Source: Terriglobia bacterium (GTDB lineage Bacteria > Acidobacteriota > Terriglobia > Terriglobales > Acidobacteriaceae). From it: DNA of 64,000 nucleotides. Below are positions 1 to 64,000 of the stretch, one piece after another (within the stretch, counting starts at the first letter, position 1; each line of letters begins with the position of its first letter). The notes below the pieces were generated by a model. It was not told the origin of the DNA. It worked only from the letters and a program-made list of their open reading frames with translations, and did no database searches. The position numbers and the translations under genes are program-made. The DNA is taken from NCBI GenBank assembly GCA_020073165.1, contig JAIQFP010000008.1, forward strand, positions 1-64,000, read 5' to 3'.

Positions 1-161
1 CCGGCCATCCCGCTCTGCCGATACCGCCGTAGCCACACATACCCGGTCTCGCGCGCGATCCCGTAGCGCTCACACAACTCCGTCATCGTCTGCTCATCCC
101 GTTCATAGTCAACAACGAACCGGACCTTCTCTTCCATCACACTGCTCGCTCTCCATGGCAT
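1..161 (-). CDS. IS481-type transposase, N-terminal part (runs off left edge)
   Basis: Translating the minus strand from 161 gives MPWRASSVMEEKVRFVVDYE, followed by a helix-turn-helix with TELCERYGIARETGYVWLRR. This is the usual start of IS481-family DDE transposases, which bind the element ends with this N-terminal domain and cut with a C-terminal integrase core. Only about 53 codons lie in the window, so the catalytic core and integrity cannot be judged. MPW is the common N-terminus of this family, which is why 161 is preferred over the internal ATG at 137. Repeats just upstream look like the element's end. Confidence 0.75.
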   Translation of the reverse strand, partial: MPWRASSVMEEKVRFVVDYERDEQTMTELCERYGIARETGYVWLRRYRQSGMA

Positions 162-250
162 GTGCCAGGTTGTACCTCGCACCCGCCATGCGTTGCAGTG
201 TCAGGAATGTCCCCGGTTCATTCTGTCAGGCATGTGCCCGGTCTGTACCG
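154..250. repeat. Subterminal repeats of the IS481-type element
   Basis: Three related copies lie at about 154-177, 199-217 and 224-249, sharing the pattern CAGG-ATGTGCCCGGT-TGTACC with small changes. IS481-type elements carry transposase-binding repeats close to their ends, so this is probably the end of the element. The exact tip and any target duplication cannot be fixed from one side. Confidence 0.5.
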
Positions 251-325
251 TTAAGGGGGTACCCCTCCCCCCCATACCCGATCTTGATTGCAAAAGGTTT
301 AGCCAGTGTTCGTGCGCAAAAGAAG

Positions 326-346
326 ATTATCCCTTTGACAAACCCA
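326..346 (+). repeat. Left inverted repeat of IS1595-type unit
   Basis: This 21-bp sequence, beginning ATTATCCC and ending GACAAACCCA, recurs in inverted orientation at 2988-3008 with one mismatch (20 of 21). Similarity stops abruptly on both sides. It includes the TTGACA -35 box that drives the gene at 402. No matching 8-bp target duplication is seen immediately outside the repeats. Confidence 0.55.
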
Positions 347-364
347 CGTTCAGGAACCTATAAT
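335..364 (+). promoter_or_regulatory. Consensus sigma-70 promoter for the Cas2-like gene
   Basis: TTGACA at 335-340 and TATAAT at 359-364 are both perfect consensus hexamers with an 18-bp spacer, 38 bp before the ATG at 402. An AAGGGGAA ribosome site lies in between. The -35 box sits in the inverted repeat, so expression would travel with the element. Confidence 0.75.
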
Positions 365-401
365 CTTTGTAATTTGTTCGCCACGAAGAAAAGGGGAATA
401 C

Positions 402-686
402 ATGCCGCTGTTCCTGATTAGCTACGATGTTAACTATAAGCACAAGGATGAATACCAGAGTTTGTGGGATCACCTTGCAAAGATTGGCGCGGTCAAGATT
501 CTATTCTCAGAGTGGTTGATTGTGGGTGAGTACAACGGTGCTGAGCAGATATTTAACGGCATCATGCCACACCTGAAAATGCCGGATCGCTTACTCGTTC
601 AAGAGGTCAATGCCAACGCTTGGTGGGACAAGTTGCTTATCCCCGACGATGACTTTCGCGCCATCTTGCGTGAGGCTCGGGGCTGA
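402..686 (+). CDS. Cas2-like / SinR-like small protein
   Basis: This 94-residue protein starts MPLFLISYDV, with the beta-strand and Tyr-Asp end typical of the ferredoxin-like Cas2/VapD/SinR superfamily. The spacing of LWDHLAKIGAVKILFSEWLI and the later DRLLVQEV strand also fit that fold. Family members include CRISPR Cas2, VapD-type RNases and solo proteins of unknown role. There is no cas1 and no CRISPR array nearby, so a CRISPR role is unlikely. It has its own consensus promoter and lies inside an IS1595-type unit next to a PIN toxin-antitoxin pair, so it is probably an element passenger gene. Whether it is a nuclease cannot be told; Asp9 is the candidate key residue. Confidence 0.6.
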   Translation: MPLFLISYDVNYKHKDEYQSLWDHLAKIGAVKILFSEWLIVGEYNGAEQIFNGIMPHLKMPDRLLVQEVNANAWWDKLLIPDDDFRAILREARG

Positions 687-688
687 TA

Positions 689-714
689 CTCCCGTCCCAC
701 AGCCGGGGGGTTTT
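689..714 (+). terminator. Weak intrinsic terminator after the Cas2-like gene
   Basis: A six-base stem (CTCCCG at 689-694 with CGGGGG at 704-709, one G-T pair) is followed by TTTT. It lies directly after the stop at 686. The stem is short, so it is only a probable terminator. Confidence 0.35.
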
Positions 715-785
715 GGCGTGGTGGAATACGGTATCTGTGCGTCACTTTCAATCTGCGCATTGCAGGTTTCGCATTGCATAGTGGA

Positions 786-920
786 TTATCTCTCCTTGTG
801 TTTGGGTGAAGCCTTCTTCTTGCGTGCTCGGTTCCCCGTATTTTTCCTTTCAGGCGGAGTAGCCAAGAATGCCTTCAACGTGTCTTCGTACTTCAGTGGG
901 ATTTTTATTTTTTGGGCCAT
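786..920 (-). CDS. Small basic protein downstream of VapC45-like toxin
   Basis: This 44-codon frame starts at an ATG inside the last codons of the upstream PIN gene (stop at 905) and encodes a lysine-rich peptide starting MAQKIKIPLKYEDTLKAFLA. The 16-bp overlap suggests translational coupling. The start resembles small 'MAKKIKIPLKFED'-type hypothetical proteins seen in Acidobacteriota (from memory, not checked). Function is unknown. The basic tail could contact nucleic acid, which is only a guess. Confidence 0.45.
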   Translation of the reverse strand: MAQKIKIPLKYEDTLKAFLATPPERKNTGNRARKKKASPKHKER

Positions 921-1369
921 AGCTGCACCACATTCCCCGCCTTGGTAATAGAAGCCATCAATGGTGGCGATTGCCTCGCGATCAACGTCTTCATCTCTGG
1001 AATCGCCGTAATCAAACGCTGAGCCATCGCTGCGCCGAACGTGTTGTTATCCGTGAACACAAAGAGGCGAACTTTCCGGCGTAATATTCCACGCTTTTCG
1101 AGAGCGCGGCGACGGACGCGGTCATCTGTTGTGACGACCAACCATCCTTGCTCGCCTGCAAAACGAATCCACTTGATGTCATCCGCGCCTCGCTCAAAAT
1201 AGTTGCAATGCAATTCGTACTTGAGTTTGGCTTCATCCAAGCCAGCCAGAAATGCCTTGTTTCGACAATGGTTTTCGTCAATGAAAATTGGGAATGGAAG
1301 TTCAAGCGGCGATTGGCTGAGCGCTTTCCCATCGGATGGCTTCCTCGATTTGGGTTTGCGGTAAGCCAT
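905..1369 (-). CDS. VapC45-like PIN-domain toxin
   Basis: The protein matches the PIN-like domain of the VapC45 type: strand FIDENHCRNKAFLAGL near the start, the acidic segment ADDIKWIRFAGEQGWLVVTTD in the middle, and VRLFVFTD before the C-terminal helix. PIN domains are Mg-dependent ribonucleases with a cluster of Asp/Glu residues, which fits the visible acidic positions. The upstream gene is its DUF433 antitoxin, and the frames overlap by about 68 bp, so the two are translationally coupled. The start at 1369 (MAYRKP) is preferred; an ATG at 1387 would add six residues. The target RNA is unknown. Confidence 0.65.
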   Translation of the reverse strand: MAYRKPKSRKPSDGKALSQSPLELPFPIFIDENHCRNKAFLAGLDEAKLKYELHCNYFERGADDIKWIRFAGEQGWLVVTTDDRVRRRALEKRGILRRKVRLFVFTDNNTFGAAMAQRLITAIPEMKTLIARQSPPLMASITKAGNVVQLWPKK

Positions 1370-1961
1370 ATTCTTCGGCAAGCGCACTCACCGATTCACG
1401 AGCACTATTGAAACGTGCCGCTACTAAGGCAGTGCTGATTCCAGTTCCCCTGATTACAGGCTTGCCAAAAGATACCCTCGGGTTCATCGAAATAAGTTCG
1501 GGTTCCGAAGCGGCATCGCTTAACACGAATGGATAAAGAACCTCAGCAACTCCCTCCACGCTGCGTCCGATCCGCTTGAGGTACGTAGATACTATATCCC
1601 TGAATGAACCTTGTCCGTAGCGAGACACATTAATGTATTCACCCAAATCCTTGATGAAAATATCGACTCCATCCGTCTCAAACTCCCGATCAATCAACGG
1701 GTGACGGGAAGGAAATGTATCCTGCACGTGCTCGACTGCGCGACGAATGCGCTGCATAGGAACTTCGTGCAGTTTACGCATCCCTTTCAGGACGTGCAGT
1801 TCGAGTACGTTCGCGAAGGATAGCAAGGCGGGTTCTGCGGGAACGATGATCCCGTCAGATGAAATCCAGGTACGCAAGGTCCGCGCAGGTATTCGCAGCC
1901 AGTGCGCTACCTCCACGGTGCCATACACCCCAATCTCAGCGTCTTTTACTTTTCCTGCCAT
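1302..1961 (-). CDS. VapB45-like antitoxin (HTH plus DUF433)
   Basis: This 219-residue protein has an N-terminal winged-helix or MerR-like part (VAHWLRIPARTLRTWISSDG, about residues 18-37) and a C-terminal DUF433 domain with the typical stretch ISMNPRVSFGKPVIRGTGIS (about 156-175) and a closing helix AEEYGLPQTQIEEAIRWE. DUF433 proteins are antitoxins partnered with PIN-like toxins; the HTH would let the pair repress its own transcription. It is the first gene of the pair and overlaps the toxin. It sits between the transposase at 2004-2948 and the toxin, in the same direction as both. Confidence 0.7.
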   Translation of the reverse strand: MAGKVKDAEIGVYGTVEVAHWLRIPARTLRTWISSDGIIVPAEPALLSFANVLELHVLKGMRKLHEVPMQRIRRAVEHVQDTFPSRHPLIDREFETDGVDIFIKDLGEYINVSRYGQGSFRDIVSTYLKRIGRSVEGVAEVLYPFVLSDAASEPELISMNPRVSFGKPVIRGTGISTALVAARFNSARESVSALAEEYGLPQTQIEEAIRWESAQPIAA

Positions 1962-2003
1962 CCTTGCGAATCCTGCGAAACAGACTGCCTTGAGGAATCT
2001 TGC

Positions 2004-2948
2004 CTATAGGGAAGTACTCTTGCTTGGTTCTTTCAGCATCAACCTCTTGCCGTTCGTTCCCTCTAGCGCCAACGTAGCGCGTTGGGCATCCTTCATTGTG
2101 CGCGTATTGTACCGGAAGTCAAATTCACTGAGGTAACGATGTAGGTGATGGCTGCCAACCTGATGGTAAGTACCTGTCAGGCCGCGCTTTAGCAATCCGA
2201 AGAACCCCTCGACGGTGTTCGTGTGAACCCGCATTCCATCGCTTGCCGTCCGCGCATACTCACTGCTGGCATGGTTGATCACTTCATGCCGCTTGAAACG
2301 TGCGGTAACGCGGTCGTATGCAGAGAACCCATCCGTTACCACGCACGCACGCTGCTCGACATTCTCTTGGAGAGTGCTAACCAAGTTGTCGGCTGTCACG
2401 CGATGCACATGGAATGAGCGAACCTGTCCGTTGCGCTGGACAACTGCGAATACGGGTTGCTTATGGCTGCCCAGATCGGGGCGTCCAACGCCGCCCTGTC
2501 GCTTGCGCTTTCCTCCCACGTAAGTTTCGTCCGCTTCCACAATGCCGCTTAGCTTGGTCTGATATGGAGGCTGGCTCATCGCATAGCGAATCCGATGAGC
2601 CATAAACCACGCAGACTTGTACGTCACGCCCAACATGCGGTGAAGCTGATGGGCGCTCATTCCCTTTTTCGACGCACAAAGAAGATGGATAGCCAGCAAC
2701 CATTTGTTTAAGGGAATGTGGCTATCCTCGAAGATCGAATTCACTGTCACAGTGAACTGCTCACGACATTCGGCGCACTTGTAGACGCCCAACCGGACAG
2801 GCTTCTTGGAGCCTTCCTTCGCTTGCAGCTTGTAAGCCTTCGTGCTGGAGCAGTGGGGACACACAGGGCCATCAGGCCAGCGCATTTGTTCCAGATGTTC
2901 ACGGGCTACGTTCGCGTCCAAGAACTGAGGTTGTGTGAGATCGGCCAT
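2004..2948 (-). CDS. IS1595-family (ISXO2-like) transposase
   Basis: At 314 residues it has family-typical length. An N-terminal zinc ribbon (CPHCSS near residue 33 and CAEC near 77) precedes the helical segment WFMAHRIR and an ISXO2-like DDE core with VEADETYVGGKRKR, VVTDGFSAYD and HTNTVEGFFGLLKRG. All core acidic/Asn motifs are visible and there is no stop, so the enzyme looks intact. GGGGGAAG sits just before the ATG and a good promoter lies at 2971-2999. It likely mobilises the segment between the inverted repeats at 326-346 and 2988-3008, passenger genes included. Confidence 0.9.
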   Translation of the reverse strand: MADLTQPQFLDANVAREHLEQMRWPDGPVCPHCSSTKAYKLQAKEGSKKPVRLGVYKCAECREQFTVTVNSIFEDSHIPLNKWLLAIHLLCASKKGMSAHQLHRMLGVTYKSAWFMAHRIRYAMSQPPYQTKLSGIVEADETYVGGKRKRQGGVGRPDLGSHKQPVFAVVQRNGQVRSFHVHRVTADNLVSTLQENVEQRACVVTDGFSAYDRVTARFKRHEVINHASSEYARTASDGMRVHTNTVEGFFGLLKRGLTGTYHQVGSHHLHRYLSEFDFRYNTRTMKDAQRATLALEGTNGKRLMLKEPSKSTSL

Positions 2949-2970
2949 ATTGCTTCCCCCTACTCAAGTA

Positions 2971-2999
2971 ATTCTATAAAATTAGTCTGGGTTTGTCAA
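2971..2999 (-). promoter_or_regulatory. Promoter of the IS1595-type transposase
   Basis: Read on the minus strand, TTGACA (2999-2994) and TAGAAT (2976-2971) are separated by 17 bp, with the start codon 22 bp further on. The -35 box lies within the right inverted repeat, mirroring the promoter at the left end. Confidence 0.65.
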
Positions 3000-3008
3000 G
3001 GGGATAAT
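2988..3008 (-). repeat. Right inverted repeat of IS1595-type unit
   Basis: Inverted copy of 326-346 with 20 of 21 positions equal. It lies 39 bp upstream of the transposase start, where an element end is expected. Confidence 0.55.
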
Positions 3009-3240
3009 TTCGGCGCAAAATCTTTGAGTTTACAGGACTTACACACAAAATCTAGAGCGCGTAGGAGTTAAGTTGTCAAAGAGCGGGTGAAACGCGTGTG
3101 GGGCAGCGATGTGGGTCCCGGCGGCTGCCGCAGACACCAATGCGCTGCCCCAACGAAAGCGCAGTATGACGGAGTCAGGTGGGGGTGTCGGTGATGGGAC
3201 TCACCGGGCTGAGTGATAGAGGGTTGGAGAGGAGAGAGGG

Positions 3241-3272
3241 AACGTCCCGTCTGTCCCCGAATTCCCCGAATT
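3241..3272. repeat. GTCCCGTCTGTCCCC intergenic repeat, copy 1
   Basis: The first 20 bases (AACGTCCCGTCTGTCCCCGA) recur perfectly in inverted orientation at 9522-9541, and 17 of 18 bases recur in direct orientation at 7212-7229. It is followed by a CCCCGAATT repetition. The rest of the gene-free stretch 3009-3292 shows no further feature. The repeat family marks the edge of the CBASS block. Confidence 0.7.
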
Positions 3273-3292
3273 CTCCCGCCTGTTGTCTGGGG

Positions 3293-3883
3293 TCAACGGG
3301 GTTTCCTTGATGCATTTGCAGCCCGGACTTGCGATTCAACGCCGGTGATCCTCATCCGATACTGCACAAGAATCTCAGTAACGCCAAACGATGCTGCAAT
3401 GTCTGGAACGGCAACTTTTCTGCGCCTTAGCGACAGAAGGGCCTCCCTCGGAAGAAGAAGAGCCCATCCGAGCCAGTTCGCTTCCTCTTCCTGTTTTTGA
3501 TCGTAGCTGCGCATCACTAAAGTTCCATCAGCCGACATAATCATTGTCGCAGGTTGATGACCGAGCACTATGTGTGCGAGTTCATGAACGATGTCGCTCG
3601 CTTGGCGTCCTGGAGGATGTGTCGGATTGTAGATCACGAGCGCGGAATGTCCTTGATCTAGCGTCAGAGCCGACCAGCCCCACGGGTCTACGACGAGAAG
3701 TTGATGAAGGATGTCGTCAGTAATTCCGTCCACCTGACGCGCAGTGATCAACCGAACTTGCAAGTAGGCCGCGAGTTGGCGGGGGTCGAGGGGCTGGAAT
3801 GGCGAAAGCGCAAGGTCACCTCTCAGACTGGTTGCTGTTCGTTCAGCCCACGACTTAAATCCACGTTCTAATGTAGCCGTCAT
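3293..3883 (-). CDS. capP: CapP-like ImmA/IrrE metallopeptidase
   Basis: This 196-residue protein carries the ImmA/IrrE (DUF955) zinc-peptidase signature HELAHIVLGH (His100, Glu101, His104) and a downstream acidic third-ligand segment QEEEANWLGWALLLP. Such peptidases cleave a partner HTH repressor. It overlaps the HTH gene upstream by 4 bp (ATGA). The pair is divergent from a CBASS operon, exactly the published layout of CapP with CapH, where CapP is stimulated by single-stranded DNA and cuts CapH to induce CBASS. The name is therefore inferred from family plus context. A generic IrrE/ImmA pair not tied to CBASS remains possible. Confidence 0.75.
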   Translation of the reverse strand: MTATLERGFKSWAERTATSLRGDLALSPFQPLDPRQLAAYLQVRLITARQVDGITDDILHQLLVVDPWGWSALTLDQGHSALVIYNPTHPPGRQASDIVHELAHIVLGHQPATMIMSADGTLVMRSYDQKQEEEANWLGWALLLPREALLSLRRRKVAVPDIAASFGVTEILVQYRMRITGVESQVRAANASRKPR

Positions 3884-4239
3884 TTTTCAACGTTGGTGGT
3901 GGGTTGCATCTTGAGGGCCAGGAGCATCATCTGCGCCAATGCCTGAACCGTAGCCGGCTGTGGAGTCTGATCTGTTTTGCAGTGGACTGAGATCGACGTC
4001 AAGGCGGGCTCAGTTGCGCTAGCATCGGCCTTTGGCTGAAAGCCCAAGAAAGATCCGGGGTCGACGTTGAGCCAATGGCACAGCTTTCCGAAGGTCTCAA
4101 CGTCAGGAATGCGGCCGTTTTCTACGCGCATTAGAGTTGCTGGTCCTATGCCTATATCTTTGGCAGTTTCCCTCAACTTGTTGTTGCCGCGCTTTTTGCG
4201 AATGAGAACTCCAAGGCTTTCGAGCGTCCGTCTAGGCAT
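3880..4239 (-). CDS. capH: CapH-like XRE-family repressor
   Basis: This 119-residue protein starts at an ATG preceded by AAGGAGGAAG (longer readings from 4266 lack such a site). Residues about 5-65 form a Cro/C1-type HTH: IRKKRGNNKLRETAKDIGIG, then the recognition segment PATLMRVENGRIPD and GKLCHWLNVDPGSF. The C-terminal third (about 75-119) is unlike known folds by eye but would be the dimerisation and cleavage region in CapH. It overlaps capP by 4 bp and faces cap5 across a 96-bp gap, suited to repress both directions. Confidence 0.75.
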   Translation of the reverse strand: MPRRTLESLGVLIRKKRGNNKLRETAKDIGIGPATLMRVENGRIPDVETFGKLCHWLNVDPGSFLGFQPKADASATEPALTSISVHCKTDQTPQPATVQALAQMMLLALKMQPTTNVEK

Positions 4240-4269
4240 GCTTCCTCCTTGATATCTGCGAAACATAAC

Positions 4270-4306
4270 TTGACGTAGGAAACCAGGTTATCATAGGATC
4301 ATTATA
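4270..4306. promoter_or_regulatory. Divergent promoter region between capH and cap5
   Basis: On the plus strand TTGACG (4270-4275) and TAGGAT (4294-4299) are 18 bp apart, a fair promoter for the cap5 operon. On the minus strand a perfect TATAAT (4306-4301) faces capH with a poor -35. An ATAAC/GTTAT inverted repeat (about 4264-4268 and 4287-4291) overlaps these boxes and is a possible CapH operator. Confidence 0.45.
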
Positions 4307-4335
4307 GCTGCGGAACCGAACTTTACGAGTGAAAC

Positions 4336-5580
4336 ATGCGTTCCCCGGTTGATTCCATGGTCCAGGAGTCACAGCGCGTGGGCACAAATCAGCAGAAACG
4401 TAGCAAGAGAATCTCCGACGCCGCGACAGCGACGGCATCTCCGGTCATACACGCCCGGCGCGGCGTTAAGGATCTGCCCCGCCTGCTGTTGTTCGTGCGC
4501 GCCGGAGGACGCTGCGAATTCGACGGCCACAATCATTATCTCCTTGAACATCCTCTCACTCTGACCCTCGGAAACTTCGCGCAGATGGCACACATTGTAG
4601 CCTTCAAGGAAGACGGGCCGCGAGGCAGATCGCCGCTTCGCCCGGCCTACATCAACGACGTGGCCAATCTCATGCTTTTGTGCCCGCAGTGCCATAAGCT
4701 CATAGACGATGATCCTGAGAAGTACCCGGTTTCAGTTCTCATCAAATACAAGGAGTCCCACGAGGACCGGATATTGCATGTTACCGGGCTCGGCCCTGAC
4801 CGGAAAACGACCATAGTACAGCTTAGGGCGTGCATCGCGGGACAGGCTATCGCCATCCCGGTTGCGCAAGTCACAAATGCGGTCGCTCCCCGGTATCCCA
4901 CGGATGCCAAGGGTCACCTGATAGATTTGACGGCGATCAAGTCGGAGGGCAAAGCCTTCATTGAGGAGGCCTGTCGGTGCATCAAGCAGAAAATCGAACG
5001 CCTCTATGAGCCGGGCATGGATGTGCACGAGACGCGGCACATCTCTTTGTTCGCACTCGCGCCGATTCCGCTGCTCATCTATCTCGGCAGCCAGCTCAGC
5101 AACAAGGTGCCGGTCGATGTATTCCAGCGGCACCGCGACACAGAGGACTGGGTCTGGAAGAATTCAGGCACGCCAGCCGAGTACAAGTTCGAGAAAATCC
5201 GCGATGGCAGGGGCAGGGGCCGAATCGCCCTGATCCTGTCGCTCAGCGGCAAAATCAAGCCCGCGGCACTTCCTGCGAGCGTCGACGAAACATTCACGAT
5301 CTACGAACTGACGCTGGCGAATATGGACCCGAATCCGACCTACCTGCGCCAGCAGGACGACCTCACGCGCTTCAAGCATGCGTACCAGGCGGCGCTTCGC
5401 ACCATCGCGGGGGAGTGCGGCCAGTGTGACGCCATTCATCTTTTCCCCGCGGTCCCTGCTCCGGTCGCCGTTTTCTGCGGCCGGGAAATTCTTCCCAAAG
5501 TCGATCCCAAGCTCGTCGTCTACGACAACGACAAGCGTCAGGGCGGCTTCATTCCGATTATCGAGGTAAACCAGATATGA
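4336..5580 (+). CDS. cap5: Cap5: CBASS effector, HNH endonuclease fused to SAVED sensor
   Basis: At 414 residues it has the usual Cap5 length. The N-terminal HNH domain shows CEFDGH (60-65), QMAHIV with His86 as general base, NDVANLMLLCPQCHKLID with Asn111 and His120, and Cys116/Cys119. The C-terminal part (about 190-414) matches a SAVED domain: RHISLFALAPIPLLIYLGSQ, the strand RIALILSLSG and the end IHLFPAVPAPVAVFCGRE. In CBASS, SAVED binds the cyclic nucleotide made by the cyclase and triggers oligomerisation and DNA degradation. The second zinc position is His65 rather than the more usual Cys. The stop overlaps the cyclase start by 4 bp. Confidence 0.88.
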   Translation: MRSPVDSMVQESQRVGTNQQKRSKRISDAATATASPVIHARRGVKDLPRLLLFVRAGGRCEFDGHNHYLLEHPLTLTLGNFAQMAHIVAFKEDGPRGRSPLRPAYINDVANLMLLCPQCHKLIDDDPEKYPVSVLIKYKESHEDRILHVTGLGPDRKTTIVQLRACIAGQAIAIPVAQVTNAVAPRYPTDAKGHLIDLTAIKSEGKAFIEEACRCIKQKIERLYEPGMDVHETRHISLFALAPIPLLIYLGSQLSNKVPVDVFQRHRDTEDWVWKNSGTPAEYKFEKIRDGRGRGRIALILSLSGKIKPAALPASVDETFTIYELTLANMDPNPTYLRQQDDLTRFKHAYQAALRTIAGECGQCDAIHLFPAVPAPVAVFCGREILPKVDPKLVVYDNDKRQGGFIPIIEVNQI

Positions 5581-6479
5581 CTGCCGACGAATATTTAAAG
5601 GACGTACTTGCCTCCCAGGCCATGGGAGACGACAGCGAGCAGGTGAAGGCCTTGCAGAAGCACCGCGCCGACGTGGAAAAACTGATCCGCGACACCTTCG
5701 AGGATACGGCGCTGACCATTCGGTACGCGGGCTCCAAGGCCAAAGGGACGATGAACAAGGAGTCTTACGACCTGGACATCATCTCCTACGTCTCGTCCGA
5801 CGATAATACCGCCGGCGAGACGCTTGAAGACATCTATAACAACCACAAGTCAGCGCTCGCCAAGAAGTACTACGTCGAGCCCAAGGGCTCAGCGCTGAGG
5901 CTCAAGGGATGTGACGCCGAAAATCTGGGCGTGGATTTCCATATCGACGTGGTGCCGGGACGCTTCACCGATGAAACCCAGACCGATGCCTACCTGTATC
6001 AATCCGGCGGCGACAAGAAGCGTTTGAAGACCAATCTCGACGTGCATCTCGATCATGTGCGCGACAGCGGTGTCATCGACGCCATCCGGCTGGCGAAACT
6101 CTGGAAAGTGCGCAACGCCCTACCCCTCCGCACGTTTGTCCTTGAACTCGCGGTCATCAAGCTGCTGGAGAACAAGAAAAACAAAAGTCTCTCGACACAG
6201 ATGGAACACTTCTGGACGGAACTGCGCGACAACTCCGCGAATCTGACCGTTGAAGACCCCGCTAATCCTAACGGGAACGACCTTTCCAAGTGCCTCGACG
6301 ACAACCTGAAGAGTCAACTCGCGGCCGCGGCAAAACGCACGCTTGATCAGATCGATTCCTCCGGGTGGGAAGCCGTCTACGGGAAAACGGAAAAGCAGGA
6401 GAAGGCGGCGCGCGTCGAGATCTTGCGACGTGCCGCGACCGTCGCAACGCCGTCACGGCCCTGGCTTCCGGAAGAATGA
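5577..6479 (+). CDS. CBASS CD-NTase (cGAS/DncV-like nucleotidyltransferase)
   Basis: This 300-residue protein has the nucleotidyltransferase P-loop GSKAKGT (52-58), followed by the metal-binding pair in YDLDIIS (Asp65, Asp67) and the third acid in VDFHIDVVPG (Asp124). The helical C-terminal half completes the CD-NTase fold. It would make a cyclic di- or trinucleotide on infection that activates Cap5. The product cannot be read from sequence and the clade is not assigned here. It overlaps cap5 by ATGA and precedes the E2 gene by 12 bp, so the three form one operon. The C-terminus ends PWLPEE, which matters if the E2 protein conjugates it there. Confidence 0.88.
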   Translation: MTADEYLKDVLASQAMGDDSEQVKALQKHRADVEKLIRDTFEDTALTIRYAGSKAKGTMNKESYDLDIISYVSSDDNTAGETLEDIYNNHKSALAKKYYVEPKGSALRLKGCDAENLGVDFHIDVVPGRFTDETQTDAYLYQSGGDKKRLKTNLDVHLDHVRDSGVIDAIRLAKLWKVRNALPLRTFVLELAVIKLLENKKNKSLSTQMEHFWTELRDNSANLTVEDPANPNGNDLSKCLDDNLKSQLAAAAKRTLDQIDSSGWEAVYGKTEKQEKAARVEILRRAATVATPSRPWLPEE

Positions 6480-6491
6480 CGTGGCATCGCA

Positions 6492-7172
6492 ATGATCCGG
6501 CGCTCTATGAAGGAGAAGGAGAAAGCCGAAGTAGAGGCGTACTTTCCCGATCTGCATTTCGTGGTCGAGAACGACGTTGTCTATGTTCGTGGCAGCTTTG
6601 CCTTAATGTTTGAAGGGCGCGTGCTCGATCGCTACTCGGTTGAACTACAACTTGCCCGGAACCATCCCGCGGGACTGCCAGTTGTTCGTGAAACAGGCGG
6701 CCGCATTCCGCGTCACCTCGATCGACACATCCTTTCCAACCGAACCGCCTGCGTGCTCATTCCGGATGAGCGCTGGCGACTCTGGCCGGTCGGTACCTCC
6801 TTGCTGAAATATCTCACCGGTCCACTCCATAGCTTTTTTCTTGCACAGGCTACGGTAGAAGAGGGTCGGCCCTGGCCGTTCGGCCAATGGGCGCATGGCG
6901 CAAAAGGCACTTTCCAGTTCTATCGTGAGCTACTCAACACATCCGACCTTCGCATGATGACAGCGTATCTCGATTATTTGGCAGCGAAGAAAGTTAAAGG
7001 CCACTGGCCGTGTCCTTGCAGGAACGGCAAGAAGCTGCGCGACTGTCACGTCAACCAAATCAAGGAACTGAGGAAGAATATTTCGCGGAAAGATGCGGAG
7101 AGGTCGCTCGCGATCCTCAAGGTTGCAGGAGAATCGGCCATCGAAATGACCGAGGCTAATGCACCTCAGTAG
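6492..7172 (+). CDS. E2-like conjugating protein of short type II CBASS, with SEC-C-like tail
   Basis: This 226-residue protein looks like a degenerate ubiquitin E2: RNHPAGLPVV (HP at 58-59, Pro63), RIPRHLDRHI, then TACVLIP with Cys87 in the place of the catalytic cysteine. A C-terminal CPCRNGKKLRDCH motif (Cys174, Cys176, Cys185, His186) resembles a SEC-C zinc-binding tail. Short type II CBASS loci carry an E2 protein alone, without E1 or JAB genes; these attach the cyclase to partner proteins. There is no E1 or JAB gene here, which fits that class. A start at 6507 (MKEKEK) is also possible. It is the last gene of the operon. Confidence 0.72.
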   Translation: MIRRSMKEKEKAEVEAYFPDLHFVVENDVVYVRGSFALMFEGRVLDRYSVELQLARNHPAGLPVVRETGGRIPRHLDRHILSNRTACVLIPDERWRLWPVGTSLLKYLTGPLHSFFLAQATVEEGRPWPFGQWAHGAKGTFQFYRELLNTSDLRMMTAYLDYLAAKKVKGHWPCPCRNGKKLRDCHVNQIKELRKNISRKDAERSLAILKVAGESAIEMTEANAPQ

Positions 7173-7188
7173 AACCGCTATCGAAATG

Positions 7189-7230
7189 TGGGGACAGACA
7201 GGTGCAGTCCACCCGTCTGTCCCCGAGTTA
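7189..7230. repeat. GTCCCGTCTGTCCCC repeat, inverted pair (copy 2), terminator-like
   Basis: GGGGACAGAC (7190-7199) and GTCTGTCCCC (7215-7224) form a perfect 10-bp stem with a 15-base loop. It stands 17 bp after the CBASS operon and ends 18 bp before the stop of the converging phoD gene, so it may also stop transcription from both sides. The right arm matches copy 1 at 3241. Confidence 0.6.
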
Positions 7231-7247
7231 CCCTTGTTAGCCGATCC

Positions 7248-9320
7248 CTAAATCGAAAACGCCGGATTGCCTTCTATCACCTTCTGCTCGAGGTTCGGAC
7301 GTTCGTGCTTGCGCCAGAGCCTTGCAGCGTGTCGAACCCGATAGAGAATAGGTCCGCCATCCGGCTGGTCCTGGCGAACGATGGGACGCGGCAGGCAGAT
7401 GAATTCCGTCTCTAGCCGGTCCGCTGCTGCGTGCACTACCGAATACCCATGGCCGCCCATGTCAACAAACGACAGGTGCGGTGACAAATCTCGGTTGGAA
7501 AGCTGGCGTGACTTGTGCACGTCACCACTCCTCGCATATTCCAGGCATGACCGAACACCGTGACGCACTAGCATATTAATAGCGGGTTGCGGACGGTTGT
7601 CACCAGGACCCTGCCCGAGGAACAGAGCACGTAGCGGAGCGTCTTTGGGCAGGTGATGTTCCATTGACTCCACCATTCCGGGCGCGGAGATTGATCCAAC
7701 CACGAATGCCACACCTACGGGCTCAAAGGGCTTCGGCGGGAGAGACTTCGCCGACAAACCAGCCCAGAAGCTATGGCGGTCGCCCGCCACCGTGGCAAAC
7801 CCCGTAATCGCATGCTTTTGAATGAAATCGTAAATTTCACCGCGCTCCTGATAGGCAGTGCTGACGTCCCCGCCGCCGAAGCTCGCATACCCAGCACCGG
7901 GCCAGGCGCTTGCCACCATCCCTGGAGGAAGGTTCTGCGGATCGGCGCGCATATCCAGAGTCGAAGTTGTGCTTCCCCAGATCTTCCAAGTAGTTTTCGA
8001 ATTCCGCAGTCGTTCCAGAAACCACGCTTTTTGCTCGGCTCCGAGCAGGGTCTGCGCGGGATCCGCCTTACGGATGTTGGGAACTTGCTGGTCCCCGAAA
8101 GGGATGGTGTTGGGCGGTTTGCCTCCGTTGTAATCCCGACCGCCATCGATTATCTCAAGCACCTCCTCAGGCACGAACTGCGAATAGTCCTTGTTAAAGA
8201 AATCTGCGTCATCGAACTTGCTTCCGGGGTCCTCCGATCGATAGCTTCGCTCGTCAGTGATAATGAGCTCTACGTTCCGGCCGCAGCGCAGCGAGCGGTA
8301 TCCCTTCAGACTATTGATCGCCGCAAGATTGTTGGCCTCCTGCCCGAGTCCATGCTCATCGAAAACTGTGACCGGGGCATCCTTAACCTTAGGTGGGTTG
8401 AACTCTTCTGACGAGGGACCACCGCTCTTCACCATCCGCGCGGGCTGATACTCAAAAAATGCCTGGTTGGCAGCAACCTTGCGTGTCTGCGCGGGGCGCG
8501 TTTTGCCGTCGAACACTTGCAAGGCTTGCCATCCTTGCCAGCTGTACTCATGGTTATCCCACATGGGAACGAAGGGCCAGCGGGCACGAGCGTCCTGCAG
8601 GTCGGGATCATGCAGGTAGCTGCGATACACAGCGCGGTAGTCATCCACCGTGACCGGGATATGAAAGTCCTGGATTTTCTCTCCCTGAGGATAACGAACA
8701 ATTTCCCTCACCTTGCGGTCGTAATAAGTGGCGCGGTCCTCCGGATACCAGACCAGCTCGTATATGAAGTCGCCCAGGTGCAGAACAAAGCTGAGCCGAT
8801 CCTGCTCAGAAGCGTGCTCATCCTCGAAGATCATTCTTCGGTACGCGTTCTGCGCTCCGAGGTTTGCGTTCTGACAACTGACGAACGCGAAGTGTACCGG
8901 CCGAGAATCATCATCGGCAGGCGCGGTGATGGTGCGGCCGAGGCGGCTGCCGGAACCCTCAGGGTCGGTAAAGCGATACCAATAGACCTGGGCCGGCTTC
9001 AGTCCTCCGACCAGCACACGACAGGTCCAATCCGCCTCCGCCGAAATCGACACTCTCTGAGTTGCGATCACGCGCTGGAACGTCTGGTCGAGCGCCACTT
9101 CGACGATCAATTCCTGGGCCGGTTTAGGCTGCGGGGCGCGCCGGGTCCACAGCAATACGCTGTTGCTGTCGGGATCGCCGGAGGCTACACCTTCCGGGAA
9201 AAGGTCGCGACGCTCGCGCCAGGAAATCTTCGAGGGAGTCGAGAATGAGCCACCCCAAGCCGCTTCCGCACCAAGCACCGCGGCCACAGCCAGAAACTCG
9301 CGACGGCTAATATTTCCCAT
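7248..9320 (-). CDS. phoD: PhoD-like alkaline phosphatase, Tat-exported
   Basis: The protein of about 690 residues starts MGNISRREFLAVAAVLGAEA, a twin-arginine signal, with AAGGAG upstream of the ATG at 9320. It contains the PhoD N-terminal Ig-like part (FPEGVASGDPDSNSVLLWTR) and the metallophosphatase core (FAFVSCQNANLGAQNAYRRM, LHLGDFIYE, WDNHEYSWQGW, GDRHSFWAG). PhoD enzymes are secreted Ca/Fe phosphodiesterase/phosphomonoesterases that release phosphate. The gene converges on the CBASS operon and is flanked by the same repeat family; it probably has nothing to do with defence. Length and motifs look complete. Confidence 0.88.
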   Translation of the reverse strand: MGNISRREFLAVAAVLGAEAAWGGSFSTPSKISWRERRDLFPEGVASGDPDSNSVLLWTRRAPQPKPAQELIVEVALDQTFQRVIATQRVSISAEADWTCRVLVGGLKPAQVYWYRFTDPEGSGSRLGRTITAPADDDSRPVHFAFVSCQNANLGAQNAYRRMIFEDEHASEQDRLSFVLHLGDFIYELVWYPEDRATYYDRKVREIVRYPQGEKIQDFHIPVTVDDYRAVYRSYLHDPDLQDARARWPFVPMWDNHEYSWQGWQALQVFDGKTRPAQTRKVAANQAFFEYQPARMVKSGGPSSEEFNPPKVKDAPVTVFDEHGLGQEANNLAAINSLKGYRSLRCGRNVELIITDERSYRSEDPGSKFDDADFFNKDYSQFVPEEVLEIIDGGRDYNGGKPPNTIPFGDQQVPNIRKADPAQTLLGAEQKAWFLERLRNSKTTWKIWGSTTSTLDMRADPQNLPPGMVASAWPGAGYASFGGGDVSTAYQERGEIYDFIQKHAITGFATVAGDRHSFWAGLSAKSLPPKPFEPVGVAFVVGSISAPGMVESMEHHLPKDAPLRALFLGQGPGDNRPQPAINMLVRHGVRSCLEYARSGDVHKSRQLSNRDLSPHLSFVDMGGHGYSVVHAAADRLETEFICLPRPIVRQDQPDGGPILYRVRHAARLWRKHERPNLEQKVIEGNPAFSI

Positions 9321-9468
9321 GCTGTAACTCCTTCTTTCCGCTGCAAGGCCCACGCACACTCGAGATGAGACGTCTCGTCCCAAATAGTGAGAGCGAACAT
9401 GTCGGCCAACTATCTTGGACGGTCTAGCGCTGCGAGCGTTATCACAAGATATTGCCTATTGAGTTGAC

Positions 9469-9542
9469 AAATTCGGGGACAAATTCGGGGACAGACGGAA
9501 CTGACCCCAATTCAGCCAAAATCGGGGACAGACGGGACGTTC
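9469..9542. repeat. GGGGACAGACGG repeats, copy 3 (tandem)
   Basis: CGGGGACA occurs three times (from about 9474, 9486 and 9523). The last copy (9522-9541) is the exact inverse of 3241-3260. These units lie in the gap 9321-9573, which otherwise shows no gene. Similar units are common in intergenic DNA of genomes with REP-associated transposases; no such gene is present in this window. Confidence 0.65.
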
Positions 9543-9573
9543 ACCATCTTAGTCGCTGGAGATTCACGAAGGG

Positions 9574-9798
9574 CTATCCGCGCTCGCGGCCCTTGCGCAC
9601 CATGGCGACCAGGTCGGCAGCCGACACTCCCAGCTTTACGCCTTTCACGTCCAGCGGCGAGGTTTTGGACTTTCGCAGCGGCAGAATGCGAAACACGGTC
9701 CCGTCGCGGCGGCGAATTTCCACCGCCCCGTCGCGCTCGGCTTCATCGAGCACCGTCGCAAAATTTCCCCGCGCCTCAGAATAGCTATAGGACTTCAT
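9574..9798 (-). CDS. Phd/YefM-type antitoxin
   Basis: This 74-residue protein begins MKSYSYSEARGNFATVLDEA and continues DGAVEIRRRDGTVFRILPL, the classic Phd/YefM N-terminal DNA-binding fold. The C-terminus (about 45-74) would wrap the toxin. It is encoded downstream of the PIN toxin and overlaps it by 4 bp (ATGA). Antitoxin-second order is the reverse of most Phd/VapB pairs. It probably neutralises the PIN RNase and represses the operon via the palindrome at 10215-10228. Confidence 0.75.
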   Translation of the reverse strand: MKSYSYSEARGNFATVLDEAERDGAVEIRRRDGTVFRILPLRKSKTSPLDVKGVKLGVSAADLVAMVRKGRERG

Positions 9799-10205
9799 CG
9801 GGTGTTGGCCTCCAGTACGTCCAGTTTCAATTCACGTGCGCGCTCTCTCAGCCCGCCGTCCAGCGTGAGGAGTGGCGCCCTTTGGTTGATGGCGCAGGCC
9901 AGCACGTACGCATCGTAGGCGTACACCTTCAATCTCGCGGACAATTCCACCGCCTGCTTCAAGTCTACCTCGGCCATACGAATCGGGATCGCGGCATAGG
10001 CCTCCAACAGCTGCAGTGCTTCCTTGATACCGATTGCCTTGGGTTTGAACATGGCCGATAGCGCGTTCCCCACTTCCCAGTGGACCGAGGCCGGAGCTAC
10101 CAGAGTCGCTCCGCGCGTCAGCCTGACCAAGTCCGCCTTTTCCGGCTGCTCCCCGATGACGGCGAGAATGGCGGACGTGTCGATCACTATTTCCACAATT
10201 CGCAT
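9795..10205 (-). CDS. vapC: VapC-type PIN-domain toxin
   Basis: The PIN fold shows VIDTSAILAVIGEQPEK (catalytic Asp9), the Glu in VHWEVGNAL (about 44), and the later acidic site YAYDAYVLACA and LLTLDGGLRERA. At 136 residues it is normal for VapC RNases, which cleave tRNA or rRNA. The annotated ATG (10205) overlaps a perfect TATAAT (10209-10204). If that is the real -10, transcription would start at about 10197 and translation would begin at GTG 10196 or 10187, leaderless or nearly so. Toxin precedes antitoxin. Confidence 0.75.
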   Translation of the reverse strand: MRIVEIVIDTSAILAVIGEQPEKADLVRLTRGATLVAPASVHWEVGNALSAMFKPKAIGIKEALQLLEAYAAIPIRMAEVDLKQAVELSARLKVYAYDAYVLACAINQRAPLLTLDGGLRERARELKLDVLEANTR

Positions 10206-10228
10206 TATACATTATGTACAATTGTACA
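10204..10228 (-). promoter_or_regulatory. Toxin-antitoxin promoter with 14-bp palindromic operator
   Basis: TGTACAATTGTACA at 10215-10228 is a perfect palindrome. It fills the spacer just upstream of TATAAT (10209-10204, minus strand). A Phd/VapC complex bound there would block RNA polymerase, the usual autoregulation of such pairs. Confidence 0.6.
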
Positions 10229-10315
10229 ATAACCCCTTGCGGAGGTTGCAGGTTACCCCGAGCGCAGCTAAATTAGGTGCGAGAGTTGGAGTTGTACATC
10301 AAAAGGACCGTCCCG

Positions 10316-10752
10316 ATGGAATCTGCCTCTGCATTCATCGACGCGAAGATCAAGCAGGTTGGGGACTGGCGCGGGAAGACGCTCGCGAAAGTGCGCGACC
10401 TCATACATTCCCACTCAAGCCAAAAGCGGGCTTGAATGGGGCACCCGACCCTGAGATCGTCGAAGAGTGGAAGTGGGTCAAGCCGACATCGCCGGGGACT
10501 CCCGTCTTTTCCCGCGGCGGCATCGTCTGCACCGGAGAGACCTACAAGAACGTCGTCAAGATGACATTTGCCAAGGGAGCGGCGTTGCCGGACCCTTCCG
10601 GTCTATTCAACTCCAGCCTCGAGGGGAATGTCAGGCGCGCCATCGACATCCACGAAGGCGACAAGATCGATGAAGCGGCGTTGAAGGATCTCATCCGGGC
10701 CGCGGTGGCGCTCAATCTCAAGGGCAAGAGCAAGCGAACATCCCCACTCTAA
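10316..10752 (+). pseudogene. DUF1801-family gene disrupted by a hairpin repeat
   Basis: The reading frame from ATG 10316 encodes MESASAFIDAKIKQVGDWRG followed by KTLAKVRDLIH, then shifts at 10406-10447. The rest of the family sequence continues in another frame: DPEIVEEWKW, GGIVCTGETYKNVVKMTFAK, NVRRAIDIHEGDKIDEAALK. Intact DUF1801 proteins join these halves with only about two residues between. The interrupting segment is a hairpin repeat related to one at 10739-10790, which has also replaced the natural C-terminus. The gene is therefore probably inactive. The native family role is unclear (YdhG/YjbR-like small proteins). Confidence 0.7.
10406..10447. repeat. Hairpin mini-element inside the DUF1801 gene
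   Basis: The insert reads ATTCCCACTCAAGCC, then a short loop, then GGGCTTGAATGGGGCACCC: an imperfect inverted repeat. Its outer parts (CCCACTC...GAATGGGGCACCC) are the same as in the copy at 10739-10790, while the stem differs. It breaks a coding frame, which shows it is mobile or was recently spread. Confidence 0.65.
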
Positions 10753-10790
10753 ATTTCGCAAAGAACGCGAAATTTAGAATGGGGCACCCG
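10739..10790. repeat. Hairpin mini-element, second copy
   Basis: CTAAATTTCGC (10749-10759) and GCGAAATTTAG (10767-10777) form a perfect 11-bp stem with a 7-base loop, flanked by CCCCACT and AATGGGGCACCCG. The element supplies the last codons and stop of the broken DUF1801 frame. Confidence 0.65.
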
Positions 10791-10800
10791 GCAAACCCTT

Positions 10801-10846
10801 GCGGTCCGATACACCCGGACCGCTGGACAGACGAGGGCGTCTGTCC
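10801..10846. terminator. Two adjacent perfect hairpins between converging genes
   Basis: GCGGTCCG/CGGACCGC (10801-10808 and 10816-10823) and GGACAGACG/CGTCTGTCC (10825-10833 and 10838-10846) are perfect stems. The second belongs to the same CGTCTGTCC repeat theme seen at 3241, 7190 and 9522. No T-run follows, so a terminator role is only suggested by position. Confidence 0.4.
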
Positions 10847-11239
10847 CTACGTGACTTTCTTGACCAGCCTGGCTTGCAGTTCCCTGTGGTTGGAACGCGC
10901 GATGTACATCCGGTCGCCTTCGAATCGAACCTGCAGCGGCTGACCGACGGCGAACTCTCCCGGCTGGTAGCCTGCGCTGGATTCAGGATCGTATTCCCCG
11001 GTGTATGTGACTCCGTCGACTTTTACGACGATGTGCGCGCTTCGGCGGCGCAGGGCGGTAGCCACTTCCCGCATGACCTCGGCTTCGGCCCGCAGCCAGT
11101 CCTCCACCTCGTGCCCTGCCACTCTTCCGCGTTGCTCGTAGAGCTCCTGGGCCCGCCGGCGGATCGCCTGTTCCCTCTCTTGGGGAGAAGGGCCGGGATG
11201 GCGGCTAGCCGCGCGAGCGGTCGCATCAGCAGCGGTCAT
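10847..11239 (-). CDS. DUF2934-containing protein
   Basis: This 130-residue protein has the DUF2934 motif REQAIRRRAQELYEQRGRVA followed by GHEVEDWLRAEAEV (about 21-55), common in small soluble proteins of Acidobacteriota and Proteobacteria with unknown role. The C-terminal half (AHIVVKVDGVTYTGEYDPES and QPLQVRFEGDRMYIAR) reads as a small beta-rich domain. GGGAGGT precedes the ATG by a normal distance. It stands alone, divergent from the kinase gene at 11468. Confidence 0.7.
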   Translation of the reverse strand: MTAADATARAASRHPGPSPQEREQAIRRRAQELYEQRGRVAGHEVEDWLRAEAEVMREVATALRRRSAHIVVKVDGVTYTGEYDPESSAGYQPGEFAVGQPLQVRFEGDRMYIARSNHRELQARLVKKVT

Positions 11240-11467
11240 GGGCGGTACCTCCCTGTTGGTCAGAGCTTTCCCTGCCCGAACACTAGCGCCATCCGGGACG
11301 GATGGCTGTGAGCCTCGTCACAGAAAACTGCTTGCCATACAACCTATCGGCATCCCCCACCAAGAAATCAGTGAGAACCCCGGATTTTCTCCGCTCGCTC
11401 GTCCAACCAGTTGACCTGACTCCGAGTGCGGCCTAACATTAACCGCCGAAAGGGACGGGCCTTCTTC

Positions 11468-13864
11468 ATGATCGGCCAGACGATCTCCCACTATCGCATT
11501 ATTGGTAAGCTGGGCGGCGGTGGTATGGGGGTCGTCTACGAAGCGGAGGACATCCGCCTGGGGCGGCATGTCGCCCTCAAGTTCATTCCCGACAATCTGA
11601 TCGGCGACACCAAGGCCCTGGAGCGCTTCGAGCGCGAGGCCCGCGCTGCTTCCCAGCTCAACCATCCCAACATCTGCACCATCCACGAGATCGAAGACCA
11701 CAACGGGCACCCCTTCATCGTCATGGAGAAACTGGAAGGGGAAAGCCTGAAGCAGCGCATCCGGGGCACTCCCATGCAGATCGACGAACTGCTGGAGGTC
11801 GCGGTGCAGGTGGCGGAGGCGCTGATCGCTTCCCACGCCAAGGGAATCATTCACCGTGACGTCAAGCCCGCCAACATCTTTATCACCACCAGCGGGCAGA
11901 CCAAGGTGCTGGATTTCGGGCTGGCCAAGCTGCTGCGCGATCAGCAACTGGCTACCAGCGAAGAAACTCCTGTGGAAGACTCGCTGACCGCAGTAGGGGT
12001 CATTCCCGGGACGGCGGTTTATATGTCGCCGGAACAGGCCCGCAGCGACGAACTCGATCCCCGCAGTGATCTTTTCTCTTTCGGTGTCGTGCTCTATGAA
12101 ATGGCGACCGGGAAAAAGCCCTTTGTCGGCAGCAACGTTGTCACCACGCTGGAAGCGGTGCTGCACCAAAAACCGGTCTCTCCCATCAAACTCAACCCCA
12201 ACCTTCCTCCGGAACTGGAAGGCATCATCGGGCGGGCGATGGAGAAGGACCGTGGCAACCGTTACCAGAACGCGGTGGCCATCAAAACCGATCTCCAAGC
12301 ACTGAAAAAGGAAACCGAATCGGGGCTGACCAAAACCAAGCGCCCGGTATTGCCGTACCGCATCGTGACTGGCACCTTTGAGGGCTCCAGCAAGAAACAA
12401 AACTATGTCCTGATGGGCGTCATCGCCGTGCTGGTGACGCTGTTGATCCCGCTGGGTGCCTGGTTCTTGAAGCATCGTGGCGGAACCAGCGGTGCCGCCA
12501 ACACGATTGCTGTACTTCCCTTGCAGAACATTAACGGCGACTTCAGCGTGGAGTTCCTTCGCTTTGCGCTGGCGGATGAAATTGCCAACACGCTCACCTA
12601 CACCCGAACGCTGGACGTTCGGCCCTCGTCCGTCACACGAAAGTACGTAGCCGCCGACCTGGATCCGCAGAAGGCGGGCCAGGAACTGCACGTCGCCAAC
12701 GTCTTGACTGGCCACTTCTTGCGCCAAGGCGACCGCCTCCTGGTTACCCTGGAGGCCATTCAGGTGGACAGCGACCGCCTGCTGTGGCAGACCAATCTGA
12801 CCGCCGGTGCCCAGGACTTGATCACGCTGCAAGCAGAGATGGCAACCCAGATTCGCCAAGGTCTGCTGCCGGTATTGGGTGCGTCGGGTGGATTTCTCGA
12901 CACCGGCACACATCCCAAGAGTCAGGACGCCTACGATCTCTACCTGCATAGCCTCGCGCTATCCCATGATCCCGAGCCCAACAAGGACGCCATCGCGGTG
13001 CTGGAGAAGGTAGTGGAAATGGACCCCAACTATGCCCCGGGCTGGGAAGAACTGGGCCTGCGGTGCTACTACGACGCCGACTATTCCAACGGCGGTGAGG
13101 AGATGTTCCAGCGGTCTAACAAAGCGTATGAACGCGCTCTGGCCCTCGACCCCAATCGCATCCCCGCGGCCAGCCAGATGATCGTCAACCACGTGGAACG
13201 AGGCGAACTGGGAAGGGCCCACGAGCTCGCGCTGGATTTGGTCAAGCGTCGTCCGGAGAGCGCGCAGGCCCATTTTGCGCTAGCGTATGTGCTCCGCTAT
13301 GCCGGCATGCTGGAGCAATCCGCCCAGGAGTGCGATACCGCGCTCGCCTTGGATCCGGGCAATTACCAGTTCCGTTCCTGCGCCTGGGCGTTCGCAGAAT
13401 TGGGAAAGGCGGATCGGGCGATGGACTATGTCCGCCTCGACCAGGGCTCGGAGTGGGCTGCCTATGTCACCCCGGCGATCCTGCTGCGCCAGGGCAAGCT
13501 GGACGAAGCCCGGGAGGCAGTCAAGAAAATGCCGGGCAATGCTCGCTATCACCGCGATCTCTTGGAAGCCTGCGTTGGGTTGCGGCCGCCATCCGAGCTG
13601 GACAGAATCGCGCAGCAGGACTTGACCACCCAGCCCGCCGAACCCGATCCCGAGATCTGGTATTACCAGGGTGCGATCTTGGGATTCTGTGGCAAGAAAG
13701 AAGCTGCGCTCCACATGCTGAAGCTGGCGGTGGATCAGAACTATTGTGCCTACTCCAACCTCCTGTCAGACCCGCTGCTGGCCAAGCTGCGCGCCGACCC
13801 ACAATTCAATGCAGTGCTGACCGCTGCCCACCAGTGCCAGCAGGCGATCTCCGGAGAGCCATAG
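11468..13864 (+). CDS. Membrane Ser/Thr protein kinase with TPR tail
   Basis: The protein (about 798 residues from ATG 11468) has a complete Hanks-type kinase domain: GGGGMGVVY loop (about 16-24), VALKF (Lys38), [10 protein letters not shown] (catalytic Asp131), DFG (149-151) and YMSPEQAR. A single membrane segment ([20 protein letters not shown]) follows near residue 320. The outside part begins with a strand-rich [12 protein letters not shown] segment and then tetratricopeptide-like helices ([35 protein letters not shown]). Such kinases are numerous in Acidobacteriota and sense unknown signals. The start at 11468 ([11 protein letters not shown]) is where family alignments begin. Confidence 0.88.
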
Positions 13865-14074
13865 CGCCGGAGTGCCGCCGGTTGCCGGAGGGGAGTCGCG
13901 CCTTCACATCGAAGGCAAGGCTTGTCGGAGGGCATAGGTCTAACAAAGCTCCAGAACCGAGCACCGTATACCAGGCCGGGAATTTCAGCTATCCTTTTGG
14001 CTCCCCGAATTGTCCAAGAGTTCGGGCCAGGAAAAATCTTGCCTCATATCCTCCAGAACCACCATCCCATCACT

Positions 14075-16810
14075 ATGCGAAAACTGGGCCGTGAAGTCCG
14101 GCGCGGGCGGCGGAAATCCCTGCGCTTCGCCTCCACATTTGTCCTCGGTGTGCTGCTCTGTGCGTTGCTGTCGGCGCAAGTGCAGGTCTCGAAAGACGAC
14201 CCTGTCGACCCCTTGCCCCAGGACACCGGGGCGGCTGGGCTGAAACAGATGCTGCTGCGGTTGCATACCACGGCCCGCCTGATGCAGACGGTCGCACATC
14301 CCGATGACGAAGACGGCGGCATGCTGACGCTCGAGTCGCGTGGGCGCGGCGTGACCACGTTGCTGCTGACTCTCAACCGCGGCGAAGGCGGACAGAACAA
14401 ACTCGGGAGTAATCTCTTCGACGTGCTGGGTGTGCTGCGCACCCTGGAACTAACCGCCGCCGATCGGTATTACGGGGTCGAGCAGCGCTTCACCCGCGTC
14501 GCCGACTTCGGCTATTCCAAGAATTCCGACGAGACTTTTCAGAAGTGGCAGGGCCACGACGTGGCGCTAGGCGACATGGTGCGGGTGATTCGCACCTTCC
14601 GTCCGGATGTGCTGATGGCCAGGTTCAGTGGAACCGATCGCGACGGCCACGGCCATCATCAGGCTTCCAGCATTCTGACGAAAGAGGCCTTCCGCGCCGC
14701 CGCCGATCCCACCCGCTTTCCCGAGCAGATCAAAGAAGGTCTGCTGCCGTGGCAAGCGAAGAAACTCTACATCGGCAATGTATGCGGGTTTGGTGCGACC
14801 ACCTGCGCGGTTGAAAACTACACCGTCAAGTTGGCGACTGGCGAATTCAGCCAGGCGCTGGGGATGACCTACATCCAGTTCTCGGTGAACAAAGGCTTGC
14901 GCCATCAGCTCTCCCAAGGCGCCGGAGGCTGGGACGTCGACGCCGGCCCGCATTACGCCTTCTACAAGCTGGCGGATTCGGTGGTGACGTCGAACAAAGA
15001 CAAGGACGGCCACGAGCAGGACCTGTTCGACGGCATTGAGACGACGCTACCGGGATTGGCTTCGCGCTTGGGAGCAGAAGAAAAAGAAGTACCGTTTCTG
15101 AGTTCGTCGTTGAACCAGATTACGACCAGCGTGGCGGAGGCGACGGCAGCCGCCGAGAAGGACCCTCTCTCGGCAGTGGCTCCTCTTGAGCAAGGCAGCC
15201 GAAGTGTCGCCGACCTCATCCTGAAGATCAAGAACTCCTCGCTGTCCCCGGAAGCGAAAAGCCAGGTTCTGCCTTCATTGCAGACCAAAGCCAGTGAGTT
15301 TGTGAGGGCAATCTCTCTGGCTGCCGGCGTGAAAATCACCGCCGTGGCAGATGTGCCGGTTGGCTCCAGCCCGGACACCGCTTTCATGGCGGTACCGGGC
15401 CAGACCTTCGAGGTAACGGCTACATTTTCGAGTGCGGTTCCCTCGCTCAAATCAAAAGCGTTGGCCCTCGATCTACCCCGCGGGTGGAAGCAAGAGGTGC
15501 TGTCGACCCAACCCAAAGGAAATGAAGAAATCACCCGATTCAAGGTATCCGTTCCAGCGAACGCTCAATACACGCGGCCGTACTGGCATCGCGACAACCC
15601 GGAAACCGACAGCATCAACACCATTGACGACCCGCAGTACCTCACGCTCCCGTTCCCACCACCTCCGGTGAAAGCATCCGTGTCCATGGGGGACGCAAGG
15701 AGCATATCCGTGCCCTGTCTGGTCAATTACAAGAACGCGGACGGCACCGAGTCCAAACGTGCGCTGGCGGTCGCTCCTCCGTTTTCGATGGCGCTGGAAC
15801 CGACGACCGCTGTGATTCCCACCGGCCACGATGGCGCGACTGAGATCAAAGTTGGGATTCGAAGCAACGTCGCCACTTCAGCACCCGCCCGCCTGCGGTT
15901 GGAGTTGCCGCAGGGTTGGAGCGCAGAGCCGGATTCGCAGCCGGTGAGCTTTGAAAAGCCTGGGGAATCGAAGGATTTCAGTTTTCAGGTTCTCCCATCG
16001 AACCTGCACGAGGGACATTCTCAAATCAAGGCAGTTCTTGATTATCAGCATCAGACCTACGATCTAGGCTATACCATCGTCACCCGCGAAGACCTTAACA
16101 CCTTCTACTACTACCAGCCCGCCACCCAGCGTGTCAGCATCGTGGATGTGAAGGTCCCTCAAGACCTGAAGGTCGGCTACATCATGGGTGCCGGTGACGA
16201 CATTCCTGCCGTGCTGAAGCAGATCGGAATGAATGTTACCTTGATTCCCGCCGAGGCCCTCGCCAGCACCGACCTGAGCAGGTACGGCACCATTGTGTTG
16301 GGCATCCGCGCCTACGATACCCAAAAAGATGTCGTAGCCAACAACAAGAAGCTGCTCGATTACGTCTCGGCCGGCGGCACGCTGGTGGTGCAATACGACA
16401 CTGCGGTTTCTGATTTCAATAGCGGCCGCTTCACGCCTTATCCCGCACAACTCAGCCGCGCTCGAGTGTCGGTGGAAGAAGCTCCGGTCGAGATCCTGGA
16501 CTCTACCGACAGCGTGCTGCTTTACCCCAACCAGATCACGCAGCACGACTTTGACGGCTGGGTTCAGGAACGTGGCCTCTATTTCATGGGTGAGTGGGAC
16601 AGTCACTTCAAGCCGCTCCTGGCATCGCATGATCCAAGCGAGCCCCTGCTCAAGGGCGGATTGCTGCGCGCCCAGTACGGCAAAGGCACTTACATTTACA
16701 CCGGCTACGCTTTCTTCCGCCAGTTGCCCGCCGGAGTGCCCGGAGCGATTCGCCTTTACGTGAACCTATTGAGCGCAGGACACGAGAAAACGGTAGTCAG
16801 TAGTCAGTAG
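14075..16810 (+). CDS. Secreted PIG-L/LmbE-family deacetylase-like protein
   Basis: From ATG 14075 the protein has about 911 residues with a signal segment (FASTFVLGVLLCALLSAQ). The PIG-L motif AHPDDEDGG (zinc ligands His, Asp, Asp) lies near residue 75, and DRDGHGHHQASS supplies the third-ligand His. PIG-L enzymes deacetylate N-acetylglucosamine-type groups. The C-terminal half has Ig-like beta domains (about 430-680, NPCBM-like or NEW3-like: RLELPQGWSAEPDSQPVSFE) and a ThuA/GATase-like fold (YGTIVLGIRAYDTQKDVVAN). This long architecture is typical of Bacteroidota and Acidobacteriota extracellular proteins. The substrate is unknown. Confidence 0.8.
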   Translation: MRKLGREVRRGRRKSLRFASTFVLGVLLCALLSAQVQVSKDDPVDPLPQDTGAAGLKQMLLRLHTTARLMQTVAHPDDEDGGMLTLESRGRGVTTLLLTLNRGEGGQNKLGSNLFDVLGVLRTLELTAADRYYGVEQRFTRVADFGYSKNSDETFQKWQGHDVALGDMVRVIRTFRPDVLMARFSGTDRDGHGHHQASSILTKEAFRAAADPTRFPEQIKEGLLPWQAKKLYIGNVCGFGATTCAVENYTVKLATGEFSQALGMTYIQFSVNKGLRHQLSQGAGGWDVDAGPHYAFYKLADSVVTSNKDKDGHEQDLFDGIETTLPGLASRLGAEEKEVPFLSSSLNQITTSVAEATAAAEKDPLSAVAPLEQGSRSVADLILKIKNSSLSPEAKSQVLPSLQTKASEFVRAISLAAGVKITAVADVPVGSSPDTAFMAVPGQTFEVTATFSSAVPSLKSKALALDLPRGWKQEVLSTQPKGNEEITRFKVSVPANAQYTRPYWHRDNPETDSINTIDDPQYLTLPFPPPPVKASVSMGDARSISVPCLVNYKNADGTESKRALAVAPPFSMALEPTTAVIPTGHDGATEIKVGIRSNVATSAPARLRLELPQGWSAEPDSQPVSFEKPGESKDFSFQVLPSNLHEGHSQIKAVLDYQHQTYDLGYTIVTREDLNTFYYYQPATQRVSIVDVKVPQDLKVGYIMGAGDDIPAVLKQIGMNVTLIPAEALASTDLSRYGTIVLGIRAYDTQKDVVANNKKLLDYVSAGGTLVVQYDTAVSDFNSGRFTPYPAQLSRARVSVEEAPVEILDSTDSVLLYPNQITQHDFDGWVQERGLYFMGEWDSHFKPLLASHDPSEPLLKGGLLRAQYGKGTYIYTGYAFFRQLPAGVPGAIRLYVNLLSAGHEKTVVSSQ

Positions 16811-16840
16811 TCGGTCGTAGCGCGGCGTCCCGCTGGCAGC

Positions 16841-16880
16841 CTGCCCTGAGCGGAGTCGAAGGGTGGGGGCGTCCTGCCGC
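16841..16880. repeat. Dispersed CCTGCCCTGAGC repeat, copy 1
   Basis: CCTGCCCTGAGCGGAGTCGA and the following GGGTGGGGGCGTCC resemble 24860-24912, which also contains CCTGCCCTGAGCGAAGTCGG and GGGGCGTCC. Both copies are intergenic. The nearby sequence also repeats TAGTCAGTAGTCAGTAGTC. No gene is seen in 16811-17002. Confidence 0.5.
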
Positions 16881-17002
16881 CACATTAGCGGGTCGGGGTC
16901 GTTCCGGGCGGATTGGTTCAATTCACTTTTTTTGAGTAACACCAGTTACTAGTTCCTGGTTCTCGGTTCTCAGTTCAAAGAGGACATGTATGGCCGACCC
17001 GC

Positions 17003-18493
17003 ATGCAGCCTGATACCACCCAATCCGCCAGCGCGTCACCACACCTCATCCGTGGCGTGGGATTGGGCAGCGCCACCGCCCTCAACATGATTGACATGAT
17101 CGGGGTGGGACCATTCATCACCGTGCCCCTGATCGTCAGCATGATGGGCGGGCCGCAAGCCATGCTGGGCTGGGTCCTGGGCGCAGCCCTCGCCATGTGT
17201 GATGGCCTGGTGTGGGCGGAGCTGGGCGCGGCCCTGCCGGGCTCCGGCGGATCGTACCGCTACCTGCGCGAGATTTACGGTCCCCATCGCTTCGGGCGGC
17301 TGATTTCTTTTTTGTTCATCTGGCAGCTCTCGTTCAGCGCGCCGATGTCCATCGCCACCGGCTCGCTCGGACTGGCTGGCTATGCCTCGTATTTCTGGCC
17401 AGGCCTTGAGCACCAATACCTGGCGCGCAATTGGAGCCTGCAAGTACCGGGGTTAGGTCCACTACAAATGGGATGGCTGGTTTCCGGGGCCACCTTCGTT
17501 GCCATCGGCATGGTGGTGCTCGTGGTGGTGCTCCTTTATCGCAAAATCACCAGCATCGGATGGCTTTCCAAGTTGCTGTGGGTGGGTTCGGTGGGAACCA
17601 TCACGTGGATCATCGTTGCAGGCTTGACCCACTTCAACGCTTCCCTGGCTTTCAGTTTTCCGCCGGGGGCGTTTCGCTTGTCGCCCAGCTTTTTCCTCGG
17701 ACTGGGTCCGGCCATGCTCATGGCGACATACACTTACTGGGGCTACTACAACGTCTGCTTTCTCGGCGACGAAGTGAAGGATCCCAGCAGGAACATCCCG
17801 CGCGCGCTGCTGCTATCCATTTTCCTGGTGGCCTGTCTATACCTGCTGATGAACGTCAGTATCCTGGGTGTCGTCCCCTGGCAAGAGATCACCGCCTCGG
17901 GCCAGTCCAATAGTGGCCTGTACGTAGTGTCGATCTTCATGCGCAAGATCTACGGGCCGTGGGCCGCCAACCTGGCGACCGTGATGGTAATGTGGACGGC
18001 CTTCGCCTCGGTATTTTCACTGACGCTGGGTTACTCGCGGGTACCATACGCAGCCGCGCTCGACGGCAACTACTTTCGGATCTTTGCCCGGGTCCATCCG
18101 CAACACCGCTTTCCTTATGTCTCGCTGCTGGCGTTAGCCGGCGTGGCAGTGCTGTTTTGTTTTTTTTCGCTGGCCGACGTCATCGCTGCCCTGGTGGTGA
18201 TTCGCATTCTGCTGCAGTTCCTGGTGCAGGCGGTGGGACTGATCGTGTTGCGGATACGCCGCCCTGATCTGCCCCGGCCCTTCCGCATGTGGCTGTATCC
18301 TTTGCCCGCCTTGATTGCCGCCGTCGGCTTCGGCTTCATTCTGTTCTCCCGTACCAACTCCCTGAAGCAGGTGCGGTACGCCGTGGTGCTCTTGATTACG
18401 GGGCTGGCGATCTACATGGTCCGCGCCTGGCGCCACCACGAGTGGCCGTTCGGCGAAGGCGTGCCCGTCAATATGGAGGAAGTTTCCAGCTAG
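17003..18493 (+). CDS. APC-superfamily amino acid permease
   Basis: This 496-residue protein has about 12 hydrophobic segments. The opening segment is LGSATALNMIDMIGVGPFIT, with the unwound G-containing helix 1 typical of APC transporters. AELGAALPGSGGSYRYLREI is the signature after helix 2. It would import an amino acid or polyamine with a proton at the inner membrane; the substrate cannot be read. The stop is 2 bp before the MFS gene start, so the two are co-transcribed. No good ribosome site sits right before the ATG. Confidence 0.85.
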   Translation: MQPDTTQSASASPHLIRGVGLGSATALNMIDMIGVGPFITVPLIVSMMGGPQAMLGWVLGAALAMCDGLVWAELGAALPGSGGSYRYLREIYGPHRFGRLISFLFIWQLSFSAPMSIATGSLGLAGYASYFWPGLEHQYLARNWSLQVPGLGPLQMGWLVSGATFVAIGMVVLVVVLLYRKITSIGWLSKLLWVGSVGTITWIIVAGLTHFNASLAFSFPPGAFRLSPSFFLGLGPAMLMATYTYWGYYNVCFLGDEVKDPSRNIPRALLLSIFLVACLYLLMNVSILGVVPWQEITASGQSNSGLYVVSIFMRKIYGPWAANLATVMVMWTAFASVFSLTLGYSRVPYAAALDGNYFRIFARVHPQHRFPYVSLLALAGVAVLFCFFSLADVIAALVVIRILLQFLVQAVGLIVLRIRRPDLPRPFRMWLYPLPALIAAVGFGFILFSRTNSLKQVRYAVVLLITGLAIYMVRAWRHHEWPFGEGVPVNMEEVSS

Positions 18494-18495
18494 TC

Positions 18496-19767
18496 ATGGC
18501 CGAGGCCGTCAAAACCTCGATACTGCGAAGCGCGCCGCTGCCGAACGCCGCGTCGGCCTGGGTGCCATTGGGCGAACCGTTGTTCCGCTCGCTCTGGGTC
18601 GCAGCCGTCATCTCCTACACCGGCACCTGGATGCAGAACGTGGGTGCGGGCTGGCTGATGACCCAGCTCACCATGTCTCCGCTGATGGTGGGCCTGGTGC
18701 AGGCGGCCATGACGCTGCCAGTCTTCTTAGTGATTCTTCCTGCCGGCGCGCTGGCCGACATGGTGGATCGGCGGCGCTTCCTGCTCATCACCCAAGGCTG
18801 GATGGTGCTGGCTTCCGGCGCCCTGGGCATTATGACGCTGTTCCACATGGTGACCCCGTGGGTATTGCTCGGGTTCACCTTCCTTCTGGGCCTGGGCTCC
18901 GTGATGAATGATCCGGCATGGCAGGCCATCACTCCGGAAATCGTTTCCCCGCAACAACACGCTCCCGCCGTCGCTCTGAATTCGGTGGGTTTTAACGTGG
19001 CCCGCGCCGTCGGCCCCGCATTGGGCGGCATGGTGATCGCGGCAGCAGGTTCGGGTGTGGCCTTTCTGCTCAATGCCGCCTCGTTCTTCGGCGTGATCTT
19101 TTTCCTCTATCGCTGGAAGCGCCCGCATTTCGAGCACGTGGAAACGGGGAGGGTGACCGACGCCATGCTGACGGGGCTTCGCTATGTACGAGGCGCCCCG
19201 CTCGTACGCTCAGTGCTGATCCGCACCGGCGCTTTCAGCCTGGCGGCCAGTTCCCTGCTTGCCTTGCTGCCCATCCTCGCCCGCCCACACGGTGCCAGGG
19301 GTTACGGCTTGCTGCTGGGATCGTTCGGCCTCGGCGCCCTCGCGGGCGCGGCGGTTCTGCCCCGTGTGCGCAGCCGGCTTTCGGTGGACGGCTTGGTAAT
19401 GTTTGCCATCCTGGTGTTCGCGGCCGGAACCGCTGCCGCGGGAAGGGTGCAAAGCTTCGGCTGGCTCGGCGTGGTCTTGTTCACCTGCGGGACAGCTTGG
19501 ATCGGCATCCTGGCCTGCTTGAACGTTGCCGCCCAGACCATGTCGCCTCCCTACCTGCGTGCCCGGGCCTTGTCCATGTACCTGCTGGTGTTACAGGGCG
19601 GGATGGCCATCGGCAGCGCGACCTGGGGAGCACTGGCCACGCGCTTCGGCATTCCAACGACTCTTCTCTGTTCTGCGCTGGCCCTTGTAGCGGGTCTGTT
19701 CGCCGTGAGACATTACCGGCTCACCGCCCAGGAGTTGGAACTTGCCCCCGCAGTTGTGCGGGATTAG
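18496..19767 (+). CDS. MFS exporter (EntS-like, MFS_3)
   Basis: Starting at MAEAVKTSIL (ATG 18496, with GGAGGAAG upstream) the protein has about 423 residues and 10-12 membrane segments. FRSLWVAAVISYTGTWMQNV, GPALGGMVIAAAG and the loop ADMVDRRRFLLITQ are hallmarks of the MFS_3 group that includes the enterobactin exporter EntS. It is probably an exporter of small molecules or lipids. It lies 2 bp after the permease. Confidence 0.82.
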   Translation: MAEAVKTSILRSAPLPNAASAWVPLGEPLFRSLWVAAVISYTGTWMQNVGAGWLMTQLTMSPLMVGLVQAAMTLPVFLVILPAGALADMVDRRRFLLITQGWMVLASGALGIMTLFHMVTPWVLLGFTFLLGLGSVMNDPAWQAITPEIVSPQQHAPAVALNSVGFNVARAVGPALGGMVIAAAGSGVAFLLNAASFFGVIFFLYRWKRPHFEHVETGRVTDAMLTGLRYVRGAPLVRSVLIRTGAFSLAASSLLALLPILARPHGARGYGLLLGSFGLGALAGAAVLPRVRSRLSVDGLVMFAILVFAAGTAAAGRVQSFGWLGVVLFTCGTAWIGILACLNVAAQTMSPPYLRARALSMYLLVLQGGMAIGSATWGALATRFGIPTTLLCSALALVAGLFAVRHYRLTAQELELAPAVVRD

Positions 19768-19819
19768 CACAAGCCCTACAATTGGCAATCCCAACTACGG
19801 TACTCCAAGGAGAATCTTC

Positions 19820-20383
19820 ATGAAGATGAAGTGGCTGTTCGCGTTTCTGTTCATGTTTGCCTGTTCCGTCATAGCTTGGGGGCAAACCCCGGCGTCGACT
19901 GAGCACCGCAGCGTCAGCCAGGTGCTGGACCGCGGCGTCGCGGGTGTGGAGCAGGAATTTGTGCCCGCGGCCGACGCCATGCCGGAAGATAAGTACTCCT
20001 TCGCCCCAACCAGTGGCGAGTTCAAGGGTGTCCGCACCTTCGCCCAGCAGATCAAACACGTGGCTGCGGTCAACTACATCTTTGGCGCGGCTATCCTGCA
20101 GGAAAAGGCCCCTGTAGACTTAGGGGGCGAGAACGGGCCCGATCCCATCAGGACCAAAGCCGACATCCTCAAGTTCCTCAAGGATTCCTTTGCATACGCC
20201 CACAAAGCGGTTGCCAGCATTGATGAAAAGACCCTGACCGATCCAATCAAGAGCCCCTTCGGAGAGGGCTCGACGACCCGCCTGGGGATGGCCACGGCCA
20301 TTCCGGCCCATTGTTTCGACCACTACGGTCAGATGGTGGAATACCTGCGGATGAACGGCCTCATTCCACCCGCCAGCCGCTAG
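19820..20383 (+). CDS. Secreted DinB-family protein
   Basis: ATG 19820 has AAGGAGAA upstream and opens a signal peptide (MKMKWLFAFLFMFACSVIAW). The rest (about 165 residues) is a DinB-like four-helix bundle: FAQQIKHVAAVNYIFG and the closing AHCFDHYGQMVEYLRMNG carry the metal-binding histidines. DinB-like proteins include thiol-dependent metalloenzymes, but many acidobacterial secreted members have no known substrate. A strong terminator follows. Confidence 0.8.
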   Translation: MKMKWLFAFLFMFACSVIAWGQTPASTEHRSVSQVLDRGVAGVEQEFVPAADAMPEDKYSFAPTSGEFKGVRTFAQQIKHVAAVNYIFGAAILQEKAPVDLGGENGPDPIRTKADILKFLKDSFAYAHKAVASIDEKTLTDPIKSPFGEGSTTRLGMATAIPAHCFDHYGQMVEYLRMNGLIPPASR

Positions 20384-20404
20384 CGGAGAGCACATGTCGA
20401 GGGG

Positions 20405-20432
20405 GGCGGGGTCACGAACCCCGCCGTTTTTT
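20405..20432 (+). terminator. Rho-independent terminator after DinB-like gene
   Basis: GGCGGGGT (20405-20412) pairs with ACCCCGCC (20418-20425) across a 5-base loop and is followed by GTTTTTT. Confidence 0.85.
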
Positions 20433-20606
20433 CTCGCAATCCATCCTGGCACGCCATATAGCACCAAAGTGCCATTTACAGTTCAATGCTCGGAACGTAA
20501 GTTGTGGCTCCCCGAAAATTCTGCGAGAAGCCGGCCTGACACGTATTGGTACCCTTCCACAGGATTCCAGCTATACAACCAGCCGTCGTGTTTGTGGGGT
20601 GAGGAA

Positions 20607-20831
20607 ATGAAGATTAGGAAACATCGGCCGATCACTGTGGGGATTGCCAGCACCGAGCGCGAGCGCCAGCGCGAAGTGCAGCAGGAAATCGAGACCTTTC
20701 TAACCGCGCTTAGCTCCTATCCGGATCGCTTCGCCCGGAACCCCTGCGTTAGCTTTGAACAGCACCTCTTCAGCCTTGCCGCAGCCAAGGTGGTGAGTGG
20801 TGAACACCGCCGCGAGCCTGGAGCGGAGTAG
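20607..20831 (+). CDS. Small conserved hypothetical protein
   Basis: This 74-residue frame starts MKIRKHRPITVGIASTERER with GAGGAA just before the ATG. The middle reads EIETFLTALSSYPDRFARNP and VSFEQHLFSLAA: two amphipathic helices with a Pro-Asp-Arg-Phe turn, a pattern recalled from acidobacterial small proteins. Function unknown. It converges on thrB. Confidence 0.5.
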   Translation: MKIRKHRPITVGIASTERERQREVQQEIETFLTALSSYPDRFARNPCVSFEQHLFSLAAAKVVSGEHRREPGAE

Positions 20832-20846
20832 GCGTCACCGCCCTGC

Positions 20847-21803
20847 TCACAGCTTCGGCCGACTGATTCCCCGGCTTGCTCCGCGCGGGGTGATCGCTGT
20901 CGGAATCAATTCCGCAGCCAGCCCACGCGCCCGCAGGTGCTCGGCTACTCGCGTCCGGGCTCGATCCACGTTCACCTTGTGATCGAGGAAAAGCAGCACT
21001 GACGGCCCTGCTCCACTCAACGCCACCCCCAAGATGCCCGGTGTCCCGACTAGTTCTTGCAACCCGGGCAGCAGGGGGCATAGGGGAGCGCGATACGGCT
21101 GGTGCATGCGATCCTCCAGCGCGCACGCCAGCCAGTCGCCCCGGCCCTGAGCGAACGCCGCCAACAGCAGCATGGAGTTCTGGATATTGGCGACGGCATC
21201 GGCCCGAAGATATTGCGCAGGTAACACGCGGCGTGCTGCCTCGGTCGAAAGGCTCTCCGGAGGCACCGCCAGCAGTAAGGGCCATCTGCCTTTCGGTTTG
21301 ATGGGCGCGACTTGCGCTTCGCCGCTGCCTGACATGCGCGCCACTACGAGGCCACCCATCCAGCAGGCCGCGGCATTGTCGGGATGGTGCTCGCGGCGTG
21401 CTGCCTCGCCTACGATTCGGCTATCTGACCAACGCAACCGCCCAAAGTGCACTGCCAGCGCGATCCCCGCCAGTCGCGCCGCTGCCGAGGAACCGCATCC
21501 TTTGCCGATGGGAATCTGGTTGTCGATGCGGAGCGCCAGCGGGGGCGCTTGTTTCCCTTCGGCCTGCAATACCTCCCGATAGGTGGTCAGGATGAGGTGG
21601 CCTTCAAGTCGTCCGCAGATTTCGGCATCACGTCCGCTCGCCACCACCGAGAATTCCGTCGCGGCCCGGGCCGAGACTCTGAGGAATAGCGCCAGCGCGA
21701 GCGCGGCTGCGTCGAAGGCGGGACCCAGGTTCGCCGAGGTAGCGGGCAGCACTAGTTGCACCGCAGAAGCGTGCGGTTGACGCGATTTTTTTCCGGGGGA
21801 CAT
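20847..21803 (-). CDS. thrB: Homoserine kinase
   Basis: GHMP-family kinase of about 318 residues starting MSPGKKSRQPHASAVQLVLP. The signatures are PATSANLGPAFDAAALAL, the ATP loop PIGKGCGSSAAARLAGI and the C-terminal GVALSGAGPSVLLF. It phosphorylates homoserine for threonine synthesis. Its start lies one base after the thrC stop, and no separate promoter fits between, so they are co-transcribed with coupled translation. Confidence 0.9.
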   Translation of the reverse strand: MSPGKKSRQPHASAVQLVLPATSANLGPAFDAAALALALFLRVSARAATEFSVVASGRDAEICGRLEGHLILTTYREVLQAEGKQAPPLALRIDNQIPIGKGCGSSAAARLAGIALAVHFGRLRWSDSRIVGEAARREHHPDNAAACWMGGLVVARMSGSGEAQVAPIKPKGRWPLLLAVPPESLSTEAARRVLPAQYLRADAVANIQNSMLLLAAFAQGRGDWLACALEDRMHQPYRAPLCPLLPGLQELVGTPGILGVALSGAGPSVLLFLDHKVNVDRARTRVAEHLRARGLAAELIPTAITPRGASRGISRPKL

Positions 21804-21804
21804 G

Positions 21805-23175
21805 CTAAGTCTTCGAACCAGCTTTGTCGGCCATCTCCAGCGTTGCCAGGACCGCGTCCACGCTGGCATCCAGTACGATGGGCGCGCGCTGCCGCTGCGC
21901 AGCCAGACTAGCCTCCGTTCCTGCGAACAGATCACCACGATGAAACTTCAACGTAAACTCGGGGTCCTTGAGCAAGTGCCCAGTCAGGATCAGCACAATG
22001 CTCTCTGCGGGTTTGACAAATCCCTGCTTCACCAGCTTTTTCAGGCCGGCCAGTGTCACCGCAGAAGCCGGCTCGCAACCCACGCCGTCCGCACCGATTT
22101 CCGCCTTGGCCAGGGCAATCTCGACTTCGGTCACCTGCTCCACCGTGCCATCTGTCGCCTGCAGCACCCGCACTGCCTTCTTCCACGAAGCCGGGTTGCC
22201 GATGCGAATGGCCGTCGCCATCGTCTCCGCCTGCACCGGCACCAGTTCCTTGCCGCCATGCTCGCGCACGCACCGCACCAGGGGGTTGGCGCCCTGCGCC
22301 TGGATAATGGAGATTTTCGGCAGGCTCGCAATGAAGCCAAGTTCTTTCATCTCTAGAAACGCCTTGCCCAGCGCCGAAGAATTTCCCAGGTTCCCGCCGG
22401 GTACAATCACGTGATTCGGAACCTGCCAGTCAAACTGTTCCAGCAGTTCGATGGCAGCGGTTTTCTGGCCTTCCAGGCGATACGGGTTCACCGAATTCAG
22501 CAGATAAACCGGCATGCGCTGCACCACCTGGTTAAGCACCCGCAGGCAGCCATCAAAATCTGTCCGCAGTTGGCAGGTGACCGCGCCATAATCGAGCGCC
22601 TGCGAGAGCTTGCCCCAGGAAATCTTGCCCTCGGGAATCAGCACCAGGCTGCGCATGCCCCCACGCGCCCCATAGGCGGCCATCGACGCCGAAGTGTTCC
22701 CTGTCGAGGCACAGCCCACCCAGCGAAAACCCGCCTCACGAGCGAAAGACGCGGCCACGGTCATGCCCGTGTCTTTGAAAGATCCGGTGGGATTCATGCC
22801 TTGATGTTTGGCATAAAGACGCTCGACTCCCGCAATCGGCGCACAGCCAGGCAACTCATACACCGGCGTATTGCCTTCGCGCAGAGTAATGACCTCATGC
22901 CAATCGCGGAGGCTGGGCAGAAGTTCGCGGAACCGCCACACCCCGCTTTCATCCACCGCGAGCCGCGAGGTCCGCCGCTGCCGCCACAAAGTCTTGAGCC
23001 CGGCCGCACTCAGGCCCCATGATTCCCTTCCGGGATAGGACACTTCCAGCAGGTCGCCGCAGCCGGAGCAGCGGAAGTTGGGTCCAGCACTCTCGCACAC
23101 CGCACCGCAGCTAATACAGCGCAGTCGCGATACATTTTGTTCGAGCTTGGACACGGAGGCGGTCTGATCAGTCAT
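21805..23175 (-). CDS. thrC: Threonine synthase
   Basis: This 456-residue PLP enzyme has an N-terminal zinc ribbon (CISCGAVCESAG and CSGCG), then KHQGMNPTGSFKDTGMTVAA, where the Lys in SFKDTG binds PLP. GCASTGNTSASMAAYGARGG is the phosphate-binding motif. It converts O-phosphohomoserine to threonine. It is followed immediately by thrB, and preceded by a cupin and an aminotransferase gene in the same direction, which together look like one transcript. Confidence 0.92.
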   Translation of the reverse strand: MTDQTASVSKLEQNVSRLRCISCGAVCESAGPNFRCSGCGDLLEVSYPGRESWGLSAAGLKTLWRQRRTSRLAVDESGVWRFRELLPSLRDWHEVITLREGNTPVYELPGCAPIAGVERLYAKHQGMNPTGSFKDTGMTVAASFAREAGFRWVGCASTGNTSASMAAYGARGGMRSLVLIPEGKISWGKLSQALDYGAVTCQLRTDFDGCLRVLNQVVQRMPVYLLNSVNPYRLEGQKTAAIELLEQFDWQVPNHVIVPGGNLGNSSALGKAFLEMKELGFIASLPKISIIQAQGANPLVRCVREHGGKELVPVQAETMATAIRIGNPASWKKAVRVLQATDGTVEQVTEVEIALAKAEIGADGVGCEPASAVTLAGLKKLVKQGFVKPAESIVLILTGHLLKDPEFTLKFHRGDLFAGTEASLAAQRQRAPIVLDASVDAVLATLEMADKAGSKT

Positions 23176-23196
23176 TCAGGTATCAACGTAGCCGGG

Positions 23197-23631
23197 CTAC
23201 TTCCTGCCCCGCAGGTACTTGTCGGTCTTGGCGATCCAATCCGCCCGCGGCGGATTGAACACGTCCAGGTCCACCGTGTCGGCCAGCGCTTCCGCTTTGT
23301 GCGGCATGTGGGGAGGGATAGCCAGCACCTCTCCGGTGTTCACCACGATCTCTTTGCCGTCAATCCAGAACTTCAATGCCCCTTCCAGGATGTAGGTTAT
23401 TTGCTCGTTGTGATGACTGTGTTCGGGCACGACACAGCCCTTTTTCAGCAACACGCGCGCCAGCATCATGTCTTGCCCCACGATAAACTGGCGCTGCAAC
23501 AGCGGGTTCAAGTCTTCCAGGGCAACGGAACTCCACGGGATGTACTTCAACTCGGCGGGCTTGGCGGATGCCCTCTTTGCGACACGCCGGGCAGGATGTT
23601 TCTTTTTTATGGCGCGCTTCGCTTTTGCCAT
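23197..23631 (-). CDS. Small cupin-domain protein
   Basis: After a basic N-terminus (AKRAIKKKHPARRVAKRASA) comes a single cupin barrel: motif 1 PEHSHHNEQITYILEGALKF with His-His-Glu metal ligands, motif 2 VLAIPPHMPHKAEAL. 144 residues. Such proteins bind a metal or a small ligand, but the function is unknown. It starts one base after the aminotransferase stop and 21 bp before thrC, so it belongs to the same operon. Confidence 0.75.
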   Translation of the reverse strand: MAKAKRAIKKKHPARRVAKRASAKPAELKYIPWSSVALEDLNPLLQRQFIVGQDMMLARVLLKKGCVVPEHSHHNEQITYILEGALKFWIDGKEIVVNTGEVLAIPPHMPHKAEALADTVDLDVFNPPRADWIAKTDKYLRGRK

Positions 23632-23632
23632 C

Positions 23633-24835
23633 TCAGTAAACCTTTTCCGCAGACCTTGCCGTGGTTGACTGCCACGCCTTCGACACCCGCAGGATGCGCT
23701 CTACCGCTTCCTTCAGATTGGCAGTCGAAGAGGCAAAGGAGAAGCGAACGAACTCGGCGCCGCTGGGTCCAAATGCCGCTCCGGGAATCGCCGCCACGCC
23801 AGCCTCCTCCAAGAGGATGCGGCAGAGTTCCTCGGCGCTGATGCCGGTATCGGCGACATTGACCCAGGCGTAGAACGCGCCCTCGGGCAGAGCGCAGCGG
23901 AATCCTGGCACGCGGTTCAGGTCGCGGACGAATTGCGCGCGCCGGCCCGCGAATTCCCGCACCATTCGCGGCGTGGCGCCCTCGCGATCCTTCAGCGCCT
24001 CGATGGCGGCGTACTGCAGGAACTCCGAGACGCAGGTGTAACTGTTGATCGCCAGCATCTCCAGCGCCGGTACGACTGGCGGCGGCGCGACCACGTATCC
24101 CAGGCGCCAGCCCGTCATGGCAAAACTCTTGGAAAAACCGTCCAGCACCAGCGTGCGCTCTTCCATCCCCGGATAACTCATCATCGAGACGTACTTCCCG
24201 CCATAGATGATGCGCGCATAAATCTCGTCCGACAGCACCAGCAAATCGTGCTCGACCGCCAGCTCCGCAATGCGCCGCTGCACCGCATCTGTGTAAACCG
24301 TTCCAATCGGATTGCTGGGCGAGTTGGTGATCAGCGCCTTGGTGCGCGGCGTGATCTTCGCCGTGATCTCTTCCGGATCAGGCTGGAAGTGATTTCGCCC
24401 GGAAAGTTCAAAGGGCACGGCAACGCCGCCCATCCCCAGAATGATGGACAGGAACCCCGGGAAACCCGGCTGGGGATACAACACCTCATCGCCGGCATCC
24501 ACCAAGGCCATCAAGGCCATGAACAGCGCGACCTTGCAGCCCGGGGCAATCACGATGTTCTCCGGCGACACGTGGAGATTGCGAGTATCGCGCAGATAGA
24601 CCGCCAGCTCTTCCCGCAGAGCAGGGACTCCGGCAACCGCACAATAGCGGTCCTTGCCTTCGTCCAACGCGCGTTTCGCCGCTTCGTTGACCGTGGCCGA
24701 TGAGTGGAAGTCCGGCTCCCCAAGTTCAAGGTGAATGATGGAGCGCCCTTGCTTTTCCAGTTCCTTGGCACGGGCGAACACCGAGAGCGCGCCCTCACCA
24801 CTCATAACCGACATTCGTGAAGCCAGTGCCCGCAT
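23633..24835 (-). CDS. Class I aminotransferase (aspartate/aromatic type)
   Basis: About 400 residues from ATG 24835 (GGGGAAGAG upstream; alternatives at Met54 and Met57 of the longer frame cannot be excluded). Motifs: ELGEPDFHSSATVNEAAKRA, NSPSNPIGTVYTDA, VLSDEIYARIIY and VLDGFSKSFAMTGWRLGYV, with the PLP lysine in SFSK. It transfers amino groups from aspartate, alanine or aromatic amino acids; the precise substrate is not decided. Next to thrB/thrC it may supply aspartate. Confidence 0.85.
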   Translation of the reverse strand: MRALASRMSVMSGEGALSVFARAKELEKQGRSIIHLELGEPDFHSSATVNEAAKRALDEGKDRYCAVAGVPALREELAVYLRDTRNLHVSPENIVIAPGCKVALFMALMALVDAGDEVLYPQPGFPGFLSIILGMGGVAVPFELSGRNHFQPDPEEITAKITPRTKALITNSPSNPIGTVYTDAVQRRIAELAVEHDLLVLSDEIYARIIYGGKYVSMMSYPGMEERTLVLDGFSKSFAMTGWRLGYVVAPPPVVPALEMLAINSYTCVSEFLQYAAIEALKDREGATPRMVREFAGRRAQFVRDLNRVPGFRCALPEGAFYAWVNVADTGISAEELCRILLEEAGVAAIPGAAFGPSGAEFVRFSFASSTANLKEAVERILRVSKAWQSTTARSAEKVY

Positions 24836-24859
24836 CAGCTCTTCCCCGTAGCGCCAGCG

Positions 24860-24912
24860 CCTGCCCTGAGCGAAGTCGGAGGGTCCCGCCGGCTGTCCTG
24901 GGGGCGTCCCGC
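24860..24912. repeat. Dispersed CCTGCCCTGAGC repeat, copy 2
   Basis: It carries CCTGCCCTGAGCGAAGTCGG and GGGGGCGTCCCGCC, matching 16841-16880. It lies between the SDR and aminotransferase genes, in the 137-bp gap of this operon. Confidence 0.5.
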
Positions 24913-24972
24913 CCGCAGTGCGTAAGATGCCAACCTTCCCGTTCTCAAGTCCGCTCCTACGAAACCAGGCCT

Positions 24973-25761
24973 TCACAGCCCCTTATAAATTCCGCCATCC
25001 ACCAGCACCGTTTGTCCGGTGACGTACGACGCCCGCTCCGAAGCCAGCCACACAATGGTATCAGCCACCTCTCGGGGTTCGCCCAGCCGCTTGAGCGGAG
25101 CTTCGACGGCCCAGCCGTCCACAATTTCCTTCTCGCTCTTGCCTTGCGCGGCAGAACGCGTCTTGGCCAGGTTTTTCAGCCGGTCGGTGGCAGTGTAGCC
25201 GGGGCCCACGTTGTTGACCAGAATGCCATCCTTCCCGAACTCATTCGCAAGGCTCCGCACCAGCCCGACGACGGCAGCGCGCACCGCGTTCGAAAGCACC
25301 AGATCAGCCACCGGCTGCTTAGTGGTGATCGAGGTGATGGTGATGATCCGTCCCCAGCGCTTGCGCTGCATGTGCGGGATGACTTCCCGGGCAAAGTAAA
25401 CCGTACTGAGAAAGTTGGCCTCCACCGCTTGTCGCCACTCCTCGATAGAGGCGGCCAAGAAACCCTTCGCGGGAGGGCCGCCGGCATTGGTCACGCAGAT
25501 GTCGGCGCTGCCAAACTTCCCGACCACCGTATCCACGAAGCGATGGACCGCGCCGGCATCGGTTACGTCCACCGGCTCGGCCAACACCTCAACACTGTAT
25601 TGTTTGCGGATCTTATCCGCCGCTTGCTGCAGGTATTGCGCATTGCGCGCGCACATGGCCACCCGGCAGCCCTCGGCGGCAAACGCTTCCGCGGTCGCCC
25701 GGCCAATCCCCTGGCTGGACGCAGCCACGATCGCAACCCGATTTTTCAGCCCTAAGTCCAT
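24973..25761 (-). CDS. Short-chain dehydrogenase/reductase, atypical active site
   Basis: The protein has the Rossmann motif (VAIVAASSQGIGRATAEAFA), NAGGPPA, and the Ser-containing strand IITITSITTKQ. Where a classical SDR has Tyr-x-x-x-Lys, it reads LVLSNAVRAAVVG: Leu and Asn replace Tyr and Lys. Other SDRs with this LxLSN pattern exist, but their chemistry is unclear. Start choice: ATG 25761 gives MDLGLKNRVA; a GTG at 25788 is also open, but a TATAAT (25776-25771) between them suggests transcription starts at about 25764 and the mRNA is nearly leaderless. Confidence 0.7.
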   Translation of the reverse strand: MDLGLKNRVAIVAASSQGIGRATAEAFAAEGCRVAMCARNAQYLQQAADKIRKQYSVEVLAEPVDVTDAGAVHRFVDTVVGKFGSADICVTNAGGPPAKGFLAASIEEWRQAVEANFLSTVYFAREVIPHMQRKRWGRIITITSITTKQPVADLVLSNAVRAAVVGLVRSLANEFGKDGILVNNVGPGYTATDRLKNLAKTRSAAQGKSEKEIVDGWAVEAPLKRLGEPREVADTIVWLASERASYVTGQTVLVDGGIYKGL

Positions 25762-25884
25762 AGAGTCGGGATTATAAATGCGCGCCACGAATCTGTGGTT
25801 TGACTCTCCCTCGCTCTGGCAGGTGGATTAGGGATCAGGGATCAGCAATTGGCACAGCTCAAGTCAGCCGCGAAGCGGCGCAAG

Positions 25885-25950
25885 AATAAAGCCCGGGGCG
25901 TAAGCCCCGGGTCAGAAGCGGAAAATGAGCCAGCCCCGAAGGGGCGAAAG
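25885..25950. repeat. CCCGGGGC hairpin repeat, copy 1
   Basis: AATAAAGCCCGGGGCGTAAG, then CCCCGGGTCAG, and farther on CCAGCCCCGAAGGGGCGAAAG. The first part is a perfect 8-bp hairpin. A close copy is at 40979-41045. No gene lies in the gap 25789-26042. Confidence 0.6.
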
Positions 25951-26042
25951 AACCTGTGCCACACACTCTCCCTCTTGCCCTGTCCTGGCGCCAACGATAC
26001 TCTTGAACGAACGTTCTCGTAAGCTAGCCCTGAGGAGCCGGG

Positions 26043-27245
26043 ATGAAACCGCACAAGCACCGCCAGGACACTGAAGCCGTGCGTGGAGGCACCGACCTGA
26101 GCAAGAAGAACGGGCCGCTCTCCACCCCGATCTACCAGACCTCCACCTTCGAGGTCACCGACAACGAACAGCAACTGCGCGCCACCCCCACCGACATGTT
26201 CTACACCCGCTACGGCAACCCCACCAATACGGTTGCCGAAAAGAGGATCGCCGAACTCGAGGGCGTGGATGCCGCGTTGCTGTTCGCCTCCGGCATGGGA
26301 GCAATTACCACGTCGGTGCTGGCGTTGTTGAAGAGCGGAGACCATATCGTCGCCCAGCGCGACATCTATGGCGGCGCTACCAAGTTTCTCACTCAGTGGC
26401 TGCCCAAGCTGGGCATCGAGACCACTCTGGTTGACACCGTCGAGTACGACCAGCACGCCCGCGCGATTCGTCCGAACACGCGCATGCTTTACCTGGAATC
26501 ACCGACCAATCCCACGCTGCGCGTGGTTGACCTGCGCAAGGTAGCCGCGCTGGCCAGGCAACACAACCTCATCACCCTGATCGACAGCACCTTCGCTACG
26601 CCGATCAATGCGCGGCCGGCGGAGTTCGGCATTGACCTGGTGATGCACTCAGGCACCAAGTATTTCGGCGGACATTCCGATCTGATCTGCGGAGCGGTAG
26701 CGGGCCGCGCCGACCTGATCCACGAGATTCACTCCACGCGTACCACGCTGGGCGGAGTTATGGATCCGCACGCCGCCTGGCTCCTGCTGCGCGGCATCAA
26801 GACCCTCGCCGTCCGGGTACAGCGCCAGAACCTGAATGCGCTGCGCATCGCGCAATTCCTCGCCCGTCATCCCAAGGTAAAGCGGGTGCACTATCCCTTC
26901 CTCGAAGGTCACCCGCAGCACGCCTTGGCCCTGGAACAGATGCAGGGCGGCGGCGGCGTGCTCAGCTTCGAAGTGGACGGCAGCGGGGACGATGCGCGCA
27001 AATTGTCGGAGGCGCTGCACCTGTTCACCCTGGCTCCCAGCCTGGGCGGCGTCGATTCCCTGGTCTGCATCCCGGTGCTGACCTCGCATGCCATGATCTC
27101 CGCCGACCAGCGGCAGAAGATGGGCATCACCGAACAGCTGATCCGGATTTCCGTGGGAATCGAGAACGCCGACGACTTGATCGCCGACCTGGAGCAGGCG
27201 CTGGCTGTGGTGAGTTCGGCGCGGCAACACGCGGAAGTCGGCTAA
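26043..27245 (+). CDS. Cystathionine gamma-synthase / O-acylhomoserine sulfhydrylase-type PLP enzyme
   Basis: This 400-residue protein begins MKPHKHRQDTEAVRGGTDLS with GAGGAG upstream. Family motifs: YTRYGNPTNTVAEKRIAELE, FASGMGAITTSVLALLKSGD, LESPTNPTLRVVDL and the PLP lysine in HSGTKYFGGHSD. These enzymes make cystathionine or homocysteine from O-acylhomoserine, or break cystathionine; sequence alone does not decide. Being next to thrB/thrC suggests a biosynthetic role in methionine synthesis from homoserine. Confidence 0.85.
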   Translation: MKPHKHRQDTEAVRGGTDLSKKNGPLSTPIYQTSTFEVTDNEQQLRATPTDMFYTRYGNPTNTVAEKRIAELEGVDAALLFASGMGAITTSVLALLKSGDHIVAQRDIYGGATKFLTQWLPKLGIETTLVDTVEYDQHARAIRPNTRMLYLESPTNPTLRVVDLRKVAALARQHNLITLIDSTFATPINARPAEFGIDLVMHSGTKYFGGHSDLICGAVAGRADLIHEIHSTRTTLGGVMDPHAAWLLLRGIKTLAVRVQRQNLNALRIAQFLARHPKVKRVHYPFLEGHPQHALALEQMQGGGGVLSFEVDGSGDDARKLSEALHLFTLAPSLGGVDSLVCIPVLTSHAMISADQRQKMGITEQLIRISVGIENADDLIADLEQALAVVSSARQHAEVG

Positions 27246-27271
27246 GCATTCGCTGCCGTCAGAGTCTCGGC

Positions 27272-27739
27272 CTAGTTGGATTTGTCGGGAGCGGCGCCCT
27301 TGTCCTCGGGTGCGGGTTTCTTCGCGAACGACCGAATATAGTTGACCAGGTCCCAAAGCGCATCCGCCTTCACCCGATCTCCTTCCGGCGGCATCTGACC
27401 TTTGCCGTTCCTGATAATGTAGAAAAGTTCCCCGTCGGTCTTTTCTTTCAGGGCTGCCGGATCGCTGAAGTCGCTGATCTTCAGCTTCATGTCCTCGGCT
27501 ACGTCACCCTTGCCATAGCCGCCCTTGCCGTGGCACATGGCGCAATCGTAGCCGTATAACTTCTTGCCCCGGGCAATCGACTCCGTGGTCGGCTTGACGG
27601 GATTCACCTTCTTCACCGCCTCGACAGGAATCGTGTATTGGGGGGACGGCTCCGCTTTAGGGGCCGCCTGGCCTTCCTGGGCCACTGCCGAGAAATCCAG
27701 GAGCAACAACGCCGAAAGAATCAGTAAGGGCTTCAACAC
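27272..27739 (-). CDS. Secreted c-type cytochrome
   Basis: Initiation is probably at GTG 27739 or TTG 27736 (GGAGGT just upstream); no ATG fits. A signal segment LKPLLILSALLLLDFSAVAQ is followed by one heme-binding site CAMCHGKGGYGKGD and a distal methionine in GKGQMPPEGDRV. About 155 residues. It probably carries electrons in the periplasm. The C-terminus is charged (PAPEDKGAAPDKSN). Confidence 0.82.
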   Translation of the reverse strand: MLKPLLILSALLLLDFSAVAQEGQAAPKAEPSPQYTIPVEAVKKVNPVKPTTESIARGKKLYGYDCAMCHGKGGYGKGDVAEDMKLKISDFSDPAALKEKTDGELFYIIRNGKGQMPPEGDRVKADALWDLVNYIRSFAKKPAPEDKGAAPDKSN

Positions 27740-27879
27740 GGCGACCTCCAAGCTACTAGAGAAGAAATACTGCCCCCCAGGCCATGGCGGGGGCAAGTAT
27801 GTAGAGAGTTTACCGGGAGACGGAGATTGTTGCATGCTTTTGGGGAAGCCCGCAGCAAACTTTAGGTGAGACCTTGTGG

Positions 27880-30597
27880 TCAGTGCGAAGTATCGGTCAG
27901 CAGCACGACGTCCCGCGCGGTCTGGCCGCGGGACACCGCCAATTGCTTCCCGTCGCGGGACCAGGCATAGTCGAAGATCTTGTCGCTCTTAAAGTCGGTA
28001 ATCTGGGCAGGGGCGCCGCCGGTGAGCGGCTGAGCCCAGAGGTTCCCCACACCGCGATCATCCGTCACCGTATACGCCAGCGCCTGGCCATCCGGTGTAA
28101 AGCGAAATTTCCCGTATTGCTGTGGGAGCACGTCGAACTGGTGGAGTGGAGCGCCGCCGGCCGCCGGAGCGACCGCCAGTCTCAGGCGAAAACTCGCAGC
28201 ACTGCCTTCGCCATAGAGGAAGGCCACTAGCTTTCCGTCGGGAGAGATGGTTGGCGAGTAGCTGGTGGTATCGCTCACCTGCTGCGGCGACCCGCCATCG
28301 GTGGGGATACGCCAGGTCGTGAATCTTCCCGCATCCGACGAGGAGTACACCACCCACTTGCCATCGGGCGAGCACAGCGGCGACTGGTCGAGACTGCCCT
28401 GCGTAAGCTGGGTGAGATTGCCGCCATGGCTGTCAATGCGCCACAGATTCGCGGCCGTGCCCGAGTGCAGCGACATGAAAACGATCTGGCGTCCATCGCC
28501 ACACACCGAAGGATTGCTGGCGGGCCATTGATCTTCGAACAAGGTTGCCTTGCCGGTGCCGTCAGGATTGTACAGGTCGAGTTCGAACCCGCTACTGTGG
28601 GGCTCGCTCAGGATCTTGCCGTCGGGCGTCCAGTCCAACTCAAAAGCCTCAGCCTCGCCCGATGTAATCTGCACTGCCTGGGCGGCCGTGCCTTTCGCAG
28701 GCATTACCCAGATGTTATTGCTGGACTCCGCAGCCACCGTGACCACGGACCTGGCATCTCGGGTGGCGCTGAAGGAGTCGGCGTAGTGGTTCAAGTCATT
28801 GGTAATTCGCCGAGACTGCCCGGAGGGATAAGCGAGATAGCCAATCTGCCGGTCCCAGCGCGTACCCTGATTGGCATAAGAAATGAGCAGGCCGGAGCTG
28901 TCAGGCAGCCAGGCGGAATCAGTCACCAGGCCGATGTCTGACGCGGGGGCAATCTCCTTGACGCTGCCGTTATTTGCGTCCACCGCGACGAAAGCGCCCA
29001 ACCCCCCTTTTGCCAGGACGCGCATGACCGCGATGACTTTTCCGTCGGGTGACCAGGACGGCGCCCCGTCAAACAGACTGGGCTGAGTTACGGTCACCAG
29101 CTTGTGTTCCCCGCTCCCGTCAGCGTTGGCAATCACCAGAGAGCACAAGCCGTGAGCGGAATCATTGCGCCGGAAGACGAAGCGCTGGCCATCGGGCGCG
29201 AAGCTGATGTGGGAATCGACGTCGGTGGAGATCAGCTTCGGTGTGCCGCCCAGGACGGGAATCTGATAGAGCAGCCCGATAGACGGCCGGTCCTTCTCAA
29301 CACGATCGAAATAAATGTAATTGCCGTCGGGAGCAAAAGTAACGCCGATGTAGTTGGCTTCCGTGGGCGCCACAATCTGGGTATTGCTGCCGGTGGCAAT
29401 GTGGCGGATCCACAAGCTCTGTTGGCCCAGTTCCTGCGCGACATGGACCACATATTTCCCGTCGGGTGAAATCGCCGCCATGAAGGCCTTGCCGCTGTTG
29501 GTGAGCTTCCCAATATTCATGCTCTGCAGCGGCAAGCTCGGGGAGCGGTGCAGGAGCGTGTAGATTCCGTAGCCCGCGGCGCCCAGGACGAGCAGCACGA
29601 TCACCGCAATCAGCCCCACGCTCACCTTGTTCTCACGGGCTTCCTGCGCGATACGGGTCGTCCGGGAGGAAGCTGGCCGTTCGGCAACCGCAACCGCTTC
29701 GGATGCCACGTCGGCAACTGCGGAGACGCGAGAGGAGTCGCTATCGCGCCTTAGCCGCTTGAGATCGCTGCGCAGTTCGGCGGCACTCTGGTAGCGCAGG
29801 TCGCGGTCCTTTTCCAAAGCCTTGGAAATGATGCGCTCCAACTCTGCCGGCAGGTCTGGATTCAGCCGCACCGGCGACATGGGAGCTTTGTGCAAGATGG
29901 CATCGAACAAGGCTGCCGACGTACTTCCCCGGAAAGGCAGGGTACCGGAAGCCATCTCATAGAGAACGGCGCCGAAGGAGAACACGTCAGTTCGTTGATC
30001 GAGCTCCTCGCCCAGCGCCTGCTCAGGAGACATGTAGGCCACGGTGCCAACGGTCGTGCCCGGACTGGTGAGATGTTGCTGCGTCACCTCGGAAAGGCCC
30101 ACGGTTTCGACTTCAGCCCGGTGTTCCCGGACCAGCTTGGCCAGCCCGAAATCCAGGACCTTGGCCTGGCCGCGGCCGGTCACAAATATGTTGGAGGGCT
30201 TTATATCGCGATGAAGAATGTGCTTGGCGTGGGCGGCATCGAGCGCGTCGGCGATCTGCGTGGCGAGGTCGAGAAGTTGGCCCAGAGGCAAGGCCCGGCC
30301 CCCGATTTTCTGATCGAGGGTCTTGCCCTCCAGCAACTCCATGGCAATGAAGTGCTGGCCCTGGTATTCGTCAATGTCAAAAATCGTGCAGATGTTGGGG
30401 TGATTGAGCGCGGAAGCGGAACGGGCTTCACGTTCCAAACGATCCAGGGCCTGCTGATCCTTCTCCAGTTCCTTGGGCAGGAACTTCAAGGCCACATGGC
30501 GGCCCAGTTTCAGGTCCTGGGCTTCATACACCACACCCATCCCGCCGCTGCCGATCAAGCTAACGATTTTGTAATGAGAGACTGTCTGGCCGACCAT
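27880..30597 (-). CDS. Membrane Ser/Thr protein kinase with TolB-like propeller
   Basis: About 905 residues from ATG 30597. Kinase motifs: [18 protein letters not shown] (Lys38), [25 protein letters not shown] membrane segment ([20 protein letters not shown]) follows. The outer part has repeated PD40/TolB-like strands ([52 protein letters not shown]), a beta-propeller. The kinase half resembles that of the 11468-13864 protein closely, so the two are paralogues with different sensors. Confidence 0.88.
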
Positions 30598-30743
30598 GAG
30601 TGCTAGAGGGCATCGTATGGGCGCTGGCCGCACCTGTCAATGAGGGAGCGGTCGTTAGTCGTTGGCCGTTAGCCGTTGGCCAAGGCAGACCGATGCCCGG
30701 TTTGATTTGCGTTGGCCAACGACCAACGACCAATGACCAAAGA

Positions 30744-31733
30744 CTAATATCCCTTCTGCTTGTCCACCACCCCGAGCAACGGCTGGTGAGCCAAATAGCG
30801 ACGCAGATTTTCGGCAAGCAGCGCATAGTGCCGCTGCCAGAGCTTCTCCGTCAGGGCGGCGGTGTGCGGCGTAATCAGCAGGTTATCGAGATCCCACAGC
30901 GGCGAATCAGAAGGAAGAGGTTCTTTGCAGAAGACATCGAGCGCCGCACCGCCGATGCGTCTGTTGCGCAGCGCTTCCGCGAGTGCATTCTCGTCGACGA
31001 GGGGGCCGCGGCTGACGTTAATGAGGCATGCTTCCGGTTTCATTCTCGACAGGCGTGCCGAATCGATCAAAGTGCGTGTACTCGACGTCAGCGGCGCGGC
31101 GAGAACGACGTAATCCGCCTGTCCCAGCATCTCATCCAACTGCGCCGGCCCAAAGATCAAATCGGCCCCCTCACTTCTCTTCTCGGGATGCTCCCGCACT
31201 GCGATGACTCGCATGCCGAGTGCCGAGGCACGTTTCGCGACTTCGCGCCCAATGCTGCCCAACCCGACCAAGCCGAGAGTGGCGCCTGCAACTTCCCGTG
31301 GCCGCGGACGTTCTTCCCACAGGGCCTGCTGGCCCCACATGTGCCGATGCTGAAGCCGCACCGCCGATGGCAGTCTCTTGGCCAGCGCGAAGACCTGTGC
31401 CACGACGTGCTCGGCCACCACCGGTCCGTGAACTTCTCGCGCATTGGTCAAGATCACATTGCTGTTCACCAGTTCCGGGAAGATCAGTTGATGGACTGCC
31501 GCCGCGGGCGAGTGAATCCAGCGGAGCTTGCCGGCAAGTTTGAATTGCTCCGGACGCAGCGACCATGCGATCGCGATCTCCACGTCACGAAGATGCTCTT
31601 CGATTCCGTCGTAGCTGGCCTGATGAACAACTTCAATTTGCGGAAAATCTTTTTCTAGTCGGTCGGCAAACCACGGGGGAGCATTCCATAGTTCAAACCG
31701 GTGGTGCAGAAGGATGAGGAGCTTCATCAGCAA
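30744..31733 (-). CDS. D-2-hydroxyacid dehydrogenase family protein
   Basis: This 329-residue protein has the NAD-binding GLVGLGSIGREVAKRASALG, catalytic Arg in NVSRGPLVDENAL, Glu in FCKEPLPSDSP and His in ITPHTAALTEKLW. It reduces a 2-keto acid or oxidises a D-2-hydroxy acid; the substrate is not known. The upstream gap has a GTTGGCC/GGCCAAC repeat tract (about 30655-30745). Initiation may be at either Met1 or Met3. Confidence 0.85.
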   Translation of the reverse strand: MLMKLLILLHHRFELWNAPPWFADRLEKDFPQIEVVHQASYDGIEEHLRDVEIAIAWSLRPEQFKLAGKLRWIHSPAAAVHQLIFPELVNSNVILTNAREVHGPVVAEHVVAQVFALAKRLPSAVRLQHRHMWGQQALWEERPRPREVAGATLGLVGLGSIGREVAKRASALGMRVIAVREHPEKRSEGADLIFGPAQLDEMLGQADYVVLAAPLTSSTRTLIDSARLSRMKPEACLINVSRGPLVDENALAEALRNRRIGGAALDVFCKEPLPSDSPLWDLDNLLITPHTAALTEKLWQRHYALLAENLRRYLAHQPLLGVVDKQKGY

Positions 31734-31784
31734 AGAATCTCAACCACAAAGGACACGAAGGTGCACGAAGGAAAGCGCATCTGT

Positions 31785-33398
31785 TCATTTGGCTTTAACT
31801 AGCACGCGAAGGTCTCGACCAGTCATCTCCGCCGGCTCGGGCAAGCCCAACATCCCAAGAATAGTCGGCGAGATATCCCGCAAAGAGCCATCCTTCCTCA
31901 GCGTGAACTGCTTGCCGTTCTCGGCAACCACAATAAACGGCACTGGATTGGTGGTGTGCGCTGTGTGTGGGCCGCCGGTGGCAGGGTCGATCATCATCTC
32001 GGCGTTGCCGTGGTCGGCGGTGATCAGCATCGCCCCGCCCTTTGCGCGCACGGCGGGCTCAATGCGGCCCAGGCAGGCATCCACGGTCTCTACTGCTTTT
32101 ACCGTCGGCTCAATCTTGCCCGAGTGCCCGACCATATCGGCATTGGCAAAATTCACGATGATGACGTCGAAGGTTCCGTCCTCCACAGCTTTCACCACCG
32201 CATCAGTGATGCCACCAGCGCTCATCTCCGGCTTCAGATCGTAGGTGGCAACTTTGGGCGACGGTACCAGCACCCGGTCTTCGCCGGGAAAAGGCTGCTC
32301 CACGCCGCCATTGAAAAAGTAAGTCACGTGGGCATACTTTTCGGTCTCTGCCACCCGCAGATTGCGCAGCTTCATCTGGCCCATGATGTTGGCCAATATG
32401 TTGTTCATCGATTCCGGCGGAATCACGACCGGCAGCGTGAACTGCTTGTCATACTGAGTCATGCACACGTAGCACAGGTTGTTAGGCACGCGATCGCGCG
32501 GGATGGTGGCATCCAGGTCCGCAGCTCCCGGCAGATCACTTCCACCCTGCGCGTTCAGCCCGCTGTTGCGGGTAAGCGCCCGCGTAATCTGACGCACCCG
32601 GTCAGCCCGGAAGTTGAAGCAGATGCAGGAATCTTCATCGCGGATGGTGGCCAGCGGCTCACCGCGGTTGTCTACGCAAACGAAGGGCACGATGAATTCG
32701 TCAGTCACGCCTTTGTTGTAGGAATCTTTCACCCCTTGCACGGCGTCCACGTACTTGCCAGCTTCGCCGTCGCCGTACACCATGGCATTGAAGGCTTTGG
32801 CAATGCGCTCCCAGCGGCGGTCGCGGTCCATGGCGTAGTACCGGCCATTCACCGTGGCGATTTTGCCGGTGCTGTACTCGCGCATCTTCTGTTGTAACTG
32901 TTGTAGATACCCGGCGCCGTTGGTGGGCAAGGTGTCGCGGCCATCCATGAAGGCGTGCACGAAGACCCGATCCACGCCATTCTGTTTTGCCATGCGGAGC
33001 AGCGCGTAGAGATGCGTCTGGTAGGAATGCACGCCGCCATCGGAAACCAAGCCGAACAGGTGCAGCCGGCGGCCGCCGCTGCGGGCATTCTTCATCGCCG
33101 CCAGCAGCGTGGGATTGGAGAAAAACTCGCCATTCTCGATCATCAACTCGATGCGCGTGCTGTCCATGTGCACGATGCGCCCCGCCCCGATATTGAGATG
33201 ACCAACCTCGCTGTTGCCCATCTGCCCATCCGGCAAGCCGACAAACTTACCGCTGGTATGAATCAGCGTGTTGGGATACTCGCGCAGCAGCTGGTCGTAC
33301 GTGGGCTTGCGAGCGAGTGCGATGGCGTTGGCCTCGGTCTTGGGGCTATAGCCCCAGCCGTCGAGGATGATGAGGACGAGAGGTTTGGGACGAGTCAT
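31785..33398 (-). CDS. gpmI: 2,3-bisphosphoglycerate-independent phosphoglycerate mutase
   Basis: This 537-residue protein contains the alkaline-phosphatase-like metal motif [11 protein letters not shown], catalytic Ser63 in [13 protein letters not shown], and ADHGNAEMM. It interconverts 3- and 2-phosphoglycerate in glycolysis; enolase, the next step, is encoded just upstream. Its start overlaps the hicA stop by 4 bp, so its expression is linked to the hicBA pair. Confidence 0.93.
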
Positions 33399-33643
33399 TT
33401 TCCGAAAAGTTCCAGCTCCACCTTCGAGCGTTCGAGGCCTAGGTAATCTGCGACGTCTGAAAGGATTGCGCTGAGCGTTCCGAGCCGCAAGCTGTGATGG
33501 TCGGGGACTGTCAAGTGGTGAGTGTGGCCACGAAGGCTCGACTGCAATCGAATGTGACTACCGACCTGCCGGGTGGGTTCATAACCGTAGCGCCGGAGCA
33601 GTCGGATGAGTTCGTGACCGGAGAGATCACGAGGCAATCTCAA
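33395..33643 (-). CDS. hicA: HicA-family mRNA interferase-like toxin
   Basis: This 82-residue protein has the small double-stranded RNA-binding-like fold with [20 protein letters not shown] and GSHIRLQSS (catalytic His30), as in YcfA/HicA proteins. HicA cleaves mRNA and is held by HicB. It overlaps hicB by 4 bp upstream and gpmI by 4 bp downstream. Because it is linked to an essential enzyme it may act as a regulator rather than a toxin; this is inference. Confidence 0.75.
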
Positions 33644-33852
33644 GCCGAAATGACCTCGTCTTTCACCGTGTGCAGGCGGATCAACGGGGGCGCCTTCCCC
33701 TCGTCAAAATGGCAGTGAACCGCCTCACGCACATTCTGCTTCAATTCATCCATGGTGTCCGCTTGGGTGAAGATTGAATACCCCAGGGCGCGGGCCTCAA
33801 AGCCGCCCTCGGGAGATTCTTGAACGGAAAAAATGATTTCAGTTTCGGCCAT
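33640..33852 (-). CDS. hicB: HicB-family antitoxin, short form
   Basis: This 70-residue protein matches the HicB N-terminal domain: IIFSVQESPEGGFEARALGY and TMDELKQNVREAVHCHFDEG. There is no C-terminal DNA-binding domain, as in short HicB proteins. It precedes and overlaps hicA. A TATAAT (33869-33864, minus strand) 12 bp before the start is the likely -10, giving a very short leader. Confidence 0.75.
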   Translation of the reverse strand: MAETEIIFSVQESPEGGFEARALGYSIFTQADTMDELKQNVREAVHCHFDEGKAPPLIRLHTVKDEVISA

Positions 33853-33896
33853 ATATCTTGCGAATTATACTCTGGAGCCGCTGGCTCTTCGGCAAC

Positions 33897-35384
<1,488 letters not shown>

Positions 35385-35487
35385 CTAGGCGGCGGTCCCC
35401 ACACGCTGCAAGGAACAGTACCTCCGCTGGTTCGCCTGTCCCTTCTCCTATTGTTCCACTTTACGGGCTGCTTTACAGTCGGCTTAC

Positions 35488-35994
35488 ATGCAGGATCGCA
35501 CCGAAACGCTCCGCGTTGGGTCGCCAGCGCCGGAGTTTTTGCTGTCGGCCGCTAACCGGGACGGGACTTTCCAGTTGTCTGCGCTGCTGCTACGCGGAAC
35601 GCTGGTGGTGGAATTCTTACGCGGAACCTGGTGACCGAACTGCGTTGAACGCATGGCCCAGGTTGAGCCAATGGTGGGCGAGATCGAGGACGCGAAGGCG
35701 CAACTGGTCTACATCGCAGCCGAGAAACGCGAGGGCGTGTTCAAACCGGGAAGGTTTCTGGAGAAGCATCCGGTCTCATTCCCTTTCCTGCTGGATGAGG
35801 ACCGCTCGGTGACCAAAGCGTACGGACTGTATCACCGGTTGGGAATGGACGCCATTAACATCGCGCATCCGGCAACGTTGGTCATCGATCGCGCTGGCAT
35901 CGTGCAGTACACCTACCGTGGCGACAGCCAGTCCGATCGCGCGCCGATGACGCAAGTGATGACCGCATTGAAGAGATTAACGATTGCCAATTGA
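35488..35994 (+). CDS. Redoxin (AhpC/TSA-like) with in-frame TGA, candidate selenoprotein
   Basis: Read through one TGA, the frame from ATG 35488 gives a 168-residue thioredoxin-fold protein. It starts MQDRTETLRVGSPAPEFLLS, contains VVEFLRGTW-U-PNCVERMAQ with the TGA as residue 49 and a resolving Cys52 (U-x-x-C), then FLEKHPVSFPFLLDEDRSVT and HPATLVIDRAGIVQYTY. The motif is the redoxin active site in which Cys is normal, and known Prx-like selenoproteins use Sec there. Family-like sequence on both sides of the TGA, plus a hairpin fitting bSECIS rules right after it, favours Sec over a stop. Sec machinery genes are outside the window. Confidence 0.78.
35652..35679 (+). promoter_or_regulatory. 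Candidate bSECIS element downstream of the UGA
   Basis: GCCCA (35656-35660) and TGGGC (35675-35679) form a 5-bp stem with a 14-base loop starting GG; the first loop G is 27 bases after the UGA (35632-35634). That fits published bacterial SECIS rules (loop of 3-14 nt, G within the first two positions, 16-37 nt from UGA). A different fold, CAT-GGC with GCC-A-ATG (35652-35673) and GGTT in the loop, is also possible. Confidence 0.6.
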
Positions 35995-36035
35995 GATACA
36001 GACGTAAGGTTACGTGGAGCATTTCAGGAGGCCGA

Positions 36036-36665
36036 ATGAAAAGACACGCTGTACTGCTTTGCATGCTTCTGCTGGCGGCCGTGGCAGTGGCACAAACCAA
36101 CCTGTCACTGCCTGCGGGCACGGCGATGAAGGTCAAGCTGGAGAAGACACTTTCCACATCCTCGAGCCAAAGCGGCGATCCCTTCTCAGGACGGGTCACC
36201 GAAGCCGTGGTCTTGGATGGCAAGACGGTGGTCCCCATCGGCGCCACCGTGCAGGGGCGGGTCACCCAGGTTACTGGACCGCGGCGCATCTCCGGCAAGC
36301 CAACCATCGGAATCTTTCCTGAGACCGTGGTACTGCCCAACGGCGAGCGCTACATGCTCAACGCCGCGCTAGTGGACACCAACCTCGGCCACGGAACCGA
36401 CGTAAACGAGGAAGGCCAGTTCAAAGGCTCCGGGCACGACGGCAAGGATCTGACGGAGATCGGCATGGGCACTGGTGGCGGCATGCTTGTGGGCGGATTG
36501 ATTGGCGGCGGGAAAGGCCTGCTGATCGGTGGCACCATCGGCGCCACCGCGACTGTGGCCCACTGGCTGGGCAAGCATCGCTCGGCTGAAATTCCTGCTG
36601 GAACGGAATTAGTACTCGAACTGAGCCGTCCCCTGGCCATGACCGCGGCCACCGCCGGCCAGTGA
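36036..36665 (+). CDS. Secreted hypothetical protein with TrbI/VirB10-like features
   Basis: ATG 36036 follows AGGAGG. A signal peptide (AVLLCMLLLAAVAVAQ) leads into LSLPAGTAMKVKLEKTLSTS, GDPFSGRVTEAVVLDGKTVV and IGATVQGRVTQV, a beta-barrel pattern seen in TrbI/VirB10 C-terminal domains and in many acidobacterial secreted proteins. Then comes a glycine-rich stretch (GTGGGMLVGGLIGGGKGLLI) that could sit in a membrane, and a second IPAGTELVLELSRPL copy of the opening motif. Function unknown; about 209 residues. Confidence 0.6.
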   Translation: MKRHAVLLCMLLLAAVAVAQTNLSLPAGTAMKVKLEKTLSTSSSQSGDPFSGRVTEAVVLDGKTVVPIGATVQGRVTQVTGPRRISGKPTIGIFPETVVLPNGERYMLNAALVDTNLGHGTDVNEEGQFKGSGHDGKDLTEIGMGTGGGMLVGGLIGGGKGLLIGGTIGATATVAHWLGKHRSAEIPAGTELVLELSRPLAMTAATAGQ

Positions 36666-36731
36666 TCAACTGCGAACCAGGAACTGACATCTGAAAACTG
36701 GTTCTTAGCCCAAGAATCGAACCAAATGACC

Positions 36732-36764
36732 ACGGCGGCAGCTACGGCCGCCGTTTCCTTTTTC
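36732..36764 (+). terminator. Rho-independent terminator
   Basis: ACGGCGGC (36732-36739) pairs perfectly with GCCGCCGT (36747-36754), followed by TTCCTTTTTC. It ends transcription from the secreted protein gene before converging nadK. Confidence 0.75.
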
Positions 36765-36773
36765 AAAGAGTCC

Positions 36774-37658
36774 TCAGCGCTGTCCCCATTTCAGCTTGGT
36801 AGCCAACACGTCGAAAAATGTCTTCTTGATGCGCAGCAACCGCACCTTGTGCTCCGACTTGCGGCAATGCACGCGGTCACCGTCGTGGATGGGCATGCCC
36901 ACTTGGCCGTCCACGCTCAAGTAAGCCTCTTCGTCGCCGGCGTTAACCACAATTTCGATCTGCACTGAATCCCGAACCACCAGGGCGCGATGCGTTAGCG
37001 AATGCGGAGACACGGGCGTAACCACAAACGCGTCCACCGAGGGCATCAGGATGGGTCCGCCCGCCGCCAGCGAGTACGCAGTCGAGCCCGTGGGTGTGGA
37101 AATGATGAGACCGTCCGCCTTGTAGCTGGAGACAAATACCTGGTCCACAAACAGCTCATAGTGGTTCAAGCGGGCGATGGCGCTCTTGCCGACCACGATG
37201 TCATTCAGCGCGTCGTAGGCAGCCACACACGAGCCCGCGCGGATCAACTCACAATGCACCAGTGAGCGCGACTCCACGCTGCATCGGCTTTCTTCGATAG
37301 CATGCAGCGTGGGATAGAGTTCCTGCAGCGGGACCTCCGCCAGAAAGCCCAGCGAACCCAGATTCACGCCCAGCACCGGGATAGACGCCCTGGCCACGGC
37401 TCGGGCCGCCGAGAGGATGGTTCCGTCACCTCCCAACACAACTACAAAATCGAGGCTCCGGGATCCCATTTCCTTGCGGGGTAGACTCTCGATGCCCGCG
37501 GCGAATGGACTGGTCTCCCGGTCCACCACCACCTGATACCGGTGCTGGCGAAACCACTCCAGCAGTTCGGGCACTACCCGCGCCAGCTCAGGCTTGCCCG
37601 GTTTTGACATGATGCCCGCGAATTTTTCCGGCCCCAAGGGAGCCTTCCAGGTCTCCAT
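36774..37658 (-). CDS. nadK: NAD kinase
   Basis: This 294-residue protein contains the diagnostic GGDGT (76-80), VLGVNLGSLGFLAEVPLQEL, and ISTPTGSTAYSLAAGGPILM. NadK phosphorylates NAD to NADP. It is in line with tlyA upstream (84 bp gap), a common pairing in many bacteria. Confidence 0.93.
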   Translation of the reverse strand: METWKAPLGPEKFAGIMSKPGKPELARVVPELLEWFRQHRYQVVVDRETSPFAAGIESLPRKEMGSRSLDFVVVLGGDGTILSAARAVARASIPVLGVNLGSLGFLAEVPLQELYPTLHAIEESRCSVESRSLVHCELIRAGSCVAAYDALNDIVVGKSAIARLNHYELFVDQVFVSSYKADGLIISTPTGSTAYSLAAGGPILMPSVDAFVVTPVSPHSLTHRALVVRDSVQIEIVVNAGDEEAYLSVDGQVGMPIHDGDRVHCRKSEHKVRLLRIKKTFFDVLATKLKWGQR

Positions 37659-37742
37659 ATCGAAAGGGAATTGTACAAGGAAACCGTTGAGCGCAGAGGC
37701 TGCAGGGCTAGATGAGCTGTAGGCCGCCCTCTGCCCTTCTGC

Positions 37743-38492
37743 TCAATCCCTGGCGTAAAGCAGGAATTCCCGATTGCCCTCAGCCCCCAGGATCGGCGAT
37801 TCGATCATCTCCGTCTGCGTGAATTTCAGTTCCCTGAGCACCCTGCGAACCTTCTCCACGGCGGCCGACTGTGCACCCGCATCGCGCACAATGCCGCCTT
37901 TCCCTACCTGCTCCCGCCCCACCTCAAATTGGGGCTTAACTAGGACAATGATCTGCCGGCTGCGCACTGCTGCCGCCTGCTCCGGAAAAGCTGCGGCGAC
38001 CACGGACGGTAGCACCAGCGTCGCAGAAATAAAGGAAACGTCCATCACCACCAGATCGACCGTCTCCCCGACCTGCTCCCGCGTGAGATAGCGCGCATTG
38101 GTCTTCTCCAGCAAACGGACGCGCGCATCCTGGCGCAGGCGAAAGTCCATCTGGCCGTGGCCGGTGTCCACCGCGATCACGCGCGCGGATCCGTGCTGCA
38201 GCAGGCAATCGGTGAAGCCGCCGGTAGAGGCGCCGACGTCGAGACAGACCTTGCCGGCGACATCGATGTTCCAATATTCCAGCGCACGCTCCAGCTTCAG
38301 ACCGCCGCGGCTGACGTACTTGAGTTCTTCTCCCAGAAGCCGGATCTCCGCTTCCGCATCAATCCCGGTGCCGGCCTTCTCGACCTTCTGTCCGTCCACC
38401 AGAACCTTACCGGCAAGAATCAGGGCTTGCGCTCGCTCCCGCGACGCCGCCAGGCCGCGTTCTAGAAGCAACTTATCAAGCCGGATTTTCAA
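37743..38492 (-). CDS. tlyA: TlyA-family rRNA 2'-O-methyltransferase
   Basis: This 249-residue protein has an N-terminal S4 RNA-binding domain (KIRLDKLLLERGLAASRERA, QALILAGKVLVDGQKV) and an FtsJ-like methyltransferase core: CLDVGASTGGFTDCLLQHGS (SAM loop), VIAVDTGHGQMDFRLR, VVMDVSFISATLVLP. TlyA proteins methylate 16S and 23S rRNA; some act as hemolysins. It is in the same direction as nadK. Confidence 0.88.
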   Translation of the reverse strand: MKIRLDKLLLERGLAASRERAQALILAGKVLVDGQKVEKAGTGIDAEAEIRLLGEELKYVSRGGLKLERALEYWNIDVAGKVCLDVGASTGGFTDCLLQHGSARVIAVDTGHGQMDFRLRQDARVRLLEKTNARYLTREQVGETVDLVVMDVSFISATLVLPSVVAAAFPEQAAAVRSRQIIVLVKPQFEVGREQVGKGGIVRDAGAQSAAVEKVRRVLRELKFTQTEMIESPILGAEGNREFLLYARD

Positions 38493-38669
38493 ATGATTCT
38501 CCCCAGAGAGCTTGCGCGATTGGGATCAACAGAACGCCACCAAAGTGCCAGCACTCAACTGTGTGCAAAATGCAGAAGCGTCAGTCAATCAATTACTTAC
38601 AAGAATACTTTCCAGCTTTTCCACATATTTTTCCACGGGAGTGTTGAAAAAGTACGCAGCGGTCTTGAG

Positions 38670-38700
38670 AAAAAAAGAACAGCCGCCCCTGGAGGCGGCT
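38670..38700 (-). terminator. Terminator after the YebC-type gene
   Basis: On the minus strand AGCCGCC and GGCGGCT (38700-38694 and 38687-38681) form a perfect stem followed by GTTCTTTTTTT. It lies 25-55 bp after the YebC stop at 38725. Confidence 0.8.
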
Positions 38701-38724
38701 TGAATGTTCCGGATACCAGAAAAC

Positions 38725-39474
38725 TTATCCCGCCACTTCCTCCAGCAGCTTCTGATCGATATCGAAGTTGGAGTGCACGTTCTGCACGTCGTCGTGCTCC
38801 TCAAGCGCCTCCATCAGCCGAATCATCTGGCTGGCCGCCGCTCCTTCCAGCTTGATGTAGTTTTGCGGAATCATGGCCACGCTGGAAGATGCCGGGGTGA
38901 TCCCCGCCTTCTTCACCGCCTCCAGCACCGCTTCATACGAACCGGGATCGGTCAGGACTTCCCAACTCTCCCCGTCATCCCGCAGGTCATCCGCCCCGGC
39001 ATCCAGCACGATTCCCATCAGGTCATCTTCCTTGGCCGCCGACTTGGGGACGACGATGTCGCCCTTCTTGTGGAACATCCACGAAACCGCCCCGGCCTCG
39101 GCCATGTTGCCGCCATTTTTCCCAAACACGTGGCGGATTTCGCTGACCGTCCGGTTGCGGTTATCGGTATTGATGTCGAGCAGCAGTGCCACTCCGCCCG
39201 GACCGTAGCCTTCCAGGGAGAACTCTTCGTAGGTGGCGCCCGGCAACTCGCCGGTGCCGCGCTGAATGGCTCGCTTGATGTTGTCGGCGGGCATGTTCTC
39301 TGCCTTGGCCGAGAGAATAGCCCCGCGCAAACGCGGGTTGGTGTCGGGGTCTCCGCCGCCATTCTTGGCGGCAATGGAAATTTCCTTAATAAGCCGGGTA
39401 AATATCTTGCCCCGCTTGGCGTCGAGCGCGCCCTTCTTGTGCTTGATTGTGGCCCATTTGGAATGGCCAGACAT
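38725..39474 (-). CDS. YebC/PmpR-family regulatory protein
   Basis: This 249-residue protein starts [20 protein letters not shown] and continues [20 protein letters not shown], the family signature. [20 protein letters not shown] and the acidic C-terminus ([19 protein letters not shown]) complete it. YebC proteins are DNA-binding regulators (PmpR) or act on ribosomes at proline-rich stretches. Which role applies here is not known. A good terminator follows. Confidence 0.92.
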
Positions 39475-39602
39475 GGAGATACCTCGTTTTAATGAACTTT
39501 AATTGCGCTGATCGTAATGGCGCAGGACTCGCCCGTAGAGGAGATCACGTGATTGCCTCGAAAAGAATGCAGGCGAATTGAAATTATAGCACGCAGGCTT
39601 GG

Positions 39603-40094
39603 CTAGGAGTCAGGCCTAAAACCCGGCTGCGACGGCTGTCCCGTAAGCCTGCGGCGATAGGCAAACACCACCGCCAGCAGCGGCGGCGCCAGCAGCACTC
39701 CCCACAGCGGCAGCAGGAAACCCAACACCACTGGGGTCAGAATCGACGCCCAGATGGGCACCCTGGCGGTGCGCTTCATGAGGTAAGGCTGCAGCAAGAA
39801 ACCATCCACCACCGCGATGACCGCATACAGCATCAATACATAAAGGGGATGCTCCCAGTCTCCAAACTTGATGGTGGCGGCAAAGACTGGCCCGATCACC
39901 CCCAGTACCGGTCCGAGGTGGGGCACGAACTGTAGCATCGCCGCCAGCACCGCCCACACCGGCGGCCAAGGTACTCCCAGGATCCACAGTCCGATCAGCC
40001 AAAGCACACCCACGGCCAGCGAATCCTGGCACTGCGCGATGAACCAATTCTTCAGCGCCCCACCGGTCAGGCGGACGTGGGTGGCGAAATCCAT
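39603..40094 (-). CDS. Short AI-2E family transporter domain protein
   Basis: The 163 residues match the C-terminal half of AI-2E/PerM-type membrane proteins: LTGGALKNWFIAQCQDSLAV, the motif PHLGPVLGVIGPVFAA and LQPYLMKRTARVPIWAS, with at least four hydrophobic segments. Full family members have about 330-380 residues, so the N-terminal half is missing. The upstream sequence belongs to the purQ side of the intergenic region, so the gene is either a truncated remnant or a short variant. Its substrate is unknown. Confidence 0.65.
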   Translation of the reverse strand: MDFATHVRLTGGALKNWFIAQCQDSLAVGVLWLIGLWILGVPWPPVWAVLAAMLQFVPHLGPVLGVIGPVFAATIKFGDWEHPLYVLMLYAVIAVVDGFLLQPYLMKRTARVPIWASILTPVVLGFLLPLWGVLLAPPLLAVVFAYRRRLTGQPSQPGFRPDS

Positions 40095-40197
40095 GGCGAC
40101 GCCGGAGCCCCTCCAGAATCATGTTAAACTGCGCTGTAGTCCCCCTGACAGCTTGAATTTCCGGGTTCCGCACTTGCGGAACGGGTGAGAGACACAG

Positions 40198-40896
40198 ATG
40201 AAATTTGGCGTCATCATTTTCCCCGGATCCAACTGCGACCACGATGCCTACTGGACCATCCAGCAGGTCGCCAAGCAGCCCGTTACCTTCCTCTGGCATG
40301 ACTCGCACGACCTCGAGAATTGCGATGCCATCATCGTCCCCGGAGGCTTCGCTTACGGCGACTATCTGCGCACCGGCGCCATCGCCAAGTTCTCCCCAGT
40401 CATGGAGTCCGTGCGGAAGTTCGCCGACGGCGGCGGACTGGTTCTCGGCATCTGCAATGGCTTCCAGATTCTCTGCGAGTCCGGCCTGCTCCCCGGCGCG
40501 CTCACCCGCAACGTCGGCCTGAAGTACGTTTGCAAGCCGGTCCACGTGCGCGTGGAAAACGCCGACACCCCGTTTACCAACGCCTGCCGCCAGGGCGAAG
40601 TCCTGACCATTCCCATCGGCCACATGGACGGCAACTACTTTTGCGACGATGCCACCCTGGAAGAGTTGCGCCGCGACCAGCGCATCGTCTTCCGTTACGC
40701 GACGCCGACCGGCGAAATTACTCCCGAGGCCAATCCTAACGGATCGCTCGACAACATTGCCGGCATTTGCAGTCCCGGGCGCAACGTCCTGGGCATGATG
40801 CCCCACCCCGAGCGTTCCAGCGAACCCGAACTAGGCGGCACCGAAGGCTTCAAGATTTTCCAATCGCTGGTCGGCGCCATGGCAGAAAAACCGTAG
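40198..40896 (+). CDS. purQ: Phosphoribosylformylglycinamidine synthase, glutaminase subunit
   Basis: This 232-residue class I glutamine amidotransferase has the opening [20 protein letters not shown], oxyanion strand [19 protein letters not shown], nucleophile Cys in [20 protein letters not shown], and the His/Glu pair near [14 protein letters not shown]. PurQ supplies ammonia to PurL in purine synthesis. PurS and purL are not in the window. Confidence 0.94.
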
Positions 40897-40978
40897 CGCC
40901 ACCGCCCTGAACACATCGCAGGATGCGCCCGCCGCGAAATCCCTGCGCTGCCACGACCCTAGCCGCAACGCGCGCCAA

Positions 40979-41045
40979 AATAAAGCCTGGGGCGTAAGCC
41001 CCGGGTCAGCTGCCGAAGAATTGTCCAGCCCCGCAGGGCGAAAGA
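40979..41045. repeat. CCCGGGGC hairpin repeat, copy 2
   Basis: AATAAAGCCTGGGGCGTAAG, CCCCGGGTCAG and CCAGCCCCGCAGGGCGAAAG match 25885-25950 in order and spacing, with few changes. It is a dispersed intergenic repeat between purQ and the oxidoreductase gene. Confidence 0.65.
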
Positions 41046-41113
41046 TCCCCTCCGCTTTGGTTGCAGCTTCACTTGGTTGCTGCCTGCCTTTCTGCTAGCC
41101 TGCGCTATCTGCC

Positions 41114-42115
41114 ATGGTTCGATTCGGCATACTCGGCTTCGGACTGCACGCGGTGCGCCGGCTGATGCCCGGCTTCGCCGTCGCCAGGAACTGCCGCGTC
41201 TCCGCGCTCTTCCGCCGGGATATCAACAAAGCCCGTGATTCCGCGCGCCAGTTCAACATTCCTCTCGCCTTTGACTCCGCCGAAGCCTTGTGCCAATCCG
41301 CGGAAGTGGATGCGGTCTTCGTCGCGACTCCGAACGCTTGCCACGTCCAGGATGTCCTGCTCGCCATCCGTAGTGGAAAACCCGTGTTGTGCGAGAAACC
41401 CATGGGGATGAATGCTGCCGAGTGCCGCCAGATGGTCGAGGCCGCCCGGTCCGCCAAGGTGTTCTTGGGAGTCGCCCAGGTGTTCCGCTTTGAAGACAGC
41501 ACTACACGATTTCGCGAGCGCATCGCCGGCGGCGAGGTGGGCAAACCCATCTTCGCCCGCTCTGAGTTCAGCTATCCCGGCGTCAGCCACCCGCGCACCT
41601 GGATCGCAAACGCCGCCCTCGCCGGAGGCGGGCCCATCGCCGACGTCGGTGTGCACTGCGTAGATGCGCTGCGCCACATCCTGCAGGACGAAGTGGTGCG
41701 CGTGAGCGCCCGCGGCATTTCCGACAAACATTCCGGAGACGTTGAAGCTGCCGCGACACTCACCCTCGAGTTCTCCCGCGGCACGCTCGGTGCGGTGTTG
41801 GTTTCCATGCGCGCCGAATACCGGACCCCGCTTGAAATCATCGGACCCTCCGGGGTCTTGTCCGCCGACGATGCCTTCAACGTCGAACGCCCTGTCAGCC
41901 TGCAACTGCGCCGCGCCGGCGAGATCGTAGACAAGGAAAGCGTCTCCAACCATCTTGCCTACGCCCGCCAGGTGGACGCCTTCGCCGCAGAAATTGAATG
42001 CAAGGCCGAGTTCCCGGTTCCCGGCGAACAGGGGTGGCAGAACCAGGAAATCCTCGACGCCGCCTACCGCAGCCTCAAGAGCGGACGCACAGAAGATGTC
42101 CCTAAGGTCGGATGA
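41114..42115 (+). CDS. Gfo/Idh/MocA-family oxidoreductase
   Basis: This 333-residue protein opens with the Rossmann fold MVRFGILGFGLHAVRRLMPG and has the family signature LCEKPMGMNAAECRQMVEAA (CEKP near residue 95). The C-terminal sheet holds GGGPIADVGVHCVDALRHIL with the catalytic-type Asp and His. Family members oxidise or reduce sugars or other polyols with NAD(P). No RBS is obvious before the ATG. Confidence 0.85.
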   Translation: MVRFGILGFGLHAVRRLMPGFAVARNCRVSALFRRDINKARDSARQFNIPLAFDSAEALCQSAEVDAVFVATPNACHVQDVLLAIRSGKPVLCEKPMGMNAAECRQMVEAARSAKVFLGVAQVFRFEDSTTRFRERIAGGEVGKPIFARSEFSYPGVSHPRTWIANAALAGGGPIADVGVHCVDALRHILQDEVVRVSARGISDKHSGDVEAAATLTLEFSRGTLGAVLVSMRAEYRTPLEIIGPSGVLSADDAFNVERPVSLQLRRAGEIVDKESVSNHLAYARQVDAFAAEIECKAEFPVPGEQGWQNQEILDAAYRSLKSGRTEDVPKVG

Positions 42116-42265
42116 AATCTCGCATCCCCTCAAAGGCGTCATCCCGGGCGGCGCCCAGCCGCAAAGGATCTGGCCTGCAGCGGTACTGCTCTCACCTCGA
42201 GCGCAGATTCACAACCCTGCATCGGGCCCGCTCCCATAGAATCTAACTGTCTGAGGAGAGCGCCT

Positions 42266-43234
42266 ATGAAGACCCGCCAGCTGGGAAAATCCGACTTGCA
42301 GATCACTCCCGTCGGCTTTGGCGCCTGGGCCATCGGCGGCTCGGGATGGCAGTTTGCCTGGGGAGCGCAGAACGACGACGACTCCATCGCCGCCATCCAC
42401 CGCGCCCTCGAGCTCGGCGTCAACTGGATCGATACCGCCGCCGTTTACGGCTTGGGACACTCCGAAGAGGTGGTCGCACGCGCGCTCAAGGGCTGGTCCG
42501 GACCCAAGCCCTACATCTTCACCAAGTGCGGATTGCCGGTCGACGCCAGCGGCGAGGAACGCAAAGTGCTACGCGCGGATTCCATCCGCAAGGAAGCTGA
42601 GGCCAGCCTGCGCCGCCTCGGGATCAGCGTCATCGATCTCTACCAGATTCACTGGCCGCCCGAGCCCGATTCTCCCGAGCTCGAAGAAGGCTGGTCCACC
42701 CTCGCCGCCTTGCAACGCGAAGGCAAAGTGCGCTGGATTGGAGTTTCGAATTTCAATGTCAAACAGATGAAGCGCGCGCAAGCCATTGCCCCTATCACTT
42801 CCCTGCAACCGCCCTACTCGCTCCTGAACCGCGAAGTCGAAGAAGACATCCTGCCCTACTGCGCGTATCGGGATATTGGCGTGATCGTCTATTCCCCGAT
42901 GGCTTCCGGCCTGCTCACCGGAGCTATGACGCCCGAGCGCGCCGCCAAATTGCCCAAGGACGATTGGCGCAGCCGTCATGCCGATTTCCAGGAACCCCGG
43001 CTTTCCCGCAACTTGCAGCTGGTGGACAAATTGCGTGAGATAGGCAACCGTCATGGACGATCCCCGGGCGAGGTAGCGATAGCCTGGACCCTGCGCAATC
43101 CCGCCGTGACCGGCGCCATCGTCGGAGCCCGCACCGCCCGCCAGGCTAACGGCGTCATGCGCGCCGCCGAACTCCAGCTCAGCGACAAGGAAGTCAGCGA
43201 GATCGAGGAGACCGCAGCAGAAATCGCCGCGTAA
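42266..43234 (+). CDS. Aldo/keto reductase
   Basis: This 322-residue protein (RBS GAGGAGAG) has the AKR beginning LGKSDLQITPVGFGAWAIGG, catalytic Asp and Tyr in INWID-TAAVYGLGHSEEVV, the substrate Lys in FTKCG, and WIGVSNFN. The C-terminal NADP site is AIVGARTARQANGVM. It reduces sugar or aldehyde carbonyls; the substrate is unknown. A terminator lies 60 bp after it. Confidence 0.88.
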   Translation: MKTRQLGKSDLQITPVGFGAWAIGGSGWQFAWGAQNDDDSIAAIHRALELGVNWIDTAAVYGLGHSEEVVARALKGWSGPKPYIFTKCGLPVDASGEERKVLRADSIRKEAEASLRRLGISVIDLYQIHWPPEPDSPELEEGWSTLAALQREGKVRWIGVSNFNVKQMKRAQAIAPITSLQPPYSLLNREVEEDILPYCAYRDIGVIVYSPMASGLLTGAMTPERAAKLPKDDWRSRHADFQEPRLSRNLQLVDKLREIGNRHGRSPGEVAIAWTLRNPAVTGAIVGARTARQANGVMRAAELQLSDKEVSEIEETAAEIAA

Positions 43235-43293
43235 CGACAAACCCTCTTTTGTCCGGCGGGTTTCACACGCTATCTCTTTCACTCTCGAGGGTG

Positions 43294-43326
43294 CCCCGCT
43301 CAAGCTCCGCTTGGGCGGGGGTTTTC
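43294..43326 (+). terminator. Rho-independent terminator after the aldo/keto reductase gene
   Basis: CCCCGCTCAAG (43294-43304) pairs with CTTGGGCGGGG (43310-43320) with one G-T pair, then GTTTTC. Confidence 0.8.
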
Positions 43327-43423
43327 TAGTCTCAGCCACATGCCCCCTTGACCATAGCCCCCCGCAAGGCGTAGCCTCGCCTGCGGTTCGCGCATTCGTC
43401 CTCGCATCCTAAGGAGGCTGCTC

Positions 43424-43981
43424 ATGGTCCCACTCACCGCGCTTTGGCTTCCCATCCTGCTGTCGGCGGTCATCATCTTCGTCGCCAGCTCCATCATGCA
43501 CATGCTGCTGAAGTACCATCAAAGCGACTACAGCCAACTCCCCGACGAGGACAAGATCCTCGCCGCCCTTCGCCCTGCCAACCTGAAGCGGGGCCTCTAC
43601 ATCTTCCCCTTCTGCACCCACAAGGATATGAAGTCTCCGGCCCTGATCGAAAAGTACAAGCAGGGACCGGTCGGGTTCCTGACCATCCTTCCCAGCGGCC
43701 CGCCGGCCATGCCGAAGTTTCTGGTGCAGTGGTTTGTCTATTGCCTGCTGATCGGTTTCTTCGTCGCCTATCTCACCGGACGCACGCTTCCACCCGGCGC
43801 CGACTATCTGGTTGTCTTTCGCGTCGCCGGTACCGGCGCCTTCCTCGCCTACGGTCTGGGACAACTGAGCAACGGCATCTGGAAAGGTCAGCGCTGGTCG
43901 GCCACCATCAAGGAAGTCATCGACGGACTGGTCTACGGCTTGCTGACGGCAGGAACTTTCGGTTGGTTGTGGCCCCGCTAG
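43424..43981 (+). CDS. Conserved membrane protein, unknown function
   Basis: This 185-residue protein is preceded by AAGGAGG. Helix 1 is LWLPILLSAVIIFVASSIMH; then a soluble loop (about 28-95) including LPDEDKILAALRPANLKRGL and LPSGPPAMPKFLVQW; and three further hydrophobic segments near residues 100-180 (WFVYCLLIGFFVAYLTG, TGAFLAYGLGQL, VYGLLTAGTFGWLWP). I recognise no enzyme motif. It stands alone on the plus strand. Confidence 0.65.
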   Translation: MVPLTALWLPILLSAVIIFVASSIMHMLLKYHQSDYSQLPDEDKILAALRPANLKRGLYIFPFCTHKDMKSPALIEKYKQGPVGFLTILPSGPPAMPKFLVQWFVYCLLIGFFVAYLTGRTLPPGADYLVVFRVAGTGAFLAYGLGQLSNGIWKGQRWSATIKEVIDGLVYGLLTAGTFGWLWPR

Positions 43982-44081
43982 CCGGATGCGGCGTAAGCCG
44001 CTACAGGGAGCCTGGTAGAGGGACAGCGAGTGCGAGTGCCAGAGACTTGACAGCCAAGGCCTTGTCCCCTGCCCGAAGCAC

Positions 44082-44822
44082 CTAAGGCTGCAGAGGAATC
44101 GGCGGCAGCTCGGGCGGCACGGGCGGTGGCGGTACTCCCCTGGCGTGCACGATGGCCCAATGCCAATCCTGGTCGGGACCAAGGGCGTCACCCAGGGTTT
44201 CGGTGAAGACGGTGGTGGTCAACGGCGCCGCAGTGCCTTTGAGGTGGTAGAGCACGGTCAGGTCGGAACGTTTTTCCGGGACGGCTGGAGAGGCTCCCAC
44301 CGCCGCCGGCAGCAGCTTCGCCGATCCGTAATACGCGGTGTCAACCTCGGGACGCCGCAAAATGGTCAGGCCAACCGTGATCTCCTTCACATTCCATGTG
44401 GTGCCGTTGAAAAGCGAAAGCTGCAGCGTATCGCCGTTGATGCTGGCCGGGCCGTCCAGCTTCGCCAGTTCGCTGTCAGGCAGGTCCTGCGCGATGAAGG
44501 GATCGGAAAGCAACGCCGTGTTCTGCGCGTTAAAAGACAGGCTGCAGGTCACGTCCGGCGAAGACACCTGGAATGTTTTCCCGATATTGTCGAAGGTAAA
44601 CAGACGGCTGCCGCTTAACAGCTTTCGGCTTTCGATCTGATCCATGATTTGGCCGAAGTTGTCATTGTCAATGATGGTCTGTTTGGGAGCTTCTTTCTGC
44701 TTGCGCAGCGAGCGCGCAACATCGGCCAGCGAAACATCGTTGCCTTCCGACTGCGCAGCCGCAGCGCCAGACAGCCCAGCGAGCAGCAGCAACGCAACTG
44801 GCAAGTAGAGTTTGTGCTTCAT
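44082..44822 (-). CDS. Secreted hypothetical protein
   Basis: From ATG 44822 the protein has about 246 residues with a signal peptide (MKHKLYLPVALLLLAGLSGA). Recognisable parts are only a helical stretch VSLADVARSLRKQKEAPKQT and a proline-rich C-terminus (PPPPVPPELPPIPLQP). The middle holds beta-strand stretches (TFDNIGKTFQVSSPDVTCSL, TWNVKEITVGLTILRR) resembling no family I can name. It may be a periplasmic structural protein. Confidence 0.5.
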   Translation of the reverse strand: MKHKLYLPVALLLLAGLSGAAAAQSEGNDVSLADVARSLRKQKEAPKQTIIDNDNFGQIMDQIESRKLLSGSRLFTFDNIGKTFQVSSPDVTCSLSFNAQNTALLSDPFIAQDLPDSELAKLDGPASINGDTLQLSLFNGTTWNVKEITVGLTILRRPEVDTAYYGSAKLLPAAVGASPAVPEKRSDLTVLYHLKGTAAPLTTTVFTETLGDALGPDQDWHWAIVHARGVPPPPVPPELPPIPLQP

Positions 44823-44939
44823 CCCGGCAAACACTCCGACACAGAAATTGTAGTCAGCAATGCCCAGGAAGAAACAGCGGTGAGCCAAACGTTGGTATTA
44901 GAACCTTGGAAAGGTTAGCAGTTTGGTGCGAAGTGAAGA

Positions 44940-44987
44940 TTGGGCGTGCGGGACAAAGCGGCACGCAACGGGATACCGCACGCCCAA
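44940..44987. terminator. 12-bp inverted repeat after the 38-aa gene
   Basis: TTGGGCGTGCGG (44940-44951) and CCGCACGCCCAA (44976-44987) pair perfectly across a 24-base loop. It is 14 bp downstream of the small gene's stop (minus strand), so it probably ends that transcript, though no T-run follows. Confidence 0.45.
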
Positions 44988-45000
44988 ACCGACCGATCCC

Positions 45001-45117
45001 TTACAGCAGGCCAGAAGTACGGAATCGTGCAACCGGATCGAGAACCGCTTCCCGCCGGAAGATCCAGCGGGCCACCGCGAAGCCCAGCGCCGCGTAGCAC
45101 AGATGAACCAGTTTCAT
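45001..45117 (-). CDS. 38-aa membrane-anchored small protein
   Basis: ATG 45117 opens MKLVHLCYAALGFAVARWIF, a single hydrophobic segment followed by Arg-Arg, then EAVLDPVARFRTSGLL and stop. GGGGTGGG lies just before the start. The arrangement with one membrane helix and a following hairpin is what a real small gene would look like; it is too short for reliable recognition. Confidence 0.45.
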   Translation of the reverse strand: MKLVHLCYAALGFAVARWIFRREAVLDPVARFRTSGLL

Positions 45118-45124
45118 AGCCCAC

Positions 45125-45410
45125 CCCAAGTGACAACCCTGTGTTCGTACCCTGGGGGAGCCCGAAAAAGGGGCTGGTTGGTACAAGCTCACAGTAGCAA
45201 CCGCACACCAGTAGGTCAATGCACTGACGTGCTATCCATATGGCACGAAAGTAATAGGTGGGAACCACGCGGAGTAACAGCTGAACGGGTCGAAAGACCC
45301 TATGCGAGGGGAGGACACCGCTGGCCGGAGCGATCCTTCACCCGGGTATAAGCCGGGTGAAGAGAAGATGCCGCAATGGTCACGAGTAAGTACTGAAGCG
45401 TTACGCCACC
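45125..45410 (+). ncRNA. Candidate structured non-coding RNA, family unknown
   Basis: No long protein frame fits this 290-bp gap, but it is full of stems: GTACC/GGTAC (45147-45151 and 45180-45184) outside AGCCC/GGGCT (45159-45163, 45171-45175); CGTGC/GCACG (45228-45232, 45243-45247); GGGTC-GAAA-GACCC (45287-45300); CGCT/AGCG inside GGA/TCC (45313-45336); and a 9-bp TTCACCCGG/CCGGGTGAA (45337-45361). The GAAA tetraloop (GNRA) points to the plus strand. I do not recognise tmRNA, RNase P, 6S or SRP consensus parts. It could be an unassigned acidobacterial RNA such as Acido-1. Confidence 0.4.
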
Positions 45411-45415
45411 TCAGC

Positions 45416-48670
<3,255 letters not shown>

Positions 48671-48880
48671 TTGTTTCATCTCCGGGGAATGAAGTGGGAT
48701 TCACTATGTTAATGCGTACGGGCGTTTCGGGGAAGAGCCCTCGCCTGCCATGAAACCGGGTTGAAACGTTTCTCGCCTGCGGGCGGGCGACCACGGGTCA
48801 CGCAGTTACAGTGGAGGTTCAGAGGGGCGAGCCGCCATCCACTGAGCGGCTGTAGAATGTCGATGATGTTGCATCGCTTT

Positions 48881-48969
48881 GCCCGGGTGGCGAAACTGGC
48901 AGACGCACGGGACTTAAAATCCCGAGTTCCGAAAGGAACGTATCGGTTCGATTCCGATCCCGGGCACCA
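48881..48969 (+). tRNA. tRNA-Leu (UAA)
   Basis: GCCCGGG at the start pairs with CCCGGGC at the end, followed by A and an encoded CCA. The anticodon arm GGGACTTAAAATCCC has TAA in the loop. A long variable arm (GAGTTCC...GGAACG) and GGTTCGATTCC T-arm identify class II Leu. 89 nt. Confidence 0.95.
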
Positions 48970-48996
48970 ATCCGAAATCCTGATACACGGCCACCG

Positions 48997-49020
48997 AAGG
49001 GCGGGCGCTGGCCCGCCCTT
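48997..49020. terminator. Strong 10-bp hairpin between tRNA-Leu and converging kelch gene
   Basis: AAGGGCGGGC and GCCCGCCCTT pair perfectly with a GCTG loop. Position between converging units suggests a two-way terminator, though there is no clear T-run. Confidence 0.5.
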
Positions 49021-49048
49021 GGCGGTTACTGATGAAGGTCCCCCGCCG

Positions 49049-50572
49049 CTAGAACACTGTGAGCCCCACAGAATCCGACTCGATACCGTTCGCCACCACC
49101 ACCATGGTGGCGGGGCCTACCGGCATGCTGGTCGGCGGAATGAAGGTCGCCGACACCACTTTGCTCCCGGTAGCGACACCCATGGTGCTGAAGTTCTTGG
49201 TCACGGCGTAGTACACGTTCCCGACGGCGTCGGTCAGGCGCACCAGCGGGAAGTTCGTGGCAGACTGGGCATCATCCCCGTAAGCGGCGCCCTGAGTGAG
49301 GCCGTTGAACTGGGTTCCCTTGATGGTATAGCTGTTCCCGCGGGTGACGCTGCTGGGGAAGGACGTGATGGTTGGTTTCCAGGCGCTCTTGGCTGAGCCC
49401 GCAGGAATGTAGACCTCCACGTCTTGGGTGCCATCGGTGAACAGGATATGTCCGCCATTCGGCAGTACCAGCATTCTCCCGTCGTAGGAGACCTCGTTAG
49501 AGGCATTGGGCGGGCTGGGAGCCGTAATGAAAGTCGAGCCGTTGAACTCATAGAAGTCGCTTGGCGTAATGAAACAGGGGTTGATATTGGAGGCCATGAC
49601 CAACACGTTGCCATCGGGTAGGATGGCCGCCGGGCCGTCAGCAACACCGTCCTGGCCCTCGCCGGCGGAATTCGGTGGGAAGATCGGGCCTTTCGACCAC
49701 TTCTTCGTTGAGGTCTTGTAGATGTCCGTGAACCCGTTGGCTCCGGCGACAAAGACCGTGCCGTTGGGCCGGAGCACGGCTGGTCCGAGCTCGGGAACAA
49801 TGCTCAGTCCGCAGTTGTAAGGGAGGGGGTTGGGCAGCTTGCCGGCCAGAGACCACTTTCCCGTGCTTGGGTTGTACAGCTCAGACTCCGTGCCATTCTG
49901 CGTGTCCACCGTCAGCACCTTGCCGTTGGGCAACAAAGTCCAGCCTTCTTCGGAGTTGTTATCGGCCTTGCCCGTGCCCGTGGACGTCCAGGTTAAGGTC
50001 GAGAAATCCAGGAGAGCCTCTTTGGCGCTGCAGCAATCCCCTACCATGAAAGTTCCGTTGGGCAGGACCACGGTCGGGGCGTCGCCAATCTTTGACCAAC
50101 CGCTGGGAGGACTTAGCGAAATCCATTTATCCAGAATGGGCCGGTAGACAAATCCCATATTGGTATCGTCTTGTACGCCGAAGTTGTATTCACCGCCCAC
50201 GAACACGATCTGGTCGTTGGGCAACACTGCCGAGCCAAAATACAGCGGGGCGTATCCCAAACTGGCCGTGGATGTGAACAGGGACCAAGACCCAGTGGCG
50301 TAACTGCCGCCACTGTCTGGCACCAATTCCCACCAGTTCCCCGTTGCATGGCCACCAGCGCTGGCGGGCGCGGTTAGTTCTTGGACCATGACGATGCCAT
50401 CGGTCCGGAGGATGGCCGTGCCCGCGCCACTGCCGGGATAGGGCGTCACCGGCGTCCAATGTTGGGCGCTGGCGAAGGTGCACCACGCCAGCAATACCAC
50501 TACCAACATTCCGAAGTTCTGGAATATCCCCCTGTTTTGCTGCCGGTTGATACACGCCTGCAATGGCTTCAT
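49049..50572 (-). CDS. Secreted kelch-like (galactose oxidase-like) propeller protein with IPT domain
   Basis: ATG 50572 with AGGAGAG upstream opens a signal segment (FGMLVVVLLAWCTFASAQ). Residues about 35-400 contain repeated kelch strands (NDQIVFVGGEYNF, LPNGTFMVGDC, LPNGKVLTVDTQNGTE, RPNGTVFVAGANGF, LPDGNVLVMASN, LPNGGHILFTDG). The C-terminal part (PTITSFPSSVTRGNSYTIKG and SVGLTVF) is an IPT/Ig-like and galactose-oxidase-C-like domain. It lacks a recognisable copper Cys-Tyr pair by eye. The protein likely binds extracellular carbohydrate. About 507 residues. Confidence 0.78.
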   Translation of the reverse strand: MKPLQACINRQQNRGIFQNFGMLVVVLLAWCTFASAQHWTPVTPYPGSGAGTAILRTDGIVMVQELTAPASAGGHATGNWWELVPDSGGSYATGSWSLFTSTASLGYAPLYFGSAVLPNDQIVFVGGEYNFGVQDDTNMGFVYRPILDKWISLSPPSGWSKIGDAPTVVLPNGTFMVGDCCSAKEALLDFSTLTWTSTGTGKADNNSEEGWTLLPNGKVLTVDTQNGTESELYNPSTGKWSLAGKLPNPLPYNCGLSIVPELGPAVLRPNGTVFVAGANGFTDIYKTSTKKWSKGPIFPPNSAGEGQDGVADGPAAILPDGNVLVMASNINPCFITPSDFYEFNGSTFITAPSPPNASNEVSYDGRMLVLPNGGHILFTDGTQDVEVYIPAGSAKSAWKPTITSFPSSVTRGNSYTIKGTQFNGLTQGAAYGDDAQSATNFPLVRLTDAVGNVYYAVTKNFSTMGVATGSKVVSATFIPPTSMPVGPATMVVVANGIESDSVGLTVF

Positions 50573-50633
50573 AGAAATCTCTCCTGATTGTGATTTCAAA
50601 CCCTGAGACTTGTTTTTCTTGCAATCCCCACAT

Positions 50634-50891
50634 TCACTTCGACTTGAGCAGCGACTCCAGGCAGATGAGCCGGGTCCCGTCCTGGCCTTCGGAGAAATGC
50701 CACTCGCGGGCCTGGGCACCAGCGCGCAACATCAGTCCCGGCACTCCGTTGAACTCCTCGGCTTCTCCCAGCCCCACCGTGTCCACCTCACAGCCACATT
50801 CCTGGCACCAGACTCGCACCGTCCGGCGCCGCCGGATGATAAAGAATTGGTCGCTTTCGACGGTGATTTCCGTCCTTTTATGGGCAGTCAT
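50634..50891 (-). CDS. Small zinc-ribbon-like conserved protein
   Basis: ATG 50891 has AAAGGCGGA upstream. The 85-residue product reads MTAHKRTEITVESDQFFIIR, then RTVRVWCQECGCEVDTVGLG with a CxxCG knuckle, and a C-terminal REWHFSEGQDGTRLICLESL stretch with a second His/Cys pair (His and Cys), enough for one zinc site. This pattern recurs in Acidobacteriota and Planctomycetota small proteins (from memory). It may bind DNA and is divergent from the regulator gene at 51049. Confidence 0.6.
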   Translation of the reverse strand: MTAHKRTEITVESDQFFIIRRRRTVRVWCQECGCEVDTVGLGEAEEFNGVPGLMLRAGAQAREWHFSEGQDGTRLICLESLLKSK

Positions 50892-51048
50892 TCCGCCTTT
50901 CCAACGCTTTGCCCAGTCCCGAAATCGTGCTAAATTGCTTGCCACGTTTGGCTCGGCTTCTGGTCCCTCACCGCTGAACGGGAGGCATCCTGCCCAAAGC
51001 GGGCCTCAGAAGTCTTTAGAGAATTCTCAGAAATTTCTCAGGCACCTT

Positions 51049-53823
51049 ATGAGCAACCAGGGAAAGGAGTTATACGAGTTCGGTCCTTTCTGGCTTGACC
51101 CAGGCAAGCGCCTCCTGCTGCGCAACAATCAGCCTGTCCCCTTACAACTGAAGGCGTTCGAGACCCTGCTGGTGCTGGTGCGCAACAGCGAACAAGTGGT
51201 TTTGAAGGACGACCTGATGAAGGCGGTCTGGCCCGACACCTTTGTCGAAGAGTCCAACCTGGCGCAGAACATCTTTGTGCTGCGGAAAACGCTGGGTGCT
51301 ACCGCCGGGGACCACCGCTACATTGTCACCATTCCCGGCCGGGGCTACCGCTTTAGCGAGAAGGTGCGTGTCATCTCCGAGGAAGAGACCCTGGTGGTGG
51401 AGAGCCACTCGCGGGCGCGGTTAGTCATTGACCAAAGTCAGCCGCGCCGGATGTTGGTTTTCACCCTGGCAGGTGTTCTGTTGTTGCTTGCGATGGGGGT
51501 AACGGCCGGCTACAGTTATCGTCGGCTGCACAAACCTCGGCGCGCGGCGTCGTCTTCGCCGGTGGCCATCCGCCCGCGGCGGTCCGTGGCCGTGCTGGGG
51601 TTCTCGAACCTGTCAGGGCGGAGCGATCCAGCCTGGCTGTCGACCGCTTTCTCCGAGATGCTGACTACAGAGTTGGGGGCCGGCGATCAGTTGCGCATGG
51701 TCTCTTCTGAAGAAGTGTCCCATTTGAGGACCAGCCTGTCGCTTTCAGGCGGAGGCACGCTTTCTAAGGAGACGCTGGCGCGAATCCACCAGACCCTGGG
51801 CGCCGACGTGGTCGTACTGGGTTCCTACAGCGATTTGGGGAAGCAGTCGCGTGGACAGATCCGCCTCGACATAAGACTCCAGGACACGACTGCCGGGGAA
51901 ACCGTCGCAACCATCTCAGAGACGGGAACGGAAGCAGGCCTGTTTTCACTGGTTGCCCGGGCCGGGGCGCGTTTGCGAGAAAGGTTGGCGGTCCCGGCGT
52001 TGTCCACCGACCAGGCGGAGGGCGTTCTGGCTTCCCTGCCCTCTGACACTGAGGCCGCCCAGTTGTACGCCGAGGGCCTGGAGAAATTACGGCACTACGA
52101 CGCGCTTACCGCGCGGGACTTCCTGGAACAGGCCATTCATGTTGATTCTGCATACGCCCTTGCCCACTCCGCTTTGGCGGAAGCCTGGTCGCAACTCGGC
52201 TACGAAGGCAGGGCCGCGACGGAAGCCAGGAAAGCCTTCGAACTGTCGGACAAGCTGCCGCGCAAGGACCATCTCTTCATCGAAGCCAGGTACCGGGCTA
52301 TGAATAAGGAGTGGGACAAGGCACAGGAGCTTTATCACATCTTGTTCGATTTTTTCCCCGATGACATTGAGTATGGCCTGCGTTTGGCGGATGCGCAGAC
52401 CCAGGCGGGCAAGCGAAATGATGCGCTGGCCACCATCCAACTGCTGCGCAAGTTGCCTGCCCCGGCCCGCGACGACGCCCGCATCGACTTCGCCGAAGAG
52501 ATGAACTACATCCGGCTCGGCCAATACACTACCGCGCGCGCCTTGGCGCTTCGCACCGTAGACAAGACCCGGGCAAGCGGATTCGATGTGCTCCTGGCAC
52601 GGGCCCTCTACCTCGAAGCCGCCATTTTGGCGCCGCTCGGAGAAGGCGACAAGGCTATCGCCGCCGCCAACGAAGCCAAGGACATTTACAACACCGTTGG
52701 CGATCAGTGGAGCCTGGCCAACGCCCTGGAATACATCGCCTACGTTCACACCAGCAGCGGTGAGTTTGATGCTGCGGAGAAGCTGGACCGCCAGGCGCTG
52801 GCCGTCGATCGCGCCATTGGAAACAAGACCGGCGCGGCCGTCGATCTTACCTCCATCGCCGCCGTACTGGAGTCACGCGGCGACGTGGCCGGGGGCAAGA
52901 AACTGGACGAGGAGGCGCTGGCTATTGATCGTGAGATTGGAGACCGGAACCGCGAGGCCTGGGCGCTCATGGGAGTGGCGTGGGCCACCGCTGCGGAGGG
53001 TGATCTGGCCGCCAGTATTGGCCTGGACGAACAGGCATTGGCCATCTTCACGGATATGGGAGACCACAGCGGCGCGGTTTCTGCTTTGACCGAGGAAACC
53101 AGCGGGCTCAGCATGTTGGGCGACCTGAACAAAGCCCAGCAGATCGCTCAACGCTCGCTTGACCTCGCCCAGAAGGACGGCGACAAGCACACCGTAATCA
53201 GCGATCTTTTTTATCTGGGAAATATCGCAAAACTGGAAGACAAGCTGGAAGACGCCAGGAGCAGATTTTCCGAATCCCTCGCCGTGGCCCGCCAGGATGG
53301 GATGGCCGAGCGGGCTGCCGAGGCTCACCTCGGACTGGCAGAGATCGCCGCAGAACAGAACCAGCCCCAGGACGCGCAGAGAGAGGTGGATGCCGCCCTG
53401 TCCTTTCTTCAGGAACACAAAGACCCAACCGACGGAGTTGGAGCACAGCTCCTGCTGGCGACAATCGCCTTGGAACAAGGCCACCCAGCACAAGCCACCC
53501 ATGCGATGGACAGCGCACACGCACTGCTCCGCCAGATCCCGGACGACCGGGAGGCACACTTCATTTTCGGCATCACCCAGGCTCGGGTTCAGGCTGCCAC
53601 GGGAAAACTGGCTGAGGCGCGGGAGTCTCTGAAACCCGTCCTGGCAGAAACCGGCAAACACAATTTCATCCGTTATCAGTTGGAGGCGCGCCTGGCAATG
53701 TGTGAGGTTGAGGCCAAGGCCAATCCAGCCTCCGCCCGTATCCATGCCAAGGCTCTCGAGAATGAGGCCAAGTCCAAGGGCTTCGGATTGATCGCCCGCA
53801 AGGCGCTCGCCGTGGGAGCCTGA
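51049..53823 (+). CDS. Winged-helix transmembrane regulator with TPR tail (CadC-like)
   Basis: The protein (about 924 residues, ATG 51049) starts with an OmpR-type winged helix: YEFGPFWLDPGKRLLLRNNQ, LKAFETLLVLVRNSEQVVLK, VWPDTFVEESNLAQNIFVLR, GRGYRF (about 8-105). Next is one membrane span (MLVFTLAGVLLLLAMGVTAG). Outside are an adenylyl-cyclase-associated-like RSVAVLGFSNLSGRSD segment and many TPR-like helices (EKLRHYDALTARDFLEQAI and following). CadC-type proteins bind DNA while sensing an outside signal. No RBS is clear, so the start rests on family length. Confidence 0.82.
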   Translation: MSNQGKELYEFGPFWLDPGKRLLLRNNQPVPLQLKAFETLLVLVRNSEQVVLKDDLMKAVWPDTFVEESNLAQNIFVLRKTLGATAGDHRYIVTIPGRGYRFSEKVRVISEEETLVVESHSRARLVIDQSQPRRMLVFTLAGVLLLLAMGVTAGYSYRRLHKPRRAASSSPVAIRPRRSVAVLGFSNLSGRSDPAWLSTAFSEMLTTELGAGDQLRMVSSEEVSHLRTSLSLSGGGTLSKETLARIHQTLGADVVVLGSYSDLGKQSRGQIRLDIRLQDTTAGETVATISETGTEAGLFSLVARAGARLRERLAVPALSTDQAEGVLASLPSDTEAAQLYAEGLEKLRHYDALTARDFLEQAIHVDSAYALAHSALAEAWSQLGYEGRAATEARKAFELSDKLPRKDHLFIEARYRAMNKEWDKAQELYHILFDFFPDDIEYGLRLADAQTQAGKRNDALATIQLLRKLPAPARDDARIDFAEEMNYIRLGQYTTARALALRTVDKTRASGFDVLLARALYLEAAILAPLGEGDKAIAAANEAKDIYNTVGDQWSLANALEYIAYVHTSSGEFDAAEKLDRQALAVDRAIGNKTGAAVDLTSIAAVLESRGDVAGGKKLDEEALAIDREIGDRNREAWALMGVAWATAAEGDLAASIGLDEQALAIFTDMGDHSGAVSALTEETSGLSMLGDLNKAQQIAQRSLDLAQKDGDKHTVISDLFYLGNIAKLEDKLEDARSRFSESLAVARQDGMAERAAEAHLGLAEIAAEQNQPQDAQREVDAALSFLQEHKDPTDGVGAQLLLATIALEQGHPAQATHAMDSAHALLRQIPDDREAHFIFGITQARVQAATGKLAEARESLKPVLAETGKHNFIRYQLEARLAMCEVEAKANPASARIHAKALENEAKSKGFGLIARKALAVGA

Positions 53824-53853
53824 GTAACAGTTTGCTTGCAGGCAACGATGTAC

Positions 53854-53929
53854 TGGTGAGCGCGGCAGGATTCGAACCTGCGACCCATGCCTTAAAAGGG
53901 CATTGCTCTACCACCTGAGCTACGCGCCC
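53854..53929 (-). tRNA. tRNA-Lys (UUU)
   Basis: Read on the minus strand: GGGCGCG starts the acceptor stem and CGCGCTC ends it, then A and an encoded CCA. D-arm GCTCAGGTGGTAGAGC, anticodon arm with CTTTTAA loop (anticodon UUU), T-arm GCAGGTTCGAATCCTGC. 76 nt. Confidence 0.96.
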
Positions 53930-54159
53930 ACTTTGTTTCAATCTAACATATCGGCAGGGACTCAGTTCAGGCGAGCGCCATGCCCCGAGCGGCGCTGAGC
54001 ACGGTCCGGTTCTGCTCTGATGTCGCTTGCTCCAGTCTGCTGCCGGTGCCGTGCGGGCCTTTGAGCCTTCACCAAATCCTCTTCCTGTTGAACACGCGGC
54101 CAATGCGAAAGGGACTGTGCCCCGGGCAGCTCGAACAACCACTGCAACGCTCCATCCGT

Positions 54160-54175
54160 ATGCAAAACTTTGCAC
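54160..54175 (+). promoter_or_regulatory. Shared 16-bp motif upstream of the ACP gene
   Basis: ATGCAAAACTTTGCAC recurs with one change as ATGCAAAACTTTTCAC on the minus strand at 60774-60759, in the same orientation to the NRPS start. It lies 85 bp before the ACP ATG. A common operator or activator site of the cluster is likely. No other feature is seen between tRNA-Lys and the ACP gene. Confidence 0.45.
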
Positions 54176-54259
54176 TATCGGGTCGCCGACGGCTCCCATT
54201 TGGCCTTGCCAGCAGAGCGGAATCGTCATAAAATCCGCTCCGCTTGCTTGGGGAGAGAT

Positions 54260-54583
54260 ATGACTTACGAGCCGAGCGCCAACAAAGACAAGATTCGCGA
54301 CTTCGTTTTGGAATACGCGCGCGAACAGAACGTCACCTCATTGGCCGATGATGAATCCGTGCTCACCACGAAGGCGATCGACTCACTCGGTGTGTTTCGG
54401 GTGATCGCATTCATGGAAGAGACCTTTCCGATCACGATCGAGGACACCGACCTTCTGCCGGAAAATTTCGAGACGATTAATCTCATGGCAGCTTTTGTGG
54501 GGCGCAAACTCGCTGGCGACGGTGGAGACATCACGCCCGCAGTTTCCCCGGACGAGGCCAAGCCCGTCCCGGCCATGGCGTAG
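54260..54583 (+). CDS. Free-standing acyl/peptidyl carrier protein
   Basis: ATG 54260 with GGGAGAG before it. The 107-residue protein has the carrier helix 2 motif TKAIDSLGVFRVIAFMEETF with the phosphopantetheine Ser in DSLG, and helix 3 TIEDTDLLPENFETI. The N- and C-terminal tails extend beyond a standard carrier of about 80 residues. Next to an NRPS and a sulfotransferase it may carry an acyl or aminoacyl unit for the C domain; loading would need an external enzyme. Confidence 0.75.
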   Translation: MTYEPSANKDKIRDFVLEYAREQNVTSLADDESVLTTKAIDSLGVFRVIAFMEETFPITIEDTDLLPENFETINLMAAFVGRKLAGDGGDITPAVSPDEAKPVPAMA

Positions 54584-54679
54584 AGGGCAGGTACAGCCCA
54601 CATCTGGCGTCGCCAGCCAGCTTTTTTCTCCTCGGCACAAGAAATTGCCCATCCGCATCTGGGCGCCCGACGAAATTCC

Positions 54680-55540
54680 ATGTCCTTTCTCCTGCGCACC
54701 GGGTATAGGCTTTCGAAAACACGACTGCGCCCACCTCTGATTTGGCTTCGCCATCGCGGACTGGATCCCGCCGACGTCATGATCGCCTCCTATCCCAGGT
54801 CTGGGAACACCTGGTTCCGGTTCCTTCTGGCCGAAATCATGACCGGCCACACCAGCGGGTTCGACGACATCAACACAACGGTTCCCCAGGTCGGACAACA
54901 CCACATTGCTCGCCCTCTGCTGCCGGGTGGGGGCCGGCTGATCAAGACCCACGAGCCGTATCGCAAAGAATATGCCAAGGCGATCTACCTGGTGCGCGAT
55001 GTGCGGGACGCGGTGCTGTCCTATTACGACCGCGGGACCTACCTCGGGGTCTTCAAAGGAATCACCTTCGATGTTTTCTTGCCAATGTTCCTACAAGGCG
55101 AGACGAACCCCATCGGCTCATGGCAGAGCCATGTGCACACCTGGTTGGAATCGCCACTGGCCCGCAGCGGCCAACTATTGGTGGTCCGATTTGAGGACAT
55201 GCGGCGTGATACCGAAGCCACTCTGGCCAGGGTGCTCGCGTTCCTCGGTGTGGCCGCAGATGAGCCAAGGATTCGCCACGCTATCGCCGCTAATTCGGTG
55301 GAACGAATGCGCGCCAAGGAAGACGCCTCCCGAACCTACCCCCATAGCTCCCAGGAGAGCGGCCGCTTCGTGCGCGGTGCATTGGTGGGAGGCTGGCGAA
55401 GCAGATTAACGGACGAACAGATAGAAGTTGTGGACCGCTACGCCGGCCCGGAACTGGAGCGCTTGGGATACTCGACTTTGGCGGCCAAGGGGCAGCAAAG
55501 CCTGTCCCTGCCCGGCAAGGAGTTGGCTTGGCGGGAATGA
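54680..55540 (+). CDS. Sulfotransferase domain protein
   Basis: This 286-residue protein has the PAPS 5'-phosphosulfate loop YPRSGNTWFRFLLAE (38-52), a 3'-phosphate segment YLVRDVRDAVLSYYDRGTYL, and RFEDMRRDTEATLARVLAFL. The C-terminal GALVGGWRSRLTDEQIEVVD is also typical. It transfers sulfate from PAPS to a hydroxyl or amine on a small molecule. It lies 97 bp after the ACP gene in the same direction and meets the JmjC gene tail to tail with a 1-bp gap, so it probably modifies the NRPS product. Confidence 0.85.
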   Translation: MSFLLRTGYRLSKTRLRPPLIWLRHRGLDPADVMIASYPRSGNTWFRFLLAEIMTGHTSGFDDINTTVPQVGQHHIARPLLPGGGRLIKTHEPYRKEYAKAIYLVRDVRDAVLSYYDRGTYLGVFKGITFDVFLPMFLQGETNPIGSWQSHVHTWLESPLARSGQLLVVRFEDMRRDTEATLARVLAFLGVAADEPRIRHAIAANSVERMRAKEDASRTYPHSSQESGRFVRGALVGGWRSRLTDEQIEVVDRYAGPELERLGYSTLAAKGQQSLSLPGKELAWRE

Positions 55541-55541
55541 A

Positions 55542-56375
55542 CTAACCGCCAGCCCGATTGGCAAAGAATCTCAGGACCGGTAGTTCGGCGCTTGCGCTGG
55601 CGGAAGCAAGGTGCTTGAAAAACCATCTCCAGGTGCTGGCATGCACGAAGTTCCAGGTGAGCGAGATGCTGTCGGTCAGGCTCGTCGCATGGTGTGGCCA
55701 CCCTCGCGGAATAAACACAACCTCTCCCGGCTTCAGGGTCATTTCAGCCCACGGTTTCTCTCCGGCCCCTGGCGTGTTCTTTGCAGCGCCCGGTGAAGTC
55801 GCGACTTCCTGCTCGGGCCGATAGAAGAGCAGATGTTTCTCCCCGAAAAGTTGGCAGAGCACAGCGTCACTGGCCCAGGGGTCACGATGAAGACGCGTGC
55901 AAGCCCCGCGCCCCGAGATGAAGAGCCCTTTCCCGGGGAACAAGTCCGTGGTGGGAGTGGTGGGCCGCCCGGGCACGCTGCACGGCAACAGGTAGTCAGA
56001 GTTGGGCAGAAAATAGGGCAACGACCACTGCTCCGAGAAGCTCTTGAATGCCTCGTCGGCCCACACAAAATCCACATCCTTCATCTTGGTGTACCAGCGG
56101 ACGTAGGGCAGTGGCTTCTTCGCCACCGGCTCGCCGCTCTTGCCAAACCATTCCTGCAAGTACGCCCGCAGGGGCACCACGTTCGTAAGATCAAACAGAT
56201 CGTTGTAGACCTGCACCAACTCCGCGCCAAATCTGCTCTCCAATTCCTCGGGCGTTCGAAACAGTCTCCAGCGATTCATCGCATCCGCAACCACCACGGG
56301 CTGGTTTCCAATCAAGTAGCGTTCGATGAACTCAACCGGGGCCAGCGCGCTTCTTCTGTCTATGATTTCAGCCAT
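55542..56375 (-). CDS. JmjC-like cupin oxygenase
   Basis: ATG 56375 has AAGGAG upstream. The protein (about 277 residues) matches the cupin_8/JmjC fold: RLHRDPWASDAVLCQLFGEK holds the metal-binding His163-x-Asp165, and FIPRGWPHHATSLTDSISLT holds the distal His (228 or 229). The YRPEQE strand and the Pro-rich insert at about 190-208 follow. JmjC-like enzymes are Fe(II)/2-oxoglutarate hydroxylases acting on peptides or amino acids. It is 47 bp downstream of the NRPS gene on the same strand, so the two are probably in one operon. Confidence 0.78.
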   Translation of the reverse strand: MAEIIDRRSALAPVEFIERYLIGNQPVVVADAMNRWRLFRTPEELESRFGAELVQVYNDLFDLTNVVPLRAYLQEWFGKSGEPVAKKPLPYVRWYTKMKDVDFVWADEAFKSFSEQWSLPYFLPNSDYLLPCSVPGRPTTPTTDLFPGKGLFISGRGACTRLHRDPWASDAVLCQLFGEKHLLFYRPEQEVATSPGAAKNTPGAGEKPWAEMTLKPGEVVFIPRGWPHHATSLTDSISLTWNFVHASTWRWFFKHLASASASAELPVLRFFANRAGG

Positions 56376-56422
56376 GGAATTCCGGCTCCTTCTGTGAAGA
56401 GGCGGGCACGACAGCAAGACAC

Positions 56423-59400
56423 TTACGCCGTGGCACGGACTTCCTCGTGAGCCTGGGGCGGCATGCTTTCGAGGCAGGCCTTCAGCTGCTTGGCAATCGT
56501 GGTCACATTCGGTGGCAGCAACAGATGTTTGTGGTCGCCTGGGACCTCGTATAGCTCAACTCCCGCGGAGATACGACGCCATCCTAGATAAGGATCATCC
56601 AGCGGGCCCTGCGGCCTTTGCCTGGGACGGAACAACACGATCCGGCCGGGATAGGGATCGGCTGGGCCCGAGGTCAGCGCGGCTTTCGCGGTCAGAAAGG
56701 CTGCCTGGCGCAACACTCTCGGAAGCGGCCAGCCCATGCGCACATAGAAACTATGGGCTCTCCACCAAAGCTGCGTCTTGAAGTGCCAGCGCAGGGTGCG
56801 CGCCCGATCTTTCAGGTACCACAGTCTCTGAAGATTGTCAGCATGAACCAGGTTGTCCATATGCCATTTCAGGTGTCCGGCGCGGCGGCGCCAGCGCACC
56901 ATTCTGCTGGGCCTCTCGGTGAGGTATGCGGGCGCGAAGCTGTCTAAGATCACCAGCAGCGCGACTTTCTCCCCCTGCCGGATTAGTTCGCTGGCGATGG
57001 AAAACGACACCCACCCTGCCATGCAGGTGCCACCTAACAGATACGGCCCATGTGGTTGGATCTCCCGAACCTTGGCCGCCAGCTCTGCGGCGATGTCCCG
57101 CATGGTTCGCTCCGTCTGCCGCTCGTACAGGTTTTCACAGAGCACCACATAAACCGGCTGCTCTGCCCCGAGTTCCTCACCCAGGTGATGGTAGCCCATT
57201 CGTTCTTCCACGAAGAAGAACGGCGTTCGCGATGGGTCGCCGGGCTGCACCTCCACAATCCAGGGTGATGATCGCTGATTCTGACGCAGGACGGACGCCA
57301 TCAGCTCCAGAGTCGGAGCCTGAAACAGCACGCTCAGCGCCAGACGCTGGTTGAATTCCTTTTCGATGCGCGCAAACAACGCGGCCCCGAGAACGGAATG
57401 TCCGCCGAGACCGAAGAAGTCGTCGGTAGCCCCGACTCGAGACACTTTGAGCGTTTCTTCCCAGATCCTGGCCAAACGGATTTCCACGGGCCCCCGCGGC
57501 GCAACGTAGGATGCCGCGGGTGGTTTGAAATCCGGTTCAGGCAGTGCCCGCCAGTCCAGCTTGCCAGTGGAAGTTCGCGGCAAAACGTCCAGGGAAACAA
57601 ACGCCGACGGAACCATGTACTCTGGCAGCCTGGCACGGGAGAAACTCCGCAGACCCGGAACCGGGCCCTGCGCGCAGCCTGCCTGGCAGGGTGCGGAATC
57701 GTCGGGTGCGGCGTCCTCCGCATCCTCGACTTGCAGTGGACCCTGCCGAGGGACGATGTAAGCCACTAAGCGCTGACCACCGGAACCATCGTTCCGCGGA
57801 ACCACCGCAATCTGATCAACGTTGGGATGCTCCGCCAGAACCGATTCCACTTCCCCAGGTTCGACACGATTACCACGAATCTTGATCTGGCGGTCGGCGC
57901 GCGCAACGAATTCCAGGCTTCCGTCGTAGCGTTGCCGCACCAGGTCACCCGTCCGGTACAAGCGCGCACCAGCCTCGGCTGAGAAAGGATCGTGCACAAA
58001 GTTGTGGGAGTTGAGTTCTTCCGAACCGAGGTAGCCGCGACCCACGCCCGCTCCGCCAATGTACAGCTCACCCGCGACCCCTATCGGCACAGGTTGACCG
58101 TACGCATCCAGCACATACATTCGCACATTGGGGATGGGGCGCCCTAAGGGAACAATTCCCCGGTCTGTGGGATCGACTTCATGTACAAACGACCACACGG
58201 TGGTTTCGGTGGGACCGTAGATGTTCCATAGTGAGGCGCATCGGGACAACAACTGATCTGCCAGCCCACGAGACAGAACCTCGCCGCCGCAGAGAGCCTT
58301 CAATCCTGGACTCTTGTCCCAGCCCGCCGCCAGCAGCAGTTTCCAGGAAGTGGGCGTGGCCTGCATCACCGTTGCTCCCGACCGGCCGAGTACCTCCAGC
58401 AAACGGTGCGCGTCCATGACATCTTCCCGGTGAGCGATCACGATGCGCGCCCCCACGGTGAGCGGGAGCAGAAGCTCCAGCACAGAAGGGTCGAAGGTAA
58501 TCGTCGTGGTCGCGAGCACGACATCCTTGGCCGAGAGCCCTGGGCGTTTCTGCATCGCAAACAGGAAATTGACCAGGTTGCAGTGCTCCATTTGCACACC
58601 CTTGGGCCGGCCCGTCGATCCCGAGGTGTGGATCACATATACCAGGTTGTCTGGCCGCACCGTGCGCGGCGGGTTGGTGTCGCTTTCCAGCGCGATCAGC
58701 GGCCAAATCGTGTCCAGCGGGATCACTGCCAGCAAGTCCGGCAAGAACACATCCCCGGCAAACTTCTCTTGCGTAATCAGGGTGTGAGCCGCGCTTTCGA
58801 GCAAAATATCCTCACGGCGCTGCGCCGGATGAGACGGGTCTAGCGGAACGTAAGCGCCTCCCGCCTTAAGGACCGCCAGCATCGCGACCACCATGGCAGG
58901 GGACGGTTCCAGACAGATTCCGACGAGCACTTCCGGGCCCACACCCCGTTTTGCCAGGTAGGCTGCCAACCGGTTGGCGCGCGCGTTGAGCTCGCGGTAG
59001 CTGAGCCGCTCTTCATCAAATTCGATTGCAATGCTCTCAGGGGCTCGCCGTACCTGCTCCTCTACGAGATCTTGCACGCACATATTGACCGGGTAGGTCT
59101 CCACCGTCTCCTTCCAGCCGCACAGCATCTGCTTGCATTCGGACTCGGTCAGCAAAGGCAAGCGCGAGATGCGGCTGTTGCTCTCGGCCACAATTCCTGC
59201 CAGCAGCGTCTCGTACATGGCAAGCATGCGGCGGGCGGTGCCGGCCTCGAACAGATCGGAGTTGTATTCCAGCGCCAGACGAAACCCCTCTGGATGGTCA
59301 ATCACACTCAAATTCAGGTCAAACCTGGCCGCCCCGTTATGCACGGGAGACTCCGTCGCCTCCACTCCCACCAACTGAAGCTCGTGCCACGAGGCATGCT

Positions 59401-60643
59401 CGGCATTGAGGATGACCTGGAAAACCGGATTCCTGCCCGGGGCTCGCTTGGGTCGCAGCTCCGCGACAATCTCTTCAAAAGGCAGGTCTGGGTAGGCATA
59501 CGCTCCCAGAACGACGGTCCGCACTCGCTTCAGCAATTCTCCAAATGTGGGATCGCCATGCAGGGCGGTTCGTAGCGCCATCATGTTGGAGAAGTACCCC
59601 ATCGAGCGGGAGATTGCCTCGCCGCTTCGATTGGTCATCGAAGCCCCAACCACGACGTCTTCCTGCCCGGTTAGCCGGAGCAAAAGCACCTGCATGGCAG
59701 CCAGCAGGGTCATGAAGTTGGTTACACCGTGCTCCCGGCCCACAAGCTTGAGGTCGGCGCTCAATTGATTCGACAACTGGCGATACACGTTTCCACCGCG
59801 GAAGCTCACCGCCGGGCGCGGATGATCGGCCGGCAAGTCCAACGCAGAAGAAACGCCCTTCAACTGCTGCAACCAGTACGCCAGTTGCTTCTGCCGGCGC
59901 TCGTTTGTAAGTATTTCCTTTTGCCACAAAGTGAAATCCCGGCACTGCACCGCGGGCTCGGGAATCTCAGTGGGAACACCCGCGGTGATTCCCGAATAAA
60001 ATTGCGCGAGTTCCTGGAGCAGGATTCCCATGGAAGGGCCGTCGGCTGCGATGTGATGCACCGTGAGCACAAAGAGGTGCTCATCCTGGCGCAAGCGGAA
60101 CAAGGCCGCGCGCAGCATCAGATCGTGGGACAAATCGAAGGGCCTCTGGACCTCCGCATCGATGCGCCGCTGGAGTTCAGCGTCCCGTGCCGCAGGAGGA
60201 ATCGGCTCCAGGTCGACCACCGTCAGGGTCAACGATTGCTCGGTGACGACTTGGACAGGTTGGCCCTCACGCATGCAAAAGCACGTACGCAGCGCTTCGT
60301 GGCGTCGAATGATTTCATTCAGGCTTCCTGCCAGTGCCACAACGTTGACCGTGCCGGCCAGGCGCCATGCCAGCGGGACGTTGTACGCCACCGAGCCCGA
60401 GCCCAGTTGTGACACAAACCACAACCGCTGTTGTCCAAATGAAAGGCCTACTGGCTCGCTGATGGAGCAGCGGGTGATGGGCGGGTATTTCGGAAGGTCG
60501 TGGACCAGGGCTTTCCAGCTGAATGCAGCCGGCGCGGGCTTGCCGGAAGGCTTCTCGCGACGTGGTACACCTGTAACCTGCGACGCAGCAGGCAGAGCAG
60601 TCTGGCTGGGGTGGTATGCACCGTCATCTCGCGGCTCAATCAT
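56423..60643 (-). CDS. Single-module NRPS: C-A-T-TE
   Basis: This 1406-residue protein has: condensation domain (about 55-490) with HHIAADG (196-202); adenylation domain (about 520-1040) with HTSGSTGRPKG near 672-682, NIYGPTETTVWS (807-818), TGDLVRQRYDGS and core Lys1028 in RTSTGKLDWR; carrier domain with phosphopantetheine Ser1083 in LGGHSVLG; thioesterase (about 1135-1390) with GGTCMAG (Cys1207 in the Ser place), acid in VILDSFAP and His in GDHKHLL. One amino acid would be activated, condensed with an acyl or aminoacyl donor and released. The substrate cannot be stated with confidence. Genes nearby supply a carrier, a sulfotransferase and an oxygenase. Confidence 0.9.
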   Translation of the reverse strand: MIEPRDDGAYHPSQTALPAASQVTGVPRREKPSGKPAPAAFSWKALVHDLPKYPPITRCSISEPVGLSFGQQRLWFVSQLGSGSVAYNVPLAWRLAGTVNVVALAGSLNEIIRRHEALRTCFCMREGQPVQVVTEQSLTLTVVDLEPIPPAARDAELQRRIDAEVQRPFDLSHDLMLRAALFRLRQDEHLFVLTVHHIAADGPSMGILLQELAQFYSGITAGVPTEIPEPAVQCRDFTLWQKEILTNERRQKQLAYWLQQLKGVSSALDLPADHPRPAVSFRGGNVYRQLSNQLSADLKLVGREHGVTNFMTLLAAMQVLLLRLTGQEDVVVGASMTNRSGEAISRSMGYFSNMMALRTALHGDPTFGELLKRVRTVVLGAYAYPDLPFEEIVAELRPKRAPGRNPVFQVILNAEHASWHELQLVGVEATESPVHNGAARFDLNLSVIDHPEGFRLALEYNSDLFEAGTARRMLAMYETLLAGIVAESNSRISRLPLLTESECKQMLCGWKETVETYPVNMCVQDLVEEQVRRAPESIAIEFDEERLSYRELNARANRLAAYLAKRGVGPEVLVGICLEPSPAMVVAMLAVLKAGGAYVPLDPSHPAQRREDILLESAAHTLITQEKFAGDVFLPDLLAVIPLDTIWPLIALESDTNPPRTVRPDNLVYVIHTSGSTGRPKGVQMEHCNLVNFLFAMQKRPGLSAKDVVLATTTITFDPSVLELLLPLTVGARIVIAHREDVMDAHRLLEVLGRSGATVMQATPTSWKLLLAAGWDKSPGLKALCGGEVLSRGLADQLLSRCASLWNIYGPTETTVWSFVHEVDPTDRGIVPLGRPIPNVRMYVLDAYGQPVPIGVAGELYIGGAGVGRGYLGSEELNSHNFVHDPFSAEAGARLYRTGDLVRQRYDGSLEFVARADRQIKIRGNRVEPGEVESVLAEHPNVDQIAVVPRNDGSGGQRLVAYIVPRQGPLQVEDAEDAAPDDSAPCQAGCAQGPVPGLRSFSRARLPEYMVPSAFVSLDVLPRTSTGKLDWRALPEPDFKPPAASYVAPRGPVEIRLARIWEETLKVSRVGATDDFFGLGGHSVLGAALFARIEKEFNQRLALSVLFQAPTLELMASVLRQNQRSSPWIVEVQPGDPSRTPFFFVEERMGYHHLGEELGAEQPVYVVLCENLYERQTERTMRDIAAELAAKVREIQPHGPYLLGGTCMAGWVSFSIASELIRQGEKVALLVILDSFAPAYLTERPSRMVRWRRRAGHLKWHMDNLVHADNLQRLWYLKDRARTLRWHFKTQLWWRAHSFYVRMGWPLPRVLRQAAFLTAKAALTSGPADPYPGRIVLFRPRQRPQGPLDDPYLGWRRISAGVELYEVPGDHKHLLLPPNVTTIAKQLKACLESMPPQAHEEVRATA

Positions 60644-60758
60644 GGGAGACCCGTGGCCGTACTAATTGAGCTCGATCCTGACGCATGTCTTTCCCCAAGC
60701 AAGCAGCGGGATTTTATGTCGGCTTGGACCCAGATCACAAGGGGTAATCGCAGCCCGT

Positions 60759-60774
60759 GTGAAAAGTTTTGCAT
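60759..60774 (-). promoter_or_regulatory. Shared 16-bp motif upstream of the NRPS gene
   Basis: The minus strand reads ATGCAAAACTTTTCAC, 15 of 16 bases identical to 54160-54175, 116 bp before the NRPS start and in the same orientation relative to its gene. On the plus strand a TTGACA is at 60777-60782, but its -10 is poor. Confidence 0.45.
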
Positions 60775-60845
60775 GTTGACATGGGTGCGGGGCCCCCGAA
60801 TACGGACCCATGTGAAATCCGTGTTCGCGCTGTTTCGCCGGTTAT

Positions 60846-61120
60846 GATCAGGGTACGCGACAGTACGTCACCCAGGGGACCGTTTCAAGAAGAGTTTCGG
60901 AAGTTTGCCCAAACCCACGCGCTCCCGCTGATTGAAAGTGACCAGGTGTTGACCAACCCTGCGTCACCAACCAACGACATGGGAACCTACTTTCAGGACC
61001 AATGTCATATGACGGAGGTCGGTACAGAGAAATTCGGCCAGGGGCTGGCGGAATTTCTCTCCTGGACCTCTGGGTTGTTGCTGGTCACCTCAGAATGGAT
61101 CTTCGAGGAGCCGGGCGATG
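60846..61120 (+). pseudogene. SGNH/GDSL hydrolase, C-terminal remnant
   Basis: One plus-strand frame reads RGPFQEEFRKFAQTHALPLI, then TYFQDQCHMTEVGTEKFGQG and LAEFLSW. This is the C-terminal end of a GDSL/SGNH esterase, where Asp and His of DxxH form the catalytic dyad. No N-terminal block with GDSL is found upstream in any frame, so the gene is truncated. It may be a former cluster tailoring gene. No other feature is seen in the gap 60775-61246. Confidence 0.5.
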
Positions 61121-61246
61121 AAGGGTTCCCGGCAAACCGAACTGCCGAAATCGAAACCAGCGCGACGAAAGCGGGAACAAAGCTAACCGGCTCTGGGTTG
61201 GCTAGCGGCTGTGGTGCGCCTGCTCTGCCCCCGAGACCTTCTCTGC

Positions 61247-61633
61247 TTAGGCGTAGTCGATGGGATGGCGTTCCAGCCAGTGCTCGTCGCGCACTCGACC
61301 GATGTTCTTCAAGGCGCCCGAAGCCACGCTCGCGGTCAAACGACGACTCTCCCAGGCAACACCTACACCAAAGCCGAGTGCCCCACCCAGCAAACCGCAC
61401 GCCAATGCCCTGCCCGCGGAATGGCGCTGGTTTCCTGGGTAGCTACCCAACAAGCCCAGGCACGCTCCAATGGCAGCGGGTCTCAGTGCCTGCCGCACCG
61501 AATCGTTCAGAAAGGGAGCCAGCGGACTTCCCTCCAGGAATGCTTCCTCCCCGGAACGCGCCCCTTCCAGTCCGGAATTCACAAGCTTCCGGCAGTAATC
61601 AACATTCGAACTTAGCCAGCTGTGTGAGCTCAT
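61247..61633 (-). CDS. Conserved hypothetical protein with glycine-rich membrane segment
   Basis: ATG 61633 has GAGGGACTT upstream. The 128-residue protein starts MSSHSWLSSNVDYCRKLVNS and has two glycine-rich hydrophobic stretches: LRPAAIGACLGLLGSY and GRALACGLLGGALGFGVGVA, then a basic tail RRLTASVASGALKNIGRVRD. No enzyme motif. A longer frame to 61777 is not supported by its codon quality. The 410-bp stretch 61634-62043 upstream shows no gene or clear signal. Confidence 0.55.
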   Translation of the reverse strand: MSSHSWLSSNVDYCRKLVNSGLEGARSGEEAFLEGSPLAPFLNDSVRQALRPAAIGACLGLLGSYPGNQRHSAGRALACGLLGGALGFGVGVAWESRRLTASVASGALKNIGRVRDEHWLERHPIDYA

Positions 61634-62043
61634 AAGTCCCTCGAACCGGGCACAAGGCTTCGACACTGTCAGTCTCAGCCAATCGGACCGAACCGGCTGT
61701 GACGCCTGACTGCCACGCAGGTGACAAGCGGCTCCGCGCCCGAGCCCGCTATCACTTCGCAACGTGCTGCCCCTCACAGATTCCCACTTCGGATTGAACT
61801 AACTTGAACTTGTTCTCCCGGAAGGGTGCCAGGCCAGGTCTGGTGCTCCTCGGCCACGCCGTTCTTATAGAGGTTCTGTTCTGCTGGCTTGTTGCAACGC
61901 CCCCAACTCTCGGGCGGTGGGTGCTGGCAGGCCAACCGTATCTGACTACGGTGCCATTCCGGATAAGAACAATTGCACTCCGGTCATTCGACCTTCAGCG
62001 CACCTCACCGCGAAGAGCGGCCGGATGACAAACTGCGAGCATC

Positions 62044-64000
62044 ATGCTGGAAGGCATCCAGTCACCCGCACAAGCGACCTACTGGTTGGTCTCAGGACAA
62101 ACCCTGTTCCTGGTGATTCACCTTCTGGGCCTGGCGTGCTTCGCCTACATCGTGGCCAGGCGCTTGACGCCGCTGTTTCGGGCGCAAAGTGATTTCCGTT
62201 TTGATCGGCCATTCACCCGCCTAGGGAAGGTGCTGAAATTCTGGCTGGGACAGTGGCGGCACCCGCGCTACCGCGCCGCAGGAATCATGCATATCCTGAT
62301 TTTTGCGGGCTTCATTTTGCTGGCGACACGTGCCTTCTCACTCGTCCTGGGGATCGCGGACCGCGTGGCGCTGCCCGAAGGCATCGGCCACCTATACGAC
62401 ATTATTAAGGACTACGCCACCACTATTGTCTTCGTCTGCATGGTGATCGCCGCCGGGCGCCGCCTGGTCTTCAAGCCCGCCCGCTACGCGGTGCCCGCAC
62501 GCTACGGCAAGGCCCACACGGCGGACGCTATCTTCCTTCTCGCGCTCATTGCCCTGCTGATGGTGGGTGACAGCCTGTTCGCCGCCAGCAAAGCCGCCTT
62601 TCAGACCCGCCTGGGACAGCCCGTGGACTTCCTGGCAGTGCTCTCGCTGCCCTGGATGTTGAAGAACGTTCTTCTCTCGGCTTCATTGCCGACGCTTCAG
62701 CACCTTCACCTCGGCGGCTTCCTTGCGCATGATCTGACCTTCTTCTTTCTACTGTGCTACCGGCCCTTCGGCATTCAGTTCCACGTGGAAACCTCTTTAT
62801 TCACTGTCTTCTTCGCCAAGCTGGACCGCGGGACTCTAAAGCCGGTTAGGTGGGATGTTTCCGACGAGCACCTCGACCAGGTGAAATCGTTCGGGGTGAA
62901 GACATTCGAAGACTTCACCTGGAAGCACATGCTGGATTTCTATTCTTGCGCCGACTGCGGCCGCTGTTCCGATAATTGCCCGGCCAACGCGGTAGGTAGG
63001 CCGTTGTCCCCGAGGTTCATCACCATCAAGGCCCGGGACTACGCCTTCCAGCACTACCCGATGCTCGGCAAGGCGGGCAATGGCAAGGCGCTGATCGGCA
63101 ACCTCTATACAGAGGATGAAATCTGGTCGTGCACCACCTGTGGCGCGTGCGAAGAGGAATGCCCGCTGCTGGTCGAGTACATCGACAAGATTGTAGACCT
63201 GCGCCGCGGCATGGTGGATGACGGCAACGTTCCGCAATCCCTGCAGAAACCCCTGAAGGCGCTCGAGAGCCGTGGCAATCCCTACGGCAAGATGGAGAAG
63301 AAAAAAGTCGACTGGACCAGGGACAGAGAGTTTCAGCAGACCTGCGACGTCAAGATCCTCGACGGGAAGAACGGCGCTGACACACTCTACTTTGTCGACA
63401 GCATCACCTCCTACGACGACCGCATGCAGGCGATCGGCCGGGCTACGGCAAGGATTCTCGACCATGTGGGAACAAGTTTCGGAATCCTGGGCGCCGCAGA
63501 AAAAGACAGCGGTCATGATGTCCGCCGCTTCGGCGAAGAGACTCTCTTCATGGCCCTGCGTGACCACAACGTGAATGCCATCAAGGACTGCGGAGTTAAA
63601 CGGATCGTCACTGCCGATCCTCACGCTTACAACGCGCTGAAGCACGACTACAAAGATGTACCACCGGTGGAGCACATCAGCCAGGCAATCGCCCGCGAAG
63701 TGAAGGCCGGTAAGATCAAGTTCAATCCTGTCGAGAATGGAAACGTCTACACCTATCACGATCCCTGCTATCTGGGACGGCATAACCAGGTCTATGACGA
63801 CCCCCGCGATGTCCTCGACGCCATCCCCGGGTTGAAGCGGGTCGAGATGACCCGCTCCCGCGACCGCTCGTTCTGCTGCGGCGGCGGCGGGCTGATGTTG
63901 TTCTACGAGCCCAAAGAAGATCAGCGCATCGGCGTGAAGCGGGTGCAGATGGCCGCCGAGGCCGGTGCCAATGTGATCGTAACGGCCTGCCCGTTCTGCA
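62044..64000 (+). CDS. Membrane-bound iron-sulfur reductase (HdrD/GlpC-like, ETF-linked type), partial
   Basis: The frame from ATG 62044 stays open for 652 codons to the window edge. It starts with about five hydrophobic helices (LVIHLLGLACFAYIVARRL, AAGIMHILIFAGFILLATRA, DAIFLLALIALLMVGDSLF) as in NarI/cytochrome-type anchors. Two [4Fe-4S] motifs follow: CADCGRCSDNCP (near 301) and CTTCGACEEECP (near 362). Then a CCG domain with YHDPCYLGRHNQVYDD and CCGGGG (near 610), and TACPFC at the edge. Family members pass electrons from ETF or a heterodisulfide-type partner to quinone. No ribosome site is clear; the C-terminus is outside the window. Confidence 0.85.
   Translation, partial: MLEGIQSPAQATYWLVSGQTLFLVIHLLGLACFAYIVARRLTPLFRAQSDFRFDRPFTRLGKVLKFWLGQWRHPRYRAAGIMHILIFAGFILLATRAFSLVLGIADRVALPEGIGHLYDIIKDYATTIVFVCMVIAAGRRLVFKPARYAVPARYGKAHTADAIFLLALIALLMVGDSLFAASKAAFQTRLGQPVDFLAVLSLPWMLKNVLLSASLPTLQHLHLGGFLAHDLTFFFLLCYRPFGIQFHVETSLFTVFFAKLDRGTLKPVRWDVSDEHLDQVKSFGVKTFEDFTWKHMLDFYSCADCGRCSDNCPANAVGRPLSPRFITIKARDYAFQHYPMLGKAGNGKALIGNLYTEDEIWSCTTCGACEEECPLLVEYIDKIVDLRRGMVDDGNVPQSLQKPLKALESRGNPYGKMEKKKVDWTRDREFQQTCDVKILDGKNGADTLYFVDSITSYDDRMQAIGRATARILDHVGTSFGILGAAEKDSGHDVRRFGEETLFMALRDHNVNAIKDCGVKRIVTADPHAYNALKHDYKDVPPVEHISQAIAREVKAGKIKFNPVENGNVYTYHDPCYLGRHNQVYDDPRDVLDAIPGLKRVEMTRSRDRSFCCGGGGLMLFYEPKEDQRIGVKRVQMAAEAGANVIVTACPFC

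Follow-up and report, generated by a model that had tools for sequence, protein, structure and literature searches.

A redoxin gene with an in-frame TGA codon

The window (the whole 64,000-nucleotide stretch of DNA that was analysed), from a soil-type member of the Acidobacteriota, carries a redoxin-family gene with an internal in-frame TGA codon, lying between a divergent enolase gene (eno) and a downstream gene on its own strand (Table 1). When this TGA is translated as selenocysteine (Sec, U), a protein of 168 residues (18.8 kDa when Cys stands in for U) results, with U at position 49 in the site FLRGTW-U-PNC, and the gene terminates at a TGA of its own (35992-35994). With Cys in place of U, the protein matched the Pfam families Redoxin (PF08534; 78 bits against a cut-off of 26.6, residues 10-152) and AhpC-TSA (PF00578; 73.4 bits against a cut-off of 26, residues 10-141). 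Both matches span the TGA, so that family sequence lies on either side of it, which bears out the proposal of the first-pass annotation that read-through yields one continuous redoxin-like protein. The annotation also held that standard gene calling would recover just a 113-residue fragment from 35653; the list of open reading frames made without read-through indeed contains only that fragment (35653-35994) in the redoxin frame, so gene callers that end a frame at UGA would deliver from this window a product lacking the active site. None of the NCBIfam models reached its cut-off with the full-length redoxin: the ResA model (NF002854) scored 46.6 bits, below its cut-off of 170, and the SelL-related redox protein model (NF040769) 38.4 bits, below 120.

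Table 1. Features of the redoxin locus and related genes of the host genome (positions in the window unless a genome location is given).
Feature	Position	Strand	Basis
Predicted redoxin-family selenoprotein gene, 168 aa, U49	35488..35994	+	Read-through translation; Pfam Redoxin and AhpC-TSA; orthologues sharing the frame
In-frame TGA, predicted Sec codon, first residue of U-P-N-C	35632..35634	+	TGA in 37/38 distinct aligned loci; Sec machinery
Cys52 codon (TGC), second redox residue of UxxC	35641..35643	+	Invariant in the 36-row alignment
Pro128 codon; four same-genome Prx-type proteins have Arg at this column	35869..35871	+	Invariant in 36 rows; side-by-side alignment
Conserved bSECIS-like hairpin, UGA+21 to +35	35655..35669	+	Pairing over 37 sequences; synonymous constraint; stem disrupted in the Cys gene
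Enolase gene, conserved divergent neighbour	33897..35318	-	Pfam
Conserved downstream gene, 209 aa	36036..36665	+	Adjacency in order loci; no Pfam family over cut-off
Three TGA-bearing AhpC-TSA genes	G000:C7:228852-229238 (L001); G000:C30:1543-1917 (L002); G000:C7:284569-284970 (L006)		

We aligned the read-through protein with its orthologues in 36 rows, leaving out L042 (which has an extra TAG) and L057 and reading TGA as Cys. Besides the U49 site, 25 columns were invariant, and these lie on both sides of the TGA. Position 49 and Cys52 were both invariant, giving a UxxC site (U-P-N-C) in a PF00578/PF08534 protein, as in the Prx-like and redoxin UxxC selenoproteins. The neighbourhood was also conserved within the order (Terriglobales): eno adjoins the redoxin at 29 of 38 distinct loci and the downstream gene at 30 of 38, many of these loci having only 1.5 kb of flank. 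Outside the order, the 1.5 kb around each of the 13 loci contained neither gene. The downstream protein contains a glycine-rich stretch.

Predicted active site and enzymatic role

An AF2 model of the protein (pLDDT 91, pTM 0.88) had Bcp4 (3hjp) as its best PDB structure match, with TM 0.85/0.91, and nearly all of its best 50 matches listed were peroxiredoxins, with Bcp4 and AhpE first. Among sequence matches in the PDB, ResA and other members of the thioredoxin family ranked first and Bcp came fourth. In an alignment of the protein with four Prx-type proteins encoded by the same genome, U49 fell at the Thr of their TxxC/TxxU motif, Cys52 at the peroxidatic position and the invariant Pro128 at their Arg column, where Pro is found in Trx-like proteins. 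In this alignment the U-x-x-C site and Pro128 thus depart from the classical peroxiredoxin pattern of TxxC/TxxU with a catalytic Arg, and the active site looks more thioredoxin-like than peroxiredoxin-like.

Because U49, Cys52 and Pro128 align in a Trx-like manner and the W-U-P-N-C site is ResA-like, the protein is probably a thiol-disulfide oxidoreductase on a peroxiredoxin scaffold. Sec49 would attack a disulfide or another oxidised substrate, Cys52 of U-P-N-C would resolve it as a selenenylsulfide, and a thioredoxin-type donor may then reduce the selenenylsulfide. The same selenoprotein could instead act as a peroxidase, that is, as a strict peroxiredoxin, a reading favoured by the peroxiredoxins that fill the model's listed best 50 matches, by membership of the Redoxin and AhpC-TSA families and by the suitability of Sec for peroxide chemistry. 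We consider it unlikely, though deserving of some weight, given the placement of U49 at the Thr and of Cys52 at the peroxidatic residue, the replacement of the Arg by Pro128, and the lead of ResA and the thioredoxin family over Bcp among the PDB sequence matches.

The TGA codon is conserved among relatives

Matches at E<=1e-15 were found in 28 of 200 genomes of the order, comprising 26 orthologues with the TGA and two weak Cys matches (G100 and G071, 36-38% identity), which were treated as distant paralogues and not as orthologues. When the one Cys orthologue was used as query against 397 genomes of the order, 52 genomes matched at E<=1e-18 with 53 rows. The in-frame TGA was present in 50 of these; the single row without it is the Cys gene itself (G707, the query's genome), and two partial rows stop short of the site (one from G188, where the TGA lies in the other half, and the second piece of G144). 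Checked locus by locus as a TGA following RGTW or its last W (26+10+13+2 genomes), codon 49 was TGA in 51 of the 52 order genomes carrying the gene and Cys in one, so that at least 51 sampled genomes of the order carry the gene with TGA; this is the outcome of the comparison with Cys or Sec homologues that the first-pass annotation had proposed. Among 38 distinct aligned loci, a set from which L058-L060 and L083-L087 (distant, or with the site absent) and ten duplicates were excluded, 37 have TGA and one (L079) has TGC. The exchange of Cys and UGA between orthologues that is looked for in bacterial selenoproteins is therefore present.

A search of 396 genomes across the phylum gave 18 with a match at E<=1e-20, each with one in-frame TGA (18/18), though Cys relatives may be missed, as scoring covered only the top 9 first-look candidates in a genome. 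The 13 matches outside the order read RG-x-W-U-x-x-C. Another UxxC Prx-like protein, with the site RGDW-U-PYC, was seen in a Desulfobulbaceae metagenome-assembled genome (MAG) that has selA, selB and tRNA-Sec (L083:1724-2242).

Several copies looked broken or misassembled, with frame breaks near the site in L057/L082 (G188) and L159 (G587), an N in the frame before the site in L160 (G749), an extra stop in L151 (G744) and a TAG in G156; those of G188, G587, G749 and G744 look like decay or assembly errors. Such copies in a few relatives, together with a plain list of open reading frames that holds only 35653-35994 in the frame, would suit a TGA that arose as a nonsense mutation, leaving a pseudogene or a 113-residue protein from 35653. 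This is very improbable: all but one of the 52 order genomes that carry the gene retain the TGA, the 25 invariant columns of the 36-row alignment flank the site on both sides, and the codons past the TGA are under the RNA-level constraint described below.

A conserved RNA hairpin follows the UGA

A hairpin with a five-pair stem (35655-35659/35665-35669) and a five-base loop (35660-35664, AGGTT) follows the UGA, with a loop G at 35661, or UGA+27. Its consensus is GGCUC-AGNNN-GAGCC. Of the 185 cells given by 37 sequences, 180 (97.3%) were paired, compared to 10.8-47.0% after sliding by 1-3 bases. The five unpaired cells are all C-A at the fourth pair, in 5 of 37 rows including the window (C35658/A35666). 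Changes on both sides occurred at two pairs, from G-C to A-U in L042 and from U-A to C-G in L054; L141 repeats the former and L145 the latter, and each is a sister of the row it repeats in the tree. Each of 13 further loci forms the full five-pair stem, and 9 of them have the A-U form, probably shared by descent. The covariation was moderate by a shuffle control (28 of 500 shuffles scored as high) because few pairs vary.

Three further observations bear on the hairpin. First, a scan for synonymous constraint over 36 Sec rows, which likewise drops the frameshifted L057 and sets the Cys row L079 aside, ranked codons 60 (z 16.8), 57 (10.9), 55 (8.3), 126 (8.1) and 58 (5.3) highest, and four of these five sit 6-11 codons past the UGA, within or just ahead of the hairpin. 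Second, the stem is broken in the Cys gene, where the same stretch folds at only -1.3 kcal/mol. Third, RNAalifold keeps the hairpin at UGA+21..+35 minus the fourth pair and adds a pair at UGA+20/+36; it also adds a three-pair hairpin at UGA+7..9/+17..19, which we do not claim as its letters hardly vary. Far from the hairpin, the Ala126 codon (35863-35865) also showed a strong synonymous bias, being GCG in 27 of 36 rows.

A small apical loop with a G in a hairpin just past the UGA is a described feature of the bSECIS (PMC1088965), and a hairpin with such a loop G is found here. The first-pass annotation had proposed a different one, with the stem GCCCA/TGGGC and a 14-nt loop. That stem exists in the window at the distance given and has its 5' arm and loop G in common with the conserved hairpin, but its 3' arm is not conserved, and the conserved element occupies UGA+21..+35. 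We rejected the proposed pairing (UGA+22..26/+41..45) as only 36.8% of its cells were paired over the 37 sequences and no both-sides change occurred; its covariation score was matched by only 17 of 500 shuffles.

Outside the order, an AGUU-type loop caps a predicted hairpin at a similar distance in six loci (L105, L106, L107, L109, L110 and L112), and L106 has G-C at the fourth pair. L116 and L117 have a seven-pair hairpin whose three-base loop contains GG, and L108, L111, L113, L114 and L115 fold differently.

The host genome encodes the selenocysteine machinery

In bacteria, SelA, SelD and tRNA-Sec make Sec-tRNA, which SelB delivers to the ribosome given the hairpin. All four genes that the first-pass annotation had suggested looking for are present in the host genome (4.6 Mb, 100% completeness, 0.33% contamination): selA (2e-125, 535 bits including the N-terminal part), selB (1e-110, over the cut-off), selD, which carries an in-frame TGA of its own, and tRNA-Sec (70.3 bits; anticodon TCA per ARAGORN). 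The complement of selA, selB, selD and tRNA-Sec expected of a bacterium with selenoproteins is thus complete.

An in-frame TGA was found in 4 of the 16 AhpC-TSA matches of the genome, namely the redoxin of the window and three genes with TGA at peroxiredoxin-type sites (TPG-U, TGG-U and TPT-U). SelD is itself a predicted selenoprotein, with the site KAAG-U-ASK (G000:C2:127687-128697; L019, L020). Counting these two kinds only (Prx-type/AhpC-TSA and SelD), we predict at least five selenoproteins in this genome: the window redoxin, the three Prx-type proteins and SelD. Two other members of the family drew attention. The tRNA-Sec gene lies about 400 bases or less downstream of the AhpC-TSA match in a Cys-type AhpC gene (G000:C4:50865-51778; L003, L024), and in another homologue (G000:C20:118268-118666; L007) Ser replaces the peroxidatic Cys of its relatives (WEPVS).

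Among the 200 order genomes, selB was found in 23 of 26 carriers of the redoxin gene compared to 63 of 174 non-carriers (Fisher p=5e-7, kinship ignored). The three carriers without a selB over the cut-off (G117, G125 and G167) all have selA and tRNA-Sec, and G167 has selB-like pieces spread over several contigs; the genome of L064 likewise has selA and tRNA-Sec and no selB over the cut-off. The redoxin gene is not universal, since the 63 selB-bearing genomes above lack it and G601, the sole genome of the same genus sampled (91% complete), gave no match to it.

A single protein would likewise result from read-through if the UGA were decoded as some other amino acid, such as Trp or Cys, through an altered code or suppression. 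That is more improbable still, because the redoxin gene itself terminates at TGA, the Sec machinery is encoded, further in-frame TGA codons stand at typical Sec sites (in SelD and the three Prx-type genes), and Cys is the sole substitution found in the order. A sequencing or assembly error turning TGC into TGA, a difference of one base, is the least credible reading of all, with TGA at that codon in 50 other order genomes. With error, pseudogene and changed code all rejected on the conservation of the TGA, the constraint and the machinery, the TGA at codon 49 is almost certainly decoded as Sec, to judge from these genomic data, and the original suggestion of a likely selenoprotein is backed by Sec and Cys homologues, by the machinery and by a hairpin whose distance from the UGA resembles that of a bSECIS. 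Decoding would take place at the ribosome by SelB with Sec-tRNA when the hairpin 21-35 nt downstream is present.

A Cys orthologue and the direction of change

The one Cys orthologue (L079, in G707) comes from a MAG named Edaphobacter aggregans and encodes FLRGTWCPNC. Its locus runs gpmI, eno, Cys redoxin and then the downstream gene of the window, and this shared setting marks it as a positional orthologue. In its genome, selA gave 0 matches, no selB passed the cut-off, and the match to the tRNA-Sec family was a tRNA-Ser. The Sec machinery is likely absent; likely and not certain, because the assembly, though 100% complete, is in 350 contigs with 6% contamination and shows no match of EF-Tu strength either.

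In a tree of 57 rows, which omits four loci of the 397-genome search and the 13 further loci, the Cys row lies inside the clade of the order (support 93/95) with Sec rows outside it; branching within the clade is uncertain, and the outgroup part of the tree joins long branches. The change was likely from Sec to Cys, judging by this topology. We tentatively propose, with slightly less than even confidence, that Sec is ancestral and near-obligatory in this redoxin subfamily in Acidobacteriota, that loss of the gene is usual where a change to Cys is not, and that the lone Cys copy arose along with loss of the machinery and of the hairpin. If so, the subfamily would be a natural test of why Sec persists, and the locus beside eno might represent a redox module specific to the clade. 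Since the clade is almost entirely Sec and its one syntenic Cys copy lies in a genome in which the machinery was not found, it offers clean material to ask what Sec gives a UxxC redoxin.

Comparison with known selenoproteins

That Prx-like U-x-x-C selenoproteins are known in bacteria, as the earlier annotation had stated, agrees with a catalogue that lists UxxC members of PF00578 and PF08534 (PMC13188914). Such members appear in reviews (PMC13188914, PMC9312934), and UxxC Prx-like selenoproteins appear in metagenome surveys (PMC1088965, PMC2398784). For Acidobacteria, four selenoproteins in three families were reported in 2006 (PMC1794560), and three known selenoprotein genes are given for the acidobacterium Occallatibacter riparius (PMC12013277). 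Among the papers listed by literature searches, none described the clade of the window redoxin in its title or the opening of its abstract.

One of the closest entries by description is the catalogued redoxin family protein (PF08534, UxxC; HEU0032618.1 in PMC13188914), which shares the Pfam family and the UxxC motif, a likeness of description and not of sequence. The 'Prx-like 3' family of the GOS survey (PMC2398784) also combines PF08534 with UxxC; however, its PF08534 match is only at an e-value >0.001 and it is commoner in marine samples, whereas the clade of the window is found in Acidobacteriota and, in the order, mostly beside eno. With the Prx-like thiol:disulfide oxidoreductases (PF00578, UxxC/UxxU; PMC1794560, PMC1088965, PMC9312934, PMC13188914) the window protein shares PF00578, UxxC and a proposed thiol-disulfide role, although it scores best for PF08534, this comparison too being one of descriptions. 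The Sec peroxiredoxins (PF00578, TxxU), of which the host genome has three T-x-x-U proteins, share the superfamily and the predicted fold and differ in that the Sec of the window protein stands in UxxC and Pro occupies the Arg column. Of the ResA/TlpA-type thiol-disulfide oxidoreductases, the ResA entry 3c71 aligns without gaps with the window protein at the GTWCPxC site, but the window protein has no signal or anchor by eye and reaches only 46.6 of the 170 bits set for ResA in NCBIfam. The window redoxin is thus a further case of the catalogued UxxC Prx-like/redoxin selenoproteins, and what deserves a specialist's attention is that the gene is almost always of the Sec type in the phylum as sampled.
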